Below, in pieces: positions 1 through 50,014 of a stretch of 50,014 nt of DNA. The stretch is taken from assembly GCA_017403285.1 (NCBI GenBank), contig JAFQOI010000119.1, forward strand, positions 1 to 50,014, written 5' to 3'. Positions within the stretch are counted from its first letter, which is position 1; each line of letters starts with the position of its first letter. This stretch comes from a bacterium (GTDB taxonomy: Bacteria > Cyanobacteriota > Vampirovibrionia > Gastranaerophilales > Gastranaerophilaceae). The position numbers were made by a program, and so were the translations under genes. The notes under the pieces were generated by a model, which was not told the DNA's origin, ran no database searches, and saw only the letters and a list, made by a program, of their open reading frames with translations.

Positions 1-70
1 CCAATTAAACAAGATTTTATATTCATACTTACCTTACTTACTACCTTTTACTAACACACGAGGAAATTGA

Positions 71-262
71 AACAGATTTCAGAGGAACCATAAAAAGTTC
101 CTTTTTTTTTGCGTATTTTTTGTAGAGCATATAGAACTTGGGGAACAAACTCGAAGTATATATAATTGTGCAAAGCGTAAAAAACCTAAAGGCTTTTGTT
201 GCGGAGTTGAAAGTTACGATGAAGGAATAATACGTATTTGGATAAAAAAACAGATTCTCTAG
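71..262 (+). pseudogene. Possible degraded coding remnant
   Basis: A frame stays open from after a TGA at 68-70 to a TAG at 260-262. Its second half translates to a basic, Cys-containing stretch (for example CAKRKKPKGFCCGVESYD) that looks more protein-like than random AT-rich sequence. There is no ATG, GTG or TTG in frame, and a terminator hairpin with a nine-T run sits inside its 5' part. It could be the tail of a broken gene or plain intergenic sequence. The rest of 1-258 holds nothing else I can support. Confidence 0.2.
83..110 (+). terminator. Intrinsic terminator of an off-window gene
   Basis: AGGAAC (83-88) pairs with GTTCCT (97-102) around an 8-nt loop, followed by a nine-T run. It would end a plus-strand transcript entering from the left. 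The stem is short (6 bp), so strength is uncertain. Confidence 0.6.
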
Positions 263-795
263 TTAACTGCGTTATAGCCTTCATTTAATGCTTTAATATT
301 ACCATCGAGCAATGGGGCTTTTTTACCTGTTAAAATCGTTTTCATCTCGTTTATGATACTTTCTTTTTCAACGAAAGGTAAGATTTTTATAAATACACCT
401 AAAGAAACAATATTTGCCATTTTTTCATTACCAACGCTACGAGCAATTTCAGTCATAGGCGCAAATTTATATGTAATATCATCTCTTGATGGCAAAGATT
501 TTACTAGGGAAGAATTAACAATAATTGTTCCACCAGCTTTTATTTTTTTCTCAAATTTTTCAAAAGAAGAAGCATTTAAAGCAATAACATTTTGAGGTTC
601 ATCAACAAATGCGCAAGCAACTTCATCATCTGACAAACAGACAGTACAGTTAACAGTACCACCTCTCATTTCAGCCCCATAAGCAGGAGACCAAGTAACA
701 TTCAAACCTTGATGCATACAAGCACTTGCAAATAATTGCCCCATAAAAAGTATACCTTGTCCGCCAAAACCTGCAATTAATACGTTAGAATCCAT
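259..795 (-). CDS. 2-oxoacid:ferredoxin oxidoreductase, gamma subunit
   Basis: This 178-residue protein is the gamma subunit of a CoA-dependent 2-oxoacid:ferredoxin oxidoreductase, the cytosolic enzyme that decarboxylates a 2-oxoacid to acyl-CoA and reduces ferredoxin. The N-terminal Gly-rich motif GFGGQGILFMG (about residues 10-20) and the RGGTVNC segment are hallmarks of the family. It is last of four genes in the order ferredoxin-alpha-beta-gamma, and its ATG overlaps the beta-subunit stop by one base, so the subunits are translationally coupled. The substrate (2-oxoglutarate, 2-oxoisovalerate or another) cannot be settled from sequence. Length is normal for the family. Confidence 0.9.
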   Translation of the reverse strand: MDSNVLIAGFGGQGILFMGQLFASACMHQGLNVTWSPAYGAEMRGGTVNCTVCLSDDEVACAFVDEPQNVIALNASSFEKFEKKIKAGGTIIVNSSLVKSLPSRDDITYKFAPMTEIARSVGNEKMANIVSLGVFIKILPFVEKESIINEMKTILTGKKAPLLDGNIKALNEGYNAVN

Positions 796-1550
796 TATAT
801 TGCCTCGCTAACTTTATCTTTATACACACCAGGAACGAAAACTTCGGACATTTCACCTCTTACACGTTCATGTGCTTGCTGAGGAGTCATTTTCCAATTT
901 GTAGGACAAGTTGATAAAATTTCAACAAACCCAGTACCTAATCCTTTAACTTGTGCTTCAAAAGCTCTTTTTATAGATTTTTTTGCGTTCATAATTGATT
1001 TAGGAGAATCCAAAGAAACTCTGGCAACATAAGCGACGCCATCAATTTCTTTCAAAAGTTCTGATATTTTCAATGGAAAACCAGATGTTTCAGAATTTCT
1101 ACCATTAACAGTTGTTGTTGTAACTTGACCTAATAATGTTGTAGGTCCTGCTTGTCCTCCAGTCATGCCATAAGTTGTATTATTAATACAAATCGTTGTA
1201 ATTTTTTCACCTCTTGCCATAGCGTGGATGGTTTCGGCTATACCGATAGATGCCAAATCCCCATCACCCTGATAAGTAAAAACTATTTTATCTGGTTTTG
1301 AACGTTTAATGCCAGTTGCAACAGCCATTGAACGACCATGCTGTGCTTCAACAATATCAACATTAAAAATATCATAAGAACAAACACTGCAACCTACAGA
1401 TGCAACACCAATTGTTTTTTCTCTTAACCCAAGTTCATCCAAAACTTCTGCCACCAATCTAACAGCGACACCATGATCACATCCAGGACAAAATGGAATT
1501 TTAAAATCTTCTTTTATAGATTCTGGTCTTTTATATACAAGCTGTTCCAT
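795..1550 (-). CDS. 2-oxoacid:ferredoxin oxidoreductase, TPP-binding beta subunit
   Basis: Thiamine-diphosphate subunit of the complex. The TPP/Mg site is visible as GDGDLASIG about 100 residues in, followed by the INNTTYGMTGG stretch; an early CPGCDHG motif and CSVCSYD supply cysteines typical of iron-sulfur liganding in beta subunits. I chose the ATG at 1550 (251 residues) over an in-frame TTG at 1565, because ATG is the stronger codon and a weak GAGA lies upstream. Either start overlaps the end of the alpha-subunit gene. It works with the alpha, gamma and ferredoxin subunits encoded beside it. VorA/KorB-type naming is possible, but I give no symbol because the substrate is unknown. Confidence 0.9.
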   Translation of the reverse strand: MEQLVYKRPESIKEDFKIPFCPGCDHGVAVRLVAEVLDELGLREKTIGVASVGCSVCSYDIFNVDIVEAQHGRSMAVATGIKRSKPDKIVFTYQGDGDLASIGIAETIHAMARGEKITTICINNTTYGMTGGQAGPTTLLGQVTTTTVNGRNSETSGFPLKISELLKEIDGVAYVARVSLDSPKSIMNAKKSIKRAFEAQVKGLGTGFVEILSTCPTNWKMTPQQAHERVRGEMSEVFVPGVYKDKVSEAI

Positions 1551-2628
1551 ATTTTTTCTCAACAATCTTTTTATATGTATGTTCTATTTGTTCATATATT
1601 TCATCAACTGTCATCATTTTTCCAGCAGGTCTACCAAAAAACTCTACTGGAATATTTTTCACACCAGCAAGGCTAGATTTTATATCTTGAAGCATTTGTC
1701 CACAATTAAGTTCTATATCTAAAATGCCATCAACTTTTTGTGCAATTTCTGCCACTATTTTTTCAGGAAACGGATTGAGCATAATAGGTCTAAACAAGCC
1801 TACATTCAATCCATTTTTTCTTGCTTTTTTAACGGCAGCCTTTACAATTCTAGCAATACTACCAAAAGCAGTAACAACAAGTTTTGCACCTTCTATTTCA
1901 TATTTTTCGAACATATTTTCTTCATCTAGAATTTTTTTATATTTTTCAAAAAGTTTAACAACTCTTTTTCTTAAAGATTCCTGATCAGGATCAAGCGAAG
2001 CAATAAAACGAGGTTTTCTATTCTTAGCACCATCTAAAGCCCAAGATGTTTGATCTATTTCTTCATAAGGATATTCCCCAACAATAGCAGGCTCCATCAT
2101 TTGAGCAAGCATGCCATCTGCTAATAAGCATACAGGAGTTCTATATTTTTGTGACACATAAAAACACTTATATGTAAGATCAATACATTCTTGAACACTT
2201 GAAGGTGCATAAGTAACTATTTTATAATCGCCATTTCCACCACCTTTGGTAGTTTGAAAATAATCCCCCTGAGATGCATATATGTAGCCAAGCCCAGGAC
2301 CAGCACGCATAACATTAACAAGTACGCATGGAATTTCATCACTTGCTATAAAAGATAATCCCTCTTGCATAAGAGCAACGGCACAAGATGAAGATGAAGT
2401 CATTGTTTTAACACCAGTAGAACCAGCACCTAAAACCATACTTATTGCAGCGACTTCACTTTCAGCAGCAACGTACGCTCTTCCATTTTCTGGCATTGCA
2501 CTACTCATATATTCAGCAATTTCACTTTGTGGAGTAATCGGATATGCGAAATAACTTTGGCAGCCTGCTTCAATTGCCGCCTGAGCAATAGCATAGTTAC
2601 CTTTTAATAATTTTTTTTCTTTTTTCAT
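1531..2628 (-). CDS. vorB: 2-oxoacid:ferredoxin oxidoreductase, alpha subunit (VorB-like)
   Basis: The 365-residue alpha subunit carries the pyrimidine-binding half of the TPP site. The N-terminus has the family signature of an invariant Gly-Asn then AYPITPQSEIAEYM (around residues 28-42) and the catalytic-region ESEVAAISMVLGAG. The C-terminal half ends in a transketolase-C-like domain (GRPAGKMMT). It resembles the VorB group often annotated as 3-methyl-2-oxobutanoate dehydrogenase, but KorA-type enzymes look similar and substrate is inference. Its start overlaps the ferredoxin stop by four bases (ATGA), so the operon is tightly coupled. Confidence 0.88.
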   Translation of the reverse strand: MKKEKKLLKGNYAIAQAAIEAGCQSYFAYPITPQSEIAEYMSSAMPENGRAYVAAESEVAAISMVLGAGSTGVKTMTSSSSCAVALMQEGLSFIASDEIPCVLVNVMRAGPGLGYIYASQGDYFQTTKGGGNGDYKIVTYAPSSVQECIDLTYKCFYVSQKYRTPVCLLADGMLAQMMEPAIVGEYPYEEIDQTSWALDGAKNRKPRFIASLDPDQESLRKRVVKLFEKYKKILDEENMFEKYEIEGAKLVVTAFGSIARIVKAAVKKARKNGLNVGLFRPIMLNPFPEKIVAEIAQKVDGILDIELNCGQMLQDIKSSLAGVKNIPVEFFGRPAGKMMTVDEIYEQIEHTYKKIVEKKYGTACI

Positions 2629-2831
2629 TTATAAACCTTTTCAATAGCCATGTCAGGGCAAACTCTTGCACACATAGCGCAACCCACACAGTTTTTTTCT
2701 ATATCTATTTTAACAGGATAGTAACCAAGGTTATTAACATTATCATCAACACATAAAACTTTATTAGGACATGCATCAATGCATAAGTAACAGGCTTTAC
2801 ATCTATTTCTGTCTAATACTATTCTTGCCAT
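2625..2831 (-). CDS. 2x[4Fe-4S] ferredoxin-type delta subunit
   Basis: This small 68-residue ferredoxin has two clusters, CKACYLCIDACP and CVGCAMCARVCP, each with the CxxCxxCxxxCP spacing. It passes electrons from the alpha/beta subunits to soluble ferredoxin. I chose the ATG at 2831 over an in-frame GTG at 2843, since AGGTGG lies 8 bases upstream of the ATG. It is first in the four-gene operon and its stop overlaps the alpha-subunit ATG. A TATACT hexamer upstream may be the operon -10, without a convincing -35. Confidence 0.9.
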   Translation of the reverse strand: MARIVLDRNRCKACYLCIDACPNKVLCVDDNVNNLGYYPVKIDIEKNCVGCAMCARVCPDMAIEKVYK

Positions 2832-2924
2832 AACAACAACCACCTGATAACTAATATAGTATATGTTACTACTTAAATATTATTTTTACCACTACATAAA
2901 TGATTAATATTAATTTTAGTAATT

Positions 2925-2953
2925 TTGCTAGTCATATATGTTTATGTTATAAT
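2925..2953 (+). promoter_or_regulatory. Sigma-70-type promoter for the exonuclease gene
   Basis: TTGCTA (2925-2930), a 17-base spacer, and TATAAT (2948-2953) with an extended -10 TG at 2945-2946. The predicted start near 2960 leaves a leader of about 20 bases that begins close to the Shine-Dalgarno AAGGGAG (2961-2967). Confidence 0.75.
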
Positions 2954-2978
2954 TTTTCTAAAGGGAGATATTTAGGCT

Positions 2979-3914
2979 GTGCCGAAGAAAAAATGTATTG
3001 AAATCGTTTTAGACGTTGAGACAACTGGTCTAGATTATACAAAAGAAAGAATGGTAGAATTTGCCGCAATTCGTTTAGAAAATGGTAAAATGAAGGATAG
3101 ATTTGAAACTTTAATCAATCCTCAACAACATATTCGCAAATCAAGTATTGCCATTCATGGCATTACAGAGGAAGATGTAAAAGATGCACCTACAGAAGCA
3201 GAAGTTATGCCTCTTATATTGGATTTCATAAAAGATTATCCAATTGTGGCACATAATGCTGTTTTTGATTACTCATTTATTAATGAAGCCAGCATCAGAC
3301 AAACAGGAAAGCCTATCCCAAACGCAAGAATAGATTCACAAATGATGTTCAAAGAAATTTATCCAGAACTTGAATCTTGCGGATTAGAAAGTTTAATGAC
3401 AAAATTTAACGTCGAATTTTCAACTCGCCATAGAGCAATGGCAGATACGGAAGGATTAGCAAAAGCCTATCCTGAACTAAAAAAATTATACGAAAAGAAG
3501 TACGCTTGGCAAGTTCAACAATTAGATAATATTGACTACCTTTTTGAAAGATACTTAAGAATTCAACAAGCAGTACAGATTATGCAATCTGAAATGCAAG
3601 ATTTAAAATCTGTATTTAGATTATACTTTGAAAAAGGTGGGGAAAATGTTCATTCGCCAAATGGAGAAACACTAACATACCAATCAAAACGTGGTTATAC
3701 ATACGATTTTGTAGAAATAAAAGATATTCTTGATGAGATTGGTGCACTTCCAAAAGCAGTTAAATTAAACAATAATTTTATAGACAGACTTATTTCTTCC
3801 GGCAGTATCAATAAGGAAATAAAAGAAAAATTAGCCGCTGCAAGACAAGAGCTCTCAGAAACAAGAAATATCCACATTATAAAAGCAGATAAAAAAGCAG
3901 AACACGTAAATTAG
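2979..3914 (+). CDS. DnaQ-like 3'-5' exonuclease
   Basis: A DEDDh-family exonuclease of 311 residues, like the proofreading epsilon subunit of DNA polymerase III. Exo motifs are intact: DVETTG (ExoI, near residue 12), VAHNAVFDYSF (ExoII) and HRAMADTEG (ExoIII, with the catalytic His and Asp). After the roughly 175-residue nuclease domain comes a 130-residue C-terminal region with no recognised domain, so this may be a stand-alone repair exonuclease rather than the replicative epsilon. The GTG start has AAGGGAG 11 bases upstream. Its stop overlaps the convergent obg stop. Confidence 0.85.
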   Translation: MPKKKCIEIVLDVETTGLDYTKERMVEFAAIRLENGKMKDRFETLINPQQHIRKSSIAIHGITEEDVKDAPTEAEVMPLILDFIKDYPIVAHNAVFDYSFINEASIRQTGKPIPNARIDSQMMFKEIYPELESCGLESLMTKFNVEFSTRHRAMADTEGLAKAYPELKKLYEKKYAWQVQQLDNIDYLFERYLRIQQAVQIMQSEMQDLKSVFRLYFEKGGENVHSPNGETLTYQSKRGYTYDFVEIKDILDEIGALPKAVKLNNNFIDRLISSGSINKEIKEKLAAARQELSETRNIHIIKADKKAEHVN

Positions 3915-5176
3915 AACAAATAATCAAATTCAAGGTGTCCTATTTTTACAGTATCACCTTCTTGAACTCCTGCCGCTTTTAAAGCATCAAATACGCCCAT
4001 TGCTTTTAATATATTTTGAAATCTGTACAATTGTTCAGTATTTCTTCCATCTGTTACATTTGCAAGTCTAAATATTTTCCCACCTTCAACCACATATGAG
4101 TGTTTATCTACTTTATAAACGCTATATGAACTATCATCATTGTCATAGGCACCATCATCTTCTTCAACATCCACAACAATAACTGGTTTTGGTATCTCAT
4201 CAACTTTTTGAGCAACAAAATACATAAACTCTTTTAAATTTTCTCTAGTTGCCGCAGAAATCAAAAAGACATCTTCAGAATATTTTTTAAATTCTTTCAA
4301 ATATTCTTGACGAAGTTCTTCATCAACCGAATCAATTTTGTTCAAGGCAATAACCTGATAAACTTTAGAAAGCGATTCAGAATGTTTTTTAAGTTCTTCA
4401 TTGATTATTCTGTAGTTATCCAAAGGATTTTCTGCTGTCAAATCAACAAGATGTATCAAAAAACGGCATCTTTCAACGTGACGCAAAAATTCATGTCCAA
4501 GTCCTGTACCCTCAGAAGCACCTTCAATAAGTCCAGGAATATCTGCAATTACATAACCATCACCATTATCTTTTCTAACAACACCCAAATTAGGCACTAA
4601 AGTTGTAAAAGGGTAATCAGCGATTTTTGGTTTAGCAGAACTTACCGAACTAATAAGTGTTGATTTTCCCGCATTTGGCATACCGAGAAGCCCAACATCA
4701 GCAATCAATTTAAGTTCTAAATCCAAAGTTCTTTCAATACCATTTTCCCCAGGTTCACAAAATTGAGGTGCTCTTTTTTGAGAAGTCGCAAAGCAGGCAT
4801 TACCTCTACCGCCTCTTCCACCTTTTGCAACAAGTATTGTTTTTCCATCAACATCCATATCGGCAATAATTTTTCCAGTCGCACAATCTTTAATCACTGT
4901 TCCAACTGGAACTTTTAAATATAAATCTTTTCCACACTTTCCATGTTGAGTTTTTATATACCCATTTTCACCATTTTCTGCTTTAAACACAGATTGATAT
5001 TGAAAATCCATAAGGGTTGACATATCTTCTGTAGCAACAATATAAACATCTCCGCCATTGCCGCCATTGCCACCAGCAGGACCGCCTTTATCTACATATT
5101 TTTCTCTTCTCCAAGCAACAATTCCATTGCCACCTTTACCAGAGAGTATTTTTATTCTTGATTTATCTAAGAACAT
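3911..5176 (-). CDS. obg: GTPase Obg
   Basis: Obg is an essential GTPase in large-subunit ribosome assembly and stress signalling. All three domains are present: the Gly-rich Obg fold (residues 1-158, with GGPAGGNGGNGGD), a G domain with P-loop GMPNAGKST (165-173), G3 DIPGLIEGA and G4 NKID, and a C-terminal OCT domain ending in HLEFDYLF. Length (421) is typical of long Obg proteins. The ATG has AAAGGAAC upstream and lies inside the 3' end of the preceding PLP-enzyme gene (14-base overlap). The stop shares bases with the convergent exonuclease stop. Confidence 0.96.
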   Translation of the reverse strand: MFLDKSRIKILSGKGGNGIVAWRREKYVDKGGPAGGNGGNGGDVYIVATEDMSTLMDFQYQSVFKAENGENGYIKTQHGKCGKDLYLKVPVGTVIKDCATGKIIADMDVDGKTILVAKGGRGGRGNACFATSQKRAPQFCEPGENGIERTLDLELKLIADVGLLGMPNAGKSTLISSVSSAKPKIADYPFTTLVPNLGVVRKDNGDGYVIADIPGLIEGASEGTGLGHEFLRHVERCRFLIHLVDLTAENPLDNYRIINEELKKHSESLSKVYQVIALNKIDSVDEELRQEYLKEFKKYSEDVFLISAATRENLKEFMYFVAQKVDEIPKPVIVVDVEEDDGAYDNDDSSYSVYKVDKHSYVVEGGKIFRLANVTDGRNTEQLYRFQNILKAMGVFDALKAAGVQEGDTVKIGHLEFDYLF

Positions 5177-6410
5177 TTTCTTGTTCCTTTAATTTGTCAA
5201 CAATACCTTTAAGTGCAATTTTCACATGAGCATAATTCAAACCACCTTGCATATATGCAGCATAAGGAGGTCTAACCGGTCCATCTGCTGAAAGTTCTAT
5301 AGTGGAACCTTCGATAAATGTCCCACCAGCCATTATAAGTTTACTATCATACCCTGGAACACCATCTGGTACTGGGGTCAAATATGATTCAACTGGTGAA
5401 AATGATTGTAAAGTCTTACAAAATTCTAACAATGGCTCTGGTGCACCAAACTTTATCGTTTGAATTAAGTCTGTTCTTTTTTCGTATGGTTTTGGAGTTG
5501 AAACAAAGCCCATATCCTCAAAAACCTGAGACGCAAGAATAGAACCCTTTATAGCTTCTGAAACAACAGACGGCGCCATAAATAGACCTTGAAAAATAAG
5601 TCTGAGTTGATTTAACATAGCTCCACCTTCAGTCCCAATACCTGGCGCGGTAAGTCTATACGCCGCTTGGTCAACATATTCTTCTTTACCTGCAACGTAA
5701 CCACCTGCTTCAACTATGCCCCCACCAGGATTTTTTATCAAAGACCCAGCAATTAAATCAGCACCAACTTCCAAAGGCTCATATTTTTCAACAAATTCCC
5801 CATAACAATTGTCAACGAAACATATACAATCAGGATTTTTAGATTTTACTACGTCAACAATTTTTCCTATAGTTTCAATATTCAAAGAGTTTCTTAAAGA
5901 ATAACCCCTAGAACGTTGAATTAATACCATTTTAACAGATTTGTCAATTGCATCTTTTAATGCTTCAAAATTCACATCCATTCCATTTTTAAGCGGAATT
6001 TCATCATACAAAACACCATGTCCAATTAAAGATGCACGTTTATTACCACGAGTACCTATAACTTCCTCCATAGTATCGTATGGTGCTCCAGCAACAGATA
6101 TTAATTTTTCCCCATAACGCAAATTTCCAAACAAACAACAAGCCAAAGTATGAGTACCCGAAACAAAATGATTTCTAGCAAATGCTTTTTCTGCTTTGAA
6201 AACATTTGCAAAAACTTTATCCAACGCCTCACGCCCCATATCATCGTGTCCATATCCAGATACAGTAGCAAAATGTTCTAGTCCTATTTTATTGTCACAA
6301 AAAGCTTTCAAGACCTTTTCTTGGTTGTATTCTTTTATTTCATCAACCAACTCAAAGTATTTTTTTATTTTTTCTTCAGCAACCTGCACTATATTGTTGT
6401 TATTATCCAT
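5163..6410 (-). CDS. PLP-dependent methionine gamma-lyase family protein
   Basis: A 415-residue fold-type I PLP enzyme of the group annotated as cystathionine beta-lyase/aluminium resistance protein (YnbB type). The probable PLP-binding lysine is in GSLIKNPGG, followed by the family's GGYVAGKEEYVDQAAYRLTA region. The real substrate of this family is not firmly known, so a C-S lyase role is family inference. It precedes obg and overlaps it by 14 bases, suggesting one transcript. No Shine-Dalgarno is visible before the ATG; a TTGAAT-17-TTACAT pair just upstream would put the transcript start about 3 bases before the ATG, a possible near-leaderless message. Confidence 0.85.
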   Translation of the reverse strand: MDNNNNIVQVAEEKIKKYFELVDEIKEYNQEKVLKAFCDNKIGLEHFATVSGYGHDDMGREALDKVFANVFKAEKAFARNHFVSGTHTLACCLFGNLRYGEKLISVAGAPYDTMEEVIGTRGNKRASLIGHGVLYDEIPLKNGMDVNFEALKDAIDKSVKMVLIQRSRGYSLRNSLNIETIGKIVDVVKSKNPDCICFVDNCYGEFVEKYEPLEVGADLIAGSLIKNPGGGIVEAGGYVAGKEEYVDQAAYRLTAPGIGTEGGAMLNQLRLIFQGLFMAPSVVSEAIKGSILASQVFEDMGFVSTPKPYEKRTDLIQTIKFGAPEPLLEFCKTLQSFSPVESYLTPVPDGVPGYDSKLIMAGGTFIEGSTIELSADGPVRPPYAAYMQGGLNYAHVKIALKGIVDKLKEQENVLR

Positions 6411-6534
6411 AATACTTAAATGTAATCATGAATAAGGATTATATTCAATAAGGGATATAAAAATCACCCATTCGGCATATACTAATTTTAATTTTTTTGA
6501 AGTAATATTGTAGTAGGTGGGCAGGATTTAGAAA

Positions 6535-7869
6535 ATGGCTGAACTAAAAGACAAAGACGAGCAATATAGTGTTTTTCTAAAATACAAAGAACAAAATGAA
6601 GATGGTGGTTTTATTTTTACACTTAGACTCATTTTCATTACCTTTTTCTTTGTTATTTTAACTGTTTTTGTAATGTTTATAATCAGTAATTTTGACAATA
6701 TTGCCACAATATTCACAAGTTTTACAGATAAAAAAATTACAGGGGTAAAAGTCTCACAAAAAGCAGATTTGACCCCATCAAAATTTAATTTAAAAATGTT
6801 AAACAGATACCAAAACATATTGCTTTTAGGTGTTGATTCAAATGGACCAAACACTTTGCCATTTTCAGGTGTACGTTCTGACACTATCGTTATATTGAAC
6901 ATTGATTTGCACGGAAAAGCTGTAAATGCGATATCAATTCCTCGTGATAGTAAAGTATATTTAGCAGACGAACATGGGGTTCAAAAAATCAATGCAGCAT
7001 ATGCTCTTGGCGGGATTGAATTAACAAAAAAAACAATTGAAGAAACTCTTGGCATAAGAATTCACAACTATATGATAGTTAATTCCGAAGGAGTCAAGAA
7101 GCTTATCGATACAATCGGTGGCATTCCTATTCATATAGACCATGATATGCACTATAGAGATTATAGCGCCCATCTATATATTAATTTCGACAAAGGTGAT
7201 TACGTTCTTGACGGAGAACAAGCAGAACAATATCTAAGGTTTAGAAAAGATTTCCTTGGTGATATAGGCAGAGTTCATCGTCAGCAAAAATTTGTTAAAG
7301 CATTAATGGAACAACTCAAATCACCAGATACAGTAAAGAAAATCCCAGAATTATTGAAAATAGCAAGTCTTTACACTAGAACTGATATGAATTTATATCA
7401 ATTATCACAATATGCATCTATTGCCCGTGAAATTGACTTAAATAAAGTTGAATTTGTTACTCTTCCTGGTGGCCCCAACAAAAAAGGAATCATAAGTTAT
7501 TGGATTCTTGACCCAGAAAAAACGCAACAAACAATTAACAGACTTATTTACCATAAAAAAATGGACTTAACTCAAAAAGATATTTCTGTAGGTATCTTAT
7601 TCCCTAGAACGCAAGAAATCCATGCGTATGAAATAAGAGACCAATTCAAAAATTTGGGTTATGACGTAAACTGTATGGGTAGAACAACACAAGTAACAGA
7701 ATCTGAGATAATCGGATACAATTCCCAAATTTCTCAAGATGTAATTAGAACAATGAAAAAAGATGTGCCAGAACTTGCAGAATTTAAATTTGTTCACTCT
7801 CCAGTTAGAAATTTTTGTACAACAAGTGATGTTGTTGTTACAATTAAAGATACAGAAGAAATAGAATAA
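6535..7869 (+). CDS. LytR-CpsA-Psr (LCP) family wall-polymer ligase
   Basis: A membrane-anchored LCP enzyme of 444 residues, a family that transfers undecaprenyl-linked glycopolymers to peptidoglycan. It has a short cytosolic N-terminus, one transmembrane helix (about 27-52), then the LCP domain with LLLGVDSN, RSDTIVILNID, SIPRDSKV and the conserved YLRFRKD / GRVHRQQ arginine-rich motifs. A C-terminal LytR_C-type domain (VGILFPRTQEIHAYEI onward) completes it. AGGA lies 8 bases before the ATG. It probably acts on the outer face of the inner membrane. The gene stands alone upstream of hisG, with a 13-base gap. Confidence 0.92.
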   Translation: MAELKDKDEQYSVFLKYKEQNEDGGFIFTLRLIFITFFFVILTVFVMFIISNFDNIATIFTSFTDKKITGVKVSQKADLTPSKFNLKMLNRYQNILLLGVDSNGPNTLPFSGVRSDTIVILNIDLHGKAVNAISIPRDSKVYLADEHGVQKINAAYALGGIELTKKTIEETLGIRIHNYMIVNSEGVKKLIDTIGGIPIHIDHDMHYRDYSAHLYINFDKGDYVLDGEQAEQYLRFRKDFLGDIGRVHRQQKFVKALMEQLKSPDTVKKIPELLKIASLYTRTDMNLYQLSQYASIAREIDLNKVEFVTLPGGPNKKGIISYWILDPEKTQQTINRLIYHKKMDLTQKDISVGILFPRTQEIHAYEIRDQFKNLGYDVNCMGRTTQVTESEIIGYNSQISQDVIRTMKKDVPELAEFKFVHSPVRNFCTTSDVVVTIKDTEEIE

Positions 7870-7882
7870 AAAGGAATATGAA

Positions 7883-8749
7883 ATGGAAATGTTAAATATT
7901 GCAATCCCAAACAAAGGGCGATTGTCTGAAAAAATATATGATTTGCTTAACTGCGCTGGACTTGTTTTTCCATCAAAAGATGAAAGAAGTCTTCAAGTAA
8001 CAACTAAAGATAAAAAATATTCAATTATTTTTGTTAGAACTCAAGATATTCCAATGTTTGTTGAAAATGGAATTGCAGATATTGGATTTACTGGTTTTGA
8101 TATACTGACTGAACTAAAATCTAACGTTGATAAAATAATGGACTTAGATTTTGGATATTGCGAAATGGTAGTAGCAGTAAAAGAAGAAGATACTTATAAA
8201 ACTTCTTCAGATTTACCTCAAAATTTAAAAATAGCAACATCTTTTCCAAATATCGCAAAAGAATATTTTGAAAAATTAGGAAAAAATCCAAAAGTAATAG
8301 AAGTTTCAGGTGCAACAGAGATAACACCTAGACTTGGTTTATCAGACGTAGTCGTAGACATCACTTCTTCTGGATCAACATTAAAATCGAATAAATTAAG
8401 AATTATAGACAAAATTTTGGAATCAACTGCAGTCGTTGTAGCAAATAAAAATCTTAGTGAAGACAAAAAAGAAAAAACTCAGATTGTTTTACGCGCTCTA
8501 AAATCAGTAATTGATGCAAGAGAAAAGAAATACTTAATGGCACATGTTCCAAAAAGTTCATTAGACGAAATAAAAGCATTTCTTCCTGGTCTTTCATCAC
8601 CAACACTGATGACTCTTGCAGGAGATGATAATCACGTTGTAATGCACGTTGTTATTGATGCAGATAAAGTTTTTGATAGCATTGATAAACTTAAGAAATT
8701 AGGCGGTCAAGGCATACTTATAATGACAGTTGACCAAATGGTGAGATAA
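7883..8749 (+). CDS. hisG: ATP phosphoribosyltransferase (long form)
   Basis: HisG catalyses the first step of histidine synthesis, joining ATP and PRPP to phosphoribosyl-ATP. The start (MLNIAIPNKGRLSEK) is classical, the PRPP-binding loop is DITSSGSTLKSN, and the 288-residue length with a C-terminal ACT-like domain (near HVVIDADKVFDSIDKL) marks the long, histidine-inhibited HisZ-independent form. AAGGA lies 7 bases before the ATG. No other his gene is nearby; the stop overlaps the mazG start (TAATG). Confidence 0.95.
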   Translation: MEMLNIAIPNKGRLSEKIYDLLNCAGLVFPSKDERSLQVTTKDKKYSIIFVRTQDIPMFVENGIADIGFTGFDILTELKSNVDKIMDLDFGYCEMVVAVKEEDTYKTSSDLPQNLKIATSFPNIAKEYFEKLGKNPKVIEVSGATEITPRLGLSDVVVDITSSGSTLKSNKLRIIDKILESTAVVVANKNLSEDKKEKTQIVLRALKSVIDAREKKYLMAHVPKSSLDEIKAFLPGLSSPTLMTLAGDDNHVVMHVVIDADKVFDSIDKLKKLGGQGILIMTVDQMVR

Positions 8750-9516
8750 TGAATTACCCAAACCTTGAACGATTAATAGAAATAATTGACATATTAAGAA
8801 GTGAAAATGGATGCAAATGGGATAGAGAACAAACTCACCAAACATTAACCCGTAATATGCTTGAAGAAGCTTATGAAGCAGTTGATGCCATTAATGATAA
8901 TGATATGAAACATCTCCAAGAAGAACTCGGTGATGTCCTTTTGCAAGTTGTATTACACGCACAAATTGCGAAAGAAGAAAATGCATTTACCATTGATGAT
9001 GTGGCAAAAGGAATTTCAGACAAATTAGTACATAGACATCCTCACGTTTTTGGCGATGTAAAAGTTGAGTCAACCGAAGAAATTCTTGATAATTGGGAAA
9101 AATTAAAGAAAGCAGAAAAACCCCACAGAACATCAATAATGGACGGTATTTCAAAGGCACAATCTGCACTTATGAGCGCTCAAAAAATAAGCAAAAAAGC
9201 AGTAAAAGTTGGCTTTGAATGGCCAAATGAAAAATCACTTTATGAATGTGTTCAATCAGAAATAAAAGAATTTTCAGAAGCGCAATCACAAGAAGACAAA
9301 GAAGAAGAACTTGGCGATATTCTGTTTGCCGTTGTAAATCTTGCAAGATGGAATAAAATTGATGCAGAACAAGCACTTTTAAAAGCCAATAAAAAATTTA
9401 TTGAAAGATTTTGCACAATGGAAGAAACAGCAAACAAAGAACTAGACCAACTTTCTCTGGAAGAATGGGATAGGCTATGGAAAAATGCGAAGATAAAAAC
9501 AAAACAGAAAATATAG
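8749..9516 (+). CDS. mazG: Nucleoside triphosphate pyrophosphohydrolase MazG
   Basis: MazG hydrolyses NTPs and dNTPs to monophosphates and pyrophosphate, cleaning non-canonical nucleotides and modulating stress. Two MazG domains are visible: the first with CKWDREQTHQTL, EEAYEAVDAI and EELGDVLLQV (residues about 20-75), the second with EIKEFSEA and EEELGDILFAVVN (about 165-210). The EExxE/ExxD metal-binding acids are intact in both. The ATG overlaps the hisG stop, so it is translationally coupled to it. Length (255) matches COG3956 proteins. Confidence 0.93.
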   Translation: MNYPNLERLIEIIDILRSENGCKWDREQTHQTLTRNMLEEAYEAVDAINDNDMKHLQEELGDVLLQVVLHAQIAKEENAFTIDDVAKGISDKLVHRHPHVFGDVKVESTEEILDNWEKLKKAEKPHRTSIMDGISKAQSALMSAQKISKKAVKVGFEWPNEKSLYECVQSEIKEFSEAQSQEDKEEELGDILFAVVNLARWNKIDAEQALLKANKKFIERFCTMEETANKELDQLSLEEWDRLWKNAKIKTKQKI

Positions 9517-9596
9517 TATTGAAAAGTGTTACAAAATTTTCAATGCATTAAAAATAATATAGAATTAGAGTAGTGGAATAGTAAGGTGCGGACAAA

Positions 9597-10685
9597 ATGA
9601 GTGAAAGATCGATTGATATTTTATTAAAAAAAGCTGTTGAACTCAAAGCTTCAGACGTGCATTTTATTGCAAATGAAGTTCCAGCATTAAGAATTGACGG
9701 TCAAATTGTCAAACTAAAAATAAAACCATATACGGAACAGGATATTAATCAGGCAATAGATTTAATTGCCCCATCATCAATGAAAGATACTCTCTCTTAT
9801 TCTTATGATTTTGACTTCCCTTACGAAATTAAAGATTTGGCTCGTTTCAGGGTTAACGTAGCAATGTCTTTTGGTAGAAGAGCAATGACTATTCGTATCA
9901 TTCCTTACAACATTAGCACGTTTGATACTCTTAATTTACCAAGAAGAATTGAAAAATTCACCGAGCTTGATAACGGAATTGTTCTTGTAACAGGTGTTGC
10001 TGGTTCAGGTAAATCTACAACTATTGCGGCGTTATTAAACCATATCAATAATAACCACAAAAAACATATTATCACTATAGAAGACCCTATCGAATATGTA
10101 TACAAAAGTAATAAATCAATATTAACTCAAAGACAAATTGGAATTGACACCCCAAATTATATAGATGGTATCAAATACGCATTAAGACAAGACCCTAACG
10201 TAATCCTCATCGGCGAAATCAGAGACAAAGAAACGGTTGAAAGTGCTCTTCATGCAGCAGAAACTGGGCACCTTATCTTTGCAACATTGCACACATTTAA
10301 TGCCGTACAAACTATTAATCGTATCTTAAGTTTCTTTGGTCCTAGTGAAAGAGAAATGATAAGAAGCCAATTCGCAGAAGTATTTCGTGGCAGTATTTCT
10401 CAAAAATTACTTCCACATATTGATGGAAAAGGCAGAATCCCTGCTACAGAAATTCTTTTCTCAACACCAACAATTAAAGACTTCATGAAAAAAGATGAAC
10501 TTGAAGAAATATATAAACTTGTTCAAAAGGGTGGTTATGATGATATGCTCACATTCAACCAAAGTTTATATAACTTAGTTAAGAATAATTTAATTTCAGA
10601 AGAAGTTGCGCTTGCATGTTCTGATAACGAAGTCGAATTAAGGCACTATATTAACGGCGTATTCTCTGGCAGCGAGGGACTATAA
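9597..10685 (+). CDS. PilT-like type IV pilus ATPase
   Basis: A hexameric secretion ATPase that powers pilus retraction or assembly at the inner membrane. It has the N-terminal SDVHF motif of PilT proteins, Walker A GVAGSGKST (133-141), an Asp box around TIEDPIEY, Walker B LIGEIRDKETV and the AETGHLIFATLHT His box. The 362-residue length fits PilT/PilU. AAGGTG lies 8 bases before the ATG. No pilin or PilB gene is adjacent; recO follows after 7 bases. A separate pilin-like protein is encoded at 38041-38673. PilT versus PilU cannot be settled. Confidence 0.9.
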   Translation: MSERSIDILLKKAVELKASDVHFIANEVPALRIDGQIVKLKIKPYTEQDINQAIDLIAPSSMKDTLSYSYDFDFPYEIKDLARFRVNVAMSFGRRAMTIRIIPYNISTFDTLNLPRRIEKFTELDNGIVLVTGVAGSGKSTTIAALLNHINNNHKKHIITIEDPIEYVYKSNKSILTQRQIGIDTPNYIDGIKYALRQDPNVILIGEIRDKETVESALHAAETGHLIFATLHTFNAVQTINRILSFFGPSEREMIRSQFAEVFRGSISQKLLPHIDGKGRIPATEILFSTPTIKDFMKKDELEEIYKLVQKGGYDDMLTFNQSLYNLVKNNLISEEVALACSDNEVELRHYINGVFSGSEGL

Positions 10686-10692
10686 TTCTTTC

Positions 10693-11457
10693 ATGAAAGA
10701 ACAGTTCACTACAAATGTCATTAATCTAAAATCCTATAATATAAGTGAAGCAGACAAAATTATTTTGATGTATTCCAAAGAAAAAGGATTAATTAAAGGT
10801 GTTGCAAAAGGCATCAAAAAACCAACAAGTAAACTTGGGGGAAGGATGGATATGCTAGTTGCAAATAAACTTATGCTTAATAAGGGTAAAAATTTAGATA
10901 CCATTTGTCAGGCAGAAGCAATTAACACTTTTCTTAACCTTAGAAGAGATATGAACAAACTATTCTATGCAATGTATGCTGGAGAAATTATTACTAATTT
11001 TGGAATTGAAAATGACCCTAACAGCGAAGAAATATTTAATCTTTTTTATTCTTTCCTTGAACAAATATCAAAAGTTGAAAAAAAAGAAAATGTTATGCTT
11101 AGCCTATTAAAATTCCAATTAAAAATAATGGAAATAACTGGCTATTCTATTGAACTTGATTCTTGCGTAAAATGTTTATGTCCTCGTGTTGATGATGATA
11201 TTTATTTTTCGATTGAAAATGGAGGCATTTTATGTGCTGAATGCGCGAAAGAAATATCAAAAAAAACAAAAATTCCTTATAAAATAAAAGAATTTTTATC
11301 TGTTCTATTAAACAAGGATTTTGATGAAAATACAAAATACGACAATTTAGTTACTGAAAAAATCTGTGATACTTGTATTAATTTATTAAAAAATTATATA
11401 GAATATTACTCACCAAAACGTTTTAAAACAACAAATATATTGGAAAGTATAAGGTAA
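10693..11457 (+). CDS. recO: DNA repair protein RecO
   Basis: RecO loads RecA onto SSB-coated DNA with RecR. The N-terminal OB fold is recognisable (VINLKSYNISEADKIILMYS, GLIKGVAKGIKK), followed by a helical region and a C-terminal zinc finger with CVKC (near 157-160) and CAECA. The 254-residue length is standard. The Shine-Dalgarno GAGGGA sits within the end of the pilT-like gene at a long spacing (about 14), so coupling to that gene is likely. deoC follows after 7 bases. Confidence 0.92.
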   Translation: MKEQFTTNVINLKSYNISEADKIILMYSKEKGLIKGVAKGIKKPTSKLGGRMDMLVANKLMLNKGKNLDTICQAEAINTFLNLRRDMNKLFYAMYAGEIITNFGIENDPNSEEIFNLFYSFLEQISKVEKKENVMLSLLKFQLKIMEITGYSIELDSCVKCLCPRVDDDIYFSIENGGILCAECAKEISKKTKIPYKIKEFLSVLLNKDFDENTKYDNLVTEKICDTCINLLKNYIEYYSPKRFKTTNILESIR

Positions 11458-11464
11458 AATAGAA

Positions 11465-12115
11465 ATGAATAAATATATAGAACATACACTATTAAAACAA
11501 AATGCAACAAAAAAAGAACTCATACAACTTTTTGATGAAGCGAAAGAACACCATTTTTTAGGGGTTTGCATAAATCCTTGCAATGTCGCTTTTGCTTCAG
11601 AATATTTAAAAGACAGTGATGTAAAAATAGTTACCGTTATTGGATTTCCATTGGGTGCATCTTTAACTGAAACCAAAGTTTTTGAAGCACAAAAGGCAAT
11701 AGAACAAGGTGCTGATGAAATAGATATGGTACTTTCTGTGCAAGCAGTAAAAGATAATGACTATAACTATATTTTGAACGATATAAAAGCTGTAAAAAAT
11801 GCTATCGGAACAAAAAATTTAAAAGTTATAATTGAAACAGACCTTTTAACTCCAGAAGAAATTATAAACTGCTGCAAAGTAATAAAAGAAGCAGGAGCAG
11901 ATTTTGCAAAAACATCTACTGGTTTTGTCAAAAATGGAGTTGGAGCCAAAGTTGAAGATATAAAATTAATGAACAAAACACTAAAAGATAGTAATGTTCA
12001 AATAAAAGCATCTGGAGGAATCAAAACAAGAGAACAAGCACTAAAATTAATTGAAGCAGGTGCAACAAGATTAGGAACCAGTTCTGGAGTCAACTTAATA
12101 AATAAATTCCTTTAA
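11465..12115 (+). CDS. deoC: Deoxyribose-phosphate aldolase
   Basis: DeoC cleaves 2-deoxyribose-5-phosphate to glyceraldehyde-3-phosphate and acetaldehyde in deoxynucleoside breakdown. A TIM-barrel class I aldolase: HTLLKQNATK at the start, CINPCNV, the Schiff-base lysine in FAKTSTGF, and the second lysine in IKASGGIKT. Length (216) is normal. An AAGGT ribosome site precedes the ATG. It ends the recO run and its last 21 bases overlap the 3' end of the convergent small-protein gene. Confidence 0.96.
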   Translation: MNKYIEHTLLKQNATKKELIQLFDEAKEHHFLGVCINPCNVAFASEYLKDSDVKIVTVIGFPLGASLTETKVFEAQKAIEQGADEIDMVLSVQAVKDNDYNYILNDIKAVKNAIGTKNLKVIIETDLLTPEEIINCCKVIKEAGADFAKTSTGFVKNGVGAKVEDIKLMNKTLKDSNVQIKASGGIKTREQALKLIEAGATRLGTSSGVNLINKFL

Positions 12116-12439
12116 CAAAGGGATGCAAACATTTGATGGATCAATATATGATGATGGGTCAAAAGCATCAGGATTTTTAGTTATAGTTTCTGAAGCCTTT
12201 CCTTTTGATTTCTTTACTGCATCTACAACTGCATTCATTTTTATATTACGTTTTACAGCGAAATATAAAATAGAAGCAGCAAGAGTCAATACAGCGCACT
12301 CAGATGCTATTTTTTTTGTTTTCGCTGTTATAATTTTATCTTTTTCGACTTCTTTTGAATGATTGATATAATCTTTCGATGCCCCACCGAAAGTCTGATG
12401 AGAATATATGTTATTTACAGGTGTGAAAGAAACTTGCAT
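12095..12439 (-). CDS. Small single-pass membrane protein, unknown
   Basis: I do not recognise this 114-residue protein. It begins MQVSFTPVNNIYSHQTFGG, a Ser/Asn-rich N-terminus with the TFG signature shared with other proteins in this window. One hydrophobic helix (about 47-62) is flanked by charged residues, then a Lys-rich segment and a Pro/Ser-rich tail with one Cys. AAGGAG lies 6 bases before the ATG, the best ribosome site in its operon. It is last of four minus-strand genes and sits 8 bases after the GH13 gene, so a shared membrane-linked function is likely. The 3' end overlaps deoC by 21 bases. Confidence 0.75.
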   Translation of the reverse strand: MQVSFTPVNNIYSHQTFGGASKDYINHSKEVEKDKIITAKTKKIASECAVLTLAASILYFAVKRNIKMNAVVDAVKKSKGKASETITKNPDAFDPSSYIDPSNVCIPLLKEFIY

Positions 12440-12447
12440 ACTTCTCC

Positions 12448-14187
12448 TTATAATTTTTGTTTTAGTACTTCTAAACCAGATGCTTCGATACTTGGAGTAT
12501 CCACTTCAAATAAATGAACTCTTCCTGGACCTAGGTCAACATTAATTTTATTAATATCTGCTTGAACTGTTGATTTTTCACCTGTTGTTGGGAATAAATT
12601 TTTCAATTTTTGATTAGAAGATAAACCAGGAATATTAATTGTTCCACCTTGTCTTGAATTCACATCTCTATTTGCAATAACAACAAGAGTTTTACCATTT
12701 AAATGACGTGCATAGGATATAATTTGGTCATTTTTATTGTTTTCAACCGGTAATGGAATAAATGAACCACGAGTGATTATATCAGAATATTTTTGTCTTG
12801 TTTCCAAAGTTGCTTTCATGAAATCACCAATTTCTGGATGTTTTCCAATCAAAGGTCTGGAGAAATTAAAAATATCTGGTCTTCCTTTATGAACAGTACA
12901 TTCTTCAGAATCTGTATCTGTTTGCGAATCAGTTGTACCTTCAAAATCATATAAATATTCATCACCAGACTGATATCCATCAAAATAATATGGATTTACC
13001 ATTGGAAGTGTTGCTTGAATACCTGAAACAAGGTTAGTAAATGTAACACCACCATGATTCATAATAGAAATATCATCATGAGTACCAAATGAACCAATTA
13101 AAGATTTGCCTGCGTCATGATTTTTTGACATATTTAGATTTTCTTTAACATAATCAATTATATCACTTGCTTTATGCCATTCATGGAAATTATGGAACTG
13201 TCCATAAAAACTATCAAAACCTGCTCTTAGGGCATCTTCTGGTCTATCATAGTCCATATTTAACATAGGAGAAGCATCTTCATAAGTATAACTTTCAGCA
13301 AGCCAAGCAAATTCAGGATCTCTTTTTCTTGAATAATCAATTATAATATCCCAGAATTGAGGAGGCTTTGTTCTTGAAACGTCACTTCTGATACCATCAA
13401 CTCCGCAATCTATACATAAGTCAACAAATTCTCTAGTCATTTGAAGCAAATCTTCATTTAACTCACCTTTTGTTTTATCTTTCCAAGGATCAAACATTCT
13501 AATATCATTCCATCCTTGAGGAGTTTTTGGCGTACCATCTTTTTCAAAAGCCATTAACTCTGGTCTTGCTTTAAACAAGTCATAAGATGCACAACTTGGC
13601 ATATCAAGCATTACACTAATTCCACGTTTGTGACATTCATCTACAAAATGTTTAAATTCTTCTTTAACATTTTTAGGATCTTTAGGATCATCCAATGCTG
13701 GATCTATTTTAAGAAAATCTAAGGGAGCATAGACAGAACCTGCTGTCCCCATTGCATTATTTTTACCAGGAGGATGAATAGGAAGAACATGTAAAGTATT
13801 AATACCTAAATTTTTCAACTCATCAAGACGATTCACTGCGTTATTAAAATTACCCTTTTCATCACCTTCTCTCAAAAGTTGATTGCCAGTTTTATCTTTT
13901 GCGCCAAAATTTCTGATAATAATGCCCATTATTTTAGCATCATTATTTTTAAATCTTGTTCTTAAATCATTATGATATTCAAAACTTGACTGAGTTGTAC
14001 CGAGAGTATTAACAGCAACAGCAGCATTTACCCCTTGATTTTGTAGATATCTTTCAAGAATATTCGTGCCTAAAGGTTGTTGTTTAATAGTTGTATTTGC
14101 TAATGGCATCACAGCCGTAGGCTCCGGTCCTCTTTGAACCGGTGTAGATGGTGCTATTGAAATATATCTATCTATATAATTAGCCAT
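12448..14187 (-). CDS. GH13 alpha-amylase-family enzyme with N-terminal extension
   Basis: This 579-residue protein has a GH13 barrel acting on alpha-glucans. The conserved regions are visible: LDMPSCASYD (region I, beta3), GIRSDVSR with nucleophile D269, WLAESY with acid/base E298, and FGTHDD with the stabilising D371. The GIRSDVSRTKPPQFW segment is somewhat like GlgE-type maltosyltransferases, but the exact activity is uncertain. Residues 1-70 form a Thr/Pro/Asn-rich tail with no signal peptide. A C-terminal beta domain (LVVIANRD, GPGRVHLFEV) completes it. The gene overlaps the upstream membrane-protein gene by 8 bases, so it is part of a four-gene operon. Confidence 0.88.
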   Translation of the reverse strand: MANYIDRYISIAPSTPVQRGPEPTAVMPLANTTIKQQPLGTNILERYLQNQGVNAAVAVNTLGTTQSSFEYHNDLRTRFKNNDAKIMGIIIRNFGAKDKTGNQLLREGDEKGNFNNAVNRLDELKNLGINTLHVLPIHPPGKNNAMGTAGSVYAPLDFLKIDPALDDPKDPKNVKEEFKHFVDECHKRGISVMLDMPSCASYDLFKARPELMAFEKDGTPKTPQGWNDIRMFDPWKDKTKGELNEDLLQMTREFVDLCIDCGVDGIRSDVSRTKPPQFWDIIIDYSRKRDPEFAWLAESYTYEDASPMLNMDYDRPEDALRAGFDSFYGQFHNFHEWHKASDIIDYVKENLNMSKNHDAGKSLIGSFGTHDDISIMNHGGVTFTNLVSGIQATLPMVNPYYFDGYQSGDEYLYDFEGTTDSQTDTDSEECTVHKGRPDIFNFSRPLIGKHPEIGDFMKATLETRQKYSDIITRGSFIPLPVENNKNDQIISYARHLNGKTLVVIANRDVNSRQGGTINIPGLSSNQKLKNLFPTTGEKSTVQADINKINVDLGPGRVHLFEVDTPSIEASGLEVLKQKL

Positions 14188-16546
14188 TTAATTTACTTTC
14201 TTTTTCAGCGTCTTTTTCCATTTTGCTTTTTCTGCCAAAAGTCAAACCGATAATCAATGTTGCTGCAGTTACTACAGCCAATGAAATACCAAATAATTTT
14301 AGCCATTTATTTGTGTTAAATGTTTTATTTGCACAGCTTCTAATTGTATCACTAACAGTTGAACCGACCAAATTACTTCTTTCAACGCCATTTGCAGAAT
14401 TTGTTACAGCATCAACATATCTACGTTGAAGTTCAGGCGTCATAGGGTTTTGCCAATTCGCAACTTTTGTCTTGAATTGTGATTTATAAGCTTCATAGCC
14501 TCTAAGAATACTTCTTGCTTTTTCGTCACCAAATTGTTCTACTAATACTGATTTTATTGAACTTGTTTGCTCTGTAGGAGCATATAATACTTGCATTACT
14601 GCCTTAAATTCTTTTTCAGAAAGACCAAATCCATTAGCACCAAGTTTTTCAATTTGGTCAGTTGTTTTTGCCACATTTATTACTTTTTTACAAGCACAAA
14701 CAAGTTTCTCAATCATATCTCTATCACAAGTTGTGCCTTGTGCTTCTAATGCACTTCTTAAATTATTTCTAAGATTTCCACCTTTTGAATCTGCTTGTTT
14801 GTATAAATCAAGCATTTGTAATAAACGATAGAATGAAGATTGAGCACCTAATACTCTTTCTTGAGAATTTGTTATTATTGTATTTTCAACAGAACCTTTA
14901 CCAGATGCTGACTTGATTTTTTCAGCAATTTTCTTGAAACCTTTTTCATCAAGGCTACCTTTTGCCTTTTCACACATTGCTTGTGCTTTATTTTTTACAA
15001 CAGAGATAAATGTTTCTTCTTCGTTACCAACTTTGCATAATTGTCTTTCATATTGATTGATTAAATTTGTTAAATCATCGACAATTTTTTCATATCTTGC
15101 ATTATCTTTAACTAGTTCTTTAAATTTAACATCTAATAAATCATCAATTTTTAAGATAACATCATCTTTTAAATCTGAACCTTGAGCAAGAGCTTTTAAT
15201 TCTTCACTGCTTAAATTCAATGACTTAAGGAGTTTTCCACATACTCTATCCCATTGTTTTGCAATATATGTTCCATCTTGTTCGACAACTCTTGCATTCA
15301 AAAATCTATCAAGAATTGATCTATCTGCTGAGAAAGAAGCCAATGAGGAATTTAAATCTCTAACTCTTTGAGCAACAGTTTCTGTCAATACGGAGCTTGG
15401 CATTTCTCTTTTTATTGAAGTTTCTATCAGTTCTTTTGGCACCTTTTTACCAACGATACCTTTCATTTTTTGTGATAATAAACTTGCAATTTTACCAACA
15501 GAAGAACCAGATTCAATTGCTTGTGCGATTTCAGGATTTGCAATAATCTCTGCTGCTTTATCAGGAGCAATACCTTTTATCGCATTTAATACAACATCTT
15601 TATTTAAAGCAGTGCTATTTTTCATTGATAACAATTCTTCTTTTATCGCAGATGTTACTTCTGCAGAATTTAATGAAGCACCTAGTTTTGTTGCAAGTTC
15701 AGATGCCAATTTATCATCCATTGGTTTTCCTAAATTTTTAACTAGGAATTTTTCAATCGCTTTTTCTGCACGAGAATTTTTTAATGATTCAATAAATCCA
15801 GAACCTTTTTCTAGTTTTGCTGAAGACGCTATCATTTCAGCTTTTTCAATCAAGTTACCAACTGGTTTTTCTAATGCATTACACGCAACTGCACTTATTA
15901 ATGGTGTTGAGAATGCGCTCATCATCCAAAGAGTGTTACCTTGTATTGCTGTTTTCTTTGCTCTTTGTTTTATAAAGTTATCTCTATCTGGAAGATTTTC
16001 ATCAACTTTAAGCTTTTGACCCATCATATCAAGGTCTTTTCTTGAGTATAAATCAGTTAAATCATATTGAGGATCTTGGTGTAACATCTTTTTACGACCT
16101 TGTGAGTCAATATATTTTTGATGAATATCAACACCAGTTCTCGCTCTCAATGGTGCTTGTATTGTGAGTTTTGGCCATAAAGCCATACCACCAAAGAATG
16201 TACCGAGACCAACAAATTCCATTGCTTTACTTAACTTCAACGGATTTTTAATAAATAAATATGACGCTAAACCTAACGCACCAAGTTTCATAGCAACATC
16301 ATTAAGTCTGCCCAATTCATAGTCATTTGCTTGACCTTTTGCTGCTTTACCAATATTTAAAACATCTTGTTTTAAATCATGCATATATTCTTTTGGTGAA
16401 CCAAAAATTTTAGAAGGTAAAAGAGTACCTTTATAATCTAGTGGTTTAACTTTACCATCAACACTAAATGTCAACGCAGGAAGTACTGCCTGACTCGCAG
16501 GTTTTGTTGGTTTATTTACAAGTATTGGATTAAGTAAATTCGCCAT
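14180..16546 (-). CDS. Large membrane-anchored helical protein, unknown
   Basis: No family recognised. The 788 residues hold an N-terminal tail with LTFSVDGK (25-32), hydrophobic segments near 87-99, 109-124 and 204-224, a long Lys/Glu/Ala-rich helical middle (230-740) that looks coiled, and a C-terminal transmembrane helix (751-770) followed by a charged tail. The segment APLRARTGVDIH (131-142) after the second hydrophobic helix matches APVKHFRGIDVN in the upstream protein, so their N-terminal modules look related. It starts 1 base after the upstream stop and overlaps the GH13 gene by 8 bases. It could be a scaffold or tether for the amylase; that is inference. Confidence 0.8.
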   Translation of the reverse strand: MANLLNPILVNKPTKPASQAVLPALTFSVDGKVKPLDYKGTLLPSKIFGSPKEYMHDLKQDVLNIGKAAKGQANDYELGRLNDVAMKLGALGLASYLFIKNPLKLSKAMEFVGLGTFFGGMALWPKLTIQAPLRARTGVDIHQKYIDSQGRKKMLHQDPQYDLTDLYSRKDLDMMGQKLKVDENLPDRDNFIKQRAKKTAIQGNTLWMMSAFSTPLISAVACNALEKPVGNLIEKAEMIASSAKLEKGSGFIESLKNSRAEKAIEKFLVKNLGKPMDDKLASELATKLGASLNSAEVTSAIKEELLSMKNSTALNKDVVLNAIKGIAPDKAAEIIANPEIAQAIESGSSVGKIASLLSQKMKGIVGKKVPKELIETSIKREMPSSVLTETVAQRVRDLNSSLASFSADRSILDRFLNARVVEQDGTYIAKQWDRVCGKLLKSLNLSSEELKALAQGSDLKDDVILKIDDLLDVKFKELVKDNARYEKIVDDLTNLINQYERQLCKVGNEEETFISVVKNKAQAMCEKAKGSLDEKGFKKIAEKIKSASGKGSVENTIITNSQERVLGAQSSFYRLLQMLDLYKQADSKGGNLRNNLRSALEAQGTTCDRDMIEKLVCACKKVINVAKTTDQIEKLGANGFGLSEKEFKAVMQVLYAPTEQTSSIKSVLVEQFGDEKARSILRGYEAYKSQFKTKVANWQNPMTPELQRRYVDAVTNSANGVERSNLVGSTVSDTIRSCANKTFNTNKWLKLFGISLAVVTAATLIIGLTFGRKSKMEKDAEKESKLNG

Positions 16547-16547
16547 T

Positions 16548-17702
16548 CTAACAAACTACCTTTTCTCTGCTATCATCAATCAATGAAGTTGATGCTTGGG
16601 TTTTTGACCCCTTATCTTTATTAAAGTCATGAAGTGCAAAGAAATTGCCTAATATTGTTAAACCTAAAGCAGTACCCAAAAGTGCCCTTCCAGCAATTTG
16701 TGTTTTAGTAGCCTTTTCAAGCCCTTTTGTTAATGCCTCTTTGCTTTTAATATTCTTTACAATTTTACCAAAATCAACTCCGATAAATTCACCAAAACTC
16801 TTACCGAGTTTTTTCGCAAATTCAACTACAAAGAAATCATTTGATTGAACTTTACCGATTGAAATATTGTTCTTCAAATTTTTAAATCTTTGAATTGGGT
16901 TAAATGTCATCTTTGTCCAAGGTTCTTGCATTGCAACACCAACCGCAGATGCAGCCCAGAAATATGAAGACAACGTTGTGAATAATCTTGTTTTAACCAC
17001 TGTCTCTTTTATTTTTGATTTCATTTTTTGATCTGAATAATCAAGAGAATCAGGATCATAACCAAATTTTTTGCTTATTTCTTTATAGTAACTATTTCTT
17101 TCATTTCCATAAAATTCATTATTATAGAATAAATCCCATCGTGGGAAATCAACACTTTCGTAAGCTTTGTGAATTTCATGTTTAACTAGATTATTTTCAT
17201 TTCCTTTTTCCGGAAGTTCATGAACAATTTTGTCGTATGGAAGATTTACATCTATACCTCTAAAATGTTTAACTGGAGCTTCAATAAATTTTTTAGAAAC
17301 ATTCTTCATAATGCCATAACCAATAACGCCAAGCGCCATTTTATTCCCCAACTTAGCAGCACTTTTTGCAGATTTTCCATCCATGAAAACCCTTGCTAAA
17401 TTGAAAACACCTATCATTGCGGCACTACCTAACAAATAAGGTACTGTCCCCATTTGTAAGAATTGATAGAAATTCGCATTTTTACTACCCTTAAATCCTT
17501 TAATAGGATACTCAATAAACGCATTTTGAAGTTTATCAGCAGTTATTTTAAGCGAAGTTGAAATGGGTTTTTTATCCATTTCTTCGACTAATAAATGGTC
17601 ATGATTTTCGCAAACACTCTTTCTACTCGTTTCTTTTTTCCCAAAAGTAACCGAGTTATTGTTCCAAGCTGTGTTGTTCTTAACTCCTAAATTATAGAAC
17701 AT
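16548..17702 (-). CDS. Polytopic membrane protein, unknown
   Basis: No family recognised. The 384-residue protein begins with an Asn-rich tail containing SVTFGKK (17-23), then a hydrophilic region and four hydrophobic segments (about 86-105, 121-133, 241-258 and 337-357), with a basic, Ser/Thr-rich C-terminus ending in Cys. Between helices 2 and 3 lies APVKHFRGIDVN (142-153) and a Tyr/Asn-rich stretch (WDLFYNNEFYGN). It is first in the operon with the 788-residue protein, the GH13 enzyme and the small membrane protein. No signal peptide is seen. A TTTCAT-18-TAGAAT pair in the 250-base upstream gap is a weak promoter candidate. Confidence 0.8.
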   Translation of the reverse strand: MFYNLGVKNNTAWNNNSVTFGKKETSRKSVCENHDHLLVEEMDKKPISTSLKITADKLQNAFIEYPIKGFKGSKNANFYQFLQMGTVPYLLGSAAMIGVFNLARVFMDGKSAKSAAKLGNKMALGVIGYGIMKNVSKKFIEAPVKHFRGIDVNLPYDKIVHELPEKGNENNLVKHEIHKAYESVDFPRWDLFYNNEFYGNERNSYYKEISKKFGYDPDSLDYSDQKMKSKIKETVVKTRLFTTLSSYFWAASAVGVAMQEPWTKMTFNPIQRFKNLKNNISIGKVQSNDFFVVEFAKKLGKSFGEFIGVDFGKIVKNIKSKEALTKGLEKATKTQIAGRALLGTALGLTILGNFFALHDFNKDKGSKTQASTSLIDDSREKVVC

Positions 17703-17828
17703 TGTTGCCTCACAAACGTACCTGAAGTTATAAATATTCTAAATCAATATTATTGCCACATGAAAGACATGTTTTTTTTGTTTTTTTACATATCTTAATA
17801 AACAACAAAATAAGTCAAAACAATTATC

Positions 17829-17857
17829 TTGCTAAAATAAAAATAAAATTATAAAAT
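17829..17857 (+). promoter_or_regulatory. Promoter for the zinc-ribbon gene
   Basis: TTGCTA (17829-17834), 17-base spacer, TAAAAT (17852-17857). The same -35 hexamer and spacing occur at 2925-2953. The leader would be about 90 bases; I see no riboswitch-like fold in it. Confidence 0.55.
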
Positions 17858-17952
17858 AATTTTGTAGATAACTATTTAGTAATTAAATTTTCCAAAATTA
17901 ATTCCTATCGCAAATTATTTACAAGCAAATTATCAATTTAAGGAGAAACCAA

Positions 17953-18225
17953 ATGTACGAAGACGAAAAGCTTATTTGCGAAGATTGCGGAAGTGAATTT
18001 GTGTTTACGGCAGGTGAACAAGAATTCTATGCTCAAAGAGGTCTTGTTAACAAACCAAAACGTTGCCCAGAATGCAGAAAGACAAGAAGACAAAAAAATA
18101 GAAGAAAATTGTATGATGTAACTTGCTCAAAATGTGGTTGCCAAACGAAAGTCCCATTCAAACCAATTGAAGGAAAAGAAGTTTATTGTAAAGACTGTTT
18201 TGCAGCAATGAAAGAATCACAATAA
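17953..18225 (+). CDS. Small zinc-ribbon protein
   Basis: A 90-residue protein with paired zinc-binding knuckles: CEDCGSEF and CPECRK frame a probable zinc-ribbon of the zf-trcl type, then CSKCGC and CKDCF make a second site. Between them lies a highly basic KTRRQKNRRK stretch suggesting nucleic-acid contact. Function is unknown; related small proteins are common in anaerobes and cyanobacteria relatives. AAGGAGA lies 7 bases before the ATG. The gene has its own promoter and terminator, so it is monocistronic. Confidence 0.85.
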   Translation: MYEDEKLICEDCGSEFVFTAGEQEFYAQRGLVNKPKRCPECRKTRRQKNRRKLYDVTCSKCGCQTKVPFKPIEGKEVYCKDCFAAMKESQ

Positions 18226-18242
18226 GATATATTATTCATAAG

Positions 18243-18276
18243 AAAAAGAGATAACTTCAAAGTTATCTCTTTTTTT
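18243..18276 (+). terminator. Intrinsic terminator after the zinc-ribbon gene
   Basis: AGAGATAACTT (18247-18257) and AAGTTATCTCT (18260-18270) form a near-perfect stem extended by flanking A and T runs. A TATAAT at 18278-18283, just past the T run, may be the -10 for hom. Confidence 0.85.
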
Positions 18277-18315
18277 GTATAATAGACTTATAAATATTTA
18301 TAAAGAGAGGCCGAC

Positions 18316-19587
18316 ATGAGAAAACTTAAAATAGGTATTATTGGATTTGGAACAGTTGGAACTGGAGTATACAAAGTTCTTCAATCCATAAATAATATCG
18401 AAATAAAAAAAATTGCAGTAAAAAATATAAATAAAAAAAGAGAAATTGATAATTTCAACGAAAATTTATTAACTGCAGATGCATTTGAAATTGTGACAGA
18501 CCCCGAAATAGATGTTGTAATTGAAGTTGCTGGCGGTGTAAACCCTGCCTTTGACCTTTTAAAAACAGCAATAAACAACGGAAAACACATTGTTACCGCA
18601 AATAAAGAACTTCTTGCAAAAGAAGGAAGTGAATTATTTAAACTTGCTAAAGAAAAAAATGTTATCATTCTTTATGAAGCAGCAGTGGCAGGCGGAATCC
18701 CAATAATCATGCCTGTTAAAACAACTTTGTCTGCAAATAAAATCTCTAAAATTGCAGCAATTTTGAACGGAACAACAAACTACATTTTAACAAAAATGCA
18801 TGAACAAAACCTTTCTTATGATATAGCATTAAAACAAGCACAAGAACTTGGTTATGCGGAAACAGACCCAACTGGGGATGTTGAAGGATATGATGCATCA
18901 TACAAAATTGCTATCTTATCTACAATTTCATTTAATAAAAAAGTTTCAATTGACAAAATATACCGTGAAGGGATAACAAATATAAAAGCACAAGACATCC
19001 AATCAGCAAAAGATTTAGGATACAGAATCAAATTAATAGCAATGGGACAAGTACTTGCCGACGGAAAAATTGACGTAAGAGTACATCCTATGTTAGTTGC
19101 AGAAAAACACTTACTTGCAAAAGTAAACAACGCTACTAATTCAATTATGCTAACAGGTTATCCAGTAGGCGAATTGGTATTGACCGGACCAGGAGCAGGA
19201 GCAGAGCCAACGGCTAGTTCTGTGGTGGGAGATTTACTTATTTTAGCATCAGAACTAAATACAACGGAAAAACCTCTTCCACAAACCATTTGTAACCATG
19301 AAGAAATTGCAGACCAAATTGAAATTGGTGAAACATACAACGATTACTATATTTCAATTACTGCAAGCAACCACCCTGGTGCTATCGGTGTTATTGGAAC
19401 AATTTGTGGCAAAAACAATATAAATATTTCAACTATAATGCAAAAAGGTATTAATCCTGATAATACTGCACAAATTGTTGTTATTACCGAAACAAGCAAA
19501 GAATCAGATATACAAAATGCATTAAAAGAAATATTAGAATCAGACTGTATTAAGAATATTGATAACCTTTTAAGAGTTATGAACTAG
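18316..19587 (+). CDS. hom: Homoserine dehydrogenase
   Basis: Converts aspartate semialdehyde to homoserine with NAD(P)H, the branch point to threonine and methionine. The Rossmann motif is GIIGFGTVGTGVY (near 8-20). The catalytic region holds NGTTNYILTKM and GYAETDPTGDVEGYDASYK, with the conserved acidic and Lys residues. A C-terminal ACT domain (about 345-423, NHPGAIGVIGTI) suggests threonine feedback. GAGAGG lies 5 bases before the ATG. thrC follows after 9 bases; no thrB is in the window, so homoserine kinase must be elsewhere. Confidence 0.97.
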   Translation: MRKLKIGIIGFGTVGTGVYKVLQSINNIEIKKIAVKNINKKREIDNFNENLLTADAFEIVTDPEIDVVIEVAGGVNPAFDLLKTAINNGKHIVTANKELLAKEGSELFKLAKEKNVIILYEAAVAGGIPIIMPVKTTLSANKISKIAAILNGTTNYILTKMHEQNLSYDIALKQAQELGYAETDPTGDVEGYDASYKIAILSTISFNKKVSIDKIYREGITNIKAQDIQSAKDLGYRIKLIAMGQVLADGKIDVRVHPMLVAEKHLLAKVNNATNSIMLTGYPVGELVLTGPGAGAEPTASSVVGDLLILASELNTTEKPLPQTICNHEEIADQIEIGETYNDYYISITASNHPGAIGVIGTICGKNNINISTIMQKGINPDNTAQIVVITETSKESDIQNALKEILESDCIKNIDNLLRVMN

Positions 19588-19596
19588 GAGGAACAA

Positions 19597-20664
19597 ATGG
19601 AAAAAAATCATTATCAAGGTTTAATAAATAAATATAGAGAATATCTTCCCGTAACAGACAAAACACCTATTATTACTCTAAATGAGGGAAACACTCCTTT
19701 AATAAAAGCAGATAATCTTGCAAAGAAAATAGGGTTAAAAGCAAATGTATATTTGAAATATGAAGGTGCAAATCCTACAGGAAGTTTCAAAGACAGAGGA
19801 ATGACAATGGCTGTTACAAAAGCTGTTGAAGATGGTTCAAAAGCGATTATATGTGCATCAACAGGAAATACATCTGCAGCGGCTGCTGCTTATGGAGCAA
19901 AAGCAGGTGTTAGAGTTTTTGTTTTAATTCCTGATGGTTACATTGCACTTGGGAAATTATCTCAAGCAATGATGTATGGAGCAGAAATAATTGCAATCAA
20001 AGGCAACTTTGATGAAGCACTTGAAATGGTTATTGAAATTTCCAAAAATTCACCAATCACATTAGTAAATTCTGTAAACCCATACAGAATTGAAGGTCAG
20101 AAAACTGGCGCATTTGAAATCATTGAAGCACTTGGTGATGCACCAGATTATCACTTTATTCCAGTAGGAAACGCCGGCAATATCACCGCTTATTTCAAGG
20201 GCTACGAAGAATTTTATGCACTTAAGAAATCATCTCATCTCCCAAAAATGATGGGATATGAAGCAGAAGGTGCCGCTGCAATTGTTAAAGGGGAAAGAAT
20301 TTTAAAACCAGAAACAATCGCAACTGCAATAAGAATTGGGAACCCTGCGAGTTGGAAACAAGCAGAACGTGCTAGAGATTTATCAAATGGTACAATTGAT
20401 GCTGTTTCTGATGCTGAAATAATTGAAGCATACAAATTAATGGCATCAACTGAAGGTATTCTTGCAGAACCAGGAAGTGCTGCTTCTGTTGCTGGTTTAA
20501 TAAAAGCAAATAAAATGGGATTAATAAAAGAAGATTCTAATTGCGTATGTATCTTAACTGGTAATGGACTAAAAGATCCTGATAGTGCAATTAAATATTC
20601 TGCCGCAGAAGTTAAAAAGACAAATGCTGATTTAAATGATATTCTTAAGGTTATGAATATTTAA
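19597..20664 (+). CDS. thrC: Threonine synthase
   Basis: A PLP enzyme that turns O-phosphohomoserine into threonine. The PLP lysine is K65 in GSFKDRGMT, the phosphate loop region is [10 protein letters not shown], and the [14 protein letters not shown] segment is characteristic of the short (about 350-residue) class. AGGAGG lies 6 bases before the ATG. It is cotranscribed with hom and ends at a bidirectional terminator shared with prs. Confidence 0.97.
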
Positions 20665-20678
20665 AAAATACAAAAATA

Positions 20679-20716
20679 AAAAAGAGGGAAGATTTAATAT
20701 CATCTTCCCTCTTTTT
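20679..20716. terminator. Bidirectional terminator between thrC and prs
   Basis: AAAAAGAGGGAAGAT (20679-20693) and ATCTTCCCTCTTTTT (20702-20716) form a perfect 15-bp stem around an 8-nt loop, with U runs on both strands. Confidence 0.92.
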
Positions 20717-20727
20717 ATTGATTATTC

Positions 20728-21738
20728 TTATTTGTCGTATTCTTTTTCAAATCCAAACAAAGAACTTACAGATTCTCCATCATGAATTCTTGAAATTGCT
20801 TCACCCAACAATGGTGCAACACTTAATTGTTTAATTTTTTCTGGTAAGAAATTTTTATTTAAAGGAATTGTATTTGTAACAATAACTTCTTTTATAGGCG
20901 CTTTTTCAAGTCTTTCAAGTGCAGGACCTGAGAATACGGGATGAGTTGCACATACATAAACATCCTTAGCCCCTTTATCTTTTAACAATTGAGCCGCGCC
21001 ACAAATTGTGCCTGCAGTATCAATAATATCATCAAACATGATACAAGTTTTATCTGCAATATCACCAATTATATTTACTGCTATTGCTTCATTATGGCGG
21101 TTTCTTCTCTTGTCTATAATTGCCATTGGACAATCCATTTGTTTTGCGAAATATCTTGAACGTGTAACACCACCCATATCAGGGCTTACAACAACCAAAT
21201 CATCTCTTGTTATTTCTAATTTTTTAACATAATCTACAAGAACATTTGTTGCATAAATATGGTCAACAAGAATATTAAAGAATCCTTGGATTTGACCTGT
21301 ATGTAAGTCCATAGCAAGAATTCTATCAGCTCCTGCTGTTGTCAAAAGGTCTGCAACAAGTTTCGCTGTAATTGCTTCTCTGCCTGAAGTTTTTCTATCT
21401 TGTCGCGCATAACCATAATATGGAATAACTGCTGTAATTGATTTTGCACTAGCACGTTTAAATGCATCAATTATGATTAAAAGTTCCATAAGATTTTCAT
21501 TAACAGGATTGCAAATTGGCTGAACAATAAAAACATCATCGCCTCTTATACTTTCTTGAACTTGAACATATATTTCACCATCGGCAAAATTCTTGACTAT
21601 CATAGGTCCAACTGTTGTTCCCAGATATTCTGCAATTTCTTCAGCAAGTCTCATATTTGAACGACCTGCAAATAGTTTTATGTCATGCGTTGGATTAATT
21701 GTTTTTTCGCCCTGTGGAAACGCCAATTCTAATTCCAT
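20728..21738 (-). CDS. prs: Ribose-phosphate pyrophosphokinase
   Basis: Makes PRPP from ribose-5-phosphate and ATP for nucleotide, His and Trp synthesis. The class I signatures are present: LFAGRSN near the N-terminus, PYYGYARQDRK (ATP and regulatory loop), DLHTGQIQGFF, and the PRPP-binding MFDDIIDTAGT. Length 336 is slightly extended at the N-terminus (MELELAFPQGEK). It starts one base after the glmU stop. The glmU-prs order is the same as in Bacillus (gcaD-prs). Confidence 0.97.
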   Translation of the reverse strand: MELELAFPQGEKTINPTHDIKLFAGRSNMRLAEEIAEYLGTTVGPMIVKNFADGEIYVQVQESIRGDDVFIVQPICNPVNENLMELLIIIDAFKRASAKSITAVIPYYGYARQDRKTSGREAITAKLVADLLTTAGADRILAMDLHTGQIQGFFNILVDHIYATNVLVDYVKKLEITRDDLVVVSPDMGGVTRSRYFAKQMDCPMAIIDKRRNRHNEAIAVNIIGDIADKTCIMFDDIIDTAGTICGAAQLLKDKGAKDVYVCATHPVFSGPALERLEKAPIKEVIVTNTIPLNKNFLPEKIKQLSVAPLLGEAISRIHDGESVSSLFGFEKEYDK

Positions 21739-21739
21739 T

Positions 21740-23059
21740 CTACTGCCTCCTGATAGCCTGTTTTACTTTTGCACTTACCCATCCAGAAATAACTTTCAAT
21801 GGAGAACGTGTTATTGCTAATGAATATGCCTCTACATCTTTTGTAATAACACTTCCTGCCGCAACTGATGCCATTTCATTTATGGTAACTGGAGCAACTA
21901 ATACAGAATTTGACCCTGTATTCGCCCCATCTTTTATTATTGTTTTACTTTTGACCTTAGAAATTGGATTATAATTTGCAGTTATAGTACCTGCACCTAT
22001 ATTAACTTTTGAACCCAATTCACTATCGCCAATATAACTCAAATGAGAAACATTTGTATTATCTTTAATAACTGACTTTTTAATTTCTACGAAATTACCA
22101 ATTCGTACATTGTTGCCTATTATCGCTCCATCTCTTATATGAGCAAATGGACCTATTTTACAATATTTTCCAATCGTATTCTTGCCTGTAATATACACAT
22201 TCGGCAATATCAAAGTATCTGCCCCAATAGAAGTTTCAGGAGAAATAAATGTTGAAGAAGGATCAACAATTTGAACACCATCTTCCATTAAACGCATAAC
22301 AGTTCTAGTATTCAATAATTTTGTTGCTTCTGCCAATTGAATTTTTGAATTAATACCAAAAATTTCATCATTATTTTCAAGAACATAAGACTGAACATTT
22401 AGTTTTTGTTCTACAGCCCATTTGACAATGTCTGTTAAATAATATTCACCTTGTGCATTATTATTTTTCAAGTTCTTAAAAGCAGGAAAAATAGTTTTCC
22501 AATTAATACAATATATTCCTGCATTTATCTCTTTAACTGCTTTTTGTTCTAATGTTGCATCTTTTTCTTCAACAATAGCAACAAATTTATCATTATCATC
22601 TCTAATAATTCTGCCATAATTTGTTGGATTATCAAAAATAGCAGACATTACGGTTAAATCAGATTTGTTTTTATCGTGTGTTTCGATAAAAGCCTTAAGT
22701 GTATCAGCCGTAATTAATGGGGTATCACCACATACAACAATGACATAACCATCAAAATCATTCAAAAATGGGGTTGCTTTATTAACCGCATCACCAGTCC
22801 CCAACTGTGGAGATTGCAATACACATTTAGCATTCTCACAATATGAATTTACAAAATTTTCAACTCTATCTGCTTCATGCCCAACAATAACAAAACTCTC
22901 ATCTATAAAACCAGTATTATTAACTGCATCTAATACATAAGCAAGCAATGGTTTATTAAATATTGAATGGAGAACCTTAGGAAGGTCAGACCTCATCCTT
23001 GTGCCTTTTCCAGCCGCAAGAACTATTGATTTGACTTTTTTCTTTAACATAAATTCCAT
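21740..23059 (-). CDS. glmU: Bifunctional UDP-GlcNAc pyrophosphorylase / GlcN-1-P acetyltransferase
   Basis: Makes UDP-GlcNAc for peptidoglycan and other envelope glycans. The N-terminal uridylyltransferase domain has VLAAGKGTRMRSDLPKVLH; the C-terminal half is a left-handed beta-helix of hexapeptide repeats with the acetyltransferase histidine in PFAHIRDG and the NIGAGTITANYN motif. Two ATGs (23059 and 23050) are possible; AAGGA stands 4 bases from the first and 13 from the second, so I keep the first. It is upstream of prs in the same transcript. Confidence 0.97.
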   Translation of the reverse strand: MEFMLKKKVKSIVLAAGKGTRMRSDLPKVLHSIFNKPLLAYVLDAVNNTGFIDESFVIVGHEADRVENFVNSYCENAKCVLQSPQLGTGDAVNKATPFLNDFDGYVIVVCGDTPLITADTLKAFIETHDKNKSDLTVMSAIFDNPTNYGRIIRDDNDKFVAIVEEKDATLEQKAVKEINAGIYCINWKTIFPAFKNLKNNNAQGEYYLTDIVKWAVEQKLNVQSYVLENNDEIFGINSKIQLAEATKLLNTRTVMRLMEDGVQIVDPSSTFISPETSIGADTLILPNVYITGKNTIGKYCKIGPFAHIRDGAIIGNNVRIGNFVEIKKSVIKDNTNVSHLSYIGDSELGSKVNIGAGTITANYNPISKVKSKTIIKDGANTGSNSVLVAPVTINEMASVAAGSVITKDVEAYSLAITRSPLKVISGWVSAKVKQAIRRQ

Positions 23060-23146
23060 TCTTTCCTTAATCTATACTACTATTTTTACATGAAAAATAA
23101 AACATGTTTTAAAGAAATATATCATATTTGATAAAAATTAATAATA

Positions 23147-23605
23147 TTATTTCGAGGAAAGAGGAATTTGTTCATCTACACATTTCGACTTGTCTTTACC
23201 CACATAATCTATTGAACAAATCTGAAAAATAGTTAATCCCAAATCAATATCTTTTATTCTTTTAACGTATTTTTTATCTGATTCTTTTTTTAGAATTATT
23301 GCAACAGCAGGTTTTTTGCCTGTTTTCTTGGCATAATACAAAGATTGCCCAATACTTTCTGCCCATTTTTTTGCATAATCAAATTCTATTGCATATTCAT
23401 CTGTCAAACAATCAATCCTTGTTTTATCAGGAAGAACGTACTCAATATTGCCAGAACAATATTTTTGTACATAATCCTTTTCATGCATAACAGTATTTGC
23501 ATCAACTCTTTTTTGGGGATTCAGATCTACTTCTGTTAAAGAGAAAAAAATCAAACACAATGCAAGTATTATAAAAATAAAATCTATAAATCCCTTTTGT
23601 TTCAT
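23147..23605 (-). CDS. Exported small protein with a possible nuclease-like fold
   Basis: Roughly 152 residues. It begins with a hydrophobic signal or anchor helix (FIDFIFIILALCLIFF), so the body is probably periplasmic. The core RIDCLTDEYAIEFDYAKKW then ESIGQSLYYAKKTGKKP resembles a family of small exported proteins I have seen in Proteobacteria, possibly related to the PD-(D/E)XK fold; catalysis is not established. Three Cys in the mature part may pair. I chose the ATG at 23605 over an in-frame TTG at 23626, because a strong promoter places the transcript start on that ATG. There is no Shine-Dalgarno. Confidence 0.75.
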   Translation of the reverse strand: MKQKGFIDFIFIILALCLIFFSLTEVDLNPQKRVDANTVMHEKDYVQKYCSGNIEYVLPDKTRIDCLTDEYAIEFDYAKKWAESIGQSLYYAKKTGKKPAVAIILKKESDKKYVKRIKDIDLGLTIFQICSIDYVGKDKSKCVDEQIPLSSK

Positions 23606-23611
23606 AAGTAA

Positions 23612-23640
23612 ATTATAAAAAAGCAATCAAAATTTGTAAA
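23612..23640 (-). promoter_or_regulatory. Promoter giving a leaderless transcript
   Basis: On the minus strand: TTTACA (23640-23635), a 17-base spacer, TATAAT (23617-23612), then six bases and ATG at 23605. The expected +1 is the A of the start codon. The near-consensus elements and the absence of a Shine-Dalgarno agree with leaderless translation. Confidence 0.75.
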
Positions 23641-23704
23641 TTAGATGTCAAATTATATTTTCACAAGTTTTAAAAATTTTGTATATCAAGAGAGAGAAAA
23701 TGAA

Positions 23705-25651
23705 ATGAATATAAGACCTACATCCTATAAAACAAATTTCGGAAGAGCGTTTACAACAGAAGAAACTATTGCTTATTCAAAATTACTTAATGAATCAAGA
23801 AACAATCTTGGATTAAAAGATACATCAAGTATAATTTTTGATTTTAATGTTCCATCAAAAGATGGGCAAAACCCAGCGATTGGAACAACATGGTCATCTT
23901 CAATGATACCATTCATAAATTTTGTAAAAAACATGACAGGAATGAATTCAATCCAACTTGCACCGCAAGGCAAAATAAAACAAGGAAATACATCCCCTTA
24001 TTCTGGTACTACATTTGCATTTGGAGAACATATAATTGATTTGGCAAAACTTACAACTTCAGAATATGGAAATTTACTTCCAATTTCTCTTCTTTTAGGA
24101 ATAGACAAGAAATATCCAAAAGACAGACAAACAAGAGAATATAAAACTGATTATCCTTTTGTATTAGGTACATATAATGAACAAGGCATTCAAGAAAAAT
24201 CTCTTCAAATTGCATTTAAAAACTTCAAAACAAAAGTAGAAGAAGAAAATCCTTCAATCAAAAAATTAAATAAAGAATTTTCAATTTTTAAAGAAAAAAA
24301 TGCGAAATGGCTTGAAAAAGAAGCATTATTTATCTCACTAACAAAATTATATGGAAATGATGATTTTGAAACTTGGAGCGAAATAGATAAAAATCTATTT
24401 AGCCAATTAACAAGTGAAGAAAGCAGACAAGAAAGAATTTCAGAATTAAAAACTCAATTCAAAAATGACATAGAATTTGAAGAATTTAAACAATTTATTG
24501 CAGATAAACAACAAAAAGAAAGTCATAAAACGCTAAACGAAGAAGACATTAAACTATATGGCGATTGTTTACTCGGATTTTCAAGAAGTGAAATGTGGGC
24601 AAATAAAGATTGTTTTAGAAAAAACTTATATTATGGCGGACCTGACCCAAATTGCCCTGAAACAAACTATATCCAAACATGGGGACTTCCTGCACTTGAT
24701 TATACAAAACTAGGAGAATGCTCTAGTAATGGAGATACTTCAAAACTTGGCATTGTTGGACAACTCCTTTTCGACAAATATACAACATTTTTTGAAAGAT
24801 ATGATGGAATAAGAGTAGATGCTGCTTGGCAATTTATAACTCCATTTATTTATCAGGAAACTAATGGTAATTTTGAAGAAATCAAGATGCCAGAAGTTAA
24901 TAATACTATTTTTAACATCATGAACGCCGCACAAAAGAAATTAAATGAACAAAATACAATAATGCTTGAGATGCTAGGACTATCCGCAGACAAAGGCAGA
25001 GCGGCAACATTAAACAAATACCCTCATTTATATTCAACAGCTTACGCCGAATATGATGAATCTCCTGCTAAATTTTTAGAAAAAGGTTATAAAGACGGTA
25101 TGTTTTATGCTGGAGTTGGAAATCACGACAATGACTCTTTAATAAATATGGCTCTTGATTCCGAAAAAAGAGATTTGCACTTATTTGGGCTGAAAAGAGA
25201 TTATAACCTAAATGAAAATTCTCTAAAATTTGAAAGCCAAGAATACAAGCAACAGTCTAGAAAAGAACAAAGATTGGAAGATTTTAGAACAGCAAAACTT
25301 GCAGAAGTCTTTACCTCTCAAAAACAATTTTTCACGCTTCCTGACATGTTTGGAATGGCAGAAAGAATAAATATTTCTGGGAAAGCGGATGAAAGCAATT
25401 GGTCAGTCAGAATTCCTACAAATTATGAAAGATTCTATTTTACTCAATTATCAAACGGTTATGGAATGAACATGCCAAAAATTTTAGCAATGGCAATGGA
25501 AATGAAAAACTCAAATAAAGACCAAACACTAATTAATAAATGTCATGAAGCAGCAGAAATATTGAGACAAAAAGGACCAATGACGCAATATGAAGCAGAC
25601 ATAGCAGATAGAGAAGGACAAATTGGACAGAAATTTGAATTTTCAATATAA
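23705..25651 (+). CDS. 4-alpha-glucanotransferase (GH77, MalQ-like)
   Basis: A divergent GH77 amylomaltase of 648 residues that would transfer maltooligosaccharide segments between glucans. GH77 landmarks: GDCLLGFSRSEMWAN, YIQTWGLPALDY, IRVDAAW with nucleophile D372, MLEMLG with acid/base E422, and GNHDND with D475, then PDMFGMAERIN and SNWSVRIP. The N-terminus MNIRPTSYKTNFGR carries the xFG peptide seen in other genes here. I start at 23705, where AGAGAGA lies upstream, and not at the ATG at 23645, which lacks a ribosome site. It is divergent from the leaderless gene and monocistronic. Confidence 0.9.
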   Translation: MNIRPTSYKTNFGRAFTTEETIAYSKLLNESRNNLGLKDTSSIIFDFNVPSKDGQNPAIGTTWSSSMIPFINFVKNMTGMNSIQLAPQGKIKQGNTSPYSGTTFAFGEHIIDLAKLTTSEYGNLLPISLLLGIDKKYPKDRQTREYKTDYPFVLGTYNEQGIQEKSLQIAFKNFKTKVEEENPSIKKLNKEFSIFKEKNAKWLEKEALFISLTKLYGNDDFETWSEIDKNLFSQLTSEESRQERISELKTQFKNDIEFEEFKQFIADKQQKESHKTLNEEDIKLYGDCLLGFSRSEMWANKDCFRKNLYYGGPDPNCPETNYIQTWGLPALDYTKLGECSSNGDTSKLGIVGQLLFDKYTTFFERYDGIRVDAAWQFITPFIYQETNGNFEEIKMPEVNNTIFNIMNAAQKKLNEQNTIMLEMLGLSADKGRAATLNKYPHLYSTAYAEYDESPAKFLEKGYKDGMFYAGVGNHDNDSLINMALDSEKRDLHLFGLKRDYNLNENSLKFESQEYKQQSRKEQRLEDFRTAKLAEVFTSQKQFFTLPDMFGMAERINISGKADESNWSVRIPTNYERFYFTQLSNGYGMNMPKILAMAMEMKNSNKDQTLINKCHEAAEILRQKGPMTQYEADIADREGQIGQKFEFSI

Positions 25652-25665
25652 TATGCAAATAAAAC

Positions 25666-25692
25666 AAAAGAGCCCCTTTCGAGGCTCTTTTT
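25666..25692. terminator. Bidirectional terminator after the GH77 gene
   Basis: AAAAGAGCC (25666-25674) and GGCTCTTTT (25683-25691) pair around CCCTTTCGA-type loop sequence, with a T run on the plus strand and A-rich flank giving U on the other. It separates the GH77 gene from the convergent Gly-rich gene. Confidence 0.8.
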
Positions 25693-25716
25693 ACATGTGT
25701 ATTAAGGAGTATAAAA

Positions 25717-26526
25717 TTAACCAAGGTTTTGTAATTTTTCTTTCATACCTTCAACATCATCTTTTAACATTTTCTTAACTACGTCGTTTTGAGCATCTAA
25801 CATTTTAACGACTGTTTCAATATTTTTAATCTTATTTTCTAAAACAACGTCAGCATTATTTAAAATACTACTTGAAACTTTTTGATAAGCAGCAAGTGGA
25901 GCACTTGAAATACCTTGAAGTAAGTTACCAATTAAGGTTGTTCCCAAACCAAATGAATCCAAATATGGAGACATTGCTTGTAAAATACCACCAAAACCAG
26001 ATATAACACCAGCAGCAGGAAGTAAGAAACTATCACCAAACCCAAAACCTGATGCCAAACCTGCGGTATATGTTAAAGCATTAACACCTGCAGAACCTGC
26101 AACTTCAGCAACAGAAGTCAATGAGGACGCACCACCAGTTAGATATCCTGCTTGAGATGTTGTACCAAAACCTTGTATAACGTTGGCTGCACCACCAGTA
26201 AATCCTGGGTATTGAGATAAAGAACCAATACCAAAAGCAGAATTTGTTCCACTTGTTAAATTAGATGGTGTCCAATATGAAGTACCAGGAATGTTTAAAG
26301 CAGTACCACCACCCATTGCAGACATAAATGAACTTGGAGCAATCATACTTGCAAGCTTCCAAAGGAAACTGCCCGCTGTACCAAATCCAGCGCCATCAGA
26401 TGCAGCACCAGAAACAGTTATATCTCTTAATAGGTCATATGTTTCAAATAATACAGCTTTTGCATCGCCGCTTAAACCGCCATATTTATTAGAAATAACT
26501 AAATAACTGTCATTTTTATAACTCAT
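25717..26526 (-). CDS. Gly/Ala/Ser-rich protein with C-terminal coiled coil, unknown
   Basis: Not recognised. The 269 residues have a short N-terminal region (MSYKNDSYLVISNKYGGLSG), a long low-complexity Gly/Ser/Ala/Thr-rich middle (about 40-210) with repeated GFG, TGGA and FGIG-like motifs, and a Lys/Glu/Val-rich C-terminal coiled coil (about 225-269). There are no cysteines and no signal peptide, a composition common in structural or surface proteins. AAGGA lies about 10 bases before the ATG. It follows the filament-like gene by 64 bases in the same direction, so the two are probably coexpressed. Confidence 0.75.
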   Translation of the reverse strand: MSYKNDSYLVISNKYGGLSGDAKAVLFETYDLLRDITVSGAASDGAGFGTAGSFLWKLASMIAPSSFMSAMGGGTALNIPGTSYWTPSNLTSGTNSAFGIGSLSQYPGFTGGAANVIQGFGTTSQAGYLTGGASSLTSVAEVAGSAGVNALTYTAGLASGFGFGDSFLLPAAGVISGFGGILQAMSPYLDSFGLGTTLIGNLLQGISSAPLAAYQKVSSSILNNADVVLENKIKNIETVVKMLDAQNDVVKKMLKDDVEGMKEKLQNLG

Positions 26527-26590
26527 CTCTTACATTCCTTACCTGTGTTTTTTGATGTTTGCTTACTGCCTTTTCAAAACATTTGCACTA

Positions 26591-27601
26591 CTATGCAAAT
26601 GTTTTGAATGTATTTTCAATATTCTTAGACAATACTTCTTTTACTGCTTCAATTTCTGTACTAATTTCGTTTTGTTCTGTTTCGATTTGATTCAATCTCA
26701 ATTCAAGAACTTTATCTTCTTGTTGAAGTGATTCTGTTTGAGCATTTAAGTCTGCAACTGCTTTGTTGTATTCATCTTTGCTCATTGTATAGTCAACTAA
26801 TGCAGCTTCATAACCTGCTGAATCATATGTTTTTGTTGCATTAACATCTTTTTGTGCGAACTCACCATTATTTGGAGTAATAGAATTGATTCTTCCAGTT
26901 GTTTCATCAAATCCCATAGTCGCATTGTTGAATTCAAATGGTTCTGTTTTTGTAACATTTCCTATTGTGTAATAGTAAACATTGGTTGGATTAACTTCGT
27001 CATTTTTGTGATCCATTTGATATTGTGAGAAGTAATATGTAACACCTGTTTTTGCATCTTTGTAATAATATAGATTATCGTTTTGAATATCTTCAGCACT
27101 TACATTTTTATAAGCACCTTCTTCTTGCATATATTCTTTAATTTTTGCAGAAGTTGAATCTGAAGCAAGAGTAAGTTCGATTGAATCTTCACTACCTATT
27201 GGTTTATAAGTATATTTAGAGCCAATAACATTCTCTTCTTCATCTTTTATTTCTTCCATTGCAATTGTAGAACCATCAACCCATTTTCCGGTAGCACCTT
27301 CTTTAGAATAAGTACGAGTACCTTCTACATGGTAGCCTGAATCTTGTTTATAGTAGTTTGTAATTGTATAACCACCATCTAAATTTTCAGTACCAGTTAC
27401 TTCAAAAGTATATGTTGTTGAATAATATTCAGTTGCTTCTGGTGCAACAGGAACATTTAATGACAACAATTTGTTATATAAAGAGTTTACCTCTTCTGCG
27501 AGAGCCATACGTTGTTGGTTTACTTGCTGACCTTCATATTCTACGTTGGATTTTCTTGCTGTAAGACCTAAAAATCTTGCTTGTGATGCTGCTAAACCCA
27601 T
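26591..27601 (-). CDS. Filament-like protein with terminal helices and beta-rich centre, unknown
   Basis: No named family assigned. Residues 1-45 (GLAASQARFLGLTARKSN, then EYEGQQVNQQR) form an amphipathic helical region. The middle (about 50-275) is Thr/Tyr/Asn/Asp-rich and beta-like. The last 60 residues are a coiled coil with heptads (EDKVLELRLNQIETEQNE) ending in NTFKTFA. Helical ends around a variable centre, no Cys and no signal peptide recall flagellin or hook-type proteins, but there are no flagellar genes here. I start at the ATG at 27601, where GGAG lies 7 bases upstream; an in-frame ATG at 27637 lacks one. Confidence 0.8.
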   Translation of the reverse strand: MGLAASQARFLGLTARKSNVEYEGQQVNQQRMALAEEVNSLYNKLLSLNVPVAPEATEYYSTTYTFEVTGTENLDGGYTITNYYKQDSGYHVEGTRTYSKEGATGKWVDGSTIAMEEIKDEEENVIGSKYTYKPIGSEDSIELTLASDSTSAKIKEYMQEEGAYKNVSAEDIQNDNLYYYKDAKTGVTYYFSQYQMDHKNDEVNPTNVYYYTIGNVTKTEPFEFNNATMGFDETTGRINSITPNNGEFAQKDVNATKTYDSAGYEAALVDYTMSKDEYNKAVADLNAQTESLQQEDKVLELRLNQIETEQNEISTEIEAVKEVLSKNIENTFKTFA

Positions 27602-27882
27602 TTTCGTTCTCCATTTTCTGATTGTTACTCTGTCCATGTTATCGACCGACTTTTCATGAACTTTAGCCGCTGACTCGACATGTTAAGTTATGTTAACAAA
27701 ACATTCAAAATCCTCATTTTAATAGGCTTTTTACACAGGAGAAATTTACTTACCTGCTACATACTTAATGATTTTTTTCTTAAAGGCAAGAAAATATCCA
27801 AACAAAATTTTGTATACATCATATTTAAAAAGTTAATAATAAATTCAAAATGATAAATTTTAAGTTATTGCAAATTAGACAA
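27602..27882 (-). promoter_or_regulatory. Long untranslated leader/promoter region
   Basis: About 280 bases without a supported gene lie upstream of the filament-like gene. Reading the minus strand, TTGAAT and TATGAT (19-base spacer) near 27805-27850 are weak promoter candidates, which would give a 5' leader of about 200 bases. It contains the near-repeats TGTTAACATAACTTAACATG, and no riboswitch class I recognise. Confidence 0.35.
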
Positions 27883-27912
27883 AAAAAGAGAACTTATAAA
27901 AGTTCTCTTTTT
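27883..27912 (-). terminator. Terminator after the 76-residue gene
   Basis: AAAAAGAGAACT (27883-27894) pairs with AGTTCTCTTTTT (27901-27912) around a short loop. It is symmetrical, but lies 17 bases past the stop of the minus-strand gene. Confidence 0.88.
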
Positions 27913-27929
27913 AAAATATTAATTACTTT

Positions 27930-28160
27930 TTATTTATATAGATTTAATGCCATACAATTATTTAGATTTTTTCTTAAATTCATAAGTCTGACATTCATCT
28001 GATTTTTTAAATTTTGACATCTAATCGTATCTGCAATGATATTAAATTCCATATCCGCGAGCGAATTATGACGAATAGTTGTAGGGATATACGCTTTAGC
28101 ATCTGTTACTAAAGCTCTATCAGTAGAACTAATTCCATAACTTGTTGGTGATATTCTCAT
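27930..28160 (-). CDS. Small helical protein, unknown
   Basis: A 76-residue protein starting MRISPTSYGISSTD; its first residues resemble MNIRPTSYKTNFG of the GH77 enzyme. The rest is helical and basic (DTIRCQNLKNQMNVRLMNLRKNLNN), perhaps a small coiled coil. GGAG stands 6 bases before the ATG at 28160; an in-frame GTG at 28172 would absorb that ribosome site and is rejected. A TTGTAG-18-TATACT pair upstream is a plausible promoter. Monocistronic, with its own terminator. Function unknown. Confidence 0.7.
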   Translation of the reverse strand: MRISPTSYGISSTDRALVTDAKAYIPTTIRHNSLADMEFNIIADTIRCQNLKNQMNVRLMNLRKNLNNCMALNLYK

Positions 28161-28266
28161 TAGAATCTCCACTTGTAACTTGTAGTATAATTACTTGTCA
28201 TAACATTCTACAACAAACAATGCACAAAAATAAAGTTGTTGTTTCTGTTACTTTTGTTAAGTTTTA

Positions 28267-29553
28267 TTACATAAAATTATTAATATTTAATTCGTAATAA
28301 TAAACATGCAATCCAATCACTGCCGTATACAAAAGATTAATCAACATGAAAATCAAAAATATTTTAAAAAGATTTTTGATTCTCTCACTTACCTTTAATT
28401 TGATAGAGGGAAATGCAAGTAGAAAAAATGGCAATAATGGAATAAAATACCTACCTTGCACCCCTTGAATAATAGTTTCTCCAACTGGCGTCCAAGTTAT
28501 TAATTCGAAATATAGGATAAATATATAAAAGAAAATTAAAAGAAGTCCTGAAAATATTTTTATACTTGCCTTTACTTTTTCCGAAAGGACAAAAAGCATT
28601 ATAAAAAAGATTAATATTATTCTATTGCAAGTTGTCTCTGGAATAGGAATTGAAAGCCAACCCAAATATCCTATAAGTTGATGAATATATGCATAACCTT
28701 TTTCTCGAGTAGTTAACAATATGGATTGCAAAACTTCAAATGAATGAGTAAATACATAAGTTTTATCATTTATAACATCACAAGTAGGATTAAGATTAAT
28801 AAAATTCAACATAGTACTTGAATAATAAAAAACAATCAAAATAAGAGAAATTAAAATAAACAAGATTTTTTTCTTATGCTTTTTTATTGGAATAAAAAAT
28901 GACAAAAACATAGGATAAATTAAGCCCTTTGCCAATGCACCAATGCAAGAAATCAAAACAAATGCAGACAATTGTTTACCACTGACTTCTTTTTCTGAAA
29001 ATATAAGTTTAAATAAATAAGCAAATGAAAACAAAACAAATGCAATACAAAAAGAATCCGCATTGTAACTCATTCCCATAAACAAAGACATAGGTAGCAA
29101 TCCTATGAACATAAACGGATACTTAAATACCGGCGTGATACTAATGGCTGTTGAAATCAAAAAGATATAAAAAAGTAAATTTAAAAATCTACCTAAATAA
29201 AAGATTGATAATGCATCAAGCGATAAAATGTGTCCTAATTTTACTCCTATCGCTGAAAAAATATACATTACAGGCGAATACCTCATTGCAAAAGGTTTAT
29301 CTATATCATTAACTTTTCCTGAAATCGCACTTAACATTGTTTCATCGTAAGGTTTAATTTCAGGTCTTGTCTCACTTAAAAATGAACCTACGGCAACATC
29401 ACAACTTCTAAACATATGTGTTACCTCATCCGGAACGCAAGATGGCGGTGTAATAAACAGAAAAATAACACCAAAAATAAATGCAATTACTACAAAAATT
29501 AATTCAGGAAGATTTAATAAATTTACTAAATGTTTATTAAGCCTTGAAATCAT
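28267..29553 (-). CDS. DUF2142 family membrane protein
   Basis: A polytopic membrane protein of 428 residues with about ten hydrophobic helices. The short loop PPSCVPDEVTHMFRS after helix 1 has the VPDExxH signature of DUF2142, a family often near cell-surface polysaccharide genes and related to GT-C glycosyltransferases; its reaction is unknown. I use the ATG at 29553, one base after the dtd stop, instead of an upstream start at 29628 that would lie inside dtd. It ends the gyrA-ridA-dtd run. Confidence 0.85.
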   Translation of the reverse strand: MISRLNKHLVNLLNLPELIFVVIAFIFGVIFLFITPPSCVPDEVTHMFRSCDVAVGSFLSETRPEIKPYDETMLSAISGKVNDIDKPFAMRYSPVMYIFSAIGVKLGHILSLDALSIFYLGRFLNLLFYIFLISTAISITPVFKYPFMFIGLLPMSLFMGMSYNADSFCIAFVLFSFAYLFKLIFSEKEVSGKQLSAFVLISCIGALAKGLIYPMFLSFFIPIKKHKKKILFILISLILIVFYYSSTMLNFINLNPTCDVINDKTYVFTHSFEVLQSILLTTREKGYAYIHQLIGYLGWLSIPIPETTCNRIILIFFIMLFVLSEKVKASIKIFSGLLLIFFYIFILYFELITWTPVGETIIQGVQGRYFIPLLPFFLLAFPSIKLKVSERIKNLFKIFLIFMLINLLYTAVIGLHVYYYELNINNFM

Positions 29554-29554
29554 T

Positions 29555-30001
29555 TTATTTTTTCGGTGCCTCAATTGTAAAAGTAACGGGTCCATCATTA
29601 AGAAGTGATATTTCCATATGTGCTGCAAAAACCCCCGTTTTAACTTGAATGTTTTGTTCTTTTACTTTTGAAACAAAATATTCATACAATTCATTTGCTT
29701 CACTTGGATTCATAGCATTATCAAAAGATGGTCTTGTACCTTTTTTTACATCTCCACAAAGAGTAAATTGAGAAACAATAAGCATTTCACCACTTACATC
29801 TTTTATAGATAAATTCATTTTTCCATTTTCGTCAGCAAAACAACGAAGATTTGATATTTTATTACAAATCCAATCAGCTTGTTCTTTTGTATCACCCTTT
29901 TCCGCCCCAAAAAGAATTAAATACCCCTGAGTGATTGAACTAAAAAGTTCATTATCAATAGTAACAGAGGCATTTTTAACTCTTTGTAAGACAACTTTCA
30001 T
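29555..30001 (-). CDS. dtd: D-aminoacyl-tRNA deacylase
   Basis: DTD frees D-amino acids and glycine from mischarged tRNA. The two active-site signatures are present: SQFTLCGD near residue 77 and the GPVTF motif near the C-terminus (here NDGPVTF). Length 148 matches the family. Its ATG overlaps the ridA stop by one base, and the DUF2142 gene follows after one base, so the genes are translationally coupled. Confidence 0.96.
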   Translation of the reverse strand: MKVVLQRVKNASVTIDNELFSSITQGYLILFGAEKGDTKEQADWICNKISNLRCFADENGKMNLSIKDVSGEMLIVSQFTLCGDVKKGTRPSFDNAMNPSEANELYEYFVSKVKEQNIQVKTGVFAAHMEISLLNDGPVTFTIEAPKK

Positions 30002-30375
30002 TACTTAACCGCAATAACTTCTATTTCAACAAGTGCTTTTTTGGGCAAGTCTTTTGCTGCGACACATGAACGTGCCGGATTTGAAATAAAAGCTTGTTTA
30101 TAAAGTTCATTGAAAACCGCAAAATCATTCATATCCGCAAGAAAACAAGTTGTTTTTACAACATCCGAATATGAAAAACCTGCTGCTTCTAAAAGACCTT
30201 TTATATTATTTAAGACTAAATTTGTTTGCTCTTCAATACTTCCACCAATAAATTCATTAGTAATTGGATTAATCGCAATCTGTCCTGAACAATACAAAGT
30301 ATTACCACATAAATACGCTTGAGAATATGGTCCAATTGCCTTTGGAGCTTTATCGGTTGAAATTATTTTATTCAT
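30001..30375 (-). CDS. ridA: RidA family enamine/imine deaminase
   Basis: RidA hydrolyses reactive 2-aminoacrylate-type intermediates from PLP enzymes. Family residues are visible: [16 protein letters not shown], the Arg in NPARSCVAA and the Glu in LVEIEVIA. I use the ATG at 30375 (124 residues), which has GGAG 9 bases upstream; an in-frame TTG at 30390 is less likely. The start lies inside the last codons of gyrA, overlapping by 8 bases. Confidence 0.93.
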
Positions 30376-32911
30376 TACCCAAATCTCCAAGTTTGTTTTG
30401 GACTGCGGCTTCTACTGTATCCATCATGTCATCTTCAGTAACAGATTCTTTCGTATCCGTTATAACAATCTTATTAACAGCCATAACTAGGTCATTTTCC
30501 ATTAAATTTTGAATTCTAACACCAGTCGCTGGTCTGCCTTGACGAGAAATATCACTAGCCTTAATTCTTGTAACAATACCATTTTGAGTTACAACCATAA
30601 TTTCATCCATCTCTTCAACAACAGTTAAAGCAACAAGTCTTGATGCTGCTGACTTGAATTTAGTAGCAATTAGACCTATACCGCCTCTATTTTGTGCTCT
30701 AAATTCAGACATCTTTGAGCGTTTTCCAAAACCATCAGATGTAACAACTAAAAGGTCAGCATCAAAATTCTTAGGAATAATATCGCAACCAATGATTGTA
30801 TCACCTGTTCTCAACTTCATTGAGTTAACGCCTCTTGCACTTCTACCCAATGGCCTTAAATCATCGATTGCAAATCTGATAGCCATACCGCAACTTGTTG
30901 CAATAAATACCTCATCAGTATTATTTGCTTGTTTTACCCAATTTAAAGAGTCACCTTCTTCAAGACCAATAGCAATAATACCGTTCTTTCTGATATTAGC
31001 GAAATTATCAAGTCCTATTCTCTTAATATAACCTTTTTTTGTAAGCATTATAAGATTTGAATTTGGATCAAAATTAGAAACTGGAACAACCGCAGTAATA
31101 TGTTCATCTTGTTCAAGCGGTAATACATTGATTATAGGCAAACCTTTTGCCTGTCTTGAACCTTCTGGGAAATCATATACATTGAGACTGTATACAGTAC
31201 CCTTACTAGAGAAGAACAATACTTTATCATGCATCATTGCTGTAAAGAAGTGTCCAACATCATCATCTTCTTTTGTTTTTATTCCACCTTTTCCACGAGT
31301 TGCACGATTTTGACGTTCAAAGGTATCTAGCGAAATACGTTTAATATAGCCTTGACGAGTAATAAATACTGCCATTGCGATATTAGGTGTTAAGTCCTCA
31401 ATAGTCATTTCATCTGCTTCTGGAAGGATTTGAGTTTTTCTGTCATCGCCATATTTTTCTTTATCTTCAAGAAGTTCTGTTTTGATTATTGCAAGAACTT
31501 TATTTCTATCAGCAAGAATTTCTTCATATTCAAGAATTTTCTTCTTTAATTCATCATATTCTGCTTTAATTTTATCTTGTTCTAAACCAGTCAAACGTCT
31601 TAATTGCATTTCAAGAATTGCATTTGCTTGGTCTATATCAAGTCCAAACTTAGACATCAAGCCAATTCTTGCATCATCTGCTGTTTTAGATTTTTTAATA
31701 AGTTCAATAACATCGTCTAAACTTGCAAGAGCAATCAATAAACCTTCTAAGATATGGGCTCTCATTTTTGCTTTTTTCAAGTAGAACAATGTTCTTCTTG
31801 TGATAATTTCAACTCTGTGTTCAATAAATTCATTTAACACTTCAAGTAAATTCATTAATCTTGGTTGCTGACCAACAAGAGCAAGCATATTAACACCAAA
31901 TGTTGTCGTCAACTGGGTATATTTGTAAAGGTTGTTTTTAACTACTTCAGGTTTTGCATCACGTTTGAGTTCAATAACAATACGCATACCATCTCTGTCA
32001 GACTCATCACGAATATCTGAAATACCTTCAATTTTCTTATCTCTTACTAACTCTGCAATTTTAGTAATCAAGACTGCTTTGTTTACTTGATATGGAATTT
32101 CAGTAATTACAATAGCAGTTCTGCTTTGACGTCCACCACCTGCAGCAATTTCTTCAAATGTAGAGATTGCAGACATTTTAATAGAACCTCTACCTGTTTG
32201 ATAAGCTTTTCTGATTTCAGAAACCCCAATTATACTTGCACCAGTTGGGAAGTCCGGACCTTTAACGTATTGCATCAAATCATCTGTTGTCATATCTGGG
32301 TTATCAATTAAAGCAACAGTACCATCAACAATTTCACATAAGTTATGTGGAGGTACGTTTGTAGCCATACCAACAGCAATACCAGATACACCATTCAACA
32401 AAAGCATTGGCAAACGAACAGGAAGAACAGAAGGCTCTTCTAACGAACCATCGAAGTTAGGAACAAAATCAACAGTTTCGCAATCAATATCTGCTAACAT
32501 TGAGGTTGTAATTTTATGCATTCTCGCCTCTGTATACCTCATAGCAGCAGCGCCGTCGCCGTCAACACTACCGAAGTTACCATGCCCGTCAACAGTTAAA
32601 TATCTAGTTGAGAAATCTTGCGCCATACGAACCAATGATTCATAAACCGCTGTATCACCGTGTGGGTGATATTTACCAAGAACTTCACCAACGATTCTCG
32701 CACATTTCTTAAATGGTTTATCTGGAGCCATTCCAAGTTCATTCATTGCAAAAAGAATACGTCTATGAACTGGTTTGAGTCCATCTCTAACGTCAGGAAG
32801 TGCTCTTCCGATAATAACAGACATTGCATAGTCTATATAACATTGTTTCATTTGTTCTCTGATATTAACAGGAACTATTTTTCCGTCTTCAAAAAAATTC
32901 TGTTGAGCCAA
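30368..32911 (-). CDS. gyrA: DNA gyrase subunit A
   Basis: The DNA-cleaving subunit of gyrase. The catalytic tyrosine is Y126 in [10 protein letters not shown]. The quinolone-contact residues equivalent to E. coli S83 and D87 are T87 and E91 (GDTAVYESL). The C-terminal beta-pinwheel has a GyrA-box variant, [10 protein letters not shown], instead of the enterobacterial QRRGGKG, followed by a KEDD stretch as I recall in cyanobacteria. The start is TTG at 32911 with AAAGGGG 7 bases upstream. Length 847 is normal. ridA, dtd and the DUF2142 gene follow. The upstream gyrB is not in this window. Confidence 0.97.
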
Positions 32912-33001
32912 AACAATACCCCTTTATGTATTTAATTTATTATGATATCGGCTAATAGCCGTCCCTCACTCAATCATACAATCTGCATTCATGATACCGA
33001 T

Positions 33002-33030
33002 ATTGTAACATAAACAAGCGTTTGCAACAA
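33002..33030 (-). promoter_or_regulatory. gyrA promoter
   Basis: On the minus strand: TTGTTG (33030-33025), 17 bases, TACAAT (33007-33002) with an extended -10 TG (33010-33009). ATATCGG copies in inverted order (33003-32997 and 32951-32945) flank the start region, one overlapping the -10, so an operator is possible. The leader also has a CGGC/GCCG hairpin (32949-32961). Confidence 0.5.
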
Positions 33031-33107
33031 ATTTGTTAAATTAAAATAATTTTTTGAATATAAAAAGAACCTTTTTTATTTTATAATCATGCTATAGGAG
33101 GGATAAA

Positions 33108-33845
33108 ATGCTCCAAACAAAAGACGAAAACATAAGAGAAATAGTAAAACAAAACAACTTAGAACATATTGCCATCATTATGGATGGTAATCGTCGTTGG
33201 GCAAAAAGCAAATTTCTTCCATCTGCCGCTGGACACAAAAAAGGTGTTGAATCGTTAAGAACTGTACTTAAAGCTTGTTCTGAATTTAATGTTAAATACT
33301 TAACTGTTTATGCTTTTTCAACAGAAAATTGGAAACGTCAAAAAGAAGAAGTTGATTTTTTAATGTCACTACTTGCAAAAACAATCATTGATGAAGTTCC
33401 AGAATTTAAAAAAAATGATATTAGGCTTCGTTTTATTGGAGATAAAAAAAATTTAGCTGACGACATCAAAAAAATAATCAAATTTGGCGAAGAAGAAACA
33501 AAAAATAACAAAACATTAAATCTTCAAATAGCATTCAACTATGGAGCAAGACAAGAACTTACAAATGCGGTCAAAACAATATCTCAGAAAATAAAAAATG
33601 GTGAACTAAGTTTAGATGATATTACTGAAAATATTGTAGAACAAAACCTATACACCGCAGATATTCCTGACCCTGCATTGCTCATAAGAACTGGCGGAGA
33701 AAAGAGAATAAGCAATTATCTTTTATGGCAAGTTGCATACACTGAAATTTATGTAACTAATACTTTTTGGCCAGAATTTGATAAAGATTCCCTTGCTGAA
33801 GCAATTTTAGAATTTAATAACAGACAAAGAAGATTTGGAAAATAA
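33108..33845 (+). CDS. uppS: Isoprenyl transferase (undecaprenyl diphosphate synthase)
   Basis: A cis-prenyltransferase that makes the C55 lipid carrier for wall and surface glycans. It has HIAIIMDGNRRWAK with D26, GHKKGVESL, YAFSTENWKR, and the C-terminal RTGGEKRISNYLLWQ. AGGAGG lies 5 bases before the ATG. A TATAAT at 33082-33087 is likely the -10. It is directly followed by rdgB with one base between them. Confidence 0.97.
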   Translation: MLQTKDENIREIVKQNNLEHIAIIMDGNRRWAKSKFLPSAAGHKKGVESLRTVLKACSEFNVKYLTVYAFSTENWKRQKEEVDFLMSLLAKTIIDEVPEFKKNDIRLRFIGDKKNLADDIKKIIKFGEEETKNNKTLNLQIAFNYGARQELTNAVKTISQKIKNGELSLDDITENIVEQNLYTADIPDPALLIRTGGEKRISNYLLWQVAYTEIYVTNTFWPEFDKDSLAEAILEFNNRQRRFGK

Positions 33846-33846
33846 T

Positions 33847-34428
33847 ATGATAAAAATTACACTAGCAACATCAAATCCACATAAATTAGAAGAAATCAAC
33901 GCAATAAATACAAATCCCAATATAGTTTTTGACGTTGTAAAAGGAGATTTTGACCCAATAGAAGACGGGAAAACATTTGAGGAAAACGCAAAAATAAAAG
34001 CAGTTGAAGCAAGCAAAGTAGAAAGAACTTATTGCTTGGCAGATGATTCTGGATTGTGTGTAGATGCTCTAGAAGGTAGACCTGGAATACATTCTGCAAG
34101 ATATGCAAAAACTCAAAAAGAAAAAATAGAAAAATTATTAAATGAATTAAAAAATGTTCCTTATGAATTTAGAGGAGCATATTTTGTTTGTTCAATGGTT
34201 CTTGTTGATAAAAAAGGAAATGTTTTGCATAAAGAAACAGGTAAAGCATATGGCTATATTGATGATGAAGAAAAAGGCACAAATGGGTTTGGTTTTGACC
34301 CTGTCTTTTTCATGCCTGGTTATGACAAAACAATGGCGGAGTTAGCAGAAAAAGAAAAAAATAAAATTTCTCACAGAGCGAATGCATTAATTCCCATGCT
34401 CAAATGGATAGAAGAAAATTTACTTTAG
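33847..34428 (+). CDS. rdgB: XTP/dITP diphosphatase (RdgB/HAM1)
   Basis: Removes inosine, xanthosine and other non-canonical purine triphosphates before they enter nucleic acids. The N-terminal LATSNPHKLEEI and the FEENAKIKA, LADDSGLCVDAL and GFDPVFF motifs define the family. Starting at 33847 gives 193 residues; an in-frame TTG at 33835 lies inside uppS and is less likely. It is translated right after uppS (one base gap) and ends before tRNA-Leu on the other strand. Confidence 0.95.
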   Translation: MIKITLATSNPHKLEEINAINTNPNIVFDVVKGDFDPIEDGKTFEENAKIKAVEASKVERTYCLADDSGLCVDALEGRPGIHSARYAKTQKEKIEKLLNELKNVPYEFRGAYFVCSMVLVDKKGNVLHKETGKAYGYIDDEEKGTNGFGFDPVFFMPGYDKTMAELAEKEKNKISHRANALIPMLKWIEENLL

Positions 34429-34472
34429 AAAATACGAAGGAATTAGAACTGCGCGTGAAAGTTCGCATTAAA

Positions 34473-34496
34473 AAAGACACTCTAATGAGTGTCTTT
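34473..34496 (-). terminator. Terminator of tRNA-Leu
   Basis: AAAGACACTC (34473-34482) pairs with GAGTGTCTTT (34487-34496) around TAAT. On the minus strand it is followed by a run of six T (plus-strand A run 34470-34475), so it ends the tRNA transcript; it may also stop rdgB. Confidence 0.8.
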
Positions 34497-34501
34497 AAAT
34501 T

Positions 34502-34587
34502 TGCCTTGAGCCGGACTTGAACCGGCACTTGGTTTGACCCAAATTGGATTTTAAGTCCAACGCGTCTACCACTTCCGCCACCAAGGC
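34502..34587 (-). tRNA. tRNA-Leu (UAA anticodon)
   Basis: An 86-base class II tRNA. The 5' acceptor GCCTTGG pairs with TCAAGGC at the 3' end (one G-U pair). The anticodon loop reads CTTAAAA, giving UAA, which decodes UUA, the dominant Leu codon in this AT-rich genome. The GGTTCAAGTCC T-arm and a long variable arm are present. The 3' CCA is not encoded. It is single and not in an operon. Confidence 0.93.
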
Positions 34588-34598
34588 TTACAAATTGA

Positions 34599-34627
34599 AA
34601 TATAATATAAAAAAATTTTTATGTAAA
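34599..34627 (-). promoter_or_regulatory. tRNA-Leu promoter
   Basis: On the minus strand: TTTACA (34627-34622), a 17-base spacer, TATATT (34604-34599), predicting a start near 34592, about 5 bases before the mature 5' end. The -35 matches that of the leaderless promoter at 23635-23640. Confidence 0.65.
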
Positions 34628-34750
34628 GTAAAAAATTCAAATTTATAAAAAAGGTTGTTAAAAATAGGTCAAATATGATATTATTACTACTATAAGTAAT
34701 AATAAATAATACATTTTACAGTAATGATTTAATAAAAATTATTAATTTAA

Positions 34751-36328
34751 TTGAATATAAGACAAAGTGTACCTTTTGTACACTTGGGAAGAACGAGGTA
34801 TAGGACAATAGAAAGTACCAATTTTAGTTTAATTACGCTTGTTATAGTTGCGCTTTTTGCTTTTTGGCTCGTTTCTCGTGATTTAAGACGAGGACAAAAA
34901 GAGAAAAATGACCTTATTGCAAGCATGGAAGAAAAAAATAGTCTTTTTAAAAAAGAAGCAATGATTGCTGCAAAGGAAGCGGTTCAAAAAGATATTGAAA
35001 AATTTCAAGAAGAAGCAAAAGAAAGAAGACAAGAACTTTCTAGACTTGAATCGAAGTTAAGCAAAAAAGAAGAAATTCTTGAAGAAAAAGAAATTCAAAT
35101 ATCAAACAAAGAGCAGGAAATTTTAAAGAAAAAAGATGAATTACTTGATAAAGAAGACTATCTTGCAGAACAAATACAGAAGCAAATAGCAGAATTAGAA
35201 AGGATATCAGGTCTTTCTTCTGAAGAAGCGAAACATTTGCTTTTAGAACAATTGAAAATTGATTTGCAACAAGAAGCAAACAATCTTATTCGTGAAAACG
35301 AAAACCACATAAGAGAAGTTGCAGATGAAAAAGCAAAAGAAATTTTAACAACAGTTATGCAAAGATGCGTAATCGATCAAGTTGTTGAATCCACCGTAAC
35401 ATCAGTAAATTTACCATCTGACGAAATGAAAGGTAGAATTATTGGTCGTGAAGGAAGAAACATCAGAGCACTTGAAACACTCACTGGCGTTGATTTAATC
35501 ATAGATGACACTCCAGAAGCAGTTGTATTATCTTGCTTTGACCCAGTAAGAAGAGAGATTGCAAAACTTGCACTTGAAAAACTTGTTTCAGATGGTCGTA
35601 TTCACCCTGTTCGTATTGAAGAAATGGTTGAAAAATCACGACAAGAAATCGAAAACAAAATCAAAAAAGAAGGTGAAAATGCTGCAATGGAAATGGGCAT
35701 TATGAACCTTAACAAAGAACTTATTAAAACTCTAGGACGTTTGTATTACAGAACAAGTTACGGACAAAATGTATTACAACACTCACTTGAAGTTGGACAT
35801 ATTGCAGGAATGATTGCTGCAGAAATTGGTGCTAACGTAAAAGTAGCGAAAAGAGCAGGGCTTCTTCACGATATAGGAAAAGCAGTTGACCAAACAAAAG
35901 AAGGAACTCATATTGAACTTGGTGTCGAACTTGCTCGTAAGTACGGCGAAAGAGAAGAAATAATCCACGCTATAGAAGCACACCATGACGACATTACAGC
36001 AAATACAATAGAGGCTGTTCTTGTAAAACTTGCGGATGCAGTTTCTGCAGGCAGACCTGGTTCAAGACGTGATACTTTAGAAATTTACATCAAGAGATTA
36101 CAAAAACTTGAAGAAATTGCTTTAAGTTATGACGGAATTAAGCAATCTTTTGCAGTTCAAGCCGGTCGTGAAATCAGAGTTGTTGTTCAACCTGAAAAAT
36201 TTGATGATATGGCAAGCACAAGACTTGCAAGAGATATTGCGAAACGTATAGAGGAAGAACTAGACTACCCAGGACAAATCAGAGTTACAGTGGTCAGAGA
36301 AATCAGAACAACAGAAATTGCGAAATAG
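34751..36328 (+). CDS. rny: Ribonuclease Y
   Basis: RNase Y is the membrane-anchored endonuclease that starts mRNA decay. It has an N-terminal transmembrane helix (about residues 26-42), a long coiled coil (50-190), a KH domain with [16 protein letters not shown], and an HD domain with the catalytic pair HD at 373-374 (LLHDIGK). The first usable codon I see is TTG at 34751, without a Shine-Dalgarno. Another TTG at 34784 and a GAGG at 34795-34798 (9 bases from an ATA codon) leave the true start uncertain, so the N-terminal tail should be treated as provisional. The ymdB-like gene follows, as in Bacillus. Confidence 0.93.
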
Positions 36329-36369
36329 CATTTTTGTACTTTGCCAATAAAATTAAGACAAAATACCAA

Positions 36370-37194
36370 ATGAAAGATAAAATAAACATTATGTTTTTAG
36401 GCGATATAGTCGGCAGACCCGGAAGATGGGCTGTTAAGAACTATATTGCCTCTTTGTCTGAAAACAAGCCGGATTTTATCATTGCAAATGCTGAAAATGC
36501 CTCACATGGATTTGGACTTACTAAAAAAAATTACAATGAACTTTTGGATATTGGTATTGATGGATTAACTTCTGGCAATCATATATGGGATAAACGAGAA
36601 ATTTTTGAATACATTTCAGAAGCAGATAAACTTGTAAGACCAATTAATTATCCAAAAGGAACTCATGGTAAAGGGTACAGAATTATAGAGAAAGATGGAT
36701 ACAAAGTTGGAATAATAAATGTTCTAGGGCGAACATTTATGGGGCTTGTTGATTCTCCTTGGGAGATGATTAAAGACGCAATAGATGAAATAAAAAAAGA
36801 AACAAACATAATAATAATGGACATACATGCTGAAGCAAGTGCAGAAAAAATATGTATGGCAAAATACTTTGCAAAACTAGGCATCACCGGTGTTTTGGGA
36901 ACACATACTCACGTTCAAACAGCAGATGAAAGAATTTATGAAGGGTGCTGTGCTTATATTACAGATGCTGGATTCTGTGGGGATTCAGAGGGCGTTATCG
37001 GAATGGAGTATGAAACCTCAGTCAAACGACTAATAACATCAATCCCAGAACGATTAGATGTAGCAACTTCTGGCAAAAACCAAGTTAACGGTGTTATTTT
37101 CACCGTTAATGTTTTAACAGGTAAAGCTGAAAGTATAAAGAGAATTAATACGCAAATAAATATCAGTGAGGACAATATTATTATGAAAGGATAA
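36370..37194 (+). CDS. YmdB-like metallophosphoesterase
   Basis: A calcineurin-like phosphoesterase (TIGR00282 family) with MFLGDIVGRPGR, NAENASHGFG, TSGNHIWDK and GTHTHVQTADE, the residues that hold two metal ions. In Bacillus, YmdB next to rny affects RNase Y and 2',3'-cyclic nucleotides and biofilm; the same order is seen here. I take the ATG at 36370 (274 residues) because a TTG at 36334 is weak. No clear Shine-Dalgarno is visible. The PHP gene follows after 4 bases. Confidence 0.9.
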   Translation: MKDKINIMFLGDIVGRPGRWAVKNYIASLSENKPDFIIANAENASHGFGLTKKNYNELLDIGIDGLTSGNHIWDKREIFEYISEADKLVRPINYPKGTHGKGYRIIEKDGYKVGIINVLGRTFMGLVDSPWEMIKDAIDEIKKETNIIIMDIHAEASAEKICMAKYFAKLGITGVLGTHTHVQTADERIYEGCCAYITDAGFCGDSEGVIGMEYETSVKRLITSIPERLDVATSGKNQVNGVIFTVNVLTGKAESIKRINTQINISEDNIIMKG

Positions 37195-37198
37195 GGAA

Positions 37199-38044
37199 GT
37201 GAAAAGCGATTTACATATCCATACGTCTTATTCAGACGGTGTTTTTTCTCCTGAAAAAATCGTTGACACCGCATTAGACGTAGGGCTAGGTGCTATTGCA
37301 TTGACAGATCACGACAATATTCTGTCTTACAACCTAGCTAAAGAATATGCAAAAGACAAATCTCTTGAAATTATTCCAGGGATTGAAATAAATACACTTT
37401 ACAAGGGGTATGAAGTACATATCCTCGGTTATTTTATGGATTTGAACAATAGTGATTTCCAAAAATTAATCAAAACACAGCAACAAGCACGTGTAAAACA
37501 AACAAAAGAAATTTTAGCATTGCTTGCAAAAAAAGAAGGAATAAAAATTCCATTTGAAAATATAGTAAAACAAGTTGCAGAAGGTGGAAGTATAGGGCGT
37601 CCACACATAGCAAAAGCAATTACAAATGCAGGTGGAACAACTAGCGTTATTGAAGCATACAATAAATATATTAACGATAATTCAAATGTATACGTTCAAA
37701 GAAAAACTGTAAGTCCATTCGATGCAGTAGAAGTTATATATGATGCTGGTGGAATCCCTGTTTTTGCACATCCATACGATGTTGATATTGCGGACCAATT
37801 AACAAAAGAAATGATAAATTTTGGCTTAAGAGGGCTTGAAGCATATCATAGAAAACATTCTCCTGCTATTATTGAATATTTTTCAACCTTGGCAGAAAAA
37901 TATGGGCTAATTGTTACAGGTGGTTCTGATTTTCACGCCCCTAATCCAATAAATGGCAATGTTGTTTTAGGTAAAAATTTCATTCCAGAATGGATTTATG
38001 ATGAGATTATAAAAGAAAAACGAAGAATGGAACTTGCGCAGTGA
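37199..38044 (+). CDS. PHP-domain phosphoesterase (YciV/RNase AM type)
   Basis: Its metal-binding motifs are DLHIHTSYSDG, LTDHDN, HIAKAI and the C-terminal HP and GSDFHAPN. Proteins of this group (COG0613) cleave 3',5'-bisphosphonucleotides or short RNA; RNase AM in E. coli is a member. Length 281. The GTG start has AAAGGA 6 bases upstream. The next gene starts inside its last codon (GTGA overlap), so both are coupled. Position after rny and ymdB fits a role in RNA or nucleotide turnover. Confidence 0.88.
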   Translation: MKSDLHIHTSYSDGVFSPEKIVDTALDVGLGAIALTDHDNILSYNLAKEYAKDKSLEIIPGIEINTLYKGYEVHILGYFMDLNNSDFQKLIKTQQQARVKQTKEILALLAKKEGIKIPFENIVKQVAEGGSIGRPHIAKAITNAGGTTSVIEAYNKYINDNSNVYVQRKTVSPFDAVEVIYDAGGIPVFAHPYDVDIADQLTKEMINFGLRGLEAYHRKHSPAIIEYFSTLAEKYGLIVTGGSDFHAPNPINGNVVLGKNFIPEWIYDEIIKEKRRMELAQ

Positions 38045-38673
38045 AAAAACTTGCATCTAGGATTCTAAAAATCGTTTTTTTTACGCTAATTATTATTGCA
38101 GTAGTTATCATTTTAATTCCTTTTGATCTATTTGACATGAAACAAGCACAAAGAATTGCGAAATGGAAAACTACATACGAGCAGTTAGAGTATTCTTTTG
38201 CACTAATAAAAGAGCATGAAGGAATTATTATTCCGCAAGAAAACGAAAATAATATAGATATCACAGAAGATATTATAACGTCACATGTCGCACCATATTT
38301 GAATCTAGAATTTAATAAACCTACAAAAATCAAATATAGATATAGAAAAATGAATTCACATCCAATTACAAAAAAATCACCACTTTATTTTAGGAACTTC
38401 TTAAAAAGAAAAGATGGAGTTTTTATTGGAATACGAAAAAACGAACAAAAAAATAACGATATTAATAAACCGCCATATATTATGTATGTCGATATTAATG
38501 GAAAAGAAAAACCCAATAGAATAGGAAAAGATATTTTCTTTATAGGTATATATAAAGATAATATAATTCCTATGGGCAAAAAAGAAAAAAATACAACATT
38601 AAAATCTGATTGTTCACCAATAGGAACTGGTATTTATTGCTCAGAATATTACTTACAAGGAGGACGATTTTAA
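38041..38673 (+). CDS. Membrane protein with prepilin-like C-terminus
   Basis: No firm family. A 210-residue protein with an N-terminal transmembrane helix (about 9-28), an amphipathic helix (QRIAKWKTTYEQLEYSF) and a C-terminal domain containing IMYVDINGKEKPNRIGKD then CSPIGTGIYCSE, which resembles the globular ends of type II secretion-like pseudopilins in this group. However, it lacks the prepilin peptidase site (Gly-Phe plus Glu+5), so it may be an uncleaved pilin-like protein. GTG start overlaps the PHP stop by 4 bases. Confidence 0.65.
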   Translation: MKKLASRILKIVFFTLIIIAVVIILIPFDLFDMKQAQRIAKWKTTYEQLEYSFALIKEHEGIIIPQENENNIDITEDIITSHVAPYLNLEFNKPTKIKYRYRKMNSHPITKKSPLYFRNFLKRKDGVFIGIRKNEQKNNDINKPPYIMYVDINGKEKPNRIGKDIFFIGIYKDNIIPMGKKEKNTTLKSDCSPIGTGIYCSEYYLQGGRF

Positions 38674-38773
38674 TTAAAATTTTCTTATAGATTTCTGATT
38701 GTTATAGAATCACTTTCATGATAAAAATAAGTATTATAGATAATTTAAGAAATTATTAGTTAAGGAGAGAAGA

Positions 38774-41425
38774 ATGACAGAAAAGAGAGTATGGTTGTTC
38801 AAAGAGGGTAACGCAAATATGCGCGCAGAATTAGGCGGAAAAGGTGCGAACCTTGCTGAAATGACAAATTTAGGACTTCCTGTACCACCAGGACTTACTA
38901 TTACAACAAAAACTTGTATGGACTATATTAACAATGGCAACAAAATGCCAGAAGGTCTAATGGACGATGTAAAAGAAAAATTGAAAGACATCGAAGCACA
39001 AACAGGAAAAAAATTCGGAGATACACAAAATCCACTTTTAGTTTCCGTTCGTTCAGGTGCTAGAGTTTCAATGCCTGGTATGATGGAAACTATTTTAAAC
39101 TTAGGTTTGAACGATGAAACTGTTGAAGCAATGGTTAAATTAACAAACAATCCAAGATTCTGCTACGATAGTTACAGAAGATTTTTAACAATGTTTGGTT
39201 CTGTTGCTTGGGAAATGGATAGACAAAAATATTTCGAATCAGAAGTAGAAAAAGTAAAAGAACGTGAAGGCGTTACAGAAGATACTCAAATTTCTGCTGA
39301 TGGTTGGAAATCTTTAATTCCAATTTATAAAAAAGTTATTAAAGAAGTAACAGGAAAAGAATTCCCACAAGACCCATATATTCAATTACAAGAAGCAATT
39401 GAAGCAGTATTTAGAAGCTGGAATATTCCACGTGCTATTGCTTACAGAAATATGAACAAAATTGACCATAATTTCGGTACAGCAGTAAACGTTCAAACAA
39501 TGGTATTCGGCAATATGGGTAATGACTGTGCAACAGGTGTTTCATTCACCAGAAACCCTGCTACAGGTGAAAACAAATTCTACGGCGAATATCTTGTAAA
39601 CGCTCAAGGTGAAGACGTTGTTGCTGGTATAAGAACTCCAAAACAAATTTCAGAACTTGAAACAGACATGCCTGACATCTACAAACAATATGTAGAAATT
39701 GCAAAACAATTAGAAAAAGGATATCACGATGTTCAAGATATGGAATTCACAGTTGAAAAAGGTAAACTTTGGATTCTTCAAACAAGAAATGGTAAAAGAA
39801 CAGCAAAAGCTGCAATTAAAATTGCAGTTGATATGGTAAACGAAGGCATAATTACAAAAGAAGAAGCAATTATGCAAGTTGATCCATACAGTGTATACCA
39901 AGTATTATTACCATGCTTCAACCCAGATAAAGTAAAACATTCACACAAAGTTTCAAAAGGTGTAAATGCGTCTCCTGGTGCTGCTGTTGGTAAAATCGTA
40001 TTTGATACAGAAGAAGCAGCACAAAGAGGTGCTAACGGAGAAAAAGTTATCCTTGTTAGAATTGAAACTTGTCCAGATGATATTCACGGTATGGCAGTTG
40101 CTCAAGGTGTATTAACACTTAGAGGTGGCGCAACATCTCACGCAGCAGTAGTTGCAAAAGGTATGGGTAAACCTTGTGTTTCTGGTTGCGAAGACTTGAG
40201 AATTGACTTAGCAAATGAAACGATTACTTGTACAGATGGAACTGTATTCCATAAAGATGATATTATCTCTTTAGATGGTGGTACTGGTGAAGTTATGGAA
40301 GGTGCTATTGAACTTGTTGAAGCAGGTATCGATGCTGACTTTGAAGTATTCTTCAAATGGGTAAATGAAGTTAAAAAATTAACTGTTGAAGCAAACGCTG
40401 ATACTCCTAAAGATATCGAAAACGCATTAAAATTCGGAGCTGAAGGTGTTGGTCTTTGCAGAACAGAACATATGTTTATGGATCCTGATAGACTTCCTTG
40501 GGTTCAAAAAATGATTATTGCTGGAACAAAAGAAGCAAGAAAAGATGCTCTTGATAAACTTCTTCCAATGCAATATTCAGATTTCTACGCAATGTTCAAG
40601 GGTATTGGTGAACTTCCTCTAACAATCAGATTGTTAGACCCACCATTACATGAATTCTTACCTTCTAAAGAAGAATTGATTGCTAAAATAGCAACTAAAA
40701 AGGCATTAAAAGAAGATGCTAAAGAAGATGAAGAAATGTTTGAAATCGTTGAAGGTTTATCAGAATCTAACCCAATGATGGGGCTTCGTGGTTGCCGTTT
40801 AGGTTTAACATTCCCAGAAATCAATGAAATGCAAGTTAGAGCAATCTTCTCAGCAGCTTGTGATGTTAAAAAAGAAGGTATTAACGTTAAACCTTGGGTT
40901 ATGATTCCATTAATTGGTCACGTTAATGAACTTAAAGCAGCAGAAGAAGTTCTTGTTAAAGTAGCAAAAGAAGTTATGGCTGAAAAAGGTATTCAACTTG
41001 AATACAAATTTGGTACTATGATAGAAATTCCTCGTGCAGCGTTAACAGCAGCAGAAATTGCTCAAAGAGCAGAATTCTTCTCTTATGGTACAAATGACTT
41101 AACTCAAATGACATTTGGCTACTCTAGAGATGATGCTGAAGGTAAGTTCTTAAAGAACTATGTAGAACAAAAGATTTTACCTTACAACCCATTCATTACG
41201 CTTGATAAAGAAGGTGTTGGAAGATTAATTGATTTATCAATAAAAGAAGGTAAAGCAGTAAATCCAAACCTAAAAGGTGGTATATGTGGTGAACACGGTG
41301 GTGACCCAGACAGTGTTAAATTCGCACATAAACTTGGTTTAGATTATGTTTCTTGTTCTCCATACAGAGTTCCTCAAGCAAGACTTGCAGCAGCTCAAGC
41401 AGTAATTGAAGAATCTAGAAAATAA
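38774..41425 (+). CDS. ppdK: Pyruvate, phosphate dikinase
   Basis: PPDK interconverts pyruvate + ATP + Pi and PEP + AMP + PPi. The N-terminal ATP-grasp domain (GGKGANLAEM at the start, SVRSGARVSMPGMM), the central phosphohistidine domain with the catalytic His in RGGATSHAAVVAKG, and the C-terminal PEP/pyruvate TIM barrel (GLCRTEHMFM, GICGEHGGDPDS) are all complete in 883 residues. TAAGGAGAG lies 6-8 bases before the ATG. Together with the ferredoxin-linked 2-oxoacid enzyme it fits pyrophosphate-saving anaerobic metabolism. It is monocistronic with a strong terminator. Confidence 0.97.
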   Translation: MTEKRVWLFKEGNANMRAELGGKGANLAEMTNLGLPVPPGLTITTKTCMDYINNGNKMPEGLMDDVKEKLKDIEAQTGKKFGDTQNPLLVSVRSGARVSMPGMMETILNLGLNDETVEAMVKLTNNPRFCYDSYRRFLTMFGSVAWEMDRQKYFESEVEKVKEREGVTEDTQISADGWKSLIPIYKKVIKEVTGKEFPQDPYIQLQEAIEAVFRSWNIPRAIAYRNMNKIDHNFGTAVNVQTMVFGNMGNDCATGVSFTRNPATGENKFYGEYLVNAQGEDVVAGIRTPKQISELETDMPDIYKQYVEIAKQLEKGYHDVQDMEFTVEKGKLWILQTRNGKRTAKAAIKIAVDMVNEGIITKEEAIMQVDPYSVYQVLLPCFNPDKVKHSHKVSKGVNASPGAAVGKIVFDTEEAAQRGANGEKVILVRIETCPDDIHGMAVAQGVLTLRGGATSHAAVVAKGMGKPCVSGCEDLRIDLANETITCTDGTVFHKDDIISLDGGTGEVMEGAIELVEAGIDADFEVFFKWVNEVKKLTVEANADTPKDIENALKFGAEGVGLCRTEHMFMDPDRLPWVQKMIIAGTKEARKDALDKLLPMQYSDFYAMFKGIGELPLTIRLLDPPLHEFLPSKEELIAKIATKKALKEDAKEDEEMFEIVEGLSESNPMMGLRGCRLGLTFPEINEMQVRAIFSAACDVKKEGINVKPWVMIPLIGHVNELKAAEEVLVKVAKEVMAEKGIQLEYKFGTMIEIPRAALTAAEIAQRAEFFSYGTNDLTQMTFGYSRDDAEGKFLKNYVEQKILPYNPFITLDKEGVGRLIDLSIKEGKAVNPNLKGGICGEHGGDPDSVKFAHKLGLDYVSCSPYRVPQARLAAAQAVIEESRK

Positions 41426-41437
41426 AAACTAATATTA

Positions 41438-41470
41438 AGAGGGCGAAGTTAAAACTTCGCCCTCTTTTTT
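41438..41470 (+). terminator. ppdK terminator
   Basis: AGAGGGCGAAGTT (41438-41450) pairs with AACTTCGCCCTCT (41453-41465), an unusually GC-rich 13-bp stem for this genome, followed by a T run. Confidence 0.93.
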
Positions 41471-41496
41471 ATATCTTTTAATTTATCTTAAATAGT

Positions 41497-42213
41497 CTAT
41501 ATATTTGCACCATCTTCTGTTATTTTTGCCGCCGCTTTCTTTGAATTTGCAAATTCAACAGATAAAGTAATTGTGAAATTTATTGATTCCATATCTCTAG
41601 ACATTGCTTCTTTACACGCCAATATATCTTGGGCAGATAAACCTTTAAAAATATTTTCTTTTCTATGAGAAGTTATTTTATACAACTCTTGCGCTCTTGA
41701 ATCATATCCAGCCAAATTGTTTTTATATCCATAGTATTTATATAGTGCTCTTGCAACTGTATAAACTTCAACATCTTTTGCATCAAAAATGAACATAGGC
41801 TCAGTTTTAAATTTCATTTGAAAACTTTTTTCTTTTAACATTCTCAAAATATTATTCAAGAAAAATGCCTTTTTACCACTTAATGGAACAATAAAACCTT
41901 CTTCTTCATGAAATTTAGACAAAACCTTTTCCGCATACGGAATTCTATGAATTTCAATATTATACTCTTTTAAGTGGTTTATTAGTTCTTCTGGTGCTTT
42001 TAAATATCTAAGAACAATTTCTTTAACTTGCGCTTCTATTTCTTCCTTTTTCTTTTTGGTTTCTGTAGAAAACTCCATAGTATAATTAGCGCCAATAGCA
42101 CGCTTTGTAGTTGAACCACTATAATTTACATTTCCTATTTTTGATTGGCATAATTTAAAAATAGATGTAATTTTTTCTGTTATTTTACTTTTTATTTTTT
42201 TTATTTGTTCCAC
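41497..42213 (-). CDS. Unknown cytosolic protein
   Basis: I do not recognise this 238-residue protein. It starts with a Lys-rich helix (MEQIKKIKSKITEKITSIFK), then a segment with SGSTTKRAIGANYTMEFS, a central mixed region, and ends with a Ser/Lys/Ala-rich tail. No signal peptide, membrane segment or catalytic motif is obvious. The start is GTG at 42213, with AGGAA 6 bases upstream. It is divergent from the sugar permeases, with 74 bases between, so they could share regulation. Confidence 0.6.
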   Translation of the reverse strand: MEQIKKIKSKITEKITSIFKLCQSKIGNVNYSGSTTKRAIGANYTMEFSTETKKKKEEIEAQVKEIVLRYLKAPEELINHLKEYNIEIHRIPYAEKVLSKFHEEEGFIVPLSGKKAFFLNNILRMLKEKSFQMKFKTEPMFIFDAKDVEVYTVARALYKYYGYKNNLAGYDSRAQELYKITSHRKENIFKGLSAQDILACKEAMSRDMESINFTITLSVEFANSKKAAAKITEDGANI

Positions 42214-42287
42214 GTTAATTCCTGTTACATAATATGCAAATATAATTAATAACGTTTATAATCAATATTATTATAAGGTTTTTTGAT

Positions 42288-43160
42288 TTGAATATCTACT
42301 ATAAAAAATATATTGCCTATCTTTTTTTACTTCCTGCGCTTGTTTTATTGTGTATATTCTTTTTTATACCATTTTTTCAAACATTTGTAATCAGTTTAAA
42401 AGATTATTCTTCAGATATTTATAGCCCAACTTTTGCCGGCTTAGATAATTACATAATGCTTTTTAAATCAAAAGAATTTTATACTGCATTGTTAAATACT
42501 TTTCTATTTTTATTAATGGTTGTACCTTTTCTTGCAGTATTTCCACTCATTGTCGCCATTTTTATAAATCAAAAAATACGAGGGATTTCAGTTTATAAAG
42601 TACTCATTTATCTTCCTGTTGTTGTTTCCATCGTCGTCGTTGCTATATCATTTAAATGGCTTTACGCTCAAGAAGGTATTTTAAATTATTTATTACAATT
42701 AATAAATATTGATTCAATAGGATGGCTGACAGATACCCATTTTGCAATGTTTTCAGTTGCATTAGTTACTATATACAAAGGTATTGGTTACTATATGATG
42801 ATATATCTCTCTTCGTTAATTGGTGTTCCAAAAGATCTTTATGAAGCAACTGAAGTAGATGGAGCAAATGAATTTTATAAACATTTAACAGTTACAATAC
42901 CCCACTTAATGCCAACAATTGCACTTGTTGTTACAATATCATCAATATCTGCACTAAAAGTATTTGCAGAAATATATGTTATGACAAAAGGTGGACCATT
43001 AAATTCTACAAAAACAATTGTATATTATATCTATGAACGTGCATTTGAAAATCTAGATTTATCAATGGCATCTTGTGCTTCTGTTGTACTACTTATCATA
43101 ATTTTGGCTTTCTCAATAATTAACATTACTTTCTTTGAAAATAAGAGGTATAAATTATGA
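42288..43160 (+). CDS. ABC sugar permease, MalF/UgpA type
   Basis: A 290-residue inner-membrane permease with six predicted helices. The EAA loop LYEATEVDGANEFYKHLTV (about residue 185) contacts the ATPase. Family members import maltodextrins, glycerol-3-phosphate or other sugars; the substrate here is unknown, though a glucan is suggested by the GH13 and GH77 genes in the window. The start is TTG at 42288, with AAGG 9 bases upstream. Two TATAAT copies (42241-42246, 42257-42262) are possible -10 sites. It overlaps the next permease by four bases. Confidence 0.92.
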   Translation: MNIYYKKYIAYLFLLPALVLLCIFFFIPFFQTFVISLKDYSSDIYSPTFAGLDNYIMLFKSKEFYTALLNTFLFLLMVVPFLAVFPLIVAIFINQKIRGISVYKVLIYLPVVVSIVVVAISFKWLYAQEGILNYLLQLINIDSIGWLTDTHFAMFSVALVTIYKGIGYYMMIYLSSLIGVPKDLYEATEVDGANEFYKHLTVTIPHLMPTIALVVTISSISALKVFAEIYVMTKGGPLNSTKTIVYYIYERAFENLDLSMASCASVVLLIIILAFSIINITFFENKRYKL

Positions 43161-44002
43161 TAAAAAAATTTTTTAAAGGATTTAATACACATCTTTTTTT
43201 AATAGTTATGTCTTTTTTGTCTTTATTCCCATTTTTATGGCTAACATCAACCGCTTTAAAGGGAATTAACGAAAACATTTTTCAATATCCTCCTTCGTTT
43301 ATTCCTCAAGACCTAACTTTTAATAATTTTATTGATGTTTGGAACCAAATTCCTTTCTTAATTTATTTCGCAAACAGTTTCATTGTTGCTGTATTTACAG
43401 TTATTTTAAACTTAATTTTCTCATCTCTTGCTGCATATCCATTGGCAAGAATGGAATTTAAAGGAAAAAAACTAATATTTTCATTAATCCTCTCAACAAT
43501 TATGATTCCTTTTCAGGCAATTATGCTTCCAATTTATTTAATTGTTTTAAAATTACACCTTGTAGATTCTTATGGCTATGTTTTAGGATATTTAGGACTA
43601 ATTCTTCCTTTTGCAGTAAATGCCTTTGGAATATTCTTAATGCGACAAGCATTCTTGACTATTCCAAAAGAAATGGAAGAAGCCGCTTTTATAGATGGTT
43701 GTAGCATATTCGACATATGGAGAAAAATTCTTTTACCTGTTACTGCACCAACTCTTGCGGTACTTGCAATATTCACTTTCATTGGTTCTTGGGGTGAATT
43801 TTTATGGCCAAGTATAGTTTTAACAAAAAAAGCACTATACACACTTCCTGTCGGAGTTAATGATTTACAAGGTATGTTTAGCGCCAACTGGCGTTACATA
43901 GCAGCAGGCTCCATTATTTCTATCATTCCAATAATAATTTTCTTTATTGCAATGCAAAAATATTTCGTTTCAGGACAAAACGAAGGAGCAATAAAGGGAT
44001 AA
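43157..44002 (+). CDS. ABC sugar permease, MalG/UgpE type
   Basis: The second permease of the pair, 281 residues, six helices, with the EAA loop MEEAAFIDGCSIFDIWRKIL. The ATG overlaps the upstream stop by four bases. No solute-binding protein or ATPase gene is on either side within the window, so the rest of the transporter must be encoded elsewhere. Its 3' flank is a hairpin repeat region. Confidence 0.93.
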   Translation: MIKKFFKGFNTHLFLIVMSFLSLFPFLWLTSTALKGINENIFQYPPSFIPQDLTFNNFIDVWNQIPFLIYFANSFIVAVFTVILNLIFSSLAAYPLARMEFKGKKLIFSLILSTIMIPFQAIMLPIYLIVLKLHLVDSYGYVLGYLGLILPFAVNAFGIFLMRQAFLTIPKEMEEAAFIDGCSIFDIWRKILLPVTAPTLAVLAIFTFIGSWGEFLWPSIVLTKKALYTLPVGVNDLQGMFSANWRYIAAGSIISIIPIIIFFIAMQKYFVSGQNEGAIKG

Positions 44003-44065
44003 ATTCCTTTTCGACAATAACGTATTCAAATCTTGTGGATACATTATTTTGTCCACAAGAAAATA

Positions 44066-44185
44066 TCTAATGTACTTTTCTCATTACAGAAAAGTACCAA
44101 AAGGCTGGCAACCAGATATTTCATTTCTATTTCACTAGCCTCAACATATGCTTCGCAAACTCGCTTCGCTCAATCAGTGCTCGCT
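44066..44185. repeat. Hairpin-rich interspersed repeat, copy A
   Basis: Within the 408-base gap 44003-44410. GTACTTTTCT (44072-44081) pairs with AGAAAAGTAC (44088-44097) around CATTAC. Bases 44066-44099 match 49981-50014 at 33 of 34 positions. A block at 44150-44185, read on the minus strand, resembles 49829-49870. A second inverted repeat (CTTGTGGA, 44032-44039, and TCCACAAG, 44052-44059) lies just upstream. No transposase is present; the element looks non-autonomous. Confidence 0.75.
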
Positions 44186-44410
44186 TGACGTTGTTTCGGC
44201 AAGTGAACTTACGAAACTTCATATATGGTTACAAGTGTCTTATTAAAAATATCGTTGAATATTACAAAATGTAAAGTTGAAAAAATCCGAGAAAATCTTA
44301 CAAATAGGGCATTTTTTAATTTTTTTAAATTTTGTCTTAAATTTTTAAGCAATTCTACTAGTATATATTTTTTATATATAATATATAGCATTTTAGGAAA
44401 TGAGGATAGT

Positions 44411-44662
44411 ATGAGCTGCAATTTATCAATGACAGGATTTAACCAAAACGCAATTGATTTCATAATGAGTAATGAAATTGATGATTCTTCTTTTATTGCG
44501 GATATAGAAGATTTTGAATATGTTAATTGTAGCGTAAACAATGCTATTAATTTACAAGAAGAACGCGAATCATTCATTGTAGCTTTTGAACCATCAGAAG
44601 AAGATTTTAAATTTAAGTATAATGAATATGATCGCAATGGAAATAATTGGGATGGTTACTAA
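44411..44662 (+). CDS. Small acidic protein, unknown
   Basis: An 83-residue acidic protein (MSCNLSMTGFNQNAIDF at the start; many Asp and Glu; NEYDRNGNNWDGY at the end). No family recognised. I use the ATG at 44411, with GAGGA 4 bases upstream; a longer frame from 44225 has no ribosome site and an AT-rich, non-coding-like N-terminus. TATAAT at 44377-44382 is a likely -10. It ends before a good terminator. It lies between repeat copies A and B, whose related ends face each other. Confidence 0.6.
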   Translation: MSCNLSMTGFNQNAIDFIMSNEIDDSSFIADIEDFEYVNCSVNNAINLQEERESFIVAFEPSEEDFKFKYNEYDRNGNNWDGY

Positions 44663-44680
44663 TAACAAACAATAATCAAG

Positions 44681-44710
44681 AAAATCCTTTCTTCCGAAAG
44701 GATTTTTTTT
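44681..44710 (+). terminator. Terminator after the acidic gene
   Basis: AATCCTTTC (44683-44691) and GAAAGGATT (44696-44704) pair around TTCC; eight T residues follow. It supports the plus-strand reading of the small gene. Confidence 0.85.
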
Positions 44711-44718
44711 GTTTATTT

Positions 44719-44810
44719 TGCAATGAGAAAAGTACATTAGAATAAATAAATTTTTAGTTAATAATGATACTTTCTTGTACCGACAAGAAAGTATCCAAAG
44801 AAACTCTCGC
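44719..44810. repeat. Hairpin-rich interspersed repeat, copy B (truncated)
   Basis: A 92-base segment that is the exact reverse complement of 49912-50003. It contains the GATACTTTCTTGT hairpin (13-bp stem) but only half of the GTACTTTTCT hairpin; the missing half is replaced by the neighbouring terminator's tail. Its last base is the final base of the stop codon at 44810. Confidence 0.92.
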
Positions 44811-45946
44811 TAAGTAGTAACTTGCGCTTTTTCTTGTTTCTTTTTGATAAATTTTTTTCTTTTCATCAAATCAACAAAAGCTTCTAATCTAGTAATATAA
44901 CCAGCTCTACCTGTTTGTTCATCCAAAATTAAAGTAAGAATTGGAATTTCACAATCTTCGCGCATAGTTGGAAATATATTTTGAGACATAATTTCAGGCA
45001 TACAAGTAAATGGACTAACATGTATTATTCCATCAATTCCGCGTTCATTTGCATATGCAACATCACTAACAGATTCAAGCGCATCACCGCCAATATCACG
45101 CATTAAATAAGGACGCGCCATTCTAAATGCACGTTCCAAGTGAGTTTCGCCTTTTCTAAACCATTTTGGAATAATAGCATCTTTCAAAAAACCAGAAATA
45201 GTAAGGCTTCTTCTTGTTTGAACCCCCATACGACCAAGTTCTTTTTCAATATTTTGATTTGAGAATGGATCTTGAACAAGGAAGATTTCACCTGTTATAT
45301 CAACAGTTACAACATCTCTATTAGCATCAATTTCGGTTTTTTTAATTTCATTAATTGCTTCTTTTTCTGCTTTTTTGAGTTGTTTTACATTATCTGCAGC
45401 AATTATAATATCAAGTGCTTTTTTATAATTTTTTTCTGCCGTACCTTGATTTATCTCTCTAGCCCTATAATAAGAAAATAAGTTTTCCAATCTATCAAGC
45501 ACAAAAACTTTTCTAAGAGCAATATTTATAGCTTTGATAATTGGAATAGGATTTTTGCTACTAGAAAGTTCGTTTAAGAACTTGTACATACCCTTAAATC
45601 CATCATATAATTGGAGTTCAATATATTTTGAGCCATACCCTAAATCCTTTAGGATATTCCTAATACTTTGCCCATATTCACCAAGTCTACAAATTCCAGG
45701 CGAAGAAATCATAGCAACATAATCAACATCTTTTTCTATTGCTTGCAAAAAATTACCTAAAATTAATTTATAAGGTAAACAAATGGAATCGGGACTATAT
45801 TTTGTCCCAAGTTCTAGAGTTTTCTTACTAGAATAAGGCGGAACCAAAGGTTCAACGCCTAATTTCTTTAGTGCCGCGGCCCACGCAATATAAACATGTC
45901 CCATATGAGGGAATGCTACTTTTTTGATTTTCTTATCTTGTTTCAT
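44810..45946 (-). CDS. Acyl-CoA dehydratase activase-related protein (COG3581)
   Basis: 378 residues. The core resembles the domain attached to 2-hydroxyacyl-CoA dehydratase activators and BadF/BcrC-type proteins: FPHMGHVYIAWAA, DSICLPYKLILGN, SSPGICRLGEYG and SPFTCMPE, whose Cys may bind an iron-sulfur cluster. This is a stand-alone COG3581-like unit with no activase ATPase or dehydratase next to it, so its partner is unknown. It follows the winged-helix gene by 6 bases. The repeat copy B begins at its stop codon. Confidence 0.82.
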   Translation of the reverse strand: MKQDKKIKKVAFPHMGHVYIAWAAALKKLGVEPLVPPYSSKKTLELGTKYSPDSICLPYKLILGNFLQAIEKDVDYVAMISSPGICRLGEYGQSIRNILKDLGYGSKYIELQLYDGFKGMYKFLNELSSSKNPIPIIKAINIALRKVFVLDRLENLFSYYRAREINQGTAEKNYKKALDIIIAADNVKQLKKAEKEAINEIKKTEIDANRDVVTVDITGEIFLVQDPFSNQNIEKELGRMGVQTRRSLTISGFLKDAIIPKWFRKGETHLERAFRMARPYLMRDIGGDALESVSDVAYANERGIDGIIHVSPFTCMPEIMSQNIFPTMREDCEIPILTLILDEQTGRAGYITRLEAFVDLMKRKKFIKKKQEKAQVTT

Positions 45947-45952
45947 TAAGAA

Positions 45953-46552
45953 TTATACCTGTAGCATATAGCCGCCATTATCGGCATTTTTTAATACATC
46001 TTCGTTTAATTTGCTTCTAAGATTTTTAATATATTTGTATACATAGTCTCTAGGAAGTTCAAGTATAACTGCTAAATCTTTAGCGTATACAATTGTATTT
46101 CTATTCGCAAGAAAATGTTCAAATACAAGTTGCTCACGAGCAGTTAATGCTTTTTTGAAAGAAAAATCATCATTATCGTCAGCAACAACTTTAATACTAT
46201 TTGCTACTTTAGCACTTTCTTTAGTATTTTTCTCTTCCACTTTTTCTTTAACTACTTGTTTTTTAGCAGTTTCTTCTTTTCTAACTGCAGTTTTTACTTG
46301 TTTTTTCTCAACAACTTCTTTTTCTTTTTGGAAAGATCTAATAGCAATTGTTTGTATTTTTTCTGTTACAGGAACATAGTCTTCAACTGACATTGAATTA
46401 AGCGTTCTCATCATAACATTATCAACTAAACTATCATCATGTTTTTCTGATTGAATAATCTTACCTAACCTTGCCGCATACTCTTCTAAAGTAATACGTT
46501 CTAATGAGCTCCTCCACTTACGAATTTCTTCTTTGCTCAAGTATTCGCTCAT
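45953..46552 (-). CDS. Winged-helix DNA-binding protein
   Basis: 199 residues. The N-terminal part is helical and charged, with a very Lys/Glu/Val-rich linker (about 75-125). The C-terminal 65 residues (LTAREQLVFEHFLANRN onward, ending GGYMLQV) match the OmpR/PhoB-type winged helix: a helix, the DLAVILEL turn, a recognition helix YKYIKNLRSKL, and the C-terminal hairpin. No receiver domain is present, so it is a regulator without an obvious phosphorylation site. Its TAGGT sits next to the ATG. It may regulate itself and the downstream activase-like gene. Confidence 0.75.
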   Translation of the reverse strand: MSEYLSKEEIRKWRSSLERITLEEYAARLGKIIQSEKHDDSLVDNVMMRTLNSMSVEDYVPVTEKIQTIAIRSFQKEKEVVEKKQVKTAVRKEETAKKQVVKEKVEEKNTKESAKVANSIKVVADDNDDFSFKKALTAREQLVFEHFLANRNTIVYAKDLAVILELPRDYVYKYIKNLRSKLNEDVLKNADNGGYMLQV

Positions 46553-46793
46553 ACCTAAAATCTCCTTGACTCTTCATCGTATAACTGTCTAGATTACAAA
46601 ACTTATTTGAATATAAAACCTAATCCAAAATATCTTTTTAATCTGTTTACTTTATCAAATTTATCACAAATTCCGCTTAAAATCTTAAAAAAAATCAGAA
46701 TATAAATAAACTTTTACAATACCAAAATGTACACTAAATAATTGTTTACATGATATTTGACATTTAAAATTTTGCGAGATAGAGCATGCCAAA

Positions 46794-47474
46794 TTATGAG
46801 AAGAAATGTCCACGTTTTGAGTTTAAAGTAATATTATCAAAAGAATATAATCTTGCTGGACGTTTAGAACCAAGTTTTGTATATTCGTTTGTTTCTTTCA
46901 AAACAGAACCAGTTAAAACTTTTTTACGAAAATTACGTTTATCTAATTTCATATCCAAAATAAGTTCATAAGATTTTTGCAACTCTGTCAAAGTAAATTT
47001 TTCAGGTAAAAGTTGGAAAGCAATTGGGCAGAACTCTAAACGTTCTCTCATTCTCTTTATTGAATATTCAATAATTTCTTTGTGGTCGAAAGCCAAAGTA
47101 GGCAAATTATATACTTCGTGCCATTGAACTTCTGTAATACCTTGTGAATTATCAAAAGAAAGTTTTATATCATCACTTCTAATTAAAGCAAAATAAGCAC
47201 AAGTTATAACCCTTGAACTTGGATATCTTAAAGGATCACCAAAAGTATAAAGTTGTTCCAAATAAATATTATCAACGTTAGTTTTTTCTTTAAGTATTCT
47301 TAAAGCAGCATTATCTAGGTTTTCAGACAATCTAATAAAACCACCAGGAATAGCCCATCTTCCTTTAAAAGGTTCGTTCGCACGTTTAACAAGAAGTACC
47401 TGCAATTTATTATCTTTAATTGTAAAAATAACTACGTCGGTTGTAATTTCGTGTGTTTTTATTTCTTGAAACAT
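46794..47474 (-). CDS. NrtR-like Nudix regulator
   Basis: 226 residues. The Nudix domain is at residues 1-140 with GGFIRLSE and R59, but the box is degenerate: REUXEE reads RILKEK (I60 and K64 replace two Glu), so hydrolysis is unlikely. The C-terminal region (about 150-226, with DKRNFRKKV) looks like a winged helix, as in NrtR, which binds ADP-ribose-like effectors and represses NAD or sugar genes. It starts 17 bases after the transglycosylase stop. Target genes are not known; there is no NAD gene beside it. Confidence 0.78.
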   Translation of the reverse strand: MFQEIKTHEITTDVVIFTIKDNKLQVLLVKRANEPFKGRWAIPGGFIRLSENLDNAALRILKEKTNVDNIYLEQLYTFGDPLRYPSSRVITCAYFALIRSDDIKLSFDNSQGITEVQWHEVYNLPTLAFDHKEIIEYSIKRMRERLEFCPIAFQLLPEKFTLTELQKSYELILDMKLDKRNFRKKVLTGSVLKETNEYTKLGSKRPARLYSFDNITLNSKRGHFFS

Positions 47475-47491
47475 GCCTCTATTTTACCTTC

Positions 47492-48091
47492 TTAAATTCC
47501 TTGATTAGAAAGATACGATTTTAAAATAGCCTCATGCTGCGCTCTAAAATCGCCTTCCATATCACCTTCCACATTTGATATTTCTTTCATTGAATCCTGA
47601 TGACGAAGAATTGCTGGATCAGGATTCACTTTTAGATTATTATAATCAGACATTATGGACGCAACAAACTTTCTTGTTTCTGCAAACGGAGGAAGCCCTT
47701 TATATTTACGAACATTTCCAGGTCCAGCGTTATACGCAGCCAAAGCAAGTTCTTGCGTACCAAACATCTTATACATCAACTTATAATATTGAATTCCACC
47801 TTTAATATTTTCATTTAAATGATATGGATTATAGCCCATTTTTCTTGCCGTTGCGGGCATAAGCTGAAACACACCAATAGCGCCATGTTTACTTTTTCTA
47901 TCATGACGGAAATTCGACTCTGTTTTTGCAATACTCAACGCCAAAGCAGGATCCATACCCATTTCCACCGAATGCTTAACAATCAAATCTTTAACAGTAA
48001 CCTTAGAAACTGTTTCCGCTATTGACTTTGCAGGGTATAGAAACATTGTAAAAACGATAATACAAATATATATTAATGCTTTTCTAGCCAT
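47492..48091 (-). CDS. Lytic transglycosylase (SLT family)
   Basis: An exported peptidoglycan lytic enzyme. A signal peptide covers about residues 1-25 (KALIYICIIVFTMFLYP then KSIAE). The SLT domain has the catalytic Glu at 58 (AKTESNF), GVFQLMPATA and AYNAGPGNV. Length 199. GAGGAT lies 6 bases before the ATG. It cuts the glycan strand with formation of 1,6-anhydroMurNAc. A Glu/Asp-rich tail follows the domain. It is first in a run with the NrtR-like gene. Confidence 0.92.
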   Translation of the reverse strand: MARKALIYICIIVFTMFLYPAKSIAETVSKVTVKDLIVKHSVEMGMDPALALSIAKTESNFRHDRKSKHGAIGVFQLMPATARKMGYNPYHLNENIKGGIQYYKLMYKMFGTQELALAAYNAGPGNVRKYKGLPPFAETRKFVASIMSDYNNLKVNPDPAILRHQDSMKEISNVEGDMEGDFRAQHEAILKSYLSNQGI

Positions 48092-48150
48092 CTAAATCCT
48101 CTAAGTTTAGTTCTTTCAGCCTTCAAGTGTCATTAATATAATGATATTAC

Positions 48151-48200
48151 AAAAAAAACATTATTCAAGTGCTACACTAGACAATAGCCATATCACTTGA
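48151..48200 (-). terminator. Possible terminator after the RHH gene
   Basis: TCAAGTG (48165-48171) and CACTTGA (48194-48200) can pair, and on the minus strand this is followed by TTTTTTTT (plus 48151-48158). The loop is long (22), so efficiency is uncertain. Confidence 0.45.
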
Positions 48201-48221
48201 GTTTTCAAGATAACAGAGAAC

Positions 48222-48410
48222 CTAATCAAGTAATTTATCTAATAATTCAGCATTTGAATTGACTTTTTTCATATCAAAAGTCACATTGCGCTTTATATAA
48301 TTACGAAGTGCTTCCCTAATAAGTTCACTTCTTGTTCTTTGTTCTTGTTCAGCAACTTCATCAATTTGCCCCAGAAATTTGTCGGGAATAGATAACAACA
48401 CTTTTGCCAT
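48222..48410 (-). CDS. Ribbon-helix-helix DNA-binding protein
   Basis: A 62-residue CopG/Arc-type regulator. KVLLSIPDKFLGQIDEVA is the beta strand and first helix; RTRSELIREALRNYIKR is the second helix with the conserved Arg-Ser-Glu-Leu-Ile turn. I start at 48410, where AAGGA lies about 8 bases upstream; a longer frame from 48521 runs back through the promoter. Such proteins are often antitoxins, but no toxin gene is next to it. It is divergent from the M20 peptidase with a palindrome between them. Confidence 0.85.
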   Translation of the reverse strand: MAKVLLSIPDKFLGQIDEVAEQEQRTRSELIREALRNYIKRNVTFDMKKVNSNAELLDKLLD

Positions 48411-48445
48411 AATTTTTTCCTTGCACTCTTTCTCTAATCTATATT

Positions 48446-48475
48446 GTATACTATTTCTAAAATATAGTCTATAAT
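48446..48475 (+). promoter_or_regulatory. Divergent promoter/operator region
   Basis: TATAAT at 48470-48475 is a good -10 for the peptidase gene. It overlaps the perfect palindrome TATAG-T-CTATA (48463-48473), and a second palindrome GTATAC lies at 48446-48451. These are candidate binding sites for the ribbon-helix-helix protein encoded on the other side. Confidence 0.45.
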
Positions 48476-48497
48476 TTGATACAAATAGGAGACAAAT

Positions 48498-49730
48498 ATG
48501 AACAACATAAGAAAAGAACATAAATTAATTGATTATTTCTGCACATTAGTTGAAATTCCTTCCCCTTCGCTAAAAGAAGAAAATGTAACAAAAAAAATAC
48601 TTGAAATTTTTAACGAATACAATATTAATGCAAAAACTGATGAATATGGAAACATACACGCATTTATTCCTGCAACAGACAAAGAAAAACAACCAATTTT
48701 ACTAAGTGCGCACATGGATGTCGTGGGCGATGATTCTCCTGTTAATATTAAATTAAATGGAAATATTATAGAAACAGATAAGACAAGAACGCTTGGGGCA
48801 GATGATAAAGCAGGTGTTACGGCTGCAATTCTTTTAGCAATAGAAACTATACAAAATAAAGAATTAAAACACGGTGGATTAGAAATTGTTTTCACAAGAG
48901 ATGAAGAGCAAAACATGTCAGGTATCCACAATGTGAAAATGGACGAAATAAATTCTGAATATGTACTTGTTTTAGATGCTGACAAAGTAGGTCAAGTTCA
49001 AATCGCTGGTGCTAGTTATACAAAACTAACCATTGATGTAACTACATTAAAGGGCGGACATTCAGGAATTGATATCGAAGATAAAACAAGACTTAACGCA
49101 GCGAAATTAATAGCAGAACTCGTTCAAGAAATTCCTCAAGGTGTATATAAACAAGATAAATTAGGGGTAGTAACTTCTCTTAATTTAGGAATGATAATTG
49201 GCGGTGGTATTCAAACAGCAATCGACAATATAAAAACTTTAGATATGAAAAGCAATCAATATCAAGACTATATTGTTGATAAGGCTATTACAAATGTTAT
49301 AAACACAAAAGCAGGCGCAACTTATTCGATTAGAAGTTCAAGTCGAGAATATGAAAATAAATTAATTTGTGAAATCAAGGAAATTACAAATAGATTCAAT
49401 AAAAAATATGAAGGACTTGCAATCGCAAAAGTTGAAAGTAGTACACATCTTCCACCTTTTGAAAAAAGTGATGATGAAAGATTAATTGAAGTTGCAAAAG
49501 AAGCAGGAAAAAATATCAATCTTGATGTAGATATTTCTACTTTTCACGCAGGGGCAGAAACTCATATATATGCAAATAGCAAAAACAAAAATGGAACTAC
49601 ATTCAAACCAACATTAGTTGGGCTCGCAGATATTTACAATATGCATTCAAGTAATGAACAAATTGATTACAAAACATATTTAAAAGGGTATGAATTTTTA
49701 AAAGAAATGTTTAAAGTATTCAACAAATAA
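48498..49730 (+). CDS. M20-family metallopeptidase (PepT-like)
   Basis: A 410-residue zinc peptidase of the M20 family, probably an aminopeptidase or dipeptidase in the cytosol. Metal-binding sites are SAHMDVVG, GADDKAGV, RDEEQ and the C-terminal HAGAETH; a lid or dimerization domain lies between (about 175-300). It resembles peptidase T, but a dipeptidase is possible. AGGAG lies about 7 bases before the ATG. It is monocistronic, with its own promoter. The repeat region follows its stop. Confidence 0.9.
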   Translation: MNNIRKEHKLIDYFCTLVEIPSPSLKEENVTKKILEIFNEYNINAKTDEYGNIHAFIPATDKEKQPILLSAHMDVVGDDSPVNIKLNGNIIETDKTRTLGADDKAGVTAAILLAIETIQNKELKHGGLEIVFTRDEEQNMSGIHNVKMDEINSEYVLVLDADKVGQVQIAGASYTKLTIDVTTLKGGHSGIDIEDKTRLNAAKLIAELVQEIPQGVYKQDKLGVVTSLNLGMIIGGGIQTAIDNIKTLDMKSNQYQDYIVDKAITNVINTKAGATYSIRSSSREYENKLICEIKEITNRFNKKYEGLAIAKVESSTHLPPFEKSDDERLIEVAKEAGKNINLDVDISTFHAGAETHIYANSKNKNGTTFKPTLVGLADIYNMHSSNEQIDYKTYLKGYEFLKEMFKVFNK

Positions 49731-49828
49731 GTTCTACCTATACATAAATAATGCTATAGATAGTTAAATATAATATTTCTTTTCGCCCATAACGAAATGA
49801 GCAATAAAATATTGATATACAACATAAA

Positions 49829-50014
49829 AGCGAGGACTGTTTGAGCCAACTTGTTGGCGAGTTCCGCAGCACTGGTATATCAATTAATTTTATTAGCGAA
49901 TGTAGTTCTTGGCGAGAGTTTCTTTGGATACTTTCTTGTCGGTACAAGAAAGTATCATTATTAACTAAAAATTTATTTATTCTAATGTACTTTTCTCATT
50001 GCAGAAAAGTACCA
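49829..50014. repeat. Hairpin-rich interspersed repeat, copy C (cut by the edge)
   Basis: Four parts. First, GCGAGGACTGTTTGAGC (49830-49846) and GCGAGTTCCGCAGC (49857-49870). Then GATACTTTCTTGT (49927-49939) paired with its complement (49944-49956) around CGGT. Then an AT-rich spacer. Last, GTACTTTTCT (49987-49996) paired with AGAAAAGTAC (50003-50012). Bases 49912-50003 are a perfect inverse copy of 44719-44810. The element continues beyond the window. 49731-49828 holds nothing else I can support. Confidence 0.92.

What the first reader, a model, noticed from the sequence alone, without database searches (positions are those of the whole stretch)
25717..27601. Filament-like coiled-coil protein next to a Gly-rich structural protein
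Seen: helical ends around a variable beta-rich centre and a C-terminal heptad coil in one protein; a Gly/Ser/Ala-rich core with a C-terminal coil in the next. Both lack Cys and signal peptides. This resembles flagellin/hook-type subunits plus a structural partner, but no flagellar or type III genes are present. They could be a lineage-specific surface filament or appendage.
Basis: inference. Interest (0 to 1): 0.55.

Follow-up and report, generated by a model that had tools for sequence, protein, structure and literature searches.

The report
Flagellin-like proteins of hidden secretion machine
Two neighbouring genes in gut bacteria related to cyanobacteria, one shaped like a flagellin but of a new protein family, appear to belong to a second, flagellum-derived export machine that these flagellum-less bacteria have kept, which would turn what was thought to be a decaying flagellum into a working but undescribed surface structure.

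Summary
Protein A (26591-27601, minus) is modelled with high confidence as N-helix, beta domain, long C-helix. Among 32 genus orthologues the ends are 94% and 83% identical and the centre 42%. Protein B (25717-26526) is Gly/Ala/Ser-rich with a C-terminal helix. Both lack Cys.

The statement that type III genes are absent is true only locally. This Gastranaerophilales genome lacks flagellin and hook-type genes, but encodes a flagellar-type export apparatus on other contigs. Its FlhA is an ancient paralogue, separate from the flagellar FlhA of flagellated relatives.

B tracks it: 113 of 194 class genomes have B, all 113 also have FHIPEP, and none of the 54 without FHIPEP has B. Where B and this FlhA share a contig (35 of 91) they lie 7.8-18.9 kb apart. 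A nearly always sits directly upstream of B.

Best reading: A, B and small partners C and D are export substrates of this second apparatus, and A builds its external filament. Export and assembly are inferred. A is not a flagellin by sequence; the system fits neither the flagellum nor the injectisome definition. Earlier papers read these genes as an incomplete flagellum.

The parts
26591..27601 (-). Gene A: flagellin-like architecture protein, 336 aa, start MGLAASQARFLGLTARK, stop included
   Evidence: ORF; family in 56 of 58 relatives; alignment A1; model
27602..27637 (-). In-frame 5' extension to an upstream ATG; probably not translated, because most relatives start at MGLAASQ
27609..27612 (-). 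GGAG, likely ribosome-binding site of A
   Evidence: sequence
27464..27598 (-). A, N-terminal helix, residues 2-46, 94% mean identity in genus
26825..27427 (-). A, variable beta-rich insert, about residues 59-259, 42% mean identity in genus; absent from ~110-aa relatives in other orders
26597..26821 (-). A, C-terminal 75-residue helix, residues 261-335, 83% mean identity in genus, ends NIENTFKTF
25717..26526 (-). Gene B: Gly/Ala/Ser-rich 269-aa protein with C-terminal helix, single copy, directly downstream of A
26536..26539 (-). AGGA, likely ribosome-binding site of B
   Evidence: sequence
25723..25950 (-). B, C-terminal helical region (residues 193-268; confident only from about residue 231)
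25666..25691 (-). Terminator-like hairpin downstream of B (11 pairs, T tail); ends the A-B unit
   Evidence: 2 found against 1.1 expected in shuffles

Best explanation
A and B, with two small partners C and D encoded elsewhere in this genome, are components or substrates of a second flagellar-type (type III) export apparatus that is distinct from the flagellum and kept in this flagellin-less genus. A and B leave the cell without a signal peptide through the FlhA/FlhB/FliPQR gate, driven by FliHI and the membrane potential, on a basal body of FliF ring, FliE and FlgB/FlgC/FlgF-G-like rod. A polymerises through its conserved N- and C-terminal helices into an external filament or needle on that rod and exposes its variable beta domain; B (Gly-rich, conserved) caps, joins or tips it; C and D are helical adaptors or minor subunits. 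Shown here: the gene inventory, the paralogous FlhA clade, co-occurrence, gene linkage in sister genera, A's fold and the end/centre conservation. Inferred: export, polymerisation, surface location, and the separate roles of B, C and D.
For: Own genome: flgF/G-like x2, flgB, flgC, a transglycosylase, fliE, fliF, fliG-like (L270); fliH, flhA, fliI (L091); fliM/N-like, fliO, fliP, fliQ, fliR (L113); flhB. No flagellin and only 2 Flg_bbr_C hits against 6-9 in all but two of the 22 other-family genomes of the order. FlhA tree: flagellar FlhA (19 rows) and the second FlhA (31 rows) separate, the B-bearing lineages forming one clade of 23 with 100/100 support. B in 113 of 194 class genomes, all with FHIPEP; 0 of 54 without FHIPEP. 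In the five families that carry B, FHIPEP without B occurs in 3 genomes: G144 (also lost full-length FlhA2), G162 (contig breaks at B), G137 (56% complete). In 35 of 91 genomes B and FlhA2 share a contig, always 7.8-18.9 kb apart, in the order A-B-C-D-...-fliE-fliF-fliG-fliH-flhA2 in the 9 read. A directly upstream of 103 of 109 distinct B. Structure and conservation of A.
Against: No experiment; export and polymerisation are unproven. In own genus and in 56 of 91 genomes A-B and FlhA2 are on different contigs, and none of the 32 named-collection loci with at least 9.5 kb downstream had fliE, fliF or flhA there, so linkage is confined to a set of related genera. B was not found in G002, G035, G036, G047 and G049, which have FHIPEP. 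No profile homology of A or D to axial proteins (all under 2% probability); structural Z 8-10 with Foldseek E 0.02 at best is weak for long helices. B could not be modelled. A has paralogues away from the system.
Confidence: 0.62

Rival explanations
1. A and B are secreted but not structural: translocators or effectors of the second apparatus that act on host or neighbouring cells, with A's variable domain as the active part.
For: Variable centre of very different length: A upstream of B is 109 to 733 aa, apart from one 85-aa fragment; several A paralogues per genome; B has a hydrophobic stretch at residues 157-186.
Against: High conservation of the helical ends and of B and the flagellar-axial fold fit a polymer better; relatives in other orders have A of 109-113 aa without any central domain.
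Confidence: 0.18
2. The export genes are only the decaying remnant of a lost flagellum, as earlier papers read them, and A-B is an unrelated surface or cytoplasmic pair.
For: [quoted passage not shown] reduction ongoing in MEL.A1 (PMC3787301, passages). A-B unlinked in own genus.
Against: The second FlhA is not the flagellar one: both coexist in flagellated relatives and form separate clades that each span several orders. The FHIPEP frames are intact in nearly all genomes. A-B-C-D lie beside the cluster in 9 of 9 linked loci examined, which were chosen for linkage.
Confidence: 0.1
3. A, C and D are cytosolic coiled-coil chaperones or FliJ-like export factors of the second apparatus rather than substrates.
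For: Helical hairpin form suggested by the sequences of D and of short A; no signal peptide.
Against: A hypervariable beta domain within one genus is unusual for a chaperone; no profile match to FliJ (1.7% probability or less).
Confidence: 0.1

Closest known systems
Flagellin / FlgL / FlgK (axial proteins of the bacterial flagellum)
   Same: N- and C-terminal helices around a variable beta-rich middle; conserved ends; structural matches at Z 8-10
   Different: No match to PF00669 or to profiles built here of flagellin, FlgB/C/E/F/G, FliE; members in other orders are 109-113 aa with no middle domain
Flagellar type III export apparatus and hook-basal body
   Same: FlhA, FlhB, FliP/Q/R/O, FliF, FliE, FliH, FliI, FliM/N-like, FlgB, FlgC, FlgF/G-like genes
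   Different: Second FlhA clade; no flagellin, hook-size or HAP-size frames found in own genus members listed (two genus members have a flagellin hit); FliG-like protein without Pfam FliG middle or torque domains
Non-flagellar type III secretion (injectisome), including the early Myxococcales type
   Same: Export gate of the same families without a motility filament; Abby and Rocha argue such systems arose from the flagellum and report SctF similarity to FliC/FlgL (PMC3459982, passages)
   Different: Their definition requires absence of flgB, flgC and fliE; all three are present here. Secretin not tested
Flagellar export genes kept in non-flagellated Lysobacter enzymogenes
   Same: Non-flagellated bacterium with a working flagellar-type export apparatus and a new use (PMC7277350, abstract)
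   Different: There the genes act on twitching; no dedicated new filament-like partner is described in the abstract
Flagellar genes shared by the first Melainabacteria genomes
   Same: The 13 shared genes listed by Di Rienzi et al. include two flhA, two flgG, flgC, fliF, fliH, fliI, fliP, fliQ, fliR, flhB (PMC3787301, passages), much the same set as here
   Different: They also list flgE, and read all as one flagellum and its loss; a second system and the A-B-C-D proteins are not mentioned in the passages seen

Membership tests
Flagellin (PF00669) | Match to the Flagellin_N profile | tested here: not met
   A gives no flagellin hit at E up to 1; no PF00669 match in the own genome
Flagellin (PF00669) | Paired terminal helices with variable centre | tested here: met
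   Model, conservation, structural matches
Bacterial flagellum | Type III export gate and ATPase | tested here: met
   FlhA, FlhB, FliP, FliQ, FliR in own genome by Pfam; FliI by Pfam in G006 and by similarity in own
Bacterial flagellum | Filament protein flagellin | tested here: not met
   0 matches in own genome; 2 of 35 genomes of the genus
Bacterial flagellum | Hook and hook-associated proteins | tested here: not met
   2 Flg_bbr_C hits in own genome; the genus members listed have frames of about 149 and 235-249 aa, none of 440-570 aa (its list is cut)
Bacterial flagellum | FliG torque domain and MotA/MotB | tested here: inconclusive
   Three FliG-like proteins show no FliG_C or FliG_M; MotA/B not searched
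Bacterial flagellum | L and P rings (FlgH, FlgI) | not tested
   no search spent
Non-flagellar T3SS | Lacks flgB, flgC, fliE (PMC3459982) | tested here: not met
   All three in the G006 cluster by Pfam (FlgC's best hit is Flg_bbr_C) and their homologues in own genome
Non-flagellar T3SS | Secretin SctC | not tested
   no search spent
Non-flagellar T3SS | A or D is the needle subunit SctF | tested here: inconclusive
   Pfam scan of 22 members shows only 25 of 75 weak families, none a needle; no PDB needle among 48 weak sequence hits

The most novel reading that the evidence does not exclude
The class Vampirovibrionia carries an ancient third kind of flagellar-lineage machine, neither flagellum nor injectisome: a rod-bearing export apparatus with its own filament protein that arose from a ~110-residue helical hairpin into whose loop variable surface domains were inserted, a convergent reinvention of flagellin, and gut members that lost the flagellum kept this machine to touch host or microbial cells.
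Probability: 0.4. Interest if true: 0.88.

Novelty: new variant of a known kind. Interest (0 to 1): 0.72.

Why it matters
It offers a function for genes that published genomes of gut Melainabacteria treat as a broken flagellum, and names candidate external proteins for which the Pfam and NCBIfam scans gave no family. It would add a surface appendage to a widespread, largely uncultured gut lineage, and give a test case for how flagellum-derived export machines acquire new outer structures, an open question in the origin of injectisomes.

Tried and rejected
Globular enzyme fold for A: rejected by the model. Membership of A in flagellin, rod, hook or FliE families: rejected by sequence. Coiled-coil Pfam, NCBIfam and PDB hits: low scores, judged coiled-coil noise. 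B against the PDB by sequence: 2 hits at E 0.07-0.14 to an antibody chain and an unrelated designed chain, rejected. B structure: pLDDT 44.5, not used for a fold search. Needle-subunit homology of D from its loop motif: a recalled likeness to PrgI, not confirmed. A hairpin between A and B in the window is absent from many relatives and was dropped. A first FlhA tree lost the flagellar FlhA rows and some second-type rows through my own sequence filter and was redone with 50 rows; that output warns that long branches meet, so the exact sister relation of f10-f12 is not relied on. B C-terminus against short A gave 26.7% probability, too weak to use. Linkage was checked in 9 loci that I had chosen because one search showed them linked; the unchosen figures are 35 of 91 and 0 of 32. 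One search's list of matches was cut, so counts of A paralogues per genome are lower bounds. That the pair or a second apparatus is not described in print rests on ten searches of the open library, where most subscription papers are missing, and on passages of four papers.

Full report
Observation. The finding's coordinates run from the stop codon of one minus-strand gene (B, 25717-26526, 269 aa) to the conserved start of the next (A, 26591-27601, 336 aa), which are separated by 64 bases and each preceded by a ribosome-binding-like site. An in-frame ATG at 27637 would lengthen A by 12 residues, but most relatives begin at MGLAASQ. Neither protein holds a cysteine or an N-terminal hydrophobic stretch. 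Pfam and NCBIfam give only sub-threshold hits, for A mostly coiled-coil families. A terminator-like hairpin follows B.

Anatomy of A. AlphaFold2 with an alignment of 49 sequences gives mean pLDDT 92.3: one helix of residues 2-46, a beta-rich domain of about 60-259, one helix of 261-335. Foldseek's best hit is a Salmonella flagellar cap-filament chain at E 0.022 and no hit passes 0.001. In the second look by VIA-align the first 16 of 50 rows are flagellar filament, junction, cap or rod chains or a filament-assembly complex whose title does not say flagellum, Z 7.7-9.9 with 80-134 residues aligned; by my reading of the titles 26 of the 50 rows are of that kind. The tool itself warns that Z below about 13 is not decisive for long helices. 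Profile comparison with flagellin, FlgB, FlgC, FlgE, FlgF/G, FliE and FliJ families from the same genomes found nothing (probabilities under 2%), while short A and D find each other at 98.8%. So A is built like a flagellin, but is not one by sequence.

Anatomy of B and partners. B is Gly/Ala/Ser-rich in residues 41-200 and highly conserved (86% mean identity in the genus); its model is unreliable except for the C-terminal helix. In other families A-B is followed by a ~76-residue, a ~92-residue (C) and a ~108-residue protein (D); D is a homologue of A without the middle domain. Of 65 distinct B loci with at least 2 kb downstream, 42 have C, 41 have D, and 41 have both. In the own genome C and D lie on another contig (L010). 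A lies directly upstream of 103 of 109 distinct B genes, 3 are at contig edges and 3 are not preceded by A. The A upstream of B varies from 109 to 733 aa (one 85-aa fragment aside); in the four loci read from other orders it is 109-113 aa without a middle domain.

The genome has a flagellar-type export apparatus. FHIPEP (FlhA) was found in 57 of 58 genomes including the own one, FliP in 56 of 58, FlhB in 54 of 58. Flagellin was found in 23 of 58: 21 of the 22 other-family genomes of the order, 2 of 35 of the own genus, not the own genome. Flg_bbr_C gives 2-3 hits in the own genus against 6-9 in the other-family genomes of the order, except G047 with 2 and G038 with 3. Reading the loci shows a cluster of two FlgF/G-like, FlgB, FlgC, a transglycosylase, FliE, FliF, a FliG-like protein, FliH, FlhA and FliI (G006), present in the own genome over two contigs, and a second locus with a FliM/N-domain protein, FliO, FliP, FliQ and FliR; FlhB is on a further contig. 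Soo et al. [quoted passage not shown] Di Rienzi et al. 2013 saw the missing filament, cap, junction and L/P rings of MEL.A1 as a sign of ongoing reduction (PMC3787301, passages).

It is a second system, not the flagellum's remains. A tree of 50 FlhA sequences from the class separates 19 rows of flagellar type from 31 of a second type, 100/100 support for each; flagellated genomes of several orders hold both. The second-type FlhA of lineages with B form one clade of 23 (100/100). Families f10-f12, which lack B, hold a second-type FlhA outside that clade, 44-48% identical to the G006 protein, against 57-68% for f9, f14 and f15.

A and B go with it. In 194 genomes of the class FHIPEP is in 140 and B in 113; comparing the two printed lists, all 113 are among the 140. 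The 27 with FHIPEP but no B are 24 of f10-f12, plus G144, G162 and G137. G144 has no full-length second FlhA either; in G162 the contig begins just after B's place, with C and D still there; G137 is 56% complete. In the nearer set of 58, 52 have B and 5 have FHIPEP without B (G002, G035, G036, G047, G049). Positions of B and second FlhA could be compared in 91 genomes: 35 have both on one contig, all 7.8-18.9 kb apart, and 56 have them on different contigs. Nine of these linked loci were read: the order is A, B, C, D, then one to several other genes, then fliE, fliF, fliG-like, fliH, flhA. None of 32 loci from the named genome collection with at least 9.5 kb downstream showed this linkage, so it marks certain genera of the family and was lost or never present in others. 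In G053, of another family, an A-type gene lies about 5.7 kb beyond the last gene of the cluster.

Mechanism. Most likely A, B, C and D are exported by this apparatus without a signal peptide and A polymerises through its terminal helices on the FlgB/C/F/G rod, exposing the variable domain, as flagellin does; B would cap, join or tip the filament. The gene content, clade, co-occurrence, linkage and fold are shown; export, polymer and roles are inferred. The rivals are secreted translocator or effector, remnant flagellum with unrelated A-B, and cytosolic export factor.

What is known. By the published definition a non-flagellar T3SS lacks flgB, flgC and fliE (PMC3459982, passages); this one has them. 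It lacks flagellin and hook-size proteins, so it is no flagellum either. Lysobacter enzymogenes is a non-flagellated bacterium with a working flagellar-type export apparatus put to another use (PMC7277350, abstract). Ten paper searches found no description of this system or of A-B. The best 80 named loci with B are titled mostly Candidatus Gastranaerophilales or unnamed bacteria, many of them gut metagenome bins.

Noticed in passing
L092:8982-10445 (G000:C110): A 487-aa protein carrying a FlhA cytoplasmic-domain match (PF00771 2e-51, profile 321-652) without the membrane part; a match of this kind turned up in nearly every order genome searched, next to FliJ in G045 and directly upstream of A in G013. 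It could be a soluble chaperone-docking factor of the export system.
   Followed up: partly
L093:8921-10414 and L094:2747-3388 (G000:C159, C147): Further fragmentary FlhA-C-like proteins in the own genome and a few relatives, one match with stop codons in the frame; origin unknown.
   Followed up: no
L119:8834-9850 (G003:C32): A lone full-length flagellin-like gene in a member of the otherwise flagellin-poor genus, without other flagellar genes recognised in the 13.7 kb read.
   Followed up: no
L261 (G044:C11:11830-16114): Flagellar FlhA and second-type FlhA genes lie end to end, convergent, in one genome.
   Followed up: no
L218, L221, L222: B without an A gene directly upstream, in a small group of relatives; L221 holds a fliI-like gene about 5 kb away.
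   Followed up: no
window 23645-25651 and 27930-28172: A 4-alpha-glucanotransferase-like protein (Pfam 8.8e-29) and an 80-aa ORF share a similar short stretch near the N-terminus (IRPTSYKT / RISPTSYGI).
   Followed up: no
L131:6233-6868 and equivalents: A ~200-aa protein with an NRITEGVGKKIVEALK-like start, on the opposite strand right after D in the linked sister-genus loci read; only weak Pfam hits.
   Followed up: no
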